From an uncultured Muribaculaceae bacterium (GTDB taxonomy: Bacteria > Bacteroidota > Bacteroidia > Bacteroidales > Muribaculaceae): a stretch of 46,024 nt of DNA. The translations under genes and the position numbers were made by a program. Below the pieces are notes generated by a model. It did not search any database, had not been told where the DNA came from, and was given only the letters and a program-made list of their open reading frames with translations. Shown in pieces: positions 1 to 46,024 of the stretch. The DNA lies in contig CALUMJ010000016.1 of assembly GCA_944321715.1 (NCBI GenBank), positions 1 through 46,024 of the forward strand, read 5' to 3'. The stretch's first letter is position 1, and each line of letters begins with the position of its first letter.

Positions 1-477
1 TTTGTCGTCGTGAATGACACTCCACAGCCGGTATGTGCAAGCGGCTCCATGTGCGAGGTGCTTAACGTGGGTGGCTATGTAGTGTGGCGGATATAGCGTG
101 TCGCTGTCGATGCACACGTGATATTTGCCACGGGCGGTGTCGAGTCCGCATTGGCGCGCATGGCCGGGGCTTTGTCGGTGTTCGTTGTAATAAGTAACTC
201 CGACGCGTTTCAGCAGTTGCTCGGTGGCATCGGTCGAATTGTTGTTGACAACGATTATCTCGATGGGGAAAGGGCAAATATTGTCGGTCAGTGACCACAG
301 GCAGCCCAGAATGTGCGATTCCTCGTTGTGCGCAATTGCTACGACCGAACACAGTGGCTCATCGTGCGCAAGCCGCTGGTTGATGTCATTGATTTTGTCG
401 GCTATCTCTTGTATAACATGTTGCGGAAATTCTTTTACCGGGCGGTCGAAAACCGTTAGATACTTGCTATACCACAT
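1..477 (-). CDS. Glycosyltransferase family 2 protein, N-terminal part (cut by window edge)
   Basis: The minus-strand frame is open from an ATG at 477 to the first base of the window, so only the first 159 residues are present. After about 37 residues the segment shows a GT-A nucleotide-sugar fold: a first beta strand followed by AHNEE (the usual A.NE entry motif), then EIIVVNNNSTDAT and, around residue 125, CIDSDTLYPP, a DxD-type metal and nucleotide-sugar binding motif. Family 2 enzymes transfer a sugar from an activated donor to a glycan or lipid acceptor at the cytoplasmic face of the membrane. The acceptor cannot be told from this fragment. A TAnnTTTG match lies about 35 bp upstream, and a hairpin separates it from the DUF262 operon, so it is probably its own transcription unit. 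Confidence 0.85.
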   Translation of the reverse strand, partial: MWYSKYLTVFDRPVKEFPQHVIQEIADKINDINQRLAHDEPLCSVVAIAHNEESHILGCLWSLTDNICPFPIEIIVVNNNSTDATEQLLKRVGVTYYNEHRQSPGHARQCGLDTARGKYHVCIDSDTLYPPHYIATHVKHLAHGAACTYRLWSVIHDDK

Positions 478-511
478 GCGATTGATAATTTTTGTGGGTT
501 TGATTTGACAG

Positions 512-519
512 CAAATATA
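512..519 (-). promoter_or_regulatory. Candidate -7 promoter element for the glycosyltransferase gene
   Basis: On the minus strand this reads TATATTTG, matching the Bacteroidota -7 consensus TAnnTTTG, 34 bp before the ATG at 477. A TTTG (plus-strand CAAA at 544-547) lies 24 bp further upstream, a little farther than the usual 19-21 bp. Confidence 0.4.
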
Positions 520-582
520 GCGAAATATAGCGAAAGTCGAGAGCAAAACAGATTGTTTTTGTCTGGTGACGGGTATCAAACG

Positions 583-619
583 AAAATGGGCTGACCTTGC
601 AATGAGGTTGGCCCATTTT
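583..619 (-). terminator. Hairpin terminator after the DUF262 operon
   Basis: AAAATGGGC pairs perfectly with GCCCATTTT and the stem continues through GACC/GGTT with wobble pairs, giving about 14 bp around a short loop. It lies about 60 bp beyond the stop of the last DUF262 gene and before the glycosyltransferase start. The T tract is short, so termination strength is uncertain. Confidence 0.6.
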
Positions 620-676
620 CATACTTTCGGTGAAATATTTATCGAACAGAAATAAAATCAAGCGTGAAAACTATTC

Positions 677-3127
677 TCAAAGTGTATGGGATTGTTCAAA
701 TTCGTCAATTACTTTGTTGATAAAGTCAACTGCGACTTCAACTAAATCCTTGTCTTCTGATTGACAGAGCGCATAATTGCCTTCGTATGGTATTAATTTT
801 TCCTGCAATGAAGGTGAAAGTCGGCTGTACGTTTCTACTGGCAATAGCCATTCCCACTCGTTAAAATCCATCTCAAAGATGATTTTGTCCCAACCGTTGG
901 GAAATTCATTGATAAGTATGCCACTTTTGTAAGCAAACTGCCCGGAATACTCCATGCGCCTTTTTTCGCGATATTTTGCGAACCTGCCTACTCTGCGTAC
1001 CACAGCATTGGCCATTGGGCAAACCTGATAGGCGTTGTTTAACGGCCGACTCGAAAAACTGTGAATGGCTATCATGTCCAGATTTTCCCACGGCTTCATC
1101 ATGGCGAAATAGAAAGGTGCTTGGTTGGCATCTTTTCGCCAATACACTTGTGCAGCAAGCACGTCGGAATATTTCAACATATAATACAGCACCGAATGCC
1201 GGTCGGTCGGCATTTGCTGAGCGACGATGGCTGCAAGGTCGCCAACTTGTGAAAAAGCCTCCACATAACGTCTCATCCAACTGTCGAGCGGCGAGGGCGT
1301 ATCATATTTCTTGCGGAAGTGTACCATCCAACGAGGCGTTCCTCTAAACTCACTGCCGAGAAATACAGCTTTGCCATAGGCACAGTTGCGCACTTCGATT
1401 CCCTTATATCCCAATGCCAAGAACAGTTGTACTTTAGTCAAAGCTGGAGCTTGGATGAAAGCAGTCGCTGCGTTCCATACCTTTGCGCAATAAGCATCGT
1501 CGTCCATGCATTTTTCCAGCACAGAGGCAAATGCCTGTAAGTTCCCGTATGTTAAAGGCAAGTCCTCAAGTTTCCAAACTAATTCCATGACCTTCGGATT
1601 GTTGTAATATTTCAGTTTTGATTTTTCCCGAAGTGCATATTCATCTTTCAGTGCCAGTTTTTCCAACGAAACCAGTGGGTCGGCATCAAGGAGTAGAGCT
1701 TCAAAGAAACGGAAGTATTGTGCCATTTCGCTGACTCTGATTTGAGGAGAAATATTCACGTTGGCCGTATCGAAATAATTGTGTTCATACAGGTAATTCC
1801 TGCAAAAGCGCACGTAATTAATCAATCGCCTATCGGCCACGAATGTTTTGTATTTCGTGCAGTAGGACAATATGGCGAACAGAAGAATGTGATTTGCCGA
1901 GAAATTGCCAGTGTTGCAGGCCGCTTCAAATAGGTCGGTATTGTCATCAAACAGGCGTATTTTACCACATTCCTCGGCATCTGCTGTGAATACAGCTCTG
2001 AAAAACCGGTGAATGTTTCCGTTTGCAGTATCGATTTCATGCAAAGTGTCGAGTGTGTCAAACAGCATGGCGCGGAACTCCTTATTATCTTCATACACCT
2101 CTCGCACCGTGTTCCAAAGCCCTGCCTTGTATTCCTCGGCATTAAGGGTTTGGTTATTAGGAAGCATAAAGAAAAACAAGCGAGTAAGATTATTGAAGAA
2201 ATTCATGAACGTATCGTCTATTTTGGGATACGGCACTAATTCTCTGTTGTCCTTGTCTGTGCTCAAATAATTTTGATAGGCAATTTTCCAAAACACATCG
2301 TTCCATTCGTGTTCCATCGAATACGAGAAACGTTCCTTTTCCTGCTTGTCGCAGTGTTCAACCATGTCGGTGAAACTGGCTTTCCAATTCTCAAAAGTGG
2401 TCAGTTCTTTGCCCCGGGCATTCATTTTCACATACAGTCCATCGGTCAGGTTGTATTGTTCCATGTCCAGTACATCGAAAGTGATGCACCGTTTCGATGT
2501 GTCGTAAAGATTTTCAAGCATCGTTTGCTTATGCGAGCAGTAAGGCTCGTTATCCATCATTTCCTCCATGAACGAAAGCATCTGCATCATAGCCTTTACC
2601 GTGGGGTCGGACTGCATATTGTGGTCATACCAGTATTTCTTCTCAATCTGCGAGGTCAACCGGCAGCCCGGTTCCGTGTGCATATTGGTGAGTTTTTGGC
2701 AAAAGCGTCCAGAACTGATACGGGCCTTATAGGTGAACTTGGCAAGCTCATTCATACGGTTTAAAAAGTTTTTTTGTTCTTCGCCGTCTATCGTTGGTGC
2801 ATTCTTCTGCAACAGCATCCAGTGGAGCAGGAACAACGTAGTCAACCGTTGTTGCCCATCGAGCGGAAGGAAAGGGGCGTCACTGTTGATGACCTCATTG
2901 TTCCCAAAACTCTCCCTACCGCCATACACGAAATCGAGGTGGCAAGGTAGCCCATCGGGTAGCAGTGCATTCATTAGCTTCACTACAAAATCGTTGCGTT
3001 TCTCTGCTTCTTTTTCGGTCAAAGCTCGCCCTTGTACATAATCCCTTTGAATGACAGGAACCTGTATGTTGTGTTTCTTCAGAAATTCAAAGAAAGAAAC
3101 TGTTTTGTTATCATTTGGTGTACTCAT
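677..3127 (-). CDS. DUF262 domain protein without nuclease domain, second gene of a DUF262 pair
   Basis: An 816-residue protein. The N-terminus carries the DUF262 (ParB/sulfiredoxin-like, GmrS-N) signatures IQRDYVQGR at residues 26-34 and DGQQRLTTLF starting at residue 90. A third family-like block, MNARGKELTTFE, follows around residue 235. In characterised relatives (GmrSD, SspE) this domain binds and hydrolyses nucleotides and senses modified DNA. The remaining 550 or so residues match nothing I can name, and no HNH/DUF1524 motif (EHIxPQ) is visible, so nuclease activity must come from a partner if it exists. Its ATG lies inside the end of the upstream DUF262-DUF1524 gene (17-bp overlap in another frame), which implies translational coupling and joint function. 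A defence role is inferred from family and pairing, not shown. Confidence 0.8.
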   Translation of the reverse strand: MSTPNDNKTVSFFEFLKKHNIQVPVIQRDYVQGRALTEKEAEKRNDFVVKLMNALLPDGLPCHLDFVYGGRESFGNNEVINSDAPFLPLDGQQRLTTLFLLHWMLLQKNAPTIDGEEQKNFLNRMNELAKFTYKARISSGRFCQKLTNMHTEPGCRLTSQIEKKYWYDHNMQSDPTVKAMMQMLSFMEEMMDNEPYCSHKQTMLENLYDTSKRCITFDVLDMEQYNLTDGLYVKMNARGKELTTFENWKASFTDMVEHCDKQEKERFSYSMEHEWNDVFWKIAYQNYLSTDKDNRELVPYPKIDDTFMNFFNNLTRLFFFMLPNNQTLNAEEYKAGLWNTVREVYEDNKEFRAMLFDTLDTLHEIDTANGNIHRFFRAVFTADAEECGKIRLFDDNTDLFEAACNTGNFSANHILLFAILSYCTKYKTFVADRRLINYVRFCRNYLYEHNYFDTANVNISPQIRVSEMAQYFRFFEALLLDADPLVSLEKLALKDEYALREKSKLKYYNNPKVMELVWKLEDLPLTYGNLQAFASVLEKCMDDDAYCAKVWNAATAFIQAPALTKVQLFLALGYKGIEVRNCAYGKAVFLGSEFRGTPRWMVHFRKKYDTPSPLDSWMRRYVEAFSQVGDLAAIVAQQMPTDRHSVLYYMLKYSDVLAAQVYWRKDANQAPFYFAMMKPWENLDMIAIHSFSSRPLNNAYQVCPMANAVVRRVGRFAKYREKRRMEYSGQFAYKSGILINEFPNGWDKIIFEMDFNEWEWLLPVETYSRLSPSLQEKLIPYEGNYALCQSEDKDLVEVAVDFINKVIDEFEQSHTL

Positions 3128-5117
3128 AGTATGTTGTTTTTAAGTCGTTCAAATAATTTTTCCGGTCAGCTTTCGTCCAGAAGCGCAAATCTGTGATATT
3201 TGATGCGTATTCCTTGTTGAATACTTTCCATGTTCCCATAAACACGTATGCACCTTGTTGCCCCATCGAGCGGTCGTATTCCGACGAAAGCCTTTGCAAG
3301 ATGCAGCGTTTGGTATTAATAAGCCCATTGCCAAGACGTATGTTGGTGAGATTGTCAACTAACGCCAAATTGCTGACACGGTGAAGCTCCCTCTCGTCAA
3401 TATCTGCCAGCTCGTCGAAGTGCCGGTCTATCACTTTCATTTTTTGTGAATAGGCATATTCATTTGCGCTATATCGTTCGGACTTTTCTTTCAGGGATTT
3501 CTTTGCTGCTTCTGATTTCTTTTCACATTCTTCCTCGGCCGATAGGTGCAATACGGTGCGCAACTCGTTCACAGCCTCACGTAGGTCGTTATCGTCTAAG
3601 TCCTCATCGCTCAACTCTGCGCACTTGTCTTTGAACCATCGGCAGCGTGTGGCAAAATCTATGTCCTCGTCATGCAAGTGTTGCGGATGGATGTGTTCCA
3701 AGCTCGGCGTAATATCCTGGTAGAATTTGAACGGGAAATAAGCCCTGTCTTGCCCGTGCTTCATTGTCAAATTTACGTTGTACACCAACAGAATATTGAC
3801 AATCTCATTATTGAACTTTCCGTAATACAGGTTCTCGAACGAGGCTTCTTCGGGGTTGTCAAATTTGTTTACATCAAACCTAATCAGTTTGCCGATTCTT
3901 TCTTTTTTCAGCAAATTGATATACGTGGGGCGGTCGTTGAGTTTGAAATCGGAAACTAAGACGCGCAAGGTTTTCAAACGTTCTTGGACGTTCTGGTTTA
4001 GCAAAGTGAGATACAAGCCAGTGAGGTGATACAGTTCCCTGTCCTCAAACCAACTGCGGAAGATGGCGAATGTGTCTTGAATGTTTATCCATAGTTCCTT
4101 CACCACGTCTTGGTATGGACGGTTCTTCTGCCGTTCACGCTCTATGTATTTGTTAAAGACGAGATAATCAAAATCCTTGTCTGTTTCTGGCGTTTTCACT
4201 TCGAGTCCGTGCTTTTCTTGTAGCTCTTTTGCCACAAACGACAGCACGATATCGATGCGCGAGGCTTTGCCATATTTTTGTGGGAAAAGCATCGACCACA
4301 TGAAATCATCCTGCAATGCCTTTTCCATGTCGTCCCATTCCATAGCCATTCGGAATGTGATTTGTTTCATCTCGGCTCTTCTGTCAGCTTCGTAAACATC
4401 GCACTGGAATAGCAATGCCTTGATAAGTTCTGTGGCCGTCAGTGGTGTTCTCCCGTAATTTAGGCGTTTGAATGTGTCGATGGAATTGCCATCGGAAAGT
4501 TCATCTTCATACCATATAAAGCGGACATCGCGTTGCTCGTCGTTTTTGTCATCATGCGTTTCATAAAATGGCTTGTCACCTTTCAGATAATCATCATTGA
4601 GTAGCACATCCTCCATGAATCCTTTAATTTTTGGACGCTGCTTCTTTTTTTCTTCAAACCATTCTTTTATGCTTACCATTGCCTGCTTCATGTAAAAGTA
4701 GTCGGGATTGTCTTTCATTGCCTCGTCGGGGAGTGACTGCAAGTCAGAGTATGAAAGCCGCCCATTCTCCCATAGATATTTGTCTTCTCCTTTTTTAACG
4801 GCACGTTCATAGCGCAGCTCAAATGTTTCCTCCATTTCTAAATATTCCATGAGAAGGAAAAGGGTCGTCAATCGTTGTTGGCCATCGATGACATCAAAAA
4901 CAACCATCCCATCGTTTGACAAGCTATTATTCTTGCAAACAACCAATGGTTGGAGGCAATAAAACTGTTTCTCTTGTGTGCGGCTTTGTTTAAATTCAAA
5001 CAAATCGTCTAATAAGTCTGTAACCTGCTTGGATTCCCAACGGTAGCCGCGTTGGTAATAGGGAATATTGAAGTGCATTCCTATCAAATCCCCAAGGTGA
5101 GCTAATTTTAGATTCAT
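3111..5117 (-). CDS. DUF262-DUF1524 (GmrSD/SspE-like) putative modification-dependent nuclease
   Basis: A 668-residue protein with the two-domain arrangement of GmrSD type IV restriction enzymes and SspE. The N-terminal DUF262 domain has YQRGYRW at residues 21-27, DGQQRLTTLFLL from residue 78, and a later LNYGRTPLTATELIKA block. The C-terminal DUF1524 domain has the His-Me finger (HNH) motif LEHIHPQ at about residues 473-479, then VSNLALVDNLTNIRLGN, the conserved helix in which Asn/Leu-rich residues pack near the active site. Relatives use NTP hydrolysis by DUF262 to license cleavage or nicking of DNA with modified bases or a phosphorothioate backbone. It is the first gene of a minus-strand pair and overlaps the next DUF262 gene by 17 bp. 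No dnd/ssp or methylase gene is in the window. Target and modification are unknown. Confidence 0.85.
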   Translation of the reverse strand: MNLKLAHLGDLIGMHFNIPYYQRGYRWESKQVTDLLDDLFEFKQSRTQEKQFYCLQPLVVCKNNSLSNDGMVVFDVIDGQQRLTTLFLLMEYLEMEETFELRYERAVKKGEDKYLWENGRLSYSDLQSLPDEAMKDNPDYFYMKQAMVSIKEWFEEKKKQRPKIKGFMEDVLLNDDYLKGDKPFYETHDDKNDEQRDVRFIWYEDELSDGNSIDTFKRLNYGRTPLTATELIKALLFQCDVYEADRRAEMKQITFRMAMEWDDMEKALQDDFMWSMLFPQKYGKASRIDIVLSFVAKELQEKHGLEVKTPETDKDFDYLVFNKYIERERQKNRPYQDVVKELWINIQDTFAIFRSWFEDRELYHLTGLYLTLLNQNVQERLKTLRVLVSDFKLNDRPTYINLLKKERIGKLIRFDVNKFDNPEEASFENLYYGKFNNEIVNILLVYNVNLTMKHGQDRAYFPFKFYQDITPSLEHIHPQHLHDEDIDFATRCRWFKDKCAELSDEDLDDNDLREAVNELRTVLHLSAEEECEKKSEAAKKSLKEKSERYSANEYAYSQKMKVIDRHFDELADIDERELHRVSNLALVDNLTNIRLGNGLINTKRCILQRLSSEYDRSMGQQGAYVFMGTWKVFNKEYASNITDLRFWTKADRKNYLNDLKTTYYEYTK

Positions 5118-5952
5118 AATTATACAATATTAGTAAAGCGAGGTTGATTATATGGTTAAAAAATTTAAAGGAGTTTTTGCCGTATTCGTCAATTTGGGAT
5201 AACTTGAATACGTATAGGCATTACTGTTAGGGAAATTTAAAGTGTGCATAATCTATCATTAGCCAAGCACTTGACGTAGGCTGGCTTTTCACGGCTGTGC
5301 AGTTATTCAATGGTAAGCAGATATGAGAAAAGGACACAGCTAACACTTTTCTCTCATCTACTTAGTTAGGCTTTGAAAAATGCCTTGGAGCTCAAATAAG
5401 GGAAAGCAGCCCATGTCCTCGGTGGAAGATACAGAACACGCTTCGCCTGATTATTGAGAACTCCTTAGTTGAATTTCCAGATTTAACCAAGTTTCAATAA
5501 TTGGCTTGCAAGTTTTGCAATATATGTCTTTTGCGGCAGTTTGTCGCACTGGTACGCTTGCCGCAAAATTTGTTCTTTCACAAATTTACGCAAAAAAACG
5601 GCACTGTCAAAACAAACCTGCAAAAAACAATAACACCGTCTGCAATCTTTAGGCTTATTGAATTTTCCGCAAAATAACGCGCCACCTGTGCCAAATCGCA
5701 GCACAACAGATGTGCAGGTGGTTACGGTCATTTAAAGTGACATATCAGGCTGGCTTGCTCCCTCCCACAAGCTACACGCGGGTTAAATGAATTGGCTGTT
5801 ATGGGAACAATTTCTTGCATATTCACAGATATTCTGTCTATGTACCTTTCACGACTGAGCAAATTTTGATGAGGTTGAGCAGAGATTGGTAGGAGGGGAG
5901 GTGGAAATACCGATAATTATGCGTAAATTTGCAGTAGGTTTTACAAGACTTT
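5118..5952. other. 835-bp hairpin-rich spacer without a convincing gene
   Basis: This is the longest gene-free stretch in the window, between the DUF262 operon (leaving leftward) and phoH (rightward). It holds several inverted repeats: AGCC(A)AGC...GCTGGCT with a short T run at 5261-5287; GAGAAAAG/CTTTTCTC at 5325-5353; TTGCGGCA/TGCCGCAA at 5532-5567; and a 10-bp stem CCACCTGTGC/GTGCAGGTGG (two wobble pairs) at 5682-5721. The only open frame of note is an 82-codon, Cys-rich minus-strand one at 5483-5731, which has no recognisable family or clear promoter. The stretch could be a remnant of a mobile or repeated element, a structured RNA, or a long leader. I cannot tell which. Confidence 0.5.
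5924..5931 (+). promoter_or_regulatory. -7 promoter element of the phoH-purC-menG unit
   Basis: TAAATTTG is a full match to the Bacteroidota -7 consensus TAnnTTTG, 21 bp before the phoH ATG. No clear TTTG -33 element lies at the expected distance. Confidence 0.5.
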
Positions 5953-6933
5953 ATGATAGAACGCATAATAATTGTCGATAGTGTTGACCCAGTTACATTC
6001 TATGGGGTCAATAATGCGAATATACAATTAATACGCAATCTTTTCCCCAAGTTGCGCATAGCCGCCCGTGGCAGCATTATAAAGGTAATCGGCGATGATG
6101 TGGAAACATCGCTTTTCGAGCAGACTGTGAAGAAGCTCGAAGAGTATTGTGCCAAATATAACAAGTTGCCACAAGAGGTGATTATTGACATGGTGCGAGG
6201 CGAGTCGCCCAAGGAAGTCAAGCTCGACGATGTAATCATATATGGTGTCAACGGCAAACCTATTGTAGGCCGCACACCCAACCAGCAACGCCTCGTAAAG
6301 GCATTTCAGGAAAACGACCTCACATTTGCCCTCGGTCCTGCTGGAACGGGCAAGACCTACGTTGCCATAGCCCTTGCTGTGAAAGCGTTGAAAAACAGGC
6401 AGGTGAAGAAAATAATATTGTCGCGCCCTGCTGTCGAGGCCGGCGAGAAGCTCGGGTTTCTGCCAGGCGACATGAAAGAAAAAATCGACCCCTATCTGCA
6501 ACCGTTATACGACGCGCTCGAAGACATGATTCCGGCCGTGAAGCTCAAGGAATACATGGAATCGAACGTGATACAGATTGCTCCGCTTGCATTCATGCGC
6601 GGGCGCACGTTGAGCGATGCGGTGATAGTCCTTGACGAAGCTCAAAACACCACGGCACACCAGATAAAGATGTTCATGACACGCCTCGGGCTTGGCTCGA
6701 AGATGATAGTCACTGGCGACATCACGCAAATCGACCTGCCACGCACGGTGACTTCGGGCCTTGTGCAGGCGTTGGGCATATTGCGTGGAGTGCCTGGCAT
6801 AGGGCGAGTGGAATTTGACCGCCGCGACATCGTGCGCCACCGGCTTGTGCAACTCATCGTGGAGGCTTATCAAAACTATGACGAGGAGCAGCGCGAAGCC
6901 GCAGCCCGAGCCAAAGAGGAACAGAAAGAATAA
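5953..6933 (+). CDS. phoH: PhoH family ATPase (YbeZ-like)
   Basis: A 326-residue protein, the usual length of PhoH/YbeZ. It has an N-terminal KH-like region (about residues 15-110), then a P-loop ATPase with Walker A GPAGTGKT at residues 128-135 and Walker B VIVLDEAQ at 224-231, followed by TGDITQIDLP, a family hallmark. PhoH proteins are cytoplasmic ATPases linked to RNA metabolism and ribosome maturation through the partner YbeY, which is not in this window. It is the first gene of a plus-strand series, 24 bp before purC. The ATG at 5953 is preceded by a good -7 element and gives the expected N-terminus. Confidence 0.95.
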   Translation: MIERIIIVDSVDPVTFYGVNNANIQLIRNLFPKLRIAARGSIIKVIGDDVETSLFEQTVKKLEEYCAKYNKLPQEVIIDMVRGESPKEVKLDDVIIYGVNGKPIVGRTPNQQRLVKAFQENDLTFALGPAGTGKTYVAIALAVKALKNRQVKKIILSRPAVEAGEKLGFLPGDMKEKIDPYLQPLYDALEDMIPAVKLKEYMESNVIQIAPLAFMRGRTLSDAVIVLDEAQNTTAHQIKMFMTRLGLGSKMIVTGDITQIDLPRTVTSGLVQALGILRGVPGIGRVEFDRRDIVRHRLVQLIVEAYQNYDEEQREAAARAKEEQKE

Positions 6934-6957
6934 CAATCATTCAATATACTTATTATC

Positions 6958-7911
6958 ATGGCTAAAACTCTAACACACACCGATTTTAATTTCCCAGGTC
7001 AAAAGAGCGTGTATCATGGGAAAGTACGTGACGTGTATAATATCAACGATGATTTGCTGGTGATGATTGCCACCGACCGCATCTCGGCATTCGACGTGAT
7101 TCTGCCTAAAGGCATCCCGTTCAAAGGGCAGGTGCTTAACCAAATTGCCGCAACATTTCTTGATGCGACTGCCGACATCGTGCCTAACTGGAAAATAGCC
7201 ACTCCCGACCCGATGGTGACAGTGGGGCTGAAGTGCGAGGGCTTCCGCGTGGAGATGATTATCCGCGGTTATCTCACAGGTAGCGCATGGCGCGAATACG
7301 CCGCTGGTTGCCGAGAACTGTGTGGCGTGAAACTGCTTGATGGAATGCGTGAAAATGAGAAATTCCCCGAACCGATTATCACTCCGACCACTAAAGCCGA
7401 TGCAGGCCACGATGAGAACATCTCGAAAGAGGAAATCATTGCCAAGGGAATAGTGAGCCGCGAGGATTATGAACAGATGGAACAGTACACCCGTGCCCTC
7501 TTTGCCCGTGGCACCGAGATGGCCGCCGAGAAAGGACTCATTCTCGTTGACACGAAATATGAGTTTGGCAAGCGTGACGGCAAGGTGATACTTATAGATG
7601 AAATTCACACACCAGACTCGTCGCGCTACTTCTACAGCGAAGGTTATCAAGAAAGATTTGAGAAAGGCGAGCCACAAAAGCAGTTATCAAAGGAGTTTGT
7701 GCGCCAGTGGCTGATTGACCATGATTTCATGGGCAAGCCGGGGCAGACTGTGCCTGAGATGACCGACGAATATTGCCAGTCGGTGTCGGCTCGTTACATC
7801 GAGCTGTATGAACATATCGTGGGCAAGAAGTTTGTTCCTGCAGAAGATGGCGACATCACGGCTCGTATTGAGAAGAATGTATTGAATGTGTTGGCTCAAA
7901 TAGGCAAATAA
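6958..7911 (+). CDS. purC: Phosphoribosylaminoimidazole-succinocarboxamide synthase
   Basis: A 317-residue SAICAR synthetase catalysing the ATP-dependent joining of aspartate to CAIR in de novo purine synthesis, in the cytoplasm. Visible family features are the N-terminal YHGKVRDVY and [12 protein letters not shown] blocks (ATP and substrate binding), [14 protein letters not shown], and [27 protein letters not shown] near residue 205-230. The length and inserts match the longer (about 310-residue) PurC type rather than the 237-residue E. coli type. It sits 24 bp after phoH, probably in the same transcript, and 89 bp before menG. Confidence 0.96.
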
Positions 7912-8000
7912 CATTTAATAAAGAGTGATATAGGATAGTGTGCCGGAATATATTTGATTTCGGCACACATATATTTGTTGCACAATAAACCAATGCTATT

Positions 8001-8741
8001 GTGGATTACAAAGCAGAAAAAATAACACCCTACAACGACACGGAGAGCAAGACGGGGCAAGTGAGGCAGATGTTTGACTCGATTGCACCGGCGTATGATT
8101 TCATGAACCGTGCCATGACTATGGGGATTGACAAGTGGTGGCGGCGCAAGGCGGTGAAGATGGTAGGGGAGTATGCTCCAGCTAAAATACTCGATGTGGC
8201 AACGGGAACCGGCGACTTCGCCATACAGATGTACAAAACATTGCGCCCGTCAAATGGCATAGTAGGTATCGACTTGTCGCGGCAGATGCTTGATGTAGCC
8301 GTTGGCAAGGTTGATAAAGCTGGAATTGCAGACCATTTCGATTTCGGCGAGGGCGATTGCATGGCATTGGGTTTCAGTGATGGCACGTTTGATGCCGTGA
8401 CCGTGGCTTTTGGGGTTAGGAATTTTGAACATCTTGAGCAAGGTTATGCCGAGATGTATCGCGTATTGTGTCGTGGTGGCGTGCTGTGTGTCCTTGAACT
8501 TTCCACGCCCACCAATCGTTTCATACGGTCGCTTTACGACCTTTATACCCGCACGCTTATCCCGTTGGTGGGTCGCATGGTTTCGCACGACCGCCGTGCA
8601 TATAGCTACTTGCCCGAGAGCATTGCGGCCGTTCCTCAAGGCGATGAAATGTGCGGCATTATGCGCCGCGTGGGCTTTAAAGAGTGCCGTTTTGTGCGCA
8701 TGACCTTCGGCACATGCACCATCTACTTAGGCGAGAAATGA
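8001..8741 (+). CDS. menG: Demethylmenaquinone methyltransferase (UbiE/MenG)
   Basis: A 246-residue class I SAM-dependent methyltransferase that methylates demethylmenaquinone in the last step of menaquinone synthesis. Motif I is ILDVATGTGDFAI near residue 63-75, followed by GIDLSRQML, and the family-specific FGVRNFEHLEQGYAEMYRVL block lies in the middle. MFDSIAPAYDFMNRAMTMGIDKWWRR near the N-terminus is the UbiE/MenG signature. Translation starts at a GTG (8001); the nearby ATG at 7993 is in another frame. Menaquinone as respiratory quinone fits an anaerobic Bacteroidales host. It closes the phoH-purC-menG series and faces dnaK across a bidirectional terminator. Confidence 0.95.
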   Translation: MDYKAEKITPYNDTESKTGQVRQMFDSIAPAYDFMNRAMTMGIDKWWRRKAVKMVGEYAPAKILDVATGTGDFAIQMYKTLRPSNGIVGIDLSRQMLDVAVGKVDKAGIADHFDFGEGDCMALGFSDGTFDAVTVAFGVRNFEHLEQGYAEMYRVLCRGGVLCVLELSTPTNRFIRSLYDLYTRTLIPLVGRMVSHDRRAYSYLPESIAAVPQGDEMCGIMRRVGFKECRFVRMTFGTCTIYLGEK

Positions 8742-8964
8742 ACAGTGCCGGCATGGGCCGGTGAGTTAGAATTGTGGATTTGCATTGGAATATACATTTG
8801 GTGCAAGAGAGTGCGGGATGTGCTATTTAACTATGAAAAGTGGTGGTATATGCTTGTGTGACTCGGTGGGTGCATACGGCACACCCTTCTTTTCTCCAAA
8901 GCGGTAACAACCTACTCGACATTAGAATAAAATCTTTTTGAAATATAATGACTGATTTAGGTAT

Positions 8965-9007
8965 AAAAAAATAGGGCGCAACTCATTGAGTTACACCCTA
9001 TTTTTTT
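8965..9007. terminator. Bidirectional terminator between menG and dnaK
   Basis: AAAAAATAGGG pairs with CCCTATTTTTT, with an inner AACTC/GAGTT stem after a 3-nt internal loop. The flanking A and T tracts serve both strands. It lies just past the dnaK stop and about 225 bp after the menG stop. Confidence 0.85.
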
Positions 9008-9037
9008 CTATTGTCAGTTATCGTTGCTTATCGATAC

Positions 9038-10951
9038 TTATTTCACTTCCTCGAAAGGAACGTCGGTTACATCGCCGTTGTTGCCGCCTTGTTGGTTGCC
9101 ACCTTGCTGGTTTGCACCAGGTTGAGGACCAGCTTGCGACTGCTGTTGTCCAGCGGCATTGTACATGTCTTGAGAAGCTGCGTGGAACACTGTTTCCAAT
9201 TCTTTCATGGCAGCGTCGATTGCATCAACGTCTTGGCGTTGGTGAGCTTCTTTCAGTTTTGCCAATGCACCTTCAATCTGAGCTTTCTTGTCGGCTGGCA
9301 ACTTGTCGCCAAGGTCCTTGAGGCTCTTCTCGGTCTGGAATATCATCGAGTCGGCTTGGTTAATCTTGTCGATGCGTTCCTTTTCACGTGCGTCGGCAGC
9401 TGCGTTGGCTTCGGCTTCTTTCTTCATGCGTTGGATTTCTTCATCGCTCAATCCGCTTGAAGCCTCGATGCGGATGCTTTGTTCCTTACCAGTAGCCTTG
9501 TCCTTGGCCGAAACGTTCAATATACCATTGGCGTCGATTTCAAATGTCACTTCGATTTGTGGTACACCACGTGGAGCCGGTGCAATGCCGTCGAGGTGGA
9601 ATCGGCCCAGTGTCTTGTCGTCTTTAGCCATTGGACGTTCGCCTTGCAGCACATGTATTTCTACCGAAGGCTGGTTGTCGGCTGCAGTTGAGAACACTTC
9701 GCTCTTGCGGGTAGGTATTGTGGTGTTGGCTTCAATCAATTTGGTCATCACACCGCCGAGGGTTTCGATACCAACCGACAGAGGAACTACGTCGAGCAGA
9801 AGCACGTCTTTCACGTCACCGCTAAGTACGCCGCCTTGTATTGCAGCACCCACTGCAACCACTTCGTCGGGGTTAACACCCTTTGACGGAGCTTTGCCGA
9901 AGAACTTTTCTACAATTTGTTGAACAGCAGGGATACGTGTAGAACCACCTACTAGGATAACTTCGTCGATTTGCGAAGCTGTCACCCCGGCATCGCGCAA
10001 TGCTTGTTCGCATGGCTTGATTGTGGCTTGTATCAAACTGTCGCACAATTGCTCGAATTTGGCACGGGTCAAAGTCTTTACAAGGTGCTTTGGAATACCG
10101 TTTACAGGCATTATGTAAGGCAAGTTGATTTCAGTCGAAGTCGAGCTTGACAATTCAATCTTTGCCTTCTCGGCAGCTTCTTTAAGACGTTGCAATGCCA
10201 TTGCATCTTGGCGGAGGTCAACACCTTCTTCACGTTGGAATTCGTCGGCGAGCCAGTCGATAATACGGTGGTCGAAGTCATCACCGCCAAGGTGGGTATC
10301 GCCGTTGGTCGATTTCACTTCAAATACACCGTCGCCCAATTCAAGGATTGAAATATCGAATGTACCGCCACCGAGGTCGAACACTGCAATGCGCTTGTCG
10401 CTTGTCGATTTGTCGAGGCCGTAGGCCAGGGCGGCAGCAGTAGGTTCGTTCACGATACGCATTACTTTCAAGCCTGCTATTTCACCGGCTTCCTTGGTGG
10501 CCTGGCGTTGAGAATCGTTGAAGTATGCAGGAACTGTGATTACAGCTTCGTTGACTGTTTGTCCGAGGTAATCTTCGGCAGTTTTTTTCATTTTTTGAAG
10601 AATCATTGCCGAGATTTCTTGCGGTGTGTAGTCACGGTTGTCAATCCTCACCTTAGGGAGTCCGTTTTCGGAACGTACCACTTGGTAAGGCACGCGTGAA
10701 ATTTCGTTTTGTACGTTATCATAGCTTTCGCCCATGAAACGCTTGATTGAGAACACCGTCCTTGTCGGGTTGGTGATAGCTTGACGCTTGGCAGGTTCAC
10801 CCACTTTGCGTTCGCCGCCATCAACAAAAGCTACAATTGAAGGGGTGGTGTTACGACCCTCGCTGTTGGGGATAACAACCGGGTCTTTACCCTCAAGCAC
10901 TGCAACACATGAGTTGGTCGTGCCTAAATCTATTCCAATAATCTTTCCCAT
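9038..10951 (-). CDS. dnaK: Molecular chaperone DnaK (Hsp70)
   Basis: A 637-residue Hsp70. The nucleotide-binding domain begins [13 protein letters not shown] at residue 5 and includes [17 protein letters not shown] and [13 protein letters not shown]. The substrate-binding domain follows ([18 protein letters not shown]), and the lid ends in a Gly/Gln-rich tail (repeated [10 protein letters not shown]) and the terminal acidic DVPFEEVK typical of bacterial DnaK. It folds and disaggregates cytosolic proteins with DnaJ and GrpE, neither of which is adjacent. It stands alone on the minus strand and diverges from a Crp/Fnr regulator. The 367-bp upstream region contains inverted repeats that may control it. 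No canonical CIRCE element is visible. Confidence 0.98.
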
Positions 10952-11039
10952 AATTTCGTATATTTTTATTTGTTATTAATCAATATTGTTTTTGGCTGAT
11001 TTCACCTCCATGTAATTGGTGGCTGAATGCAACCGCACT

Positions 11040-11058
11040 ATAACGTTGCAAATGTTAT
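11040..11058. promoter_or_regulatory. Inverted repeat upstream of dnaK, candidate operator
   Basis: ATAACGTT-GCA-AATGTTAT is a near-perfect 8-bp inverted repeat (one mismatch) about 90 bp upstream of the dnaK ATG. Its size and spacing suit a dimeric DNA-binding protein. No known consensus was matched. Confidence 0.4.
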
Positions 11059-11085
11059 GCCAAAAATGTCGAAGCACCGCAAAAA

Positions 11086-11185
11086 GGCGTTCTTGTGTGG
11101 CTTTTTTGTGTCGCAGATACTGCCATAACGTCAGTATATTGTTTTAGACAAAATTTAAAATGGCGTGCTGGTGTGGCTTTTTTTG
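11086..11185. repeat. Imperfect direct repeat, two copies
   Basis: Copy 1 (11086-11108) and copy 2 (11162-11185) share GGCGTkCTkGTGTGGCTTTTTT(T)G, differing at two positions and one T. Their starts are 76 bp apart. They lie in the dnaK/crp divergent region and are not coding. Confidence 0.6.
11117..11137. promoter_or_regulatory. Perfect 6-bp inverted repeat, candidate operator
   Basis: ATACTG-N9-CAGTAT, between the two copies of the direct repeat. It may be a binding site for a dimeric regulator; this is inference only. Confidence 0.35.
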
Positions 11186-11271
11186 CGTATTTATATGACA
11201 TTTGTTGTTCTATTTTGCCACGTTTGAAAATTTTTGGTCGGGTGATTATTGTTTAATTAATATATATAATG

Positions 11272-11279
11272 TATTTTTG
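11272..11279 (+). promoter_or_regulatory. -7 promoter element for the Crp/Fnr gene
   Basis: TATTTTTG matches TAnnTTTG 39 bp before the ATG, with a TTG-containing -33 candidate about 20 bp upstream (near 11249). A second match, TAGTTTTG at 11294-11301, lies closer to the start and overlaps the palindrome. Confidence 0.5.
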
Positions 11280-11295
11280 TATGCTGAATAGCATA
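11280..11295. promoter_or_regulatory. 16-bp perfect palindrome, candidate Crp/Fnr autoregulatory site
   Basis: TATGCT-GAAT-AGCATA: perfect 6-bp half-sites around a 4-bp spacer, the same spacing as an FNR box (TTGAT-N4-ATCAA), although the half-site sequence differs. It lies immediately downstream of one -7 element and overlaps another, 24 bp before the Crp/Fnr start, as expected for an autorepressor site. Confidence 0.45.
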
Positions 11296-11318
11296 GTTTT
11301 GTAGCACCCCAATTTGAT

Positions 11319-12020
11319 ATGATAAAAAAAAGCACCCTTGAGAACATAGTAAAAGAAGACTTGGCCGAAATATGGTCGGTACTGACTCCAGACGAAAAGC
11401 GTCTTGTTGCTGACAATTTTGTCATTCATAATTTCAAGAAAAACCAGATAATATATGCCGAGAATGACGAGCCGGAGTATCTATGGTGTCTGCTGAAAGG
11501 GAAAGTGAAGATGTTCAAAGATGGCATAGGGGGAAGGCAACAAATATTGCGTCTTTACAGGCCTATTCAATATTTTGGCTATCGCGCCTATTTTGCCAAC
11601 GAGCCATACGTGTCGAGTACGTCGGCATTCGAGCCATCACAATTGGGGGCAATAAGCATGAAAATCGTTACAAACATAATAGACCAAAACCGCAAGTTGG
11701 CGTGGTTTTTCATCCATGAGTTGTCGAAACACTTGGGCGGGTCGGACACTAAGATGGTGAACCTGACACAAAAGCACATACGCGGTCGTCTTGCCGAGGC
11801 ATTGACAATCCTCATCGACAATTATGGTTTTGAAGACGATGGTGAAACTTTAAAGATATATATGGCGCGCGAGGACCTCGCCAACCTATCGAACATGACT
11901 ACTTCCAACGCCATACGCACATTATCGTCGTTTGTGAGTGAAAAGATTATCACAGTCGATGGCCGCAGAATAAAAATAATGAATGAGGCAGCACTGCGCA
12001 AAATCAGTAAATTCGGTTAA
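11319..12020 (+). CDS. Crp/Fnr family transcriptional regulator
   Basis: A 233-residue protein with an N-terminal cyclic-nucleotide-binding-type beta-roll (VIHNFKKNQIIYAENDEPEYLWCLLKGKVKMF, residues about 30-65) and a C-terminal winged helix (MAREDLANLSNMTTSNAIRTLSSF, about residues 185-210) followed by a wing EKIITVDGRRIKI. There is no CxxC cluster, so it is not a classical Fe-S FNR; the effector is unknown. The recognition helix carries TSNAIRTLS where FNR/Crp have ExxSR. It is 12 bp upstream of the DUF4924 gene and has a palindrome at its promoter, suggesting self-control. Members in Bacteroidales often respond to redox or metabolic state, but that is not shown here. Confidence 0.9.
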   Translation: MIKKSTLENIVKEDLAEIWSVLTPDEKRLVADNFVIHNFKKNQIIYAENDEPEYLWCLLKGKVKMFKDGIGGRQQILRLYRPIQYFGYRAYFANEPYVSSTSAFEPSQLGAISMKIVTNIIDQNRKLAWFFIHELSKHLGGSDTKMVNLTQKHIRGRLAEALTILIDNYGFEDDGETLKIYMAREDLANLSNMTTSNAIRTLSSFVSEKIITVDGRRIKIMNEAALRKISKFG

Positions 12021-12032
12021 CGCCACGGGAAT

Positions 12033-12596
12033 ATGCTTATCGCAGAAAAGAAACGCAAGGAGAACATGGCCGAATACCTGTTGTATATGTGGCAGGTCGA
12101 GGACTTAATACGTGCCAATGGGTGTGACATTGAAAACATCGAGCGTAATTTGATTTCGCATTTCAATGTCGATGATGGCAAGCGTGCCGAAATACGTGAC
12201 TGGTATGAGAACTTGGTGAAAATGATGGAGCATGAAAATGTTAAACAGAGCGGACACTTGCAAATCACCAAGAACATAATAATCAGACTGACCGATTTAC
12301 ATAATGCACTGTTGGCTTCGCCAAAATTCCCTGAATACAGGGCGGAGTATTACAAAACGTTGCCATTTATAGTGGAACTGCGGGCTAAGTCGGGCGAGGA
12401 ACCAGCTGGCGAGATCGAAACGTGTTTCAATCTGCTTTATGGCACATTAATGTTGCGGCTTCAGCACCGTGAAGTGAGCAAGGGCACAGAGGATGCCGTG
12501 ACACAGGTTTCACGTTTATTGGCAAGGTTGTCGGCTCTATATTTGAAAGACGAGCAGAAGCCCATTTTCGACGACGACAATGAAGTGGCATTGTAG
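12033..12596 (+). CDS. DUF4924 family protein
   Basis: A 187-residue, largely helical, charged protein starting MLIAEKKRKENMAEYLLYMWQVEDLIRA, the typical N-terminus of the Bacteroidota family DUF4924. There is no signal peptide or membrane segment, so it should be cytoplasmic. Function is unknown. It follows the Crp/Fnr gene by 12 bp and precedes rfbD and prfC; I recall the DUF4924-rfbD-prfC order from other Bacteroidales, which supports a real gene. Confidence 0.8.
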   Translation: MLIAEKKRKENMAEYLLYMWQVEDLIRANGCDIENIERNLISHFNVDDGKRAEIRDWYENLVKMMEHENVKQSGHLQITKNIIIRLTDLHNALLASPKFPEYRAEYYKTLPFIVELRAKSGEEPAGEIETCFNLLYGTLMLRLQHREVSKGTEDAVTQVSRLLARLSALYLKDEQKPIFDDDNEVAL

Positions 12597-12666
12597 GTCA
12601 CTTCGGTCAATCTGTTGGAGAAGCTCATAAGAATAGGGAAATTTGAGAACATAATAAAAAAGTCTT

Positions 12667-13533
12667 ATGCCAAAGAATTTATTGATTACAGGCGCGAATG
12701 GCCAACTTGGCAATGAGATGCGCAACTTGCTTGCCAGCGACAGGCAGTTTAACTCGTTTTTTGCCGACATCGACACGCTCGACATCACCGATGCCCATGC
12801 CGTCTATCATTTCGTTGAAAGCAATAAAATTGACATTATTATAAATTGTGCTGCGTACACGGCTGTGGACAAAGCCGAGGATGACCTTGAAGAAAAAAAA
12901 AAAATCAACATCGATGCGGTAGGCAACTTGGCGGGCACTGCACGCAATTGTGGTGCAAAAGTTTTGCACGTTTCGACCGACTATGTGTTTGATGGCTTTA
13001 ATTATCAGCCATATACAGAAGATGACAACACCAATCCTAAGACGGCATACGGTGTTACCAAACGTGACGGCGAGCGGTTGTTGCTTCGGACGGCTCCCGA
13101 TAGTATAATTGTGCGCACGGCGTGGCTTTACTCGCCATACGGAAAGAATTTCGTGAAAACGATGATAAACCTCGGCCGGGAAAAGGAGCAATTGAATGTA
13201 GTGTGTGACCAAATTGGAACGCCTACTTGTGCTGCCGACCTTGCAGCTGCCATTTATGCAATTATATCGGCCGACGAGTGGTTGCCGGGTATTTATAATT
13301 TCTCGGACGAAGGAGTCTGTTCGTGGTATGATTTTGCTAAGGCTATCCATCGCCTTGCAGGCATCGGCACGTGCAAAGTGTTGCCAGTGCGCACCAAGGA
13401 TTATCCCACACGTGCCACACGTCCACTTTACAGTGTGCTCGATAAGAGTAAAATCAAGAAAACGTTTGGCATAGAAATCCCACATTGGGAGGAGAGCCTT
13501 GCAAAATGTATTAAAACAATAATAAATCAATAA
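12667..13533 (+). CDS. rfbD: dTDP-4-dehydrorhamnose reductase
   Basis: A 288-residue extended short-chain dehydrogenase that reduces dTDP-4-keto-L-rhamnose to dTDP-L-rhamnose for surface polysaccharides. The N-terminal Rossmann motif is ITGANGQLGNEM (GxxGxxG), followed by NCAAYTAVDKAEDD, the VSTDYVFDG block with the SDR Ser/Thr, and the catalytic YGVTKRDGE (YxxxK). The rmlA, rmlB and rmlC partners are not in the window. The gene contains an uninterrupted run of 12 adenines encoding EKKK (12893-12904). It ends 9 bp before prfC and is probably co-transcribed with it. Confidence 0.93.
   Translation: MPKNLLITGANGQLGNEMRNLLASDRQFNSFFADIDTLDITDAHAVYHFVESNKIDIIINCAAYTAVDKAEDDLEEKKKINIDAVGNLAGTARNCGAKVLHVSTDYVFDGFNYQPYTEDDNTNPKTAYGVTKRDGERLLLRTAPDSIIVRTAWLYSPYGKNFVKTMINLGREKEQLNVVCDQIGTPTCAADLAAAIYAIISADEWLPGIYNFSDEGVCSWYDFAKAIHRLAGIGTCKVLPVRTKDYPTRATRPLYSVLDKSKIKKTFGIEIPHWEESLAKCIKTIINQ
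12893..12904 (+). repeat. A12 homopolymer inside rfbD
   Basis: Twelve consecutive A bases within codons for Glu-Lys-Lys-Lys-Ile, at about residue 77-80 of RfbD. Runs of this length are prone to polymerase slippage. Confidence 0.95.
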
Positions 13534-13542
13534 AATAAGCCA

Positions 13543-15126
13543 GTGGCAAGTTTAACGACCGAAATAAACAGGCGGCGCACGTTCGCAATCATATCGCACC
13601 CCGATGCGGGAAAGACTACGCTTACCGAAAAATTGTTGCTCTTCGGTGGTGCAATACATGTGGCAGGTGCTGTAAAGTCCAATAAAATAAAAAAAACAGC
13701 AACATCCGACTGGATGGAAATCGAGAAGCAGCGCGGTATCTCGGTTGCCACATCGGTAATGGGATTCAACTACGGCGACTACAAAATCAATATCCTTGAT
13801 ACCCCAGGTCACCAAGATTTTGCTGAAGACACCTACCGTACCCTCACGGCAGTGGATAGTGTGATAATTGTTGTCGATGTTGCCAAGGGCGTTGAGCAGC
13901 AGACACGCAAGCTCATGGAAGTGTGTCGTATGCGCAACACGCCTGTCATCATATTTGTCAACAAACTCGACCGTGAAGGAAAAGACCCGTTTGACATTCT
14001 CGACGAGCTTGAGGCTGAATTGAAAATCAGTGTCAGGCCTCTGTCGTGGCCTATCAACATCGGGGCGCGCTTCAAGGGTGTATATAATATATATGAGCAT
14101 GGTTTGGACTTGTTCACGCCCGACAAGCAGAAAGTGACAGAGCGTGTCGAAATCAAGGATATAAACGACCCGGCAGTAGATGCCGCCGTCGGCAAAGCCG
14201 ATGCCGATAAATTGCGTGAAGATTTAGACTTGATAGATGGCGTGTATCCCGAGTTTAACGAACTTGATTACTTAGACGGGCTGGTGGCTCCAGTGTTTTT
14301 TGGTTCGGCACTCAATACGTTCGGTGTGAAGGAGTTGCTTGATTGCTTTGTGCGCATAGCCCCGTCGCCGAGGGCAACGCAGGCCGAGGAGCGTGTGGTG
14401 GAGCCAGGCGAAGATGCGTTTAGCGGATTTGTGTTTAAAATACATGCCAACATGGACCCAAACCACCGCAGTTGCATCGCCTTTGTGAAAGTATGCTCGG
14501 GTGTGTTCCGACGCAATGCCAATTACAGGCATATCAGGCTTAACAAAGTGATGAAGTTTTCGTCGCCCACTGCATTCATGGCGCAACGGAAAGACGTCGT
14601 TGACGAGGCTTATCCGGGCGATATTGTCGGTTTGCCCGATAATGGAGGTACGTTCAAAATCGGCGACACCCTTACCGAGGGCGAGGAGTTGCATTTCAAG
14701 GGATTGCCAAGTTTCTCACCCGAGATGTTCAAATATATTGAGAATACCGACCCTATGAAAACCAAGCAATTGAACAAGGGAATAGAACAGTTGATGGATG
14801 AAGGTGTGGCTCAATTGTTCATAAACCAGTTTAACGGTCGCAAAATCATTGGCACAGTCGGACAATTGCAATTCGAGGTGATACAATACAGGCTGTTACA
14901 TGAATATGGGGCACAATGCCGTTGGGAGCCGATGCACATGTACAAGGCTTGCTGGATAGAAAGTGATGATGATGAGGCTCTTGCGGCGTTCAAGAAGCGT
15001 AAGCACCAGTTTATGGCCGTTGACCGTGAGGGTAGGGATGTTTTCCTTGCCGATTCGGCCTACGTGCTGCAAATGGCACAAACCGATTTCCCGAAAATTA
15101 GGTTTCATTTCACATCGGAGTTTTAG
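13543..15126 (+). CDS. prfC: Peptide chain release factor 3
   Basis: A 527-residue translational GTPase. It removes RF1/RF2 from the ribosome after peptide release. G1 is [13 protein letters not shown] (about residues 18-30), switch II is [12 protein letters not shown], and G4 is FVNKLDRE, followed by RF3-specific [13 protein letters not shown]. The C-terminal half has the RF3 beta-barrel and domain III ([13 protein letters not shown]). Translation begins at GTG 13543 ([16 protein letters not shown]), the only start giving the standard N-terminus. It lies 9 bp after rfbD and ends at a strong terminator. Confidence 0.96.
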
Positions 15127-15163
15127 AAACAGTTACTTAGCACTATTAATAAACTGATATTAT

Positions 15164-15205
15164 GGGAGTAATGCCATTTTGGCATAGCTCCCTTTTCTTT
15201 TTTTG
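15164..15205 (+). terminator. Rho-independent terminator after prfC
   Basis: GGGAG-TA-ATGCCA-TTT-TGGCAT-AG-CTCCC hairpin followed by TTTTCTTTTTTTG, 38 bp after the prfC stop. Confidence 0.92.
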
Positions 15206-15273
15206 TATGGAATTTTTGTTAATAGTATTTAGGGCAATTTTATTGCGAATTTTTCTATGCAATGAAAATTCCG

Positions 15274-15281
15274 TACATTTG
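15274..15281 (+). promoter_or_regulatory. -7 promoter element for the hemerythrin-luxR operon
   Basis: TACATTTG matches TAnnTTTG, with a TTTT-type -33 about 20 bp upstream (15249-15253). Its position rules out the in-frame ATG at 15262 as the start and favours the ATG at 15301. Confidence 0.55.
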
Positions 15282-15300
15282 CCATATAGATAGAAGAAAA

Positions 15301-15996
15301 ATGCGAAATTATTTGTTTAATGAAAATATGAAGATGGCTAACCTTATATTGGTTAAGCCTACTTTGATACTTCTGCTGCCACGGTTTGGTGTGCCATTAG
15401 GATTTGGTGACCGAAGCGTGAAGGAAATATGTGAAGAGCATGGCATATCGGCAGACTTTTTTTTGATTGTGTGCAACATATATTCATTTGACAATTATGT
15501 TCCATCGCTCGACAAGGTGGTAGGTACCGACATGAGTATGTTAAGCCGCTACCTTGAGGAATCGCATCGCTATTACTTAGACCAACGGTTGCCGCACATA
15601 GCCAACCATATCAACCGCATAAGCGATGAGATGGGCAACACTACTGGCATGATACTGAAACGCTTTTTTGAAGAATACAACAGCGAGGTGATGGCGCATT
15701 TCAGGTATGAGGAGCAGAATGTGTTCCCATACGTGAAGAAATTGCTTGCCGGCGAGCGTTGTGTCGATTACAGTATATCGATGTATTTGCCCAGCCACAC
15801 AAATATCGAGGATAAACTCGATGATTTGACGCAAATCATGTTCAAATACTTGCCCGAAGGAGTGAGGACATACGAAACTATTGGGGCAGTATTCGATATA
15901 TTGCAATTGTCTGATGACTTGAAGAAACATTCATTGATAGAGGAAAAAGTGCTTATACCCTACGTGGAACACTTGGAAAGGAACTTCAAGCAATGA
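15301..15996 (+). CDS. Hemerythrin domain protein (RIC/ScdA/YtfE-like)
   Basis: About 231 residues from the ATG at 15301. An in-frame ATG at 15262 exists but lies upstream of the likely transcription start. The N-terminal 70 residues (RFGVPLGFGDRSVKEICEEHGISADFFL) resemble the helical N-terminal part of ScdA/RIC proteins but lack their Cys motif. The rest is a hemerythrin four-helix bundle with candidate di-iron ligands in EESHRYY, PHIANHI, HFRYEEQNVFPY, SHTNIEDKL and KKHSLIEEKVLIPY. Relatives repair iron-sulfur clusters after nitrosative or oxidative damage. The stop overlaps the next gene's start (ATGA), so it is coupled to the LuxR-type regulator. Role in this species is inferred. Confidence 0.82.
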   Translation: MRNYLFNENMKMANLILVKPTLILLLPRFGVPLGFGDRSVKEICEEHGISADFFLIVCNIYSFDNYVPSLDKVVGTDMSMLSRYLEESHRYYLDQRLPHIANHINRISDEMGNTTGMILKRFFEEYNSEVMAHFRYEEQNVFPYVKKLLAGERCVDYSISMYLPSHTNIEDKLDDLTQIMFKYLPEGVRTYETIGAVFDILQLSDDLKKHSLIEEKVLIPYVEHLERNFKQ

Positions 15997-16586
15997 AATG
16001 GAAAGTATTAATCGCCGAACCGTCGCAGATTATTGTTGAGGGCCTGCAAAGTATGTTGCAAGATTGCCCGCGGCTTGAGGTGGTGGGCGTGGCTGAAGAT
16101 GTGTCGGTGCTTGAAGAGCGTATGGCAAGCCGGCACCCCGACATAGTTATTGTAAATCCGAGTCTGCTGCCCTATTCGAGCCAGTCGCCAGCAAACATCA
16201 CATTGACCGATGAAGCATTTTCGGTAGCACTGGTTTACCAGTATTTTGAACCGTCTTATTTGCGCAATTTCGATGCAATTATCGACATACGCGACACTAA
16301 GCACACGGTACTATCGGTACTTATGAACATCGACAAGGAAGGGGAAAGCAAGCATGGCGGAACGTCGGATGCTTCGGAACTGACTAAGCGCGAACGTGAC
16401 ATATTGATACTTGTCGCCAAGGGACTCATGAGCAAGGAAATAGCCGAAAAACTGAATATTTCGATACACACTGTCATATCGCATCGCAAGAATATTACCA
16501 AGAAAACGGGAATAAAATCGGTTGCCGGCCTTGCGGTATATGCGATGCTCAACAATCTTATGGGTGAGTCGGCCGATGGAGAGTAG
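15993..16586 (+). CDS. LuxR-type regulator with a degenerate receiver domain
   Basis: A 197-residue protein with a response-regulator layout. The N-terminal receiver-like half starts MKWKVLIAEPSQIIVEGLQSML, but the normal phosphoacceptor Asp is replaced by Asn at residue 55 (PDIVIVNPSLL) and the usual acidic pair after the first strand is only E9. It is therefore probably not controlled by phosphorylation. The C-terminal LuxR/NarL helix-turn-helix is complete from about residue 130: LTKRERDILILVAKGLMSKEIAEKLNISIHTVISHRKNI. No histidine kinase is nearby. The start overlaps the hemerythrin gene by 4 bp (ATGA), so the pair probably acts together, perhaps with the di-iron protein as the sensor. 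That partnership is inference. Confidence 0.88.
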   Translation: MKWKVLIAEPSQIIVEGLQSMLQDCPRLEVVGVAEDVSVLEERMASRHPDIVIVNPSLLPYSSQSPANITLTDEAFSVALVYQYFEPSYLRNFDAIIDIRDTKHTVLSVLMNIDKEGESKHGGTSDASELTKRERDILILVAKGLMSKEIAEKLNISIHTVISHRKNITKKTGIKSVAGLAVYAMLNNLMGESADGE

Positions 16587-16689
16587 AGCGGTGGCACAAG
16601 TTGAATGTGAATGTGTGGCAGTTTTGTTCCAAAAGTTACAATAGAGTGTAAAAAACGCCACAGAAAGCTAAGCGTAAGGCTAATTTTAT

Positions 16690-16697
16690 TAATTTTG
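16690..16697 (+). promoter_or_regulatory. -7 promoter element for mlaE-mlaF
   Basis: TAATTTTG, a TAnnTTTG match 21 bp before the mlaE ATG. No convincing -33 element. Confidence 0.45.
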
Positions 16698-16718
16698 CAG
16701 CGGTAAAAAATCATATTT

Positions 16719-17468
16719 ATGTTTTTGTACAAGGCATTACAGACATTTGGAGCTTATTGCTTGTTTATATGGAGGGTGTTTTCGGTTCCCGACAAATGGA
16801 AAGAGTTTTTCAAGCGTTATATAGCCGAAATAAATAAGTTGGGCATTGACTCGATACCGTTGGTAATTATCATATCATTGTTTATAGGTGCAGTATGTAC
16901 CATACAAATGAAGCTCAATGCCACATCTCCGATGATGCCGCGATACACAGTGGGATATGCCACACGTGAAATAATATTGCTGGAATTTACCTCATCGATA
17001 CTTTGCTTGATATTGTCGGGCAAGGTCGGGTCGAATATCGCATCGGAGGTCGGTACAATGCGAGTGACCGAGCAAATAGATGCTTTGGACATAATGGGTG
17101 TAAACTCGGCCAATTACCTTGTGCTGCCAAAGATTGTAGCATTTGTGACATTCATTTGCGTACTTGTCATATTCAGCATGGCAACAAGCCTTGGTGGCGG
17201 TTACTTGGTGTGTATTGTGTCGGACGTGGTGCCGGTATCGACATACGTGTATGGCATACAGGCTATGTTCAATGAATGGTATGTGTGGTATGCGCTCATC
17301 AAATCCTTATTCTTTGCATTTGTTATCAGTAGCGTCGCATCATTCTTTGGGTACAACGTGAAAGGTGGGGCACTCGAAGTGGGAAAAGCGAGCACTAATG
17401 CTGTGGTGACAAGCAGTATTTTCATTTTGCTGCTCGATGTGCTGTTGACGCAGATAATGTTGCAGTAA
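16719..17468 (+). CDS. mlaE: MlaE family lipid ABC transporter permease
   Basis: A 249-residue inner-membrane protein with about five hydrophobic segments. It carries the family signature GKVGSNIASEVGTMRVTEQIDALDIMGVN (residues about 100-128), which distinguishes MlaE/YrbE permeases. With MlaF and an MCE protein (MlaD) it forms a complex moving phospholipids between inner and outer membranes to keep outer-membrane asymmetry. It is followed 13 bp later by the ATPase gene. The matching MCE subunit lies about 4 kb downstream, separated by comEC and aroE on the other strand. Confidence 0.94.
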   Translation: MFLYKALQTFGAYCLFIWRVFSVPDKWKEFFKRYIAEINKLGIDSIPLVIIISLFIGAVCTIQMKLNATSPMMPRYTVGYATREIILLEFTSSILCLILSGKVGSNIASEVGTMRVTEQIDALDIMGVNSANYLVLPKIVAFVTFICVLVIFSMATSLGGGYLVCIVSDVVPVSTYVYGIQAMFNEWYVWYALIKSLFFAFVISSVASFFGYNVKGGALEVGKASTNAVVTSSIFILLLDVLLTQIMLQ

Positions 17469-17481
17469 AAAGTGATTATCT

Positions 17482-18255
17482 ATGATTGAAGTCAAGAATA
17501 TAAATAAGTCGTTTGACGACAAGCAAGTGCTGAAAGGCATCAGTGCCACGTTTTATGACGGCAAGACTAACCTTATCATAGGGCTTAGTGGCTCGGGTAA
17601 GACTGTGTTAATGAAAAGCATGGTCGGGCTCGTGGTTCCCGATTCGGGCGAAATATTATATGATGGGCGCGACTTGCTGAAAATGGACCAGAAACAAGTA
17701 AAGGAGCTGCGCAAGGAGATAGGTATGCTGTTCCAAGGGTCGGCACTTTTTGATTCCGAAACCGTGTTGGGCAATGTCATGTTTCCGCTGGTGATGTTTT
17801 CGGGTATGACGGCTGCCGAGATGCGCGACCGTGCCGAGTTTTGCATTGAACGTGTGAACCTTAAAGATGCCAACCGTAAATATCCGTCGGAACTCAGTGG
17901 TGGCATGCAGAAACGTGTAGCTATCGCACGTGCCATAGCTTTAAATCCAAAATATCTGTTCTGTGACGAACCTAATTCGGGTCTTGACCCTAAAACATCG
18001 ATATTGATAGATGAGCTGTTGAGCGACATCACGCATGAGTATAATATTACCACCATCATTAACACTCACGATATGAACTCGGTGCTTGGCATAGGTGAAA
18101 ATATACTGTTTGTCAACAAGGGCTGTTGTGGCTGGATAGGTAATAAAGATGAGATATACAATAGCAATAATGAAGATTTGAACAATTTCGTGTTTGCAAC
18201 CGACCTGTTCATGGAGGTCAAGAAAGCGCATGCGCACCTGAATGGTAGATTATAG
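17482..18255 (+). CDS. mlaF: MlaF family lipid ABC transporter ATPase
   Basis: A 257-residue ABC ATPase. Walker A GLSGSGKT at residues 34-41, Q-loop in GMLFQGSALF, signature LSGGMQKRVAIARA, Walker B YLFCDEPNSGLDP, and H-loop NTHDMNSV. It powers lipid movement with the adjacent MlaE permease. The end overlaps the convergent comEC end by 6 bp, leaving no space for a conventional terminator between them. Confidence 0.94.
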   Translation: MIEVKNINKSFDDKQVLKGISATFYDGKTNLIIGLSGSGKTVLMKSMVGLVVPDSGEILYDGRDLLKMDQKQVKELRKEIGMLFQGSALFDSETVLGNVMFPLVMFSGMTAAEMRDRAEFCIERVNLKDANRKYPSELSGGMQKRVAIARAIALNPKYLFCDEPNSGLDPKTSILIDELLSDITHEYNITTIINTHDMNSVLGIGENILFVNKGCCGWIGNKDEIYNSNNEDLNNFVFATDLFMEVKKAHAHLNGRL

Positions 18256-20313
18256 GCGAGGGGTGGTGATGAATATTGCTCCGTCGGTGTGCAGGTCGTG
18301 CACAGGGATGTGCAGTGAGTCAATTTCTTGCTTGAAAGTTGCGGCCTTGTCGGCGTAAATTCCTCCCGACAATACTATCTGCCGAGGTGTGAAAGTGTGC
18401 AGCAAGTCGGCGATTTTGCCATAATATGATGTAGCTATTACAAGGTAATCGACTTCGATTGGGTGTGGGGCGCGGCAATACCGCCACGATGTATTCGCTA
18501 TGGTAGCGATGCGTCGGCCTTCGAGAAATGAGAATGGTGGGTCGATAAAGTAATCGGGTGCGGCAAGGCTATCGACTATTTCTATGTCGTTTAGTCCATA
18601 ACGTGACAAGATACCTGAATTGTTGCGGACAAATTGGTCCATGTGGATGCTGTCGTCGATGCACCACACATAACATTTGTCGCCTGTGAAATATATCATT
18701 GGAGTGGATGTGTAACTGTTTTGAATCACAAGTCCAGAACGTGGCAGCGAGGTATATTCGATGAGAATACTGGCCGAGATTGCGAGCAAGAAGGCAAGGG
18801 AGGCTATTGCATACTTGAATTTCTTGAAATATATCCATGTCGCGGTGGCTATGAAAAAAGCGGCGAACAGCAATAATGTGGTGGTAGTGACATTTACATG
18901 CATCATTGAGGCGAATGGCAGATTGCTGATGCTTTGTGCCACCATGTCGATGGCATTGGTGGCGAAGTCAAGGATTCTGACAAACAGATGTATTTCGATG
19001 CCGCAGCATAGCAATGATGTGTGTAACAGTGCTATGCCTATGTAGATGGGCAAAAGCGGCAAGATAACCATGTTTGAGATTATCGATAGTAGAGGTACAA
19101 TGTGGAAATAATAGGCGGCAATGACAAAAGTACCGAATGTAGCCGTTGTAGTCAGGGCGAATGACGAAATGAAGAAACGTGCGATTTTGTTCTTCGGATA
19201 TGTATTTGCTAATTTGTTGTAGAATAATATTATGCTGAGGACTGCGGCAAAACTTAATTGAAAACCGACATCATAAATTGAATTTGGCGACACCGATAAA
19301 ATAACCATAGCCGAAGCCAGCAGTGCGTTGAGGCTGCTGTTGCGGCGGTATAGGAGGTGGGCTGTCAGCACAAATAGCATCATTATGGCCGAGCGTGTGG
19401 CCGATGGCAGAGTGCCTGTGATAAAAAGGTAGGCAACCAAGCATGGCATGGCAATGATTATGCGCAGCCTGTGCAGTCCGATGTAGCTCAATGGCTTCAA
19501 TATGAAAAATAGCAGGCCTACTATTATACCCATGTGCAACCCGCTGAGTGCCAATATGTGGGAAATGCCTGCTTGCGAATAATAGTGGCGAGTGTCTGGC
19601 TCAAGGTAGGAAGATTCACCGAGCAGCACGGTGCATATAAACCTCTGTGTATCGGGGCGCATACCCGAATTGATGACGTGAGAAATAATGTTGCGCCTGA
19701 TAGTGCGCGAAAATGTTGATATATTATGCGAAGTGCCAACTTTGTCGTACTCTCCCAATTGCAGAAGTTGATTGTAGAGTATGCCTTTGCGTCGCATGTA
19801 GGAGGCATAGTCAAATTCGCATGGGTTGCGCAATGACTCGATGCGAGTTAGGTTTGCGTCGAATGTAATCAGGTCGCCTTCGATGAGCAGGTAGTCGTTG
19901 GCGCGAATAGTGATAGAAATGGGAATGTCGGGCTGGGCGGCATTGCTGTTTAGACATGAAATAATGGTGGCGGTAGCGGCTGTGGAAAAATCGTTGTTTT
20001 CGACTGTTTCGATGCGAGCAATTACTGCCTGCCCGTTAATCTTGTTGGTATCAGTAACTTGAGCTGTATCGTAACTGCCAGCGAGCCAGCCAGTCACGTA
20101 TGCGGCAACTATGACGAGAATTGAGAGCAGTGGTATTGCTTTTAAGGCTCGCATAGGGCTTTTATGCAATCTCCACGATATTGCAGCCATAGTTAAGGCG
20201 ATGGCCGACACCGTTATGGCAGCAGGAACAATGCTGATGGTAACGGCATTTGCCGATATGATTCCTGCTGCAAAAGGGATGACTATTCTGGCGAGTGGGG
20301 CTTTTTCAAGCAT
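18250..20313 (-). CDS. ComEC/Rec2 family protein
   Basis: A 687-residue polytopic membrane protein. N-terminal hydrophobic segments and a DUF4131/OB-like portion (residues about 80-200, FDANLTRIESLRNPCEFDYASYMRRKGI) precede the Competence domain with its hallmark SHILALSGLHMGIIVGLL and LPSATRSAIMMLFVL. In transformable bacteria ComEC forms the inner-membrane channel for single-stranded DNA. The C-terminal 170 residues occupy the place of the metallo-beta-lactamase-like domain, but no HxHxDH metal motif is visible, so any nuclease function there is doubtful. It lies 52 bp downstream of aroE on the same strand and may share its transcript. Confidence 0.9.
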   Translation of the reverse strand: MLEKAPLARIVIPFAAGIISANAVTISIVPAAITVSAIALTMAAISWRLHKSPMRALKAIPLLSILVIVAAYVTGWLAGSYDTAQVTDTNKINGQAVIARIETVENNDFSTAATATIISCLNSNAAQPDIPISITIRANDYLLIEGDLITFDANLTRIESLRNPCEFDYASYMRRKGILYNQLLQLGEYDKVGTSHNISTFSRTIRRNIISHVINSGMRPDTQRFICTVLLGESSYLEPDTRHYYSQAGISHILALSGLHMGIIVGLLFFILKPLSYIGLHRLRIIIAMPCLVAYLFITGTLPSATRSAIMMLFVLTAHLLYRRNSSLNALLASAMVILSVSPNSIYDVGFQLSFAAVLSIILFYNKLANTYPKNKIARFFISSFALTTTATFGTFVIAAYYFHIVPLLSIISNMVILPLLPIYIGIALLHTSLLCCGIEIHLFVRILDFATNAIDMVAQSISNLPFASMMHVNVTTTTLLLFAAFFIATATWIYFKKFKYAIASLAFLLAISASILIEYTSLPRSGLVIQNSYTSTPMIYFTGDKCYVWCIDDSIHMDQFVRNNSGILSRYGLNDIEIVDSLAAPDYFIDPPFSFLEGRRIATIANTSWRYCRAPHPIEVDYLVIATSYYGKIADLLHTFTPRQIVLSGGIYADKAATFKQEIDSLHIPVHDLHTDGAIFITTPRL

Positions 20314-20365
20314 TTTCGTGCCAGTGGGTGATAGTTGTAAACGTTAGCCTTGATTGGCTTTCTAA

Positions 20366-21148
20366 TTAATAGTGTCCGTGCCAGGAATCGTTATTCCATA
20401 TTTCATAAGATACGAAAGCCTGGAGCAGCAACATTTCGAGGCCGTTTTTTACCGTTGCGCCATATTCGGCCGATTTTTTCATGAAAAGTGTTTCATTGGG
20501 GTTGTATAGCAAGTCGTAGCACACGTGGCCTTTCGACAGGAAACGGTAGGGCAGGTCGGGGCATGAATCTACGTTGGGATACATACCCAGTGGGGTAGTG
20601 TTGACTATTATTTTGTGGCTTGCAATGTCGGCTTTTGTCAATTCTTCATAAGTTAGAGTCTTTGCGCTTTTGTGTCGCGACACGAGTTGTGTTGTGACTC
20701 CAAGTGTTTCTAAACCGTGGCATACAGCCTTGGCTGCACCTCCGGTACCAAGCACAAGTGCTCGGTTGCGCTCGGGTGTGATAAACTCCCGGATTGAATC
20801 ACAGAAGCCTATTACATCGGAATTGTAACCTTTAAGTTTTATGCCAGAGCGTGAGCGTATAATTTTAATCACGTTTACAGCCCCGATTTTTTTAGCATCG
20901 TCGTCGATGTCATCAAGCAGCGGTATGACTTTTTCTTTGTAAGGGATTGTAACATTCAAACCACAGAGGTTGGGGGTTTCTCCGACGACTTCCATAAGCA
21001 TGTCGATGCTTGGAATCTCAAAGTTGACATATTCGGCATCGATGTTTTCCGATTCAAACTTTTGGTTGAAATAGTCTTTGGAAAAAGAATGGCCCAAAGG
21101 GAAACCAATCAACCCGTATATTTTGTGGAGTTTTTGAGGAGTGTCCAT
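20366..21148 (-). CDS. aroE: Shikimate dehydrogenase
   Basis: A 260-residue NADPH-dependent enzyme of the chorismate pathway that reduces 3-dehydroshikimate. Shikimate-binding serines lie in GHSFSKDYFN (residues 20-28). The catalytic pair is Lys71 in NVTIPYKEKV and Asp111 in GYNSDVIGF. The nucleotide-binding loop is LGTGGAAKAV, and the C-terminal KNGLEMLLLQAF block is typical. I chose the ATG at 21148 (MDTPQKLHK). The longer in-frame ATG at 21184 falls at the probable transcription start implied by the promoter at 21182-21189. It leads the minus-strand aroE-comEC pair. Confidence 0.94.
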   Translation of the reverse strand: MDTPQKLHKIYGLIGFPLGHSFSKDYFNQKFESENIDAEYVNFEIPSIDMLMEVVGETPNLCGLNVTIPYKEKVIPLLDDIDDDAKKIGAVNVIKIIRSRSGIKLKGYNSDVIGFCDSIREFITPERNRALVLGTGGAAKAVCHGLETLGVTTQLVSRHKSAKTLTYEELTKADIASHKIIVNTTPLGMYPNVDSCPDLPYRFLSKGHVCYDLLYNPNETLFMKKSAEYGATVKNGLEMLLLQAFVSYEIWNNDSWHGHY

Positions 21149-21181
21149 GTAGTTGTGAAATATGGGTTTGATAATTAAAGA

Positions 21182-21189
21182 CAAATTTA
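21182..21189 (-). promoter_or_regulatory. -7 promoter element for aroE-comEC
   Basis: On the minus strand TAAATTTG, a TAnnTTTG match 33 bp before the chosen aroE ATG. Confidence 0.45.
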
Positions 21190-21305
21190 ATAAAAAATAT
21201 TATATGTGTATGCGTGTCCGTTACATTTTTCCTTTTATTTATCCCAAAAACGAATTATGTGGTATTTTTCTCCCAGTATAGGGGTGGCAATTGCGTCTAA
21301 ATTGT

Positions 21306-21313
21306 TATTTTTG
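21306..21313 (+). promoter_or_regulatory. -7 promoter element for the amidase gene
   Basis: TATTTTTG, a TAnnTTTG match 24 bp before the ATG at 21338. It lies inside the longer open frame that begins at 21206, which supports the later start. Confidence 0.45.
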
Positions 21314-21337
21314 CACTGGTTTTACCAAAATTGTATC

Positions 21338-22450
21338 ATGAGCAAATTTGCGTTAATTATTGTTTGGTTGTGTTTGGCATTTTTCCCTTGTATGGCCAAG
21401 GAGGGGAACTTTGTCTTGGTAATCGACCCAGGGCATGGTGGGAAAGATGTTGGCGCGCGCGGTACGAAGGTTTATGAAAAGGAAATAAACCTGGAAGTCG
21501 CATTGAAGTTTGGCGAATTAGTGGAAACTCGCATGAAGAACGTCGAAGTGGTATATACCCGTAGGCGCGACAAATTTGTGCCGCTGCTTGAAAGAGCCAA
21601 TATCGCAAATGAAGCGAAGGGTGATTTGTTCGTATCGATACACACCAATTCGCTTGCCGAGCGAAACAAGAAACGTAAAACGACCAAAGGTACATCGACA
21701 TATACATTGGGATTGCACCGCAGCGAAGATAATTTGGAGGTGATGATGAGAGAAAACTCGGTAATTACACTCGAAGAAAATTATGCGGCTGTGTATGGCA
21801 TTACCGATCCCGAGTCGGCCGAGTCGTATATATTCAATGAGATAATGCAGAACCACTATATGGAACAGAGTGTCGATTTTGCATCGGCATTGCAACGGCA
21901 GTTTGTCAAGACTGCTGGACGTACCGATTGGGGTGTACGTCAAGCAGGTTTCCTCGTTTTGCGCGAAACGTCCATGCCGTCGGTTCTTATAGAGCTTGAT
22001 TTTATTTGCAATCCTGTGCAAGAGAATTTTTTGTCGTCGGAAGATGGGCAGAAGAAAATGGCCGAATCGATGTATGCCGCATTGGAAGAATATATGAAGG
22101 CACTTGAACAGGAGCAAAACGGGCAGGCTGCCACGACTGTTGCTGTGACAAACGTGAGCAGTTCGGAGTCGGCTTCGCAGCACTCGCATAAACCATCGCC
22201 AGCATCGGCTGATGCCAATTCAAGTGTTGTTTATGAAGTGCAAATTTTGGCTGGAACATCAAAATTGGAGTCGAATTCAAGGGAATTTAAAGGCCTTAAA
22301 GGTGTAAAGCGTTACAAAGATGGGCGCATTTATAAATACACCTATGGAGCGTCCTCGACTTTCAGCGGAGCCAAAGATATATTGCGCCAAGTGAAATCCA
22401 AGTTCAAAGATGCCTTTATCGTCACAGTATGCAATGGCAAAATTGAATGA
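21338..22450 (+). CDS. Secreted N-acetylmuramoyl-L-alanine amidase (Amidase_3) with C-terminal SPOR-like region
   Basis: About 370 residues from the ATG at 21338, giving a clean Sec signal peptide (SKFALIIVWLCLAFFPCMA). The longer open frame from 21206 would bury it. The zinc-amidase core has DPGHGGKDVGARG (His at residue 33), the metal-ligand Glu in EKEINLEVALKF, VSIHTNS, and the catalytic Glu in SVLIELDFICNP. It cleaves the amide bond between muramic acid and the stem peptide in peptidoglycan, typically during cell separation. After a Ser/Ala-rich linker, the last 75 residues (VVYEVQILAGTSKL...YKYTYGASSTFSGA) look like a SPOR-type septal peptidoglycan-binding domain. The MCE gene follows after 28 bp. 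Confidence 0.92.
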   Translation: MSKFALIIVWLCLAFFPCMAKEGNFVLVIDPGHGGKDVGARGTKVYEKEINLEVALKFGELVETRMKNVEVVYTRRRDKFVPLLERANIANEAKGDLFVSIHTNSLAERNKKRKTTKGTSTYTLGLHRSEDNLEVMMRENSVITLEENYAAVYGITDPESAESYIFNEIMQNHYMEQSVDFASALQRQFVKTAGRTDWGVRQAGFLVLRETSMPSVLIELDFICNPVQENFLSSEDGQKKMAESMYAALEEYMKALEQEQNGQAATTVAVTNVSSSESASQHSHKPSPASADANSSVVYEVQILAGTSKLESNSREFKGLKGVKRYKDGRIYKYTYGASSTFSGAKDILRQVKSKFKDAFIVTVCNGKIE

Positions 22451-22478
22451 CACGCATAATTTAGAAAGCAATTGATAT

Positions 22479-23378
22479 ATGAAGAAATTTTTCACTAAAG
22501 AGGTAAAAATAGCCATTACAGTAATTATAAGTTTGGCTGTCCTGTTTTGGGGAATAGAATACTTGAAAGGAGTAAATCTGTTTAAACCAGCCAATTTCTA
22601 TTATGTGGAATTTGAAAATGTGACAGGGCTTACCGATTCGGCTCCTGTGACTATAAACGGCTATCAAGTAGGATTGGTGAGGGGAATCGATTATGACTAC
22701 GAGAGCGGCGCATTAGTAGTGTTGCTTGGGCTTGAAACCGATTTGAAGATTCCGACAGGTTCAAAGGCCGTACTTGCTACCGATTTGCTCGGAACGGCTC
22801 AGATTGAGTTGAAGTTGGCACAAGCCGACACATATTATCAGGTTGGCGACAAGTTGCCAGGCGAGAATGCCATAGGGCTGATGGATAAAGTGGGTGATGA
22901 CTTGCTGCCAAGTGTTGCTGCGTTGATGCCTAAAATCGATAGCATCTTGACTAACCTGAATGCCATTGTGGGCAATCCGGCATTGCAGCAGTCAATCGAC
23001 AGGCTTGATGGTATAACTGCGAACTTGGAGGCCAGCAGTCGGCAATTATCGCAAATGATGAGCAAGTCGATGCCCGCTATAGTAAATAATGTCGAAGGAG
23101 TGACGGCCAACTTGGATAGCATAACTGGCAGTCTGAATGTGGCAACTACCCAGTTGCGCAGCGTTCCAATCGACTCGACGATGAATAATATCAATGCCAC
23201 AACGGCAAACCTCAATCACTTGACTGCTCAATTAAAAGGTACAAATTCGAGCCTTGGGCTTTTGCTGAACGACCGAGGGCTTTACGACCATATCGACAGC
23301 ACAATCATGAGCCTTGACTCTCTCTTTATAGATATAAAGAAGAATCCCAAGCGTTATGTCACTATTAAAGTGTTTTAA
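22479..23378 (+). CDS. mlaD: MlaD family MCE-domain lipid transport protein
   Basis: A 299-residue protein with one N-terminal membrane anchor (VKIAITVIISLAVLFWGI), then the MCE domain (YYVEFENVTGLTDSAPVTINGYQVGLVRGI and TDLLGTAQIEL), and a long helical C-terminal half with repeated QLS/ANL segments likely to form a tube or coiled coil in the periplasm. It is the substrate-binding partner for an MlaE/MlaF transporter, here encoded 4.2 kb upstream on the same strand. It follows the amidase by 28 bp and is probably co-transcribed with it. Confidence 0.93.
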   Translation: MKKFFTKEVKIAITVIISLAVLFWGIEYLKGVNLFKPANFYYVEFENVTGLTDSAPVTINGYQVGLVRGIDYDYESGALVVLLGLETDLKIPTGSKAVLATDLLGTAQIELKLAQADTYYQVGDKLPGENAIGLMDKVGDDLLPSVAALMPKIDSILTNLNAIVGNPALQQSIDRLDGITANLEASSRQLSQMMSKSMPAIVNNVEGVTANLDSITGSLNVATTQLRSVPIDSTMNNINATTANLNHLTAQLKGTNSSLGLLLNDRGLYDHIDSTIMSLDSLFIDIKKNPKRYVTIKVF

Positions 23379-23799
23379 GAAACTGTTTGAATTGAAGCCG
23401 GCTCGAAAATCCAATCTCAAATTGTCGGACAAAAATTCAGACAGATTCTAATAAGTAGTATTTTGTGGCAGTCAAAGTCTTATTTAGAACGATTCCAAAT
23501 AAGCCTTTGGCTGCATTTATGTTGCACAAGTTTCATAATTAGGGCTTTTTGTGAATGGTGCCGTGTGGCTGTCGATTACAGATGGTGGCATTATGTGGTG
23601 AGGTAACAAGGTAATATACATGGAATTGGCAAAATGCAATGCCCCTAAATAGCAATGTAAATAAAGGGTTTGTTCAACCCGTTGTATTTCAGGTAAGTTA
23701 TAATAAAATTTAAAATAACAAGAAAGAGAGGATTTTTTTATCTCAATTTTTTTGTGAAATTTTGTAGTCGGAAAGAACTAAAAATCCAATAACACAGTA
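23379..23799. other. 421-bp spacer before dnaA
   Basis: No open frame, RNA gene or DnaA-box cluster (TTATCCACA-like) was seen. It holds a CTTATTT/AAATAAG hairpin at 23479-23503, overlapped by a small AGCC-TTT-GGCT stem, which may end the amidase-mlaD transcript although no T run follows. The last 100 bp are very A+T rich, as expected for the dnaA promoter, but no exact TAnnTTTG match was found. Confidence 0.5.
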
Positions 23800-25197
23800 A
23801 TGGATATTCAGCAAGATGAAAGGTGGGAAAAGTGCTTGAAACTTTTCCGGGATAACGTGTCGCCCGAGCAATACAAGGCGTGGTTCGAGCCATTGGTTTT
23901 CCAAGGGTTTGAAAACAACCGCATATCGCTCCACGTGCCGTCTGTGTTTTTTGCCGAACAAATCGAGGGTAAGTTCTTCACATTGATGAACAAGACCTTT
24001 GAGCGCATTTTCGGTCATGATTTCAAAGTCAAGTATAATATTAATGTAGTAAATCGCGAACCCGACACTCAGGTTTCGATTGAAGGTTCTAAGAAAAGCG
24101 CCGTTGTCGGTAATCGCTTTGAACAGTCGCAACAGCAAGTTGCCAATCCGTTCCAGACAGTGGATTATGGCGATGTTGACCCGCAACTGAACCCGAAATA
24201 TACATTTGAGAATTATTGCGACAGCATGAGCAATAAACTTGCTGTGAGCATTGGAAAGGCTATAGCCAACGACCCCAAGCGCAAGGTGTTCAATCCGCTG
24301 TTTGTATTCGGGCCGACTGGTGTGGGCAAAACGCACCTTATTGAAGCAATAGGAATAAAAACAAAGGAGCGTAATCCTCGTAGCAGGGTGCTTTACGTGT
24401 CGGCACGGGTGTTTGAGAGTCAATATACCACGGCTGTGAGAAACAACAGGGTGAATGATTTCATTAATTTCTATCAAAGCATAGACATGCTGATAATTGA
24501 TGACATTCAAGACCTTGCTGGCAAGACTGCTACGCAAAACACATTCTTCCACATCTTCAATCATTTGCACCAGAACCAAAAACAACTTATAATGTCGAGT
24601 GATTGCCGGCCTGTGGATATGGACGGAATGGTGCCGCGGTTGATTTCGCGATTCAAGTGGGGTATGACTGTGGAACTTGGTGCACCCGACTATGAATTGC
24701 GACGTGAAGTGCTTGCAATGCGAGCCAGGCAAGACGGGTTGTCGATACCGGATGAAATACTTGATTATATTGCCGCAAATGTCACCGATAGCATTCGCGA
24801 GCTTGAAGGGATAGTTGTATCGCTGCTTGCCCATGCAACAATGCTCAATCTGGAAATATCGATGGACTTGGCGCGTGCAGTGATGGCTAACGCTGTGAAA
24901 GTATCGAAACGACAAATTACGTTTGATTTCATAGCTGAAACTGTATGCAATTACTACAATATTAATTCAGATTTGCTATACAGCAAGTCGCGGAAGCGTG
25001 AGATTTCAGATGCTCGCCAAGTGGTGATGTATCTTGCAAAGAAATACACTCCAATGTCGTCGACAAACATTGGTGTGAGGTTGTCGCGTAACCATGCCAC
25101 GGTGCTTTATGCATGTAGCAGCATAGAACAGCGTATGGAAATAGAGAAACAATTGCGTGATGACATGGCAATTATCGAAAGTGAGTTGAAAAAATAG
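23800..25197 (+). CDS. dnaA: Chromosomal replication initiator DnaA
   Basis: A 465-residue AAA+ protein that binds oriC and opens the origin. Domain I is MDIQQDERWEKCLKLFRDNVSPEQYKAWFEPL, domain II is a short linker, and domain III has Walker A GPTGVGKTH from residue 171, Walker B MLIIDDIQDL, and sensor regions (DGMVPRLISRFKWG). Domain IV ends in the DNA-binding signature LSRNHATVLYACSSIE. It is complete and typical. A strong terminator follows before hemW. The flanking DNA shows no recognisable origin, and in Bacteroidota dnaA is often not next to oriC. Confidence 0.98.
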   Translation: MDIQQDERWEKCLKLFRDNVSPEQYKAWFEPLVFQGFENNRISLHVPSVFFAEQIEGKFFTLMNKTFERIFGHDFKVKYNINVVNREPDTQVSIEGSKKSAVVGNRFEQSQQQVANPFQTVDYGDVDPQLNPKYTFENYCDSMSNKLAVSIGKAIANDPKRKVFNPLFVFGPTGVGKTHLIEAIGIKTKERNPRSRVLYVSARVFESQYTTAVRNNRVNDFINFYQSIDMLIIDDIQDLAGKTATQNTFFHIFNHLHQNQKQLIMSSDCRPVDMDGMVPRLISRFKWGMTVELGAPDYELRREVLAMRARQDGLSIPDEILDYIAANVTDSIRELEGIVVSLLAHATMLNLEISMDLARAVMANAVKVSKRQITFDFIAETVCNYYNINSDLLYSKSRKREISDARQVVMYLAKKYTPMSSTNIGVRLSRNHATVLYACSSIEQRMEIEKQLRDDMAIIESELKK

Positions 25198-25226
25198 CAC
25201 AATCAATCGACTATACACGCATTCAA

Positions 25227-25267
25227 GGCTTGGTAAACGTGTCACTTGCCAAGTCTTTTTTATTTTT
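25227..25267 (+). terminator. Rho-independent terminator after dnaA
   Basis: A 10-bp stem (GGCTTGGTAA/TTGCCAAGTC, with two wobble pairs) and a 9-nt loop, followed by TTTTTTATTTTT, 30 bp after the dnaA stop. Confidence 0.92.
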
Positions 25268-25275
25268 ACAACGAA

Positions 25276-26406
25276 ATGGCCGGGATATATATTCACATAC
25301 CATTCTGCAAAAAAAAGTGCATATATTGCGATTTTTATTCGGTGGGGAACAAGGCCGAAATGGTGAATGCCTATTTACAAGCATTGTGCCACGAAGCAAT
25401 GTTGCGCAAGGAGGGTTTTGATTGTGATACAATTAAAACTGTTTATATCGGCGGAGGAACGCCTTCGTTGCTAACTGATGTGCAGTTGTCACAACTTGTA
25501 GATGGCATGATGCATATTTTTGACTTCAGTCATGTTGAGGAATTTACAATAGAGGTAAATCCCGATGATATAACTGCCGATATAGCAATGTCGTATAGAC
25601 AATTGGGTATAAATCGTGTAAGCATGGGTGTGCAAAGTTTTGTTGATGCAGAGTTACAGTTCCTCAGGCGAAGACATGATGCAAATACTGCAGCGAATGC
25701 ATATAGAACCATACTGGAATGCGGAATAAATAATGTAGGGATTGACCTGATATATGGCATTCCAGGGCAAACATTGCAATCATGGCAAAACTCATTGGAT
25801 GTAGCTATGGGATTGGCACCTAAGCATATGTCATGTTATAACCTAAGCTATGAAGAGGGAACGCCACTTTATAGAATGCTTGACAAGGGGGGTGTGCAGG
25901 TGGCCGACGACGATAGTTGCATAGCTATGTATGAATTGATGACAGGTGTGTTGCGTGAACATGGATATGAACATTATGAAATTTCTAATTTTGCCAAGCC
26001 TGGGTATTATTCGCGGCATAATTCGAGTTACTGGGATAAAACCCCTTATTTGGGGTTGGGCGCATCGGCTCATAGTTATATAGGAGGAACGAGGTATTAC
26101 AACCCATCGGATATAAAAGCGTATATATCGCAAATAGGCATGGGCAATGTTGTGGCAACTGCTGAAGAGGAAACTATGAATGAACGTTATGACGAGGAAG
26201 TGATGCTGAGGTTGCGGACTCGCCGTGGGCTTGATGCAGATAAGCTATTGGATGTTTATGGCGAACCGTATTATAGCTATTTTATGTCGGCAGTGCGGCA
26301 ATTTGTCGATTCGGGGCTTGTAGAGCAGGCCGGCAGTGTATTCTGCTTGAGCGGCCGAGGGGTGATGCTTTCCGACATGGTTTTCCGTGAATTGATGTAT
26401 GTGTGA
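25276..26406 (+). CDS. hemW: Radical SAM heme chaperone HemW
   Basis: A 376-residue radical SAM protein related to coproporphyrinogen III oxidase HemN. HemW binds heme and is thought to insert it into respiratory enzymes rather than oxidise coproporphyrinogen. The Fe-S motif is CKKKCIYC at residues 11-18 (CX3CX2C), with TVYIGGGTPSLL, EVNPDDIT, NRVSMGVQSF and PYLGLGASAHSY following in family order. The start at 25276 (MAGIYIHIPFC) is standard; an in-frame start at 25246 adds ten residues reading across the dnaA terminator. It converges with rlmH. Confidence 0.93.
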   Translation: MAGIYIHIPFCKKKCIYCDFYSVGNKAEMVNAYLQALCHEAMLRKEGFDCDTIKTVYIGGGTPSLLTDVQLSQLVDGMMHIFDFSHVEEFTIEVNPDDITADIAMSYRQLGINRVSMGVQSFVDAELQFLRRRHDANTAANAYRTILECGINNVGIDLIYGIPGQTLQSWQNSLDVAMGLAPKHMSCYNLSYEEGTPLYRMLDKGGVQVADDDSCIAMYELMTGVLREHGYEHYEISNFAKPGYYSRHNSSYWDKTPYLGLGASAHSYIGGTRYYNPSDIKAYISQIGMGNVVATAEEETMNERYDEEVMLRLRTRRGLDADKLLDVYGEPYYSYFMSAVRQFVDSGLVEQAGSVFCLSGRGVMLSDMVFRELMYV

Positions 26407-26420
26407 ACCGTTAAGCGGCA

Positions 26421-26894
26421 TCAGTCGTGGTGGTATGGTTCGTTTTTGATGATTGTCATAGCTCGGTAAAGTTGTTCGGTGAAAAACAGCCGTACCATCT
26501 CATGAGAGAATGTCATTTTTGAGAGGGAAATCTTTTCGTTGGCACGAGCCACAACATCTGCCGAAAAGCCGTAAGGCCCGCCAATGATAAACACCAACTG
26601 TTTGGGAATCGATTGCATTTTACGTTCGATATATGCTGCGAAATCTCTCGAAGTGAGTTCTCGCCCATGTTCGTCGAGCAATACCACATAGTCTTGTGGC
26701 GCAAGCATCGACAGTATTGCATCGCCTTCTTTCTGCTTTTGTTGGGTAGCATTCAGGTTACGTGTGTTGCGTATGTCGCCTATATATTTTATTTCAAAAG
26801 GGATGTAGCGTATCAACCGGCGGCAATATTCAGTTATGCCTTCTTCAAGGAATTTTGTCGTAGTTCGACCTACGGCAACGAGCATAATTTTCAT
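26421..26894 (-). CDS. rlmH: 23S rRNA (pseudouridine1915-N3)-methyltransferase RlmH
   Basis: A 157-residue SPOUT methyltransferase that methylates pseudouridine 1915 in helix 69 of 23S rRNA. The SAM-binding knot is FIIGGPYGFS and the C-terminal block SLSKMTFSHEMVRLFFTEQLYRAMTI is diagnostic. The true start is the ATG at 26894 (MKIMLVAVGRT); the frame extends further upstream but into the MFS gene. It starts 2 bp after that gene's stop, so the two are co-transcribed. Confidence 0.96.
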   Translation of the reverse strand: MKIMLVAVGRTTTKFLEEGITEYCRRLIRYIPFEIKYIGDIRNTRNLNATQQKQKEGDAILSMLAPQDYVVLLDEHGRELTSRDFAAYIERKMQSIPKQLVFIIGGPYGFSADVVARANEKISLSKMTFSHEMVRLFFTEQLYRAMTIIKNEPYHHD

Positions 26895-26896
26895 GA

Positions 26897-28108
26897 CTAT
26901 TCGTAGTGATGTGATTTTACAAAAGAAACCCAAGCGAAGGCCAGCACGACAATGAAACCAGCGAGTGGCACAGCAAATGCTGCCGTGATGGAGAAGTTGT
27001 CGCCAACCCATCCCATTGCTATTGGACCAATTGCACCACCTACGACACTCATCATCAGTATTGACGAGGCCCGTTCGGTGAGGCCGCCGAGGCGAGAAAT
27101 CGACAATGCGAAAATCGTAGGGAACATGATGCTCTCAAACAGGTAGCACACAATAACGGCGCATTTTGAAACGACGCCAAGTGGCGATAATGCCAAAATC
27201 ATCATTGCTGTAGTGCCACATGCGCATATTAGCAATATTTTTTCGGACCTGATGTGGCGCATCAATGCGCTTCCGGAAAAACGCCCGACCATGAAAAGCC
27301 CCAAGCCTCCAATTGACAGCAGCAACGATGCCGCATTGGGCGAGAGGAATCCGTCGTCGGTCATGTAATTGATGAAAAACGTGTTAATTGATATTTCGGC
27401 TATTTCATAGCTGATGAGGGCGACGAAGCCGAAGGTGAAATATCGGCCAAGTTTGGTTACTTCTTTTTGTTTGTTGTCGTTGTCTGCTGTTACAAGTTCA
27501 GGTAACTTCACTCTTGAGAAACACAGGGCTACGAGCAGCACTATTATGCCAATGATTGAGTAGGGTATTGCTATATCGGCGACTTCACCGCTACCACGCT
27601 CGGCAAAAAAGAATTGTCCGCCAAGCAGCACGCCGATTATGCTGCCTAATCCGTTGAATGATTGTGCCAAGTTTAGACGACCAGCCGATGTGCGAGGGTC
27701 GCCGAGCAACGTGACGTAGGGATTGGCGGCAGTTTCGAGTATCACCAGTCCACACCCTATGATAAACAATGGCAGCAGCACGTATTCAAAGACCATGTTG
27801 TCGCCGATTGGCAAGAATAGCAATGAGCCACCGCCAAACAATAGCAATCCGGCTATTACACCGATGCGAGTACCGAAGCGGCGTATCATGATTCCGGCAG
27901 GCAGTGCCATGAGGAAATATGCACCATACACCACTGCTTGCATCAGTGCGGAGTGGGTTTTGGTGACTTCCATCGTTAACTGGAAGTGCTTGTTAAGCAC
28001 GTCCATTACGGCTCTTGCCCCTCCCCACAGGAAGAAAAGTAGTGTGATAAGTATGAAAGGGAAAATGTACTGCTTGGCTACCAAGCTTGTTTTCATAGAT
28101 TGTGCCAT
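26897..28108 (-). CDS. FucP-like sugar MFS transporter
   Basis: About 403 residues with twelve hydrophobic segments. The N-terminus (FPFILITLLFFLWGGARAVMDVLNKHF) and the helix ILETAANPYVTLLGDPRTSAGRLNLAQSFNGLGSIIG are characteristic of the FucP/L-fucose:H+ symporter branch of MFS, which in Bacteroidales imports fucose, glucose, galactose or related sugars with protons. The substrate cannot be fixed by eye. I chose the ATG at 28108, 26 bp below a TAnnTTTG match; a longer in-frame start at 28147 exists. It leads a two-gene unit with rlmH, an unrelated housekeeping gene. Confidence 0.88.
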   Translation of the reverse strand: MAQSMKTSLVAKQYIFPFILITLLFFLWGGARAVMDVLNKHFQLTMEVTKTHSALMQAVVYGAYFLMALPAGIMIRRFGTRIGVIAGLLLFGGGSLLFLPIGDNMVFEYVLLPLFIIGCGLVILETAANPYVTLLGDPRTSAGRLNLAQSFNGLGSIIGVLLGGQFFFAERGSGEVADIAIPYSIIGIIVLLVALCFSRVKLPELVTADNDNKQKEVTKLGRYFTFGFVALISYEIAEISINTFFINYMTDDGFLSPNAASLLLSIGGLGLFMVGRFSGSALMRHIRSEKILLICACGTTAMMILALSPLGVVSKCAVIVCYLFESIMFPTIFALSISRLGGLTERASSILMMSVVGGAIGPIAMGWVGDNFSITAAFAVPLAGFIVVLAFAWVSFVKSHHYE

Positions 28109-28134
28109 TAGTGATAAATTCTTGTTTGTGACGA

Positions 28135-28142
28135 CAAAATTA
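28135..28142 (-). promoter_or_regulatory. -7 promoter element for the MFS transporter-rlmH unit
   Basis: On the minus strand TAATTTTG, a TAnnTTTG match 26 bp before the ATG at 28108. Confidence 0.45.
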
Positions 28143-28344
28143 ACCAAATTTTGCGTAAATGGACGAAGGTTGATGCTATAAAATTCCAGCCGATGGCAAT
28201 AAGATGTGTTATTGTCTTTTCAATGTGCTCGTCAACCACTGTGTGCCTGTCGTTCAGTCGGTGGCAGCCGATATGGCTTAAACAAGTTAAATGTGCCGGT
28301 GCAAGAGTTGTTGTGCAAGTTAATGCCACTTCAAGTTTTTTTAT

Positions 28345-28352
28345 TATCTTTG
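28345..28352 (+). promoter_or_regulatory. -7 promoter element for the LysE-family gene
   Basis: TATCTTTG, a TAnnTTTG match 21 bp before the ATG at 28374. It lies inside the longer open frame and so supports the later start. Confidence 0.5.
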
Positions 28353-28373
28353 TTTCTCGAACACATAATTTGC

Positions 28374-29015
28374 ATGATGGAGTTAATCCTGTATATAATA
28401 TTGCGAGGGTTTGCGATAGGCGTTTTGGTGTCGGCTCCGATGGGTCCGGTGGGCGTGTTGTGCATACAGCGCACTTTGAACAAGGGGCGTTGGGCTGGCT
28501 TTTATACGGGATTGGGAGCGGCAGTTTCCGACCTGCTTTATTCGATATTAGCCGGTGTGGGGTTGTCGATTGTGATAGACTTTATCGAGGCTAATCAAAC
28601 CCCGTTGCAGATAGCAGGTAGCTTGGTGCTGCTGGTGTTTGCCATTTACCTGTTGCGGCGTAATCCAGTGCGAGCGATAAGGAAATTGAAAGACAGGAAA
28701 AATAATTACGTGCAGGATTTGGTTACTGGTTTCTTGTTCACGGTGTCAAATCCGTTGATATTATTCCTGATAATAGGTTTGTTTGCACGTTTTAATTTTA
28801 TGTTGCCAGAGTATTATCTGTATCACTATGTGGTGGGGTATGTGTTTATTTTCATAGGAGCAATATCGTGGTGGTTTGTTATAACATTGTTTGTAAATGC
28901 GGTAAGGTCCCATTTCAACCTGCGCAGTATGTGGCTTGTCAACCGAATAATAGGAGCGATAATCCTTGTAATGTCGTTGGTGGGGTTGGTGATGGGAATT
29001 GCCAATTATGTATAG
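28374..29015 (+). CDS. LysE family translocator
   Basis: About 213 residues with six hydrophobic segments. The N-terminal block GFAIGVLVSAPMGPVGVLCIQRTLNKGRWAGFYTGLGAAVSDLLYSILAGVG is diagnostic of the LysE/RhtB exporter superfamily, which moves amino acids or related small molecules out of the cell. The substrate is unknown. The start is MMEL at 28374 (or the adjacent ATG at 28377); the same frame extends to 28206 but would add a soluble, Cys-rich stretch before the first helix and lies upstream of the promoter. The CBM9-like gene follows after 21 bp. Confidence 0.88.
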   Translation: MMELILYIILRGFAIGVLVSAPMGPVGVLCIQRTLNKGRWAGFYTGLGAAVSDLLYSILAGVGLSIVIDFIEANQTPLQIAGSLVLLVFAIYLLRRNPVRAIRKLKDRKNNYVQDLVTGFLFTVSNPLILFLIIGLFARFNFMLPEYYLYHYVVGYVFIFIGAISWWFVITLFVNAVRSHFNLRSMWLVNRIIGAIILVMSLVGLVMGIANYV

Positions 29016-29036
29016 AACATAAATACACATATATGT

Positions 29037-29693
29037 ATGGAGAAAGAGAATGAAATCGATGTGAGGTATTTTCCTGAATTGAATGATATGGACATTGAGC
29101 AGGTTGGCGACTTTCTGGAACTTGAATCTGCAAAACATTCAATAGCATGTCGTAACTGGGCCAATGAATATCCCTACCATCCTGTGACGATTTTTACAGT
29201 CGGGCGGTCGGACAAAGCTATTTTTATAGATTTTTTTGTTAGAGGGAATTACTTGCGTGCTGTAAATTATAAAAACAATTCGCCAGTGGCCGATGACAGT
29301 TGTGTGGAATTTTTCATGAAACTTCCGGGCAGCGACGAGTATTGGAATTTTGAATTTAATTGCATTGGAACGGTCAATGCGTCACACCGTGTGACGCGTG
29401 ATAATCCCACAAGGCTGACAGATGAACAGATTGCCAGCATAGGGCGTTATGCATCGTGTGGAACTCGACCGTTTGAAGAAATGGAGGGCGTGTTTGCGTG
29501 GAATCTGACCATAGCAGTGCCATTTGCATTGGTGGGTTTGGACCCCGAAAATTTGCCTGAATATATATTGGGGAATTTCTATAAATGTGGGGCAAAAATG
29601 AGTTTGCCGCACTATTTGAGCTGGATGCCGATTGATACTCCCAGCCCCGATTTCCATCGACCCGAGTTTTTCGGCAGAATCAATTTTGTGTGA
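29037..29693 (+). CDS. CBM9-like domain protein
   Basis: A 218-residue protein resembling the carbohydrate-binding family 9-like proteins common in Bacteroidales, with IFTVGRSDKAIFIDFFVRGNYLRAVN, SCVEFFMKLPGS.YWNFEFNCIGT and the C-terminal RPEFFGRINF. There is no signal peptide, which is unusual for a sugar-binding module and suggests a cytosolic role. Ligand and function are unknown. It follows the LysE-family gene closely, and its last 14 bp overlap the convergent Big_2 lipoprotein gene. Confidence 0.8.
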   Translation: MEKENEIDVRYFPELNDMDIEQVGDFLELESAKHSIACRNWANEYPYHPVTIFTVGRSDKAIFIDFFVRGNYLRAVNYKNNSPVADDSCVEFFMKLPGSDEYWNFEFNCIGTVNASHRVTRDNPTRLTDEQIASIGRYASCGTRPFEEMEGVFAWNLTIAVPFALVGLDPENLPEYILGNFYKCGAKMSLPHYLSWMPIDTPSPDFHRPEFFGRINFV

Positions 29694-30051
29694 TTGTGGC
29701 ATCGCTGTCACTGGCGATAGTATCGTTGACAGTGACAGTGCAAGTCGAACTCAAGTCCTGGCAGGTCACGGTGATGTCGGCGACGCCGATGGCTTTTGCC
29801 GTGATTTTGCCAGAGTCGTTAACTTCGACAATGCTTGCGTCAGAGCTTTGCCAATCGACTTGAATAAGGTTGGGGTCGTTGAAATCTCCGCCTTCGTAAA
29901 CGATTGAGAAGGATAGTTGTGATGTTTCGTCGAGTTTGGTGGTTAATTCTGTGGGGTATATTTCAAGGTATGTGACCTTGAAATCTTTGCTGCAAGAAAT
30001 CAGCGATGTGATGAATATGGTGAAAGCTATAACAAGTAATATTTTCTTCAT
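29680..30051 (-). CDS. Small lipoprotein with one Big_2 (Ig-like) domain
   Basis: A 123-residue protein with a lipoprotein signal peptide (MKKILLVIAFTIFITSLISC, lipidated Cys at residue 20). The rest is a single bacterial Ig-like Big_2 domain: LEIYPTELTTKLDETSQLSFSI, VDWQSSDASIVEVNDSGKITAKAIGVADITVTC. It should sit in the periplasm or on the surface as a binding or spacer module. No enzymatic part is present, so it is either a minimal adhesin-like lipoprotein or a truncated one; the end shows no obvious frameshift. A -7 promoter match lies at 30074-30081. It overlaps the CBM9-like gene end-to-end. Confidence 0.82.
   Translation of the reverse strand: MKKILLVIAFTIFITSLISCSKDFKVTYLEIYPTELTTKLDETSQLSFSIVYEGGDFNDPNLIQVDWQSSDASIVEVNDSGKITAKAIGVADITVTCQDLSSTCTVTVNDTIASDSDATITQN
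29705..29738. promoter_or_regulatory. Hairpin inside the Big_2 gene, just beyond the CBM9 gene stop
   Basis: CTGTCACT...AGTGACAG outer stem with an inner CGATA-G-TATCG stem, 12 bp after the CBM9-like stop. It could end or stabilise the plus-strand transcript from within the antisense coding sequence. No T tract follows, so this is a weak call. Confidence 0.35.
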
Positions 30052-30258
30052 TTCTTAATTGTGTTAGGCGGTGCAAAAATACTAAATATCGCTGGAAAAA
30101 CCGATACAATGCCATATAAATGAAGGATATGTTTCCTTGCCATAACCGATGTGTACAAAGTGAATGTTTTACATGGAATTTGCTGAAAATCTCACAGATT
30201 TAAATTGGTGGCAGATAGTACACACGATTGTATGCCGATGTTAAAGAGAATTCAATTT

Positions 30259-30334
30259 TGGGAAACTTTTATTGCGGTTTAAAAATGTAATATACTGATT
30301 GTCAGATGTGAGCATATCTAAACTGGGAAACTTT
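30259..30334 (+). repeat. Direct repeat upstream of the nrdJ promoter
   Basis: TGGGAAACTTT occurs twice, exactly, with starts 65 bp apart (about six helical turns), the second ending 22 bp before the -33 element. It is a candidate activator or repressor site pair; no known consensus was matched. Confidence 0.5.
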
Positions 30335-30356
30335 GCTTAAAAGTAATAAAATTAAG

Positions 30357-30387
30357 TTTCTGAATTATGGTATTTGTATTATCTTTG
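30357..30387 (+). promoter_or_regulatory. nrdJ promoter
   Basis: TATCTTTG at 30380-30387 is a full -7 match, with a TTTCTG -33 element at 30357-30362 at near-canonical spacing. This places transcription start near 30395 and the start codon at 30424. Confidence 0.6.
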
Positions 30388-30423
30388 TGCTGCAAAAAAT
30401 CTATCATAAACCATAAAATTCCA

Positions 30424-32958
30424 ATGGATAAAAAAATTTATACTTACGAAGAAGCATTTGCTGCGTCGAACGAATATTTTCACGGCGACGAGCTTGCAGC
30501 AAGGGTGTGGGCGAGCAAATATGCTTTGAAGGACTCGTATGGCAATATTTATGAATTGACGCCCGATGACATGCACCACCGCATTGCTTCGGAACTGGCC
30601 AGGATAGAACAGAAATATCCCAATCCAATGCCTGAAGAGGAAATCTTTCAATTGTTGAAAGGTTTTAAATATATTATTCCGCAAGGCAGCCCGATGGCTG
30701 GAATTGGCAACAATTACCAGCTTGGGTCGTTGTCAAACTGCTTTGTGATTGGGATTGAAGGCGACCCTGATTCGTATGGAGGTATCATTAAAATAGATGA
30801 GGAGCAGGTGCAGCTGATGAAGCGTCGCGGAGGCGTGGGGCACGACTTATCGCACATAAGGCCAAAAGGTTCGCCTGTGAAGAATTCTGCCCTCACATCG
30901 ACGGGCCTTGTACCATTCATGGAGCGATACTCCAATTCTACCCGTGAAGTGGCACAAGATGGCCGCCGTGGTGCGCTGATGCTGACCGTGAGTATAAAGC
31001 ATCCCGATTCGGAAGCGTTTATTGATGCAAAGATGACAGAGGGTCGTGTGACGGGTGCAAATGTTTCGGTAAGGATAGACGACGATTTCATGCGTGCTGC
31101 GATTAATGGAGAAAAGTATGTGCAGCAATATCCTATCGATTCGGATAATCCTATATATAAGAAAGAAATTGACGCAATGACCCTATGGCGCAAGATTGTG
31201 CATAATGCATGGAAAAGCGCCGAGCCAGGAGTGTTGTTTTGGGATACCATCGAGCGGGAGTCGATACCCGACTGTTACGCCGACCTTGGGTTTAAGACAA
31301 TTTCGACAAATCCATGCGGCGAGATTCCATTGTGCCCTTACGACAGTTGCCGGTTGATAGCGATAAACCTGTTTTCATACGTGAAGAATCCGTTTACACC
31401 TGAAGCGTCGTTTGATTATGATTTGTTCAAGAAGCATGTCGCTTGTGCCCAACGGTTGATGGATGATATTATTGACCTTGAGATGGAAAAAATCGACATG
31501 ATTATGGAAAAGGTCAACAGCGACCCAGAAACAATGGAGGTAAAAGAAACGGAATATCATTTGTGGCAGAAAATCAAGGCCAAGACGTTGAAAGGGCGTC
31601 GCACGGGAGTTGGTACCACGGCCGAAGGTGACATGCTTGCTGCAATGGGATTGCGTTATGGTAGCGACGAGGCCATTGATTTCTCGGAAAATGTACACAA
31701 GACGCTTGCTATCGCTGCATACGGTTCGTCGGTGGTGATGGCACAGGAACGTGGCGCATTTGAAATTTATGATGCCGAAAGGGAGAAAAACAACCCGTTT
31801 GTGAACCGGCTGAAAGATGCGTGTCCAGAATTGTATGAAAATATGGTCAAGTATGGCCGCCGCAACATCGCTTGCCTTACTATAGCTCCCACAGGAACTA
31901 CAAGCCTTATGACACAGACGACATCGGGCATAGAGCCAGTGTTCATGCCGGTATATAAACGTCGCCGCAAGGTCAATCCCAACGACCCGGATGTGCATAT
32001 TGATTATACCGATGAAACAGGCGACAGCTTTGAAGAATATATTATTTACCACCACAAGTTTGTCATGTGGATGAAAACTGCGGGCATAGAGGTAAAGGAT
32101 AGCTACACGCAGGCCGAACTTGATGAGATAGTTGCAAAATCGCCATATTATAAAGCTACTGCCAATGACATTGATTGGATGGCAAAGGTGAGGATGCAAG
32201 GTAGGATACAGAAGTGGGTTGACCACTCGATAAGCGTCACAATCAATCTGCCAAGCGACGTGACCGAGGACTTGGTAAATGACTTGTATGTTGAGGCATG
32301 GAAGGTGGGTTGCAAGGGTTGCACAGTTTATCGTGAAGGTTCGCGGTCGGGCGTGTTGATTTCGACCAAGAGCGAGGAAACGAAAGGTCGATACATGGCC
32401 GAAGAAGAACATATCTTGAAACGCCCTATAGAACTTGAAGCCGATGTCGTGAGGTTCCAGAACAATAAGGAAAAATGGATTGCATTCATAGGCTTGATAA
32501 ATGGCCGTCCATACGAGATTTTCACAGGTCTTGCCGACGATGATGAAGGTATATTCTGCCCGAAGTCGGTGACCAAAGGTAAAATCATAAAGGCAGTTGA
32601 CGAGAACGGCAACAAACGTTATGACTTCCAATTTATCAACAAGCGTGGCTATAAGACCACCATTGAGGGGCTGTCGGAGAAATTCAATCCCGAATTCTGG
32701 AATTATGCCAAACTGATTTCGGGTGTCTTGCGTTATGGGATGCCTATCGACCAGGTGATAAAACTAATCAGCAGCCTTGAGCTTAGCAGCCAGTCAATCA
32801 ATACCTGGAAAATGGGCGTAGAACGTGCCTTGAAAAAATACTTGCCCAACGGTTTTGAAGCAAAGGGGCAGAAATGTCCTAAATGTGGCAACGAAACGCT
32901 TATATACCAAGAAGGGTGCTTGATATGCACTTCATGCGGCACTTCTAAATGCGGATAA
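30424..32958 (+). CDS. nrdJ: Adenosylcobalamin-dependent ribonucleotide reductase (class II)
   Basis: An 844-residue enzyme that makes deoxyribonucleotides without oxygen, using coenzyme B12 as the radical source. Blocks seen in order: MAGIGNNYQLGSLSNCFVIG, RRGGVGHDLSHIRPKGSPV, the active-site NPCGEIPLCPYDSC (about residues 296-309), RTGVGTTAEGDMLAAMGL, and TIAPTGTTSLMTQTTSGIEP. The C-terminus has a zinc-ribbon-like CPKCGNETL...CTSCGTSKCG, the Cys-rich redox tail of this subclass. The ATG at 30424 is chosen because an in-frame upstream ATG (30367) lies within the promoter. It is monocistronic, closed by a strong terminator. Confidence 0.96.
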   Translation: MDKKIYTYEEAFAASNEYFHGDELAARVWASKYALKDSYGNIYELTPDDMHHRIASELARIEQKYPNPMPEEEIFQLLKGFKYIIPQGSPMAGIGNNYQLGSLSNCFVIGIEGDPDSYGGIIKIDEEQVQLMKRRGGVGHDLSHIRPKGSPVKNSALTSTGLVPFMERYSNSTREVAQDGRRGALMLTVSIKHPDSEAFIDAKMTEGRVTGANVSVRIDDDFMRAAINGEKYVQQYPIDSDNPIYKKEIDAMTLWRKIVHNAWKSAEPGVLFWDTIERESIPDCYADLGFKTISTNPCGEIPLCPYDSCRLIAINLFSYVKNPFTPEASFDYDLFKKHVACAQRLMDDIIDLEMEKIDMIMEKVNSDPETMEVKETEYHLWQKIKAKTLKGRRTGVGTTAEGDMLAAMGLRYGSDEAIDFSENVHKTLAIAAYGSSVVMAQERGAFEIYDAEREKNNPFVNRLKDACPELYENMVKYGRRNIACLTIAPTGTTSLMTQTTSGIEPVFMPVYKRRRKVNPNDPDVHIDYTDETGDSFEEYIIYHHKFVMWMKTAGIEVKDSYTQAELDEIVAKSPYYKATANDIDWMAKVRMQGRIQKWVDHSISVTINLPSDVTEDLVNDLYVEAWKVGCKGCTVYREGSRSGVLISTKSEETKGRYMAEEEHILKRPIELEADVVRFQNNKEKWIAFIGLINGRPYEIFTGLADDDEGIFCPKSVTKGKIIKAVDENGNKRYDFQFINKRGYKTTIEGLSEKFNPEFWNYAKLISGVLRYGMPIDQVIKLISSLELSSQSINTWKMGVERALKKYLPNGFEAKGQKCPKCGNETLIYQEGCLICTSCGTSKCG

Positions 32959-32988
32959 TCCAACGCACGCACTATCATATATGACAGC

Positions 32989-33030
32989 TGGGCATCTCTT
33001 GTCGTTAAGGAGATGCCCATATTTTTATTT
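32989..33030 (+). terminator. Rho-independent terminator after nrdJ
   Basis: A perfect 10-bp stem TGGGCATCTC/GAGATGCCCA with an 11-nt loop, followed by a T-rich ATTTTTATTT tract, 30 bp after the stop. Confidence 0.93.
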
Positions 33031-33143
33031 GTAGCAAATAAGTGTTAAAAAATATTCTGATAGTGAAATAATATGGCAATTTGCGACTACGTGGAGCGGA
33101 AAAGCATTAACTTAGCCATATAAAAATATATTTACTACGTGCC

Positions 33144-34574
33144 ATGGATATGTCAATCTCGAAATGGATGTTTGCCATTTTTGCTGTTGTTTATATAATA
33201 ACAGTGTTGAGTATTATTGGCGTAGTCATTTCGGAAAACCGCAATCCTGTTAAATCATTGGCGTGGATAACAGTGTTGTTGCTTCTGCCTGTGGTTGGTG
33301 TGGGGTTATATGCTTTTTTCGGACGCAGCATGAAAAGCAAACGTTTGATTTCAAACAAAAACAAGAAGCGGTTGCGCCGGATGGAACCATATAAAATAAT
33401 AGACGAAACACAGTTGCCGTTGAGTCTTGAATGCCAGCAAGGGATAAGGCTCGTAAAGACACTGGCTGGCGCACGATATTTTCCGGGCAACCACTTGGAA
33501 GTATTCACTGATTGTGGAAAACTGTTTGAGCAGTTCAAGAAGGATATTGCAAATGCCAAGAATTACATACACATTCAGTTCTATATTTTTGAAGATGACA
33601 AGTTGGGGCATGAAATAAAAGATTTGCTTGTTGCAAAGGCTGCCGATGGTGTGAAAGTGCGTGTAATATACGACCATGTGGGGTCGTTCAAGGCAAAGGA
33701 TAGTTTCTTCGCTTCGATGCGGGCTAACGGTGTAATAGCTTTGCCATTTATGGAAGTGACCTTCCCTCAGCTTGCCACGCGTATTAATTGGCGTAACCAT
33801 AGGAAAATATCTATAATAGATGGTGTGGTGGGGTATATAGGTGGAATGAACATCGCCGACAGATATGTTGACGGAGGCGGATTTGGCCGCTGGCGCGACA
33901 CTCATGTGCGGTTAATCGGGCCCGCAGTGGCTGGATTGCAATATAATTTCGCAGTTGACTGGAATTTCATGGGGCAGCCATTGCTTACCGAGGGAACGAA
34001 ATCGTATGATGTGAAAGACAGCGATGAAGTGGGTGTGCAACTGGTGTCGAGTGGGCCAACAAGCCGTTGGGGCAACATACCCATGTTATTCTTGAAGATG
34101 ATAGGCAATGCCAAGAAGCGCATATACATTCAGACTCCCTATTTCTTGCCCACCGAGAGCATGTTGAAGGCATTGCAAGCGGCGGCACTGGCAAAAGTAG
34201 ATGTGCGCATAATGATACCGCGCAAGTCTGATTCGGTTGTGTTGCGCCTTGCGACGTTTTCATACGTGTCGGAATGTATTAAAGCCGGCATTAAAATATA
34301 TTTATACAATGCAGGGATGCTCCATGCCAAGACGCTCATAGTCGATGACGAATTTTGCACCACAGGGTCAACCAATTTCGATTTCAGGAGTTTCGAGCAT
34401 AATTTTGAGTGTAATATAATGATATATAATGCCAATGTAAACAAGCAGATGGCGGATATATTCATGAACGACCAGAAAGATTGTTTACGGGCGTTACCAA
34501 GTGTTTGGCGCAATCGTCCGTTGTATGAGCGTTGCTGTGAGTCGTTGGTGCGGTTATTAAGTCCTGTTTTATGA
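33144..34574 (+). CDS. cls: Cardiolipin synthase
   Basis: A 476-residue phospholipase D superfamily membrane enzyme that joins two phosphatidylglycerols into cardiolipin. Two N-terminal transmembrane helices (residues about 8-30 and 40-62, the PLDc_N region) are followed by two HKD motifs: HRKISIIDG at residue 219 with GGMNIADRY after it, and HAKTLIVDD at residue 394 with TTGSTNFDFRSFEHNFE after it. Both catalytic sites look intact. The end is immediately followed (9 bp) by an endonuclease I gene, so the two may be co-transcribed despite unrelated roles. Confidence 0.95.
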   Translation: MDMSISKWMFAIFAVVYIITVLSIIGVVISENRNPVKSLAWITVLLLLPVVGVGLYAFFGRSMKSKRLISNKNKKRLRRMEPYKIIDETQLPLSLECQQGIRLVKTLAGARYFPGNHLEVFTDCGKLFEQFKKDIANAKNYIHIQFYIFEDDKLGHEIKDLLVAKAADGVKVRVIYDHVGSFKAKDSFFASMRANGVIALPFMEVTFPQLATRINWRNHRKISIIDGVVGYIGGMNIADRYVDGGGFGRWRDTHVRLIGPAVAGLQYNFAVDWNFMGQPLLTEGTKSYDVKDSDEVGVQLVSSGPTSRWGNIPMLFLKMIGNAKKRIYIQTPYFLPTESMLKALQAAALAKVDVRIMIPRKSDSVVLRLATFSYVSECIKAGIKIYLYNAGMLHAKTLIVDDEFCTTGSTNFDFRSFEHNFECNIMIYNANVNKQMADIFMNDQKDCLRALPSVWRNRPLYERCCESLVRLLSPVL

Positions 34575-34583
34575 AAATTGGTT

Positions 34584-35618
34584 ATGATTAGGCTTTATGT
34601 GACTGTAATATTGGCAATGTTGGCTGTTGTTGGGTATGCCGACAATATGGGAGGATATTATCCTTCGACACTTGACGGGAAATCGGGCGAAGATTTGTTG
34701 AAAGCGTTGAGGGTGGCAATACGCAGCCGCAACAATGTAGTGCAACAATATGATGAAGCCGAGTTGTGGAATGTTTTCAGAGTAACTGATAAACGCGGTG
34801 ATGGGACAGTGTGGGATATATTCTCAGAAAATTCTGTCGATTATCCGAATGGCGGTGTTCCCGATGGTATGGTGAGCTGCCACATTGTGCCTCCGCAGTG
34901 GACTGGCGACACATATCCCTATTTGCACGACGCATCGCTTGATGTGCATAACATATTCCCGACCAATGCTGAGGTAGCGGAGATTAAAGCCGATTTGATT
35001 CCGTGGGAGATAGAGAATGTATTATATGATAACGGAGCTTGGTGCATGGGTAATTGTAACATTGCTGAAACCAGTATTGTGGCATACGAGCCGTGCGACG
35101 AATACAAGGGCGATGTGGCGCGGGTGTTGATGTATGTTGCAGTATGCTATGGAGGGGAGCTTCTGTGGCAAGGTCAGTCTTGGAGTATATTTAATAACAA
35201 TGAGTTTCCTGTGTTTACTTCCGAGGCAATTCCGATGTTGCTGTCGTGGAGCCGAGCTGACCCTGTCGATGACAAAGAGCGCGGACGTAACGATGCCATT
35301 TTTGTGCTTCAAGGTAATAGAAATCCTTTTGTGGATTTTCCTGGGATATGCGAACATGTATGGGGCAAGCTATCGGATGTTCCGTTTTATATGGGAGATG
35401 GGGCTGCTGATAGTGAATATTTGAAACCAACTTACAGACTTGGTGAGAAAATATGGCTACGCAGCACGTATGTTCCAGAAGATGCCACGTGGAGTGTAAA
35501 TGGTAGGAATTGCAAGGACGATTTGATTGAAACTGCCGAATTGGGGGTAGGGTTGCATGAATTAAAATTTTCATCTTCGTCGGTATCGGGGAAAGTAATG
35601 ATAGAAGTAATGCCATGA
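34584..35618 (+). CDS. Exported endonuclease I family nuclease
   Basis: About 344 residues with a signal peptide (MIRLYVTVILAMLAVVGYA). The core resembles endonuclease I (EndA/NucM, a His-Me finger nuclease): MVSCHIVPPQW (catalytic His), SLDVHNIFPTNAEVAEIKADLIPWEIE, RVLMYVAVCYGG and LLSWSRADPVDDKERGRNDAIFVLQGNRNPFVDFP. These enzymes degrade DNA or RNA outside the cell or in the periplasm. The residue before the catalytic His is Cys where family members often have Glu, so activity deserves a check. A C-terminal 70-residue beta-rich tail follows. The start is the ATG at 34584; a TTG lies six bases earlier. The last bases overlap the next lipoprotein gene (ATGA). Confidence 0.87.
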   Translation: MIRLYVTVILAMLAVVGYADNMGGYYPSTLDGKSGEDLLKALRVAIRSRNNVVQQYDEAELWNVFRVTDKRGDGTVWDIFSENSVDYPNGGVPDGMVSCHIVPPQWTGDTYPYLHDASLDVHNIFPTNAEVAEIKADLIPWEIENVLYDNGAWCMGNCNIAETSIVAYEPCDEYKGDVARVLMYVAVCYGGELLWQGQSWSIFNNNEFPVFTSEAIPMLLSWSRADPVDDKERGRNDAIFVLQGNRNPFVDFPGICEHVWGKLSDVPFYMGDGAADSEYLKPTYRLGEKIWLRSTYVPEDATWSVNGRNCKDDLIETAELGVGLHELKFSSSSVSGKVMIEVMP

Positions 35619-36244
35619 AGCAGTTGATTGTGATATTGATGTGCTGCTGTATTGCGGTGTCGGCGTGCACCGATGACAAGCATCACAGCGAAGAGCCGAC
35701 TACGGTATTTTCGTTGTCGCGTCGTCATGTGGATTTATATCCAGGTGACACAGCCGAAGTATATGTGTCGGGAACCCTTGAATTTGCACTTGAGTGCAGC
35801 GACGAGAGCGTGGTGACAGCTCGGCGAGAGGGACGCAAGGCTATAATAACAGCTATTTCCCGAGGCGAGGCCGAAGTGCTATTCTTGACACAGTTTAATG
35901 ATATTGCGTGTACGGTAACTGTTGAAGAATCGCTTTTAGACCGACTTGATGCAGTGCTTGCCAATGATACGCCAAGGGTGGTAGGCATGTATATATCACT
36001 TACCTATGGAACGCCAGGAATCATGATTGCAGCAAGTGGAGGAAAGGTGAATTTTATAAATATAGGTACAAGAGAAAGTGTGGAATTGTCGTTATCGGGT
36101 AATGTTATAGATGGCATCAAAGTGAATGGTGTGGCTCAGGACATTTTGAACTGCACGCTGTACAAGGAAACTGACGACAGATGCTGGTATCTTGTGCTTG
36201 TCGAAGGTGACCTTGAAGGCCTTTGGGTTGTAATAGAAAAGTGA
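35615..36244 (+). CDS. Lipoprotein with Big_2-like domain, coupled to endonuclease I
   Basis: A 209-residue lipoprotein. Signal peptide MKQLIVILMCCCIAVSAC with the lipidated Cys at residue 18, then a Big_2-like Ig fold (FSLSRRHVDLYPGDTAEVYVSG...ECSDESVVTARREGRKAIITAISRGEAEVLF) and an unrecognised C-terminal domain of about 90 residues. Its ATG overlaps the stop of the exported nuclease gene (ATGA), so the two are translationally coupled. This suggests the lipoprotein anchors, presents or restrains the nuclease. No function is known. Confidence 0.8.
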   Translation: MKQLIVILMCCCIAVSACTDDKHHSEEPTTVFSLSRRHVDLYPGDTAEVYVSGTLEFALECSDESVVTARREGRKAIITAISRGEAEVLFLTQFNDIACTVTVEESLLDRLDAVLANDTPRVVGMYISLTYGTPGIMIAASGGKVNFINIGTRESVELSLSGNVIDGIKVNGVAQDILNCTLYKETDDRCWYLVLVEGDLEGLWVVIEK

Positions 36245-36285
36245 TAAACTTGTATGCAAATTAAACCATTGAGCAAAACAGTTTT

Positions 36286-37098
36286 TTAAAAATAACGAGA
36301 TTGCAACGACTTAAATTCGGACGAAAGTTTCACATTTTTTATCCAATGATTTAGGCTGTCGCATAAAATGGTGTCGTTTTTTCGGAGTATAATGGGTTGG
36401 AACTGTGTGAAACTGATACCTGTGGCGTAATCAACGTTGTTATAATGCTTGGCAAGCCTTTCGGCTATTGATTTGTTGATGACGGCAAATTCTATCTCGC
36501 CAGTAGCGACGCGCAGGAACAATTGTTCGGGGCCGTAATCGGCATCTTCGGCTACATATATGGTATCGCCTATTTCTCGGCTTAGGTTTTCGATGCGAGA
36601 GCGCATAGGAGAACCTTTCACGACATATACAGTGTCATGTACAAGGTCAAGTGCCGATTTGGCGGCGATGTTGCCGCTGCTGTCTTTTAATTGCACAAGC
36701 ACTTGATGGTCGAGGTATAGGGCTTCGGAAAATAGGTATCTGCTTTGGTTGTCCTTTGTGGCGGGGAATTGCGCGACTACCATGTCGTATGTTCCTTTAT
36801 CGAGGCCTGTAAGTGTGCTTTCGAGTGTCACCACTGGATGGAATATGAATTTATGGTTGGAACGCTTTTCGATAAGCCTGAGTAAGTCATAGCTAAAACC
36901 TCCAAGAGTGTCGTCGTAGGTGTAAAGCGACAGCGGAGAATATTCTATTGCAATATTTATGCTGGTGTCGGGGGCATTATTATTATCCATACTGCCATTG
37001 ATGCAGTGCCTTAACGCTGCCATTGCACCGATTACAATTGCAATCAGTATGAGGTAAATAAATATGTTGCCTTTCTTTGGCTTTAGATTATTGGGCAT
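36286..37098 (-). CDS. Membrane-anchored solute-binding domain protein (SBP_bac_3)
   Basis: A 270-residue protein with one N-terminal transmembrane helix (NIFIYLILIAIVIGAMAAL) and a family 3 periplasmic solute-binding domain: IAIEYSPLSLYTYDDTLGGFSYDLLRLIEKRS, GLDKGTYDMVVAQFPATKDNQSRYLFSEALY, ATGEIEFAVINKSIAERL. It resembles the N-terminal ligand-binding domain of MltF, but there is no lytic transglycosylase domain after it. No ABC permease or ATPase genes are nearby, so it may sense rather than transport. It lies 21 bp downstream of the porin gene on the same strand. The ligand, probably an amino acid or muropeptide-like compound by family analogy, is unknown. Confidence 0.83.
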   Translation of the reverse strand: MPNNLKPKKGNIFIYLILIAIVIGAMAALRHCINGSMDNNNAPDTSINIAIEYSPLSLYTYDDTLGGFSYDLLRLIEKRSNHKFIFHPVVTLESTLTGLDKGTYDMVVAQFPATKDNQSRYLFSEALYLDHQVLVQLKDSSGNIAAKSALDLVHDTVYVVKGSPMRSRIENLSREIGDTIYVAEDADYGPEQLFLRVATGEIEFAVINKSIAERLAKHYNNVDYATGISFTQFQPIILRKNDTILCDSLNHWIKNVKLSSEFKSLQSRYF

Positions 37099-37119
37099 GG
37101 TGTGTATAGTGTTATGGTG

Positions 37120-39087
37120 TTAATTGGCAAAATCGACCGACAGACCCATTTGGAATTTCATGCCATTAAGCGGGTAATGTGGAATGGCAAAACTGTTGCC
37201 CATGAAGCTTTCGTTGACGTGGCTGAACATTACGAAGAAGCGTGTTTTTTTCAATTTCATGTTGGCATATACTGTCATAAAAGCGAAATTGCCGCACATC
37301 ACCTCGTTTTGTGTATGGAATGTCATGGTGGCAGGGTTGTAGGCTGGTGCATAGTAACGAGTGTAGTAGTTGCAATCTACGCCAAATTGCACATGAAGAA
37401 CCCGTGCGATAGGGAATTGCAAGAACATATTGGAGTAGATAGCAAACTTGGGCAATGGCAGTACAGTTTCGTTTGACGATGTTTGATAGGTCAGAGAGTT
37501 GTTCCAGTTGAAAATGCCAAATTTGAAATTTTGGTCGATTGTCGCGCTGAATATCTGTATGTTGTCGCCATGCTGGGCTGGTAGTCCTGCATTGTCGAAG
37601 TATATGAAATTTTGAATGTTCTCAACGCCCACGTCGGCTCGTGTCCGTGTTAATGGGAAATCCAGCCGGCCACCGAATCTCACTCGCCGTTCTTTCCCAA
37701 AATTGTTTTGCCAAATGAAGTGGTTGGAAATGTAGTTTTGGATGAAATATGGAACTTCCTTATTTTTGAAATATCCATATCCTGTGATTCTCACACTGTC
37801 GTTTTTCAACTTGAATTTTGTCGAGATGTCGCCCGATACATCTATGTCGCCAGCGACAGAACCCACTATACCAAATTGTGCCGTGGCATTGTAGGTGAGT
37901 AATGAGCCTCGCTGCTTGGTTAATTGGCCTCCGACCCACAGCAGGTTCTCGGTGTAGGTGTGTGGAATGGAATATTCGGGCAGGGGAGTGAGCAAACCGC
38001 TTTCGGCCGAAACCGATTCAATGGTGTCGGTGTGCTGGGTGTATTTGCGAAATTCGTGTGTGACGTAGGCGGCAAGGCCAAACTTGGCATATTTATTGAA
38101 ACCTTCGAGCATTGAAATGCCTATGGTGTTGGATAGTTTCCAGTAGCTCGTTTCATCGTTGGTGCCTTGCAACGTGAAGTATGAATTGTCGAAATAAGAC
38201 GTATCGGTTTCGGCGGTGCTTAGGAACAAGTGGCGGTTGCTCTTGTAGTTCATTGTCCAGATGAAACTTGTCACCGGGATATAAGTACGGCCTATGATAG
38301 TATCGGTTTCGGGGTCGCGGTGGTTCTCGTAATATCCCACTTTGTATCTATGGTTGAGGTATAGTTCTGTGCCGTATATGCGCGAGTGCGCGTCCGACAG
38401 ATTGGTGGGAATGGTTTTGGTGTTTACAGTTGTCGAACCGCCTTGCACCTGGGCAGGGTCGGTGATATATCGGTCGTCGGTGATGCCTCCGTTCTCTTTA
38501 TTTAAGAAGTTGTAGCTGTTGAAGAATGCTTGCAGTTCATATCTGTCGCCTGTGTAAGAGCCAAATATGCGCCATGTGAAGTCGGAGGTAGATTGTCCGT
38601 CGTATAGACCTTTTGAGTAGATATAGTCCATTGCTGCCCCTGCCTCTATTGCCTTGTTCACGTTGCCCGAGAACACAGCCGACAACCGGTCTTGCGTGTT
38701 ATCGCTTGTTCCTCCTGTGTTGTAAGAGAGGATAGTCATTGGTATTCGGGTGTTGTAGAACTTCTGTGTTTTTATTGATGGCAGATATACGCTCAATGCA
38801 TCTTCGAAGAAGAAATTGGAAATGGCCGGACGGTCAAAGAATATTTGGTCCTGCCCCTCGGCACCAAGGTTGCCCGTGGTTGCGTATGCCTTGCTTGCCA
38901 TCGACGGTATGGCCTGCTGGAAATAATTATATTGGAGCGTGTCGATTGTAGATGTGTATCGCAGCCCGAGCGGTTCGGATATAGTCCAGGCATAAGATGG
39001 TTCAACCACGACATCTTTGGCCCATACTGTTTGTGCTATCAATATTGTAATTAACGACGCAAAGCAATATATGTATCTATTTTTCAT
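37120..39087 (-). CDS. Putative outer-membrane porin (Bacteroidota 'putative porin' family)
   Basis: About 655 residues from the ATG at 39087, where a Sec signal peptide begins (MKNRYIYCFASLITILIAQTVWA). The rest is rich in alternating aromatic/hydrophobic strands and ends in Phe-Ala-Asn after MKFQMGLSVDF, as expected of an outer-membrane beta-barrel. The N-terminal DALSVYLPSIKTQKFYNTRIPMTILSYNTGG and C-terminal MTVYANMKLKKTRFFVMFSHVNESFMG are typical of the Bacteroidota 'putative porin' family. There is no plug or TonB-box domain, so it is a passive pore rather than a SusC-type receptor. A longer in-frame start at 39183 lies upstream of the promoter. It heads an operon with the anchored solute-binding protein. 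Confidence 0.83.
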   Translation of the reverse strand: MKNRYIYCFASLITILIAQTVWAKDVVVEPSYAWTISEPLGLRYTSTIDTLQYNYFQQAIPSMASKAYATTGNLGAEGQDQIFFDRPAISNFFFEDALSVYLPSIKTQKFYNTRIPMTILSYNTGGTSDNTQDRLSAVFSGNVNKAIEAGAAMDYIYSKGLYDGQSTSDFTWRIFGSYTGDRYELQAFFNSYNFLNKENGGITDDRYITDPAQVQGGSTTVNTKTIPTNLSDAHSRIYGTELYLNHRYKVGYYENHRDPETDTIIGRTYIPVTSFIWTMNYKSNRHLFLSTAETDTSYFDNSYFTLQGTNDETSYWKLSNTIGISMLEGFNKYAKFGLAAYVTHEFRKYTQHTDTIESVSAESGLLTPLPEYSIPHTYTENLLWVGGQLTKQRGSLLTYNATAQFGIVGSVAGDIDVSGDISTKFKLKNDSVRITGYGYFKNKEVPYFIQNYISNHFIWQNNFGKERRVRFGGRLDFPLTRTRADVGVENIQNFIYFDNAGLPAQHGDNIQIFSATIDQNFKFGIFNWNNSLTYQTSSNETVLPLPKFAIYSNMFLQFPIARVLHVQFGVDCNYYTRYYAPAYNPATMTFHTQNEVMCGNFAFMTVYANMKLKKTRFFVMFSHVNESFMGNSFAIPHYPLNGMKFQMGLSVDFAN

Positions 39088-39149
39088 TATAGACAATTGA
39101 GTATTGTGCAAAAATCCATATTTATGGCAGCCATGCCACAAAGACTTTG

Positions 39150-39184
39150 CAAAAATACAAATAAAAAGATAACAACTTGGCAAA
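39150..39184 (-). promoter_or_regulatory. Promoter of the porin operon
   Basis: On the minus strand TATTTTTG (plus-strand 39150-39157) matches TAnnTTTG, with a TTTG -33 element (plus-strand 39181-39184) 23 bp upstream, slightly long spacing. It lies 62 bp before the porin ATG. Confidence 0.5.
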
Positions 39185-39310
39185 GTCGCCGTATTATTGC
39201 CATAAGTGTCGTTTTGCCGCGTCTTTTTTCGACGCTGATTGATGTCGCACGTGCGTTGTTCCCTGGCAATGCTTTTTGACTTGGATTGTTGTTGGCAACG
39301 TATATGTCCA

Positions 39311-40215
39311 TTATACGGTATTCACGCGTTCACGGTATTCGTTTGGCGTACATCCAGCCACTTTCTTGAACAACCTGCTAAGGTGGTGTGGATATTGAAA
39401 TCCTACTTCGTAGGCAATTTCGCTGACTGTCTTGTTGGTTTCTATCAAACGGTCTTTTACTTTGTTGATGACGGCAAGGTGTATGTACCCTATAGCCGAT
39501 TTCCCTGTCTGTTTCTTTACGAGGTCGCCGAAGTAGTTGGCCGAAAAATGAAGTTGGTCGGCGCACCATGCTACGGAAGGCAGCCCGAGCTTCTCAGGCT
39601 TGTTGGAGTCGAAATATCCGTTTAGCAAGGCATCAAATCTGGTGAGTATGTCGGAATTGATGGCTTCACGTGTGGCAAATTGGCGGTCGTAGAAGCGCAG
39701 ACAGTGATTGAGCAGGACTTCGATATTTGAAATAATAATGCTGCGGCTGTGCTTGTCGATGGCATGGCACAGTTCTTCCTCTATTTCGCCGAAACAGGTG
39801 AATATGGTCTGCCGTTCACGGTCTGACATGTGCAGCGCCTCGTTGACATCATAGGAGAAGAAAGTGTAGTCTTTCATCTTGCGGGCAAGGTGTGTGCCAC
39901 GAATGAGGTCGGGATGGAACAATAGTGCATACCCGCCAGGGTGCAACGTTTCGCCATCGTCGTTTATGCGCCCACTTGTCCGGGAGCGATGCACAGGAGA
40001 GTGCCTTCTTGATAATCATATTTGCTACGACCGTATGTCAAAGGTCCGTGTATTTTCTCTTTCAGGAATATGGCATAAAAGCCGAAACGTTTGCAACGGT
40101 GTTTCAGCACATCAAGTTTCGAGAAATCTATGAAGCCTACTAATGGATGTTGCGTTTCCAACCCGAGGAATACGTTGTAATCGTGTATTGTCTTTAAATC
40201 CAAAATTTCGCTCAT
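39311..40215 (-). pseudogene. AraC family regulator, interrupted by a one-base frameshift
   Basis: Two adjoining frames together make one AraC-type regulator of about 301 residues. The N-terminal part (ATG at 40215, MSEILDLKTIHDYN...YDYQEGTLLCIAPGQV) stops at 39964. The next frame continues exactly where it should with GRINDDGETLHPGGYALLFHPDLIRG and runs to the double helix-turn-helix (LPSVAWCADQLHFSANYFGDLVKKQTGK, VSEIAYEVGFQYPHHLSRLFKK). Restoring one base near the CCC at 39971-39973 (GGG on the coding strand) rejoins them. Family members regulate the neighbouring metabolic genes; here it diverges from a transporter gene across a region with three TTGGTrTTA sites. Either the gene is dead or the base is a sequencing or assembly error. 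Confidence 0.85.
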
Positions 40216-40293
40216 GCCTTTCGCAATTTTGATTTTCAAAAATACTGAAATCTTCTGAATAGCTAAATTGTGTGATGCACCATTAAGTAAAAT

Positions 40294-40364
40294 TGGTATT
40301 AAAATCAGTAAAATGGGTTTATTGCCTGTGTAATACCAGTATATGTCGGTCGAAATTGGTGTTA
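40294..40364. promoter_or_regulatory. Three TTGGTrTTA sites between the AraC gene and the transporter gene
   Basis: TTGGTATTA at 40293-40301, its inverse TAATACCAG at 40331-40339 and a second direct copy TTGGTGTTA at 40356-40364. AraC proteins often bind repeated half-sites in divergent promoters, so this is a plausible operator set for the adjacent regulator. Confidence 0.45.
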
Positions 40365-40405
40365 TAAACGGTAATCTGTGCATGGACTGGCAATGTGCAC
40401 AACAG

Positions 40406-40413
40406 TAATTTTG
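40406..40413 (+). promoter_or_regulatory. -7 promoter element for the symporter-family gene
   Basis: TAATTTTG, a TAnnTTTG match 28 bp before the ATG at 40442, downstream of the putative AraC sites. Confidence 0.45.
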
Positions 40414-40441
40414 CTTATGATAAAATAGGGTATAAAGCATT

Positions 40442-41419
40442 ATGAATTTGGTTATAAGATTTTTGAAGAATTGGACTTTACCTGTGGGAATGACGTGCGG
40501 AGTGTTGGGATTCCTTGCATTCCATTATATACATGTACTCGCTCCGCTGAAGCCAGCAGCACAAGCTACGGCTGAGTTCTTGATGCCTACGGTGTTGTTC
40601 ATCATGCTGTTTGCAACATTTTGCAAAGTCAATCCACGGGAGATGCGCATCTCCCGTTGGCATGTTTGGCTGGTAATGTTTCAGTTGTTGACTTGTTTGG
40701 CTATAGCTTTATTCTTGCATTTTACGCCAGGATTCAGTCACGCATTGTTGGCCGAAGGGTTGATGATATGTCTTGTGTGTCCTACAGCAGGTGCTGCTGC
40801 GATGATTACTGGCAGGTTAGGTGGGAATGAAACATCGCTCACTACTTATACTATACTTAGCAATCTGGCTGCGGCAATCATTATTCCGTTGGTCTTCCCT
40901 TTGGTGGAAAAACATACGAATGCCTCCTTCTTGAACCAATTCTTTGTGATACTGCGCCGGGTGTTTCCGTTGCTTATTTTCCCGTTCCTCATGGCATGGG
41001 GATTGCGCGAGTTTTTCCCAAGGGTTCACAAAAAAGTCGTGGAACGCACCGGTGGATTAGCTTTTTACCTTTGGGGGTTCGGACTGGTGCTGTCGGTGGG
41101 GCAGACGTGCCGTTTTTTAGTTGACAGTCCAGTAAGCATACACCTAAAGTGGATGTTGTCGCTTGTCGGCCTGTTTGCTTGCGCATTGCAATTTTTTATG
41201 GGGAAGAATATCGGAGCTGTGTATGGTGAACGCATAGGCGGAGGTCAAGAGCTTGGGCAGAAGAATACAATTTTTGCCATTTGGGTGTCATACACATATT
41301 TGTCACCAATTTTGTCGGTTGCTCCCGGAACATATATAATATGGCAAAACGCCTTTAATGCTTGGCAGCTTTGGCGCAAGCAGAGGCAAGATGAACGCAA
41401 ATCAAACTTGTTACGATGA
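40442..41419 (+). CDS. Bile acid:sodium symporter family (BASS/SBF) transporter
   Basis: A 325-residue inner-membrane protein with about nine to ten hydrophobic segments. ALLAEGLMICLVCPTAGAAAMITGRLGGNETSLTTYTILSNLAAAIIIPLVFPL is the conserved BASS core with its crossover region, and GQKNTIFAIWVSYTYLSPILSVAPGTYIIWQN matches the second conserved half. BASS proteins take up organic anions such as bile acids, pantoate or keto acids with sodium; the substrate here is unknown. It diverges from the broken AraC regulator and overlaps the following (broken) hydrolase gene by 4 bp (ATGA), so it leads the metabolic cluster. Confidence 0.85.
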   Translation: MNLVIRFLKNWTLPVGMTCGVLGFLAFHYIHVLAPLKPAAQATAEFLMPTVLFIMLFATFCKVNPREMRISRWHVWLVMFQLLTCLAIALFLHFTPGFSHALLAEGLMICLVCPTAGAAAMITGRLGGNETSLTTYTILSNLAAAIIIPLVFPLVEKHTNASFLNQFFVILRRVFPLLIFPFLMAWGLREFFPRVHKKVVERTGGLAFYLWGFGLVLSVGQTCRFLVDSPVSIHLKWMLSLVGLFACALQFFMGKNIGAVYGERIGGGQELGQKNTIFAIWVSYTYLSPILSVAPGTYIIWQNAFNAWQLWRKQRQDERKSNLLR

Positions 41420-42238
41420 AAAGAATCATGGTTATAAAATTTTTTCTGTTTATGGCGATTTTTACTTTCAGTGGTTGCGGCGACAATGTAGCATCTACAC
41501 CAGTGCCACCTGCCCCGACCGAGCATCTCACTACTGCCAGCACAATAGGGGATGTACTGGCTCACCCTGCTTTTGAAGGTTTTTCACGATATATCCTTCC
41601 ATTGGAATGGGGGTATGATGAGGCGATGCCACTGTCGAATGTGGCACGTTTGCTCCCGTATCATAATTATGTCGATGCCAATCATTTGTCCCGGGGGAGG
41701 GTTTTCGTATGTCGGTTCAATCCATGAAGGTTTCCCGCACGCCATTGCTTTAAGCCAAATGGGTTACAACGCTTTTGTAATCCAATACCAAACAGGTAGC
41801 GCGCAGACGGCTTGTGAAGATTTGGCGTCAGGCATAGAATATATTTTCAGGCACAGTAATGAATTGCAAGTTGACACGGCAGGGTATTCGGTTTGGGGCA
41901 GCTCGGCTGGTGCGCGAATGGCAGCATATATCGGCACATACGGAACAGAGGCTTTTGGTGCGGCGCGGTTGCCGCGTCCTTCTACAGTAGTGATGGCTTA
42001 TACTGGGCATAGTGAATATTCCCGTCAAGACCCACCTGCATATTCGGTTGTGGAAAGTAACGACGGCATAGCTAATCCTAACGTAATGCGCCGCAGGACC
42101 GAGGCCTTGCAGGCCCTTGGCATTCCTGCAGAGTTCAATCTTTATCCAAATTTGCGCCACGGTTTCGGTTTGGGCATCGGAACGAGTGCCGAGGGATGGA
42201 TAGATGGTGCAGTCAGATTTTGGGAAAACAATCGATGA
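41416..42238 (+). pseudogene. Alpha/beta hydrolase lipoprotein, broken by internal deletion and frameshift
   Basis: The first frame (41416-41727) gives a lipoprotein signal peptide (Cys at residue 21) and the start of a hydrolase (GFSRYILPLEWGYDEAMPLSNVARLLPYHNYVD). The second frame, from about 41687, continues with CPGGGFSYVGSIHEGFPHAIALSQMGYNAFVIQYQTG, the nucleophile motif WGSSAGARMA, and LRHGFGLGIGTSAEGWIDGAVRFW to the stop at 42238. From memory of family members, about 50-60 residues normally separate LLPYH from the GGGFSYVG oxyanion loop. They are absent here and the frames do not match. The lesion is thus a deletion of a length not divisible by three. If intact it would be an exported esterase or peptidase-like enzyme; it is probably inactive. 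Confidence 0.78.
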
Positions 42239-42307
42239 CAGAAATTGGCTGCAAAAAGTGTATTTCCTTCGGTAAAATGTGTATGGATTAGCGTAATTGT
42301 TTATCAT

Positions 42308-42315
42308 ATCTTTGC
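42308..42315 (+). promoter_or_regulatory. -7 promoter element for the first aldo/keto reductase
   Basis: TATCTTTG, a TAnnTTTG match 31 bp before the ATG at 42347; no clear -33 element. Confidence 0.45.
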
Positions 42316-42346
42316 ATTGAGTTAAAAACGATTAAATAGCAATAAC

Positions 42347-43198
42347 ATGGAAATAATTAAATTAAGAAACGGCGTAGAAATGCCGATTTTGGGTTATGGG
42401 GTTTATCAGGTGTCACCTTCGGAATGTGAACGGTGTGTGTTGGATGCCATCGGCGTGGGTTATCGAATGATAGATACTGCGCAGGCCTATTTTAACGAGG
42501 AAGGCGTTGGCAATGCCATCAAAAAGTGTGGCGTGCCGCGCAATGAGCTATTTATTGTAACCAAGGTGTGGATATCCAACTCGGGATATGAACGTGCCAA
42601 GGCTTCGATTGAGGAATCGTTGCGCAAACTTAAAACAGATTATATCGACCTGCTGCTCATTCACCAGCCTTTCGGCGATTATTATGGCACATGGCGTGCA
42701 ATGGAAGAGGCATACAAAGCTGGCAAACTGCGAGCCATAGGAGTATCGAATTTCTATCCCGACCGGTTTATTGATTTGGCCGAGTTCAGCGAGATTCCAC
42801 CTATGGTCAATCAAGTGGAAACACATGTGTTCAACCAGCAGACCGAAGCGCAGAAGATTATGCAGCAATATGGCACGCACATCATGTCGTGGGGACCGTT
42901 TGCCGAGGGACGCAATAATCTTTTCAGCAACGAAACGTTGCGTTCTATTGGCGACAAATATGGCAAGAGCGTAGCACAGACGGCTTTGCGCTATCTCATA
43001 CAGCGAGGTGTGATAGTTATTCCGAAATCGGTACGCAAGGAACGCATGGAGCAGAACATTGATGTGTTTGATTTCGCATTGAGTGGAGAGGATATGCAGC
43101 GTATCGGGCAATTGGATTTGGGGCATAGCCTGTTTTTCTCGCACTACGACCCGCAGACTGTGAAATGGCTGTGCAGCATGGGAAAGCGCAGTTGCTGA
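42347..43198 (+). CDS. Cytosolic aldo/keto reductase
   Basis: A 283-residue (beta/alpha)8-barrel NADPH-dependent reductase of the 2,5-diketo-gluconate reductase-like branch. The catalytic tetrad is Asp43 and Tyr48 (IDTAQAYFNEEG), Lys73 (FIVTKVW) and His106 (LLIHQP). The cofactor region IPKSVRKERMEQNIDVFDF lies near the C-terminus. It reduces aldehydes or ketones; the substrate is unknown. There is no signal peptide, in contrast to the paralogue at 44509. It has its own promoter match and is followed by an inverted repeat. Confidence 0.93.
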   Translation: MEIIKLRNGVEMPILGYGVYQVSPSECERCVLDAIGVGYRMIDTAQAYFNEEGVGNAIKKCGVPRNELFIVTKVWISNSGYERAKASIEESLRKLKTDYIDLLLIHQPFGDYYGTWRAMEEAYKAGKLRAIGVSNFYPDRFIDLAEFSEIPPMVNQVETHVFNQQTEAQKIMQQYGTHIMSWGPFAEGRNNLFSNETLRSIGDKYGKSVAQTALRYLIQRGVIVIPKSVRKERMEQNIDVFDFALSGEDMQRIGQLDLGHSLFFSHYDPQTVKWLCSMGKRSC

Positions 43199-43221
43199 TG
43201 TTGCAATAGAAATAAGGAAAG

Positions 43222-43262
43222 TGTGGCAAATGAAATTATGGTATTAATATTCGTTTGCCACA
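43222..43262. promoter_or_regulatory. Inverted repeat between aldo/keto reductase and hydrolase genes
   Basis: TGTGGCAAA at 43222-43230 and its exact inverse TTTGCCACA at 43254-43262, with a 23-bp spacer. It may be a weak transcription terminator for the reductase or an operator for the next gene; there is no T tract. Confidence 0.4.
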
Positions 43263-43301
43263 TTACTTAGCATGGTTTTAGACAACATGGGGGATAGATT
43301 C

Positions 43302-44493
43302 ATGAAAAGAATATTTCATACAGTATGTTTGTTGCTGGCTGCTGCAATGCCTGCGGCTTGCGATAACACGGACGATAACGCATGGCAGGCCGATGTCTCG
43401 GTTGAAACCATTACCACAAGTGATATTACTGCGACTTCGGCCATATCGGGTGGACATATATCGGGTGACACTGAAAAAGTGGCATCGTTTGGCGTATGCT
43501 GGGGTACTTCTATTGAACCCACATTGAACGATTGATTCATACGAAGAAGCCGATGGTTCGCCCGAGTCGTATGCTTGTTATATATTGGGCCTTTCTCCTG
43601 CTACTACATATTATGTTCGCGCTTATGCCATACTTGCGACTGACACGGTGTATGGTACCGCACGGCGTTTTACAACCCAAGATGAAAACGGTAATGGTGG
43701 CGGCGAGGACGAAATGCAATTGCAAGTTTACCTTTGGCCTGAAGATAATATGCCAACCATAACAAACTACACTGTAAACAATGGCAATTATCAGGACAAT
43801 CCAGATTTCCGCCCCAACATGGTTTGGTATCCAGTACCTGAAGGTACCGAGGTGAAAGGTGCTGTGATGGTGTGTCCATGTGGGGCGTTTATGTTCCGAA
43901 GCCCAAATGAAGGAGAGCCAGTGGCCGAACGGTTAGCCGAACTTGGATACCAAAGTTTCGTTGTGAATTATCGTGTTCGTCCTTATACGATGGAGGAAGG
44001 CAGTTTGGACTTGGCTCGTGCCATACGATATGTTCGCAGCCATGCTACGGAATATGGCATTGACCCAGACGACATTGCTTCGGTGGGGTTCTCGGCAGGA
44101 GGAATTCTTTGTGGCGACGAAGCTTTGCACTTCGATGAGCTGGTGAATGGCACGGCGTTGGACGAAGGATATTCACCCGATGAGCTTGACAGTGTTTCGG
44201 CCAATGTATGCGCCATAGGCATGATATATTCTTTTTATGGGCGGCTGAGTGTGTCGAACAACAATGTTGACGACCTGCGTGCAGGCAACATTCCGCCGAC
44301 ATTCTATACATACGGCACTGAAGACCCATTTTACTGTCAGTTCAATCAAAATGTGGAAGCTGTGCGACAAGTCGGCGTACAGGTTGAATCTCATGTTTTA
44401 GATGGTTGGCCACATGGTTTTGGCGTGCAAGGAGAGTGGACTACTTGGTTTGATAATTTCTTGTCACCTATTATGGGCGATAATAATTTGTAA
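43302..44493 (+). pseudogene. FN3-alpha/beta hydrolase lipoprotein, frameshifted by a 4-bp tandem duplication
   Basis: The first frame starts at 43302 with a lipoprotein signal peptide (MKRIFHTVCLLLAAAMPAAC, Cys at residue 20) and a fibronectin III-like domain, and stops after EPTLND. The second frame resumes with SYEEADGSPESYACYILGLSPATTYYVRAYA, the rest of the same domain, then an alpha/beta hydrolase with nucleophile GFSAGG, acid TEDPFYC and base WPHGFG. The sequence at the break is GATTGATT (43530-43537); removing one GATT restores Asn-Asp-Ser-Tyr and a single reading frame of about 395 residues. In the hydrolase the usual oxyanion GGG is CPCGAF. Without repair the lipoprotein is lost, although the hydrolase could in principle start internally. 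Confidence 0.85.
43530..43537 (+). repeat. GATT tandem duplication at the frameshift
   Basis: GATTGATT. One unit is in excess relative to the reading frames on both sides, which pinpoints the lesion. Confidence 0.8.
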
Positions 44494-44508
44494 AATAATA
44501 ATAAGGAA

Positions 44509-45456
44509 ATGAGAACATTCAAGAAACTATTGCTGTCGGCATTGATAATATGTGGCAGCATATGCACCATCGGTGCACAAGAAAAGACAACTACTGCAGG
44601 TGTGCCTGTGGTGGTGTTGAACAATGGCGTGGAAATGCCACGGTTCGGACTGGGGACTTTCATGCAACCGTCCGACGAAGTGTGTGAGCAGTCGTGCCTT
44701 ACAGCCCTCAAGGCTGGTTACAGGCACATCGACACAGCTCATGCCTATTACGATGAGGCTGGAGTGGGGCGTGCCGTGAAAGAAAGTGGCATACCGCGTG
44801 AAGAGATATGGATTACCAGCAAGTTGTGGCCTACTGAATATGGTGAGGGCAAGACTCTGAAGGCTATCGATGATATGCTCGAACGTATGCAATTGGATTA
44901 CATCGATTTGCTTTACGTGCATCAACCCGTTGGTGATTTTGTGGGCGCATGGAAAGATATGGAAAAAGCTGTCGAGATGGGCAAAGTTCGAGCATTAGGC
45001 ATCAGCAACTTTGATGCAAATGATGAGGTGTGGAATGAAATTATCGAAAAATCCACCATTAAACCAGCAGTGCTTCAAATAGAATGTCACCCATATGCAC
45101 AACGTGTAGAGATGCGCAAGAAAGCAGCTAAATATGGCATTCAGGTGGAATGTTGGTTCCCATTGGGTGGTGCCATGAGCAACGGTGCGTTGTTAAAAGA
45201 CCCTGTAATAATGAAGATAGCCAAGGCTCACGGCAAAACACCTGCGCAGGTCATACTTAGGTGGCATATACAAGAGGGTTTTTCGGTTATTCCGGGTGCT
45301 TCGAATCCTGATTATATTAAAGAAAATATTCAAATATTCGACTTTGCTTTGACCGACGATGAAATGCAGCAAATGCGCTCGCTCAACAAGGAAAAGCGTT
45401 TCTTCAATGCTACGCTTGAGGATGTTGAAAAGATGGTTTGGGGAACAAAGTTTTGA
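44509..45456 (+). CDS. Aldo/keto reductase with a Sec signal peptide
   Basis: A 315-residue protein. The first 24 residues form a cleavable signal peptide (FKKLLLSALIICGSICTIGAQE), and the mature part is a complete aldo/keto reductase: NNGVEMPRFGLGTF, IDTAHAYYDEAG (Asp, Tyr), WITSKLWP (Lys), LLYVHQPVGDF (His), VEMGKVRALGISNF and VIPGASNPDYIKENIQIFDF. Export of an NADPH-dependent enzyme to the periplasm is odd, since the cofactor is cytosolic. It follows the broken hydrolase by 15 bp, so the two were likely co-transcribed, and is closed by a bidirectional terminator. Substrate unknown. Confidence 0.9.
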   Translation: MRTFKKLLLSALIICGSICTIGAQEKTTTAGVPVVVLNNGVEMPRFGLGTFMQPSDEVCEQSCLTALKAGYRHIDTAHAYYDEAGVGRAVKESGIPREEIWITSKLWPTEYGEGKTLKAIDDMLERMQLDYIDLLYVHQPVGDFVGAWKDMEKAVEMGKVRALGISNFDANDEVWNEIIEKSTIKPAVLQIECHPYAQRVEMRKKAAKYGIQVECWFPLGGAMSNGALLKDPVIMKIAKAHGKTPAQVILRWHIQEGFSVIPGASNPDYIKENIQIFDFALTDDEMQQMRSLNKEKRFFNATLEDVEKMVWGTKF

Positions 45457-45469
45457 AATACACGGCGAA

Positions 45470-45510
45470 TGAAAAACGAGGGACATGAGTGAATGCCCCT
45501 CGTTTTTTCA
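45470..45510. terminator. Bidirectional terminator between convergent aldo/keto reductase genes
   Basis: AAAAACGAGGG pairs with CCCTCGTTTTT around a 14-nt loop, with A and T tracts on the two flanks. It lies 14 bp after one reductase stop and 15 bp from the other. Confidence 0.92.
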
Positions 45511-45524
45511 TGCTTTATATTTCA

Positions 45525-46024
45525 CTAACCGTAGGTTTCAATGAGGAATTTTACGAGTTGAGGGTCTGAGAAGTTTACTGTGCCTGTGTCATGGAGGTTC
45601 AATGTAGCTATTTGTGCCATTTCGTCATCGGAAAGCGAGAAGTCAAATATATCGAGGTTTTGCCGCATACGCTCGATGTGTGTGCTTTTAGGAATGGCTA
45701 CAATGCCACGCTGGGTGAGCCAGCGCAAAGCTACTTGTGCTGCAGTTTTCCCATATTTGCCGCCGATATTTGACAATAAACTGTTTCTCACCACATCGGT
45801 AATTCCTTCTCCGCCAAGCGGGCCCCATGCCATCATCTTGGTGTCGTGTTCCGACAGAAGTGGCATTATAGATTGTTGCTGGACAAGTGGATTGCATTGC
45901 AATTGGTTCACCATCGGCTTGATGTCCACATAGTGGGCGAAGTCGAAGAAACGTCCTGCCTGAAAATTGCTTACACCTATGGCTCGTACTTTTCCATCAC
46001 GATATGCTTTTTCCATTGCTCGCC
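45525..46024 (-). CDS. Third aldo/keto reductase, C-terminal part (cut by window edge)
   Basis: The frame is open to the end of the window, so the N-terminus is missing and only about the last 165 residues are visible: MEKAYRDGKVRAIGVSNF, DIKPMVNQLQCNPLVQQQ, MMAWGPLGGEG, ALRWLTQRGIVAIPKSTHIERMRQNLDIFDF. This corresponds to the second half of an aldo/keto reductase; the catalytic tetrad lies outside the window. It resembles the cytosolic reductase at 42347 more than the exported one (IPKS rather than IPGAS in the cofactor loop). It converges with the exported reductase gene at a shared terminator. Confidence 0.9.
   Translation of the reverse strand, partial: RAMEKAYRDGKVRAIGVSNFQAGRFFDFAHYVDIKPMVNQLQCNPLVQQQSIMPLLSEHDTKMMAWGPLGGEGITDVVRNSLLSNIGGKYGKTAAQVALRWLTQRGIVAIPKSTHIERMRQNLDIFDFSLSDDEMAQIATLNLHDTGTVNFSDPQLVKFLIETYG

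Follow-up and report, generated by a model that had tools for sequence, protein, structure and literature searches.

The window, that is, the whole stretch of 46,024 nucleotides that was analysed, is contig C16 of a host assembly of 2.82 Mb in 88 contigs and contains two overlapping genes on the minus strand, here called A (the nuclease gene) and B (its nuclease-free partner). The features of the locus are as follows:

3111..5117, minus strand: gene A (GrwA-like), 668 aa; DUF262 NTPase/sensor domain, linker and DUF1524-type His-Me nuclease
4407..5081, minus strand: DUF262 (GmrSD_N) domain of A, residues 13-237, with QRGY (22), DGQQR (78-82) and FKRLN (216-220)
3342..3695, minus strand: His-Me nuclease core of A, with H475 (3693-3695), N583 (3369-3371) and N592 (3342-3344)
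3111..3127, minus strand: A-B overlap of 17 bp, end of A over start of B
677..3127, minus strand: gene B (GrwB-like), 816 aa; DUF262 and a long C-terminal region, without nuclease motif
2372..3088, minus strand: DUF262 domain of B, residues 14-252, with QRDY (27), DGQQR (90-94) and YVKMN (232-236)
1568..2407, minus strand: B residues ~241-520, helical, with weak likeness to the segment C-terminal to DUF262 in SspE and DndI
680..1417, minus strand: B residues ~571-816, alpha/beta C-terminal region without known match
551..5900, no strand given: segment present here and absent at the same place in the genome G125 (locus L212)

Domain content of the two proteins

An earlier note on this DNA had described the 17 bp overlap, DUF262 hallmarks in both genes and an EHIHPQ nuclease motif in the upstream gene only, and all three descriptions hold. 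The Pfam family GmrSD_N/DUF262 (PF03235) is matched by A with E=6.6e-30 and 105.2 bits and by B with E=2e-15 and 57.9 bits, against a cut-off of 33.2, and EHIHPQ lies at A474 without a counterpart in B. For comparison with relatives, A of the window (P0001) was aligned with 73 further proteins (n=74, complete ORFs of 540-699 aa) taken from the loci of the best 80 of 91 named-genome B relatives and from 13 viral-contig loci. The triad H475/N583/N592 and the DGQQR motif are invariant in 74/74 of these proteins, and the two asparagines of the nuclease core are spaced by 9 in 62/62 A proteins. The match of the window protein to GmrSD_C (DUF1524) stays below the Pfam cut-off (11.6 bits versus 23, E=0.26), and it is outside the 49 of 74 aligned A proteins that match this family at E<=0.001. 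Because the triad is invariant and GmrSD_C is matched by those 49 relatives, A is read from its sequence as carrying an intact His-Me nuclease motif set, whereas B carries none. The features of the GmrSD superfamily are thereby found as DUF262 above the cut-off in both proteins and as an H/N/N nuclease, by alignment, in A. Both H475 and H477 had been put forward as key histidines; the former is the invariant one, while position 477 varies among relatives (Y, S, C, A). DGQQR is missing from two A ORFs of relatives, namely L048, which is split in the annotation, and L063, which is short.

In B, D90, Q92, Q93 and R94 of the DGQQR motif are invariant in 73/73 aligned proteins and G91 is present in at least 90% of them. 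Where FxxxN is expected, B has YVKMN; tyrosine occupies this column in at least 90% of the 73 proteins, and N236 is kept in all of them. The approximately 550 unassigned residues that the earlier note had counted correspond to residues 241-816 (576 residues), which have no Pfam match at E<=0.01, and no Pfam family is matched by more than one of the 73 aligned B C-termini. The last ~150 residues form the least conserved stretch of the protein.

Coupling of A and B

B homologues standing mostly without A, the outcome that had been named in advance as contrary to a coupled pair, were not what was found. The scan covered 93 loci, consisting of the best 80 of 91 B relatives in named genomes and 13 viral-contig loci, and an A ORF lies directly upstream on the same strand at 89 of them (76/80 named, 13/13 viral). 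Three of the other four are cut by contig ends and the fourth, L155, is an A-B fusion, so that none of the 93 loci presents a B with room upstream and yet no A. The upstream A ORFs are long and uncut in 81/89 cases, the remaining 8/89 either falling short of 480 aa or running into a contig end. By their titles, the 80 named loci (again the best 80 of 91) fall into eight phylum-level groups, with 51/80 in Bacteroidota. The two-protein GmrSD-like architecture described in Vibrio cholerae in 2025 is thus a strictly coupled module in at least eight phylum-level groups. Overlapping A-B junctions are present in 62/89 related pairs (median -4 bp, with mechanically assigned ORF starts), and the 17 bp shared by the two genes in the window likely reflect translational coupling.

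Two further genome sets were searched. Among 247 Bacteroidota genomes, strong A and strong B matches (E<=1e-30 and 1e-20, with up to 4 or 5 candidates scored per genome) occur in the same eight genomes, the own genome included, and all 9/9 copies are adjacent in the order A-B. The two pairs of the own genome are rows of the search models, and the seven other positive genomes are not in the models. Within the same family (n=198 genomes, own included), the pair is common: B relatives occur in 42 genomes and A relatives in 72, many of the surplus A matches being short DUF262 matches. A first count from match coordinates places A next to B at 37/45 B places in these family genomes. It required a gap of <2500 between matches and used the A rows judged relevant; 3/48 B rows were dropped as second pieces of one gene, and a 409-aa ORF matched by both queries (G165:C65) was excluded. 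Among its exceptions, G102:C4 and G193:C1, which have no P0001 match nearby, show an A-like ORF directly upstream when searched with the A profile (L228, L225); G165:C124 retains an A fragment (L146); in G109 and G182, B lies at contig ends; and A is found farther upstream of B in G175:C261 (~4.5 kb) and in G167:C31 (~1.9 kb). Some named-genome scan loci are the same contigs as in the family-genome set, and therefore the two counts are not independent. A and B also diverge together, with a Mantel r of 0.89 that is uncorrected for host ancestry. The A-B pair is a fixed module, and the adjacency counts rule out chance neighbours.

Several loci depart from the usual arrangement. Two natural fusions join A and B in a single frame: L155:2235-5666 in a Victivallis MAG, with 1143 aa if counted from its likely start, and L083:3161-7642 in a genome of the same family, with 1493 aa. 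At L085:5894-14170, A and B lie 4.5 kb apart on the same strand with opposite-strand genes in between, two of which resemble an AbiE-type toxin-antitoxin pair by their translation, and at L086 the two genes are separated by 1.9 kb. The A and B ORFs of L077:504-4938 (471 and 1101 aa) overlap by ~290 bases in different frames and have the appearance of a frameshifted copy. Additionally, the pair is present in 13/13 viral-collection loci found with B (L170-L182), which may reflect provirus or phage-like carriage.

Strict pairing is also what would be expected if B took no part in cutting and acted as a restraint, keeping A inactive in a toxin-antitoxin-like manner and freeing it on infection. Antitoxin genes usually precede toxin genes, and here the nuclease gene comes first, opposite to this order; B moreover retains its own invariant DGQQR residues. 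GmrSD-type enzymes can be toxic, as reported for the GmrSD-ECOR17 pair, but this toxicity is described upon joint induction of both genes (PMC12373910). Since both genes are reported to be required for defence in TgvAB, GrwAB and GmrSD-ECOR17 (PMC11411939; PMC12137116; PMC12373910), and the R86A change in GrwB is described as abolishing defence (PMC12137116), a purely restraining B is considered very unlikely.

Relation to described systems and proposed roles

The closest counterpart is GrwAB of V. cholerae, a GmrSD-like type IV restriction system made up of two proteins and directed against modified phage DNA, which was published in 2025 (PMC12137116) and is also covered by a review (PMC12409362). 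According to its description, both genes are required for defence, mutants in DGQQR and in the H/N/N residues are inactive, Queuovirinae and Tevenvirinae are blocked with escapers in dpdA, and homologues occur in ~1% of genomes (PMC12137116). As in the present pair, the operon has two genes and opens with the one for the nuclease, the DUF262 protein without a nuclease, GrwB, being encoded by 'the second gene' (PMC12137116). GrwA is likewise composed of DUF262, linker and DUF1524 with H/N/N and an N-N spacing of 9 (N521/N530), and GrwB of DUF262 followed by a long C-terminus of unknown domains; DGQQR is found in both proteins at similar positions, with R82/R94 here versus R81/R86 in GrwAB (PMC12137116). 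Of the GrwAB motif set, QR, DGQQR and FxxxN all occur in A, while B has QR and DGQQR with YxxxN for FxxxN, which is the one exception among the sequence-readable GrwAB features of the pair. Differences are that the present pair comes from another phylum, Bacteroidota, that the histidine of A lies further on (H475 versus H431 in GrwA; PMC12137116) and that two divergent pairs reside in one genome. The pair is accordingly placed as GrwAB-like by architecture and gene order rather than by alignment to the Vibrio GrwA and GrwB, and it is classed as a new divergent member because this architecture was already known from GrwAB. The earlier note had regarded the locus as an under-described system, a view not supported, given the 2025 publication of the architecture, gene order, two-gene requirement and modified-phage targets for GrwAB, with TgvAB and GmrSD-ECOR17 as kin.

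TgvAB similarly comprises two DUF262 proteins, one of them with DUF1524, which are both needed and target modified phages, but the partner gene comes first, as inferred from the text, and the system lies inside a type I R-M operon (PMC11411939). The TgvAB label was rejected, as the gene order is reversed here and the type I R-M operon is absent, the neighbours being a glycosyltransferase gene and phoH. According to the GrwAB authors, the likeness between GrwB and TgvA is confined to DUF262 (PMC12137116). GmrSD-ECOR17 (GmrS1 and GmrSD2), compared here by its description, also has two GmrS-like genes with one nuclease and needs both against T-even phages, whereas its nuclease is described as HNH, its order is GmrS1 then GmrSD2 and its host is Escherichia coli (PMC12373910). 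The single-protein DUF262-DUF1524 enzymes GmrSD, BrxU, SspE and DndI share the domain order of A, but there one protein is reported to suffice usually (PMC4619093; PMC10952713), and B differs from them in having another C-terminal region and no nuclease motif.

Among solved structures, B is closest to SspE and DndI, and for A the entry 20yv, named only 'DUF262 domain-containing protein', ranks first with SspE next. These matches could suggest that the pair senses host phosphorothioate marks in the manner of SspE and DndI and attacks unmarked DNA. The clear structural match, however, is the DUF262 domain common to all of these proteins. No modification genes were seen beside the pair in the window, in agreement with the earlier note, and DndC (TIGR03183) was found in 0/13 pair-bearing genomes, own included, with 14 control genomes likewise having none above the cut-off. 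Dnd-type phosphorothioate sensing was rejected as a label on this count, and sensing of host phosphorothioate marks as a mechanism is judged very unlikely.

Taken with the published work, the gene order, overlap, motifs, near-absolute adjacency, co-divergence, fusions and presence/absence at one site observed here make it probable that the pair encodes a GrwAB-like, modification-dependent (type IV) restriction system of two proteins, with A as effector and B as its obligate partner, probably in one complex. The earlier proposal of a coupled, type IV-like GmrSD system with a nuclease-free DUF262 partner is thereby supported. The need for both proteins and the modified-DNA targets are carried over by analogy from GrwAB and TgvAB. 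In the proposed mechanism, the DUF262 domain of A would bind and hydrolyse NTP and contribute to the sensing of modified DNA, and cutting would fall to the His-Me (DUF1524-type) domain of the same protein. B keeps the NTPase motif in its own DUF262 domain together with a linker-like helical region, and has another C-terminal region in the place of the nuclease. The two proteins would be produced in coupled amounts and most likely form one complex, in which cutting by A would require prior recognition of modified phage DNA and NTP turnover by both DUF262 domains. The A-B heterodimer and this division of labour are presumed.

A different division, in which A is the main sensor and B shields it from phage-encoded GmrSD inhibitors or widens the range of modifications recognized, has been suggested as possible for TgvA and the GrwAB complex (PMC11411939; PMC12137116), and the T4 internal proteins Ip1-3 are each reported to block one GmrSD type (PMC12373910). 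Such a role is distinctly unlikely: in the ECOR17 report, no protection from either protein by itself was seen with any tested phage, including T2, T6 and T4 without ip2 and ip3, and thus even in the absence of the known inhibitor Ip3 (PMC12373910), and the NTPase motif of GrwB is described as essential (PMC12137116). The question of the second protein's role narrows to a definable C-terminal region. A further reading, viewed as rather unlikely, is that B derives from a GmrSD enzyme by exchange of the nuclease domain for a DNA-modification reader, with DUF262 and the helical linker retained and residues ~571-816 contacting modified bases within an asymmetric heterodimer of a cutting and a reading half. 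If this were true, the low conservation at the end of B would reflect an arms race about the modification that is read.

Genomic setting and mobility

The pair is directly flanked by phoH and by the glycosyltransferase gene, which is cut by the contig end. The window genes examined are housekeeping or metabolic by translation (PhoH, PurC, UbiE, DnaK), and ten further window ORFs were scanned with Pfam, with a match in nine. No defence island surrounds the pair among the genes examined, and the placement in defence islands that the earlier note had suggested checking did not emerge among relatives either. Up to two genes per side were taken from 34 same-family loci (105 proteins) and searched with PADLOC at E<=1e-8, with a control of 105 proteins, out of 132 taken from random regions in genomes of the family. 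Results were counted as members per family, among the first 25 families listed, and not as proteins with any match. Beside the pairs, the families listed include WYL, PDC-S48, DEDDh and Cas3c with 4 members each, PifA, PDC-S20 and QatA with 2 each and others with one; in the control, mad3 and mad8 have 2 each and others one. No clear excess of defence genes beside pairs is seen (40 PADLOC families versus 49 in the control), and since the random regions have as many families, no enrichment is claimed. Defence families that do occur beside related pairs are WYL, Qat, Iet and Mko, and the plasmid L046 carries WYL and QatA near the pair.

The genus relative whose PhoH is most similar (96% identity), G125, lacks the pair at this place, and the sequences that flank it here (window 4-550 and 5901-8311) are close neighbours there. 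phoH is present in 9/9 genus genomes; in G044, G082 and G098, the three others with relatives of the pair, these relatives lie on contigs other than those bearing phoH. From this empty site and these separate locations, the pair is likely movable cargo.

The second, divergent DUF262 pair of the own genome lies on another contig (G000:C8 30548-34878; L005:6549-10879), encodes proteins of 620 and 823 aa and has the same gene order with a 4 bp overlap. It is flanked by homologues of topoisomerase IV subunit A and MutS2, as read from translations, and an A-like ORF likewise directly precedes the B relatives of this type in G185, G015, G142, G174, G193 and G038. Finally, the DEDDh and PDC-S48 rows of the PADLOC search trace to one recurrent neighbour gene. 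This DEDDh exonuclease-like gene recurs beside pairs at L050:7046-7540, L060:6981-7475, L068:1149-1556, L073:6156-6647 and L076:45-539, the other four copies being 96, 50, 58 and 58% identical to that of L050, and an insertion hotspot is a possible explanation.
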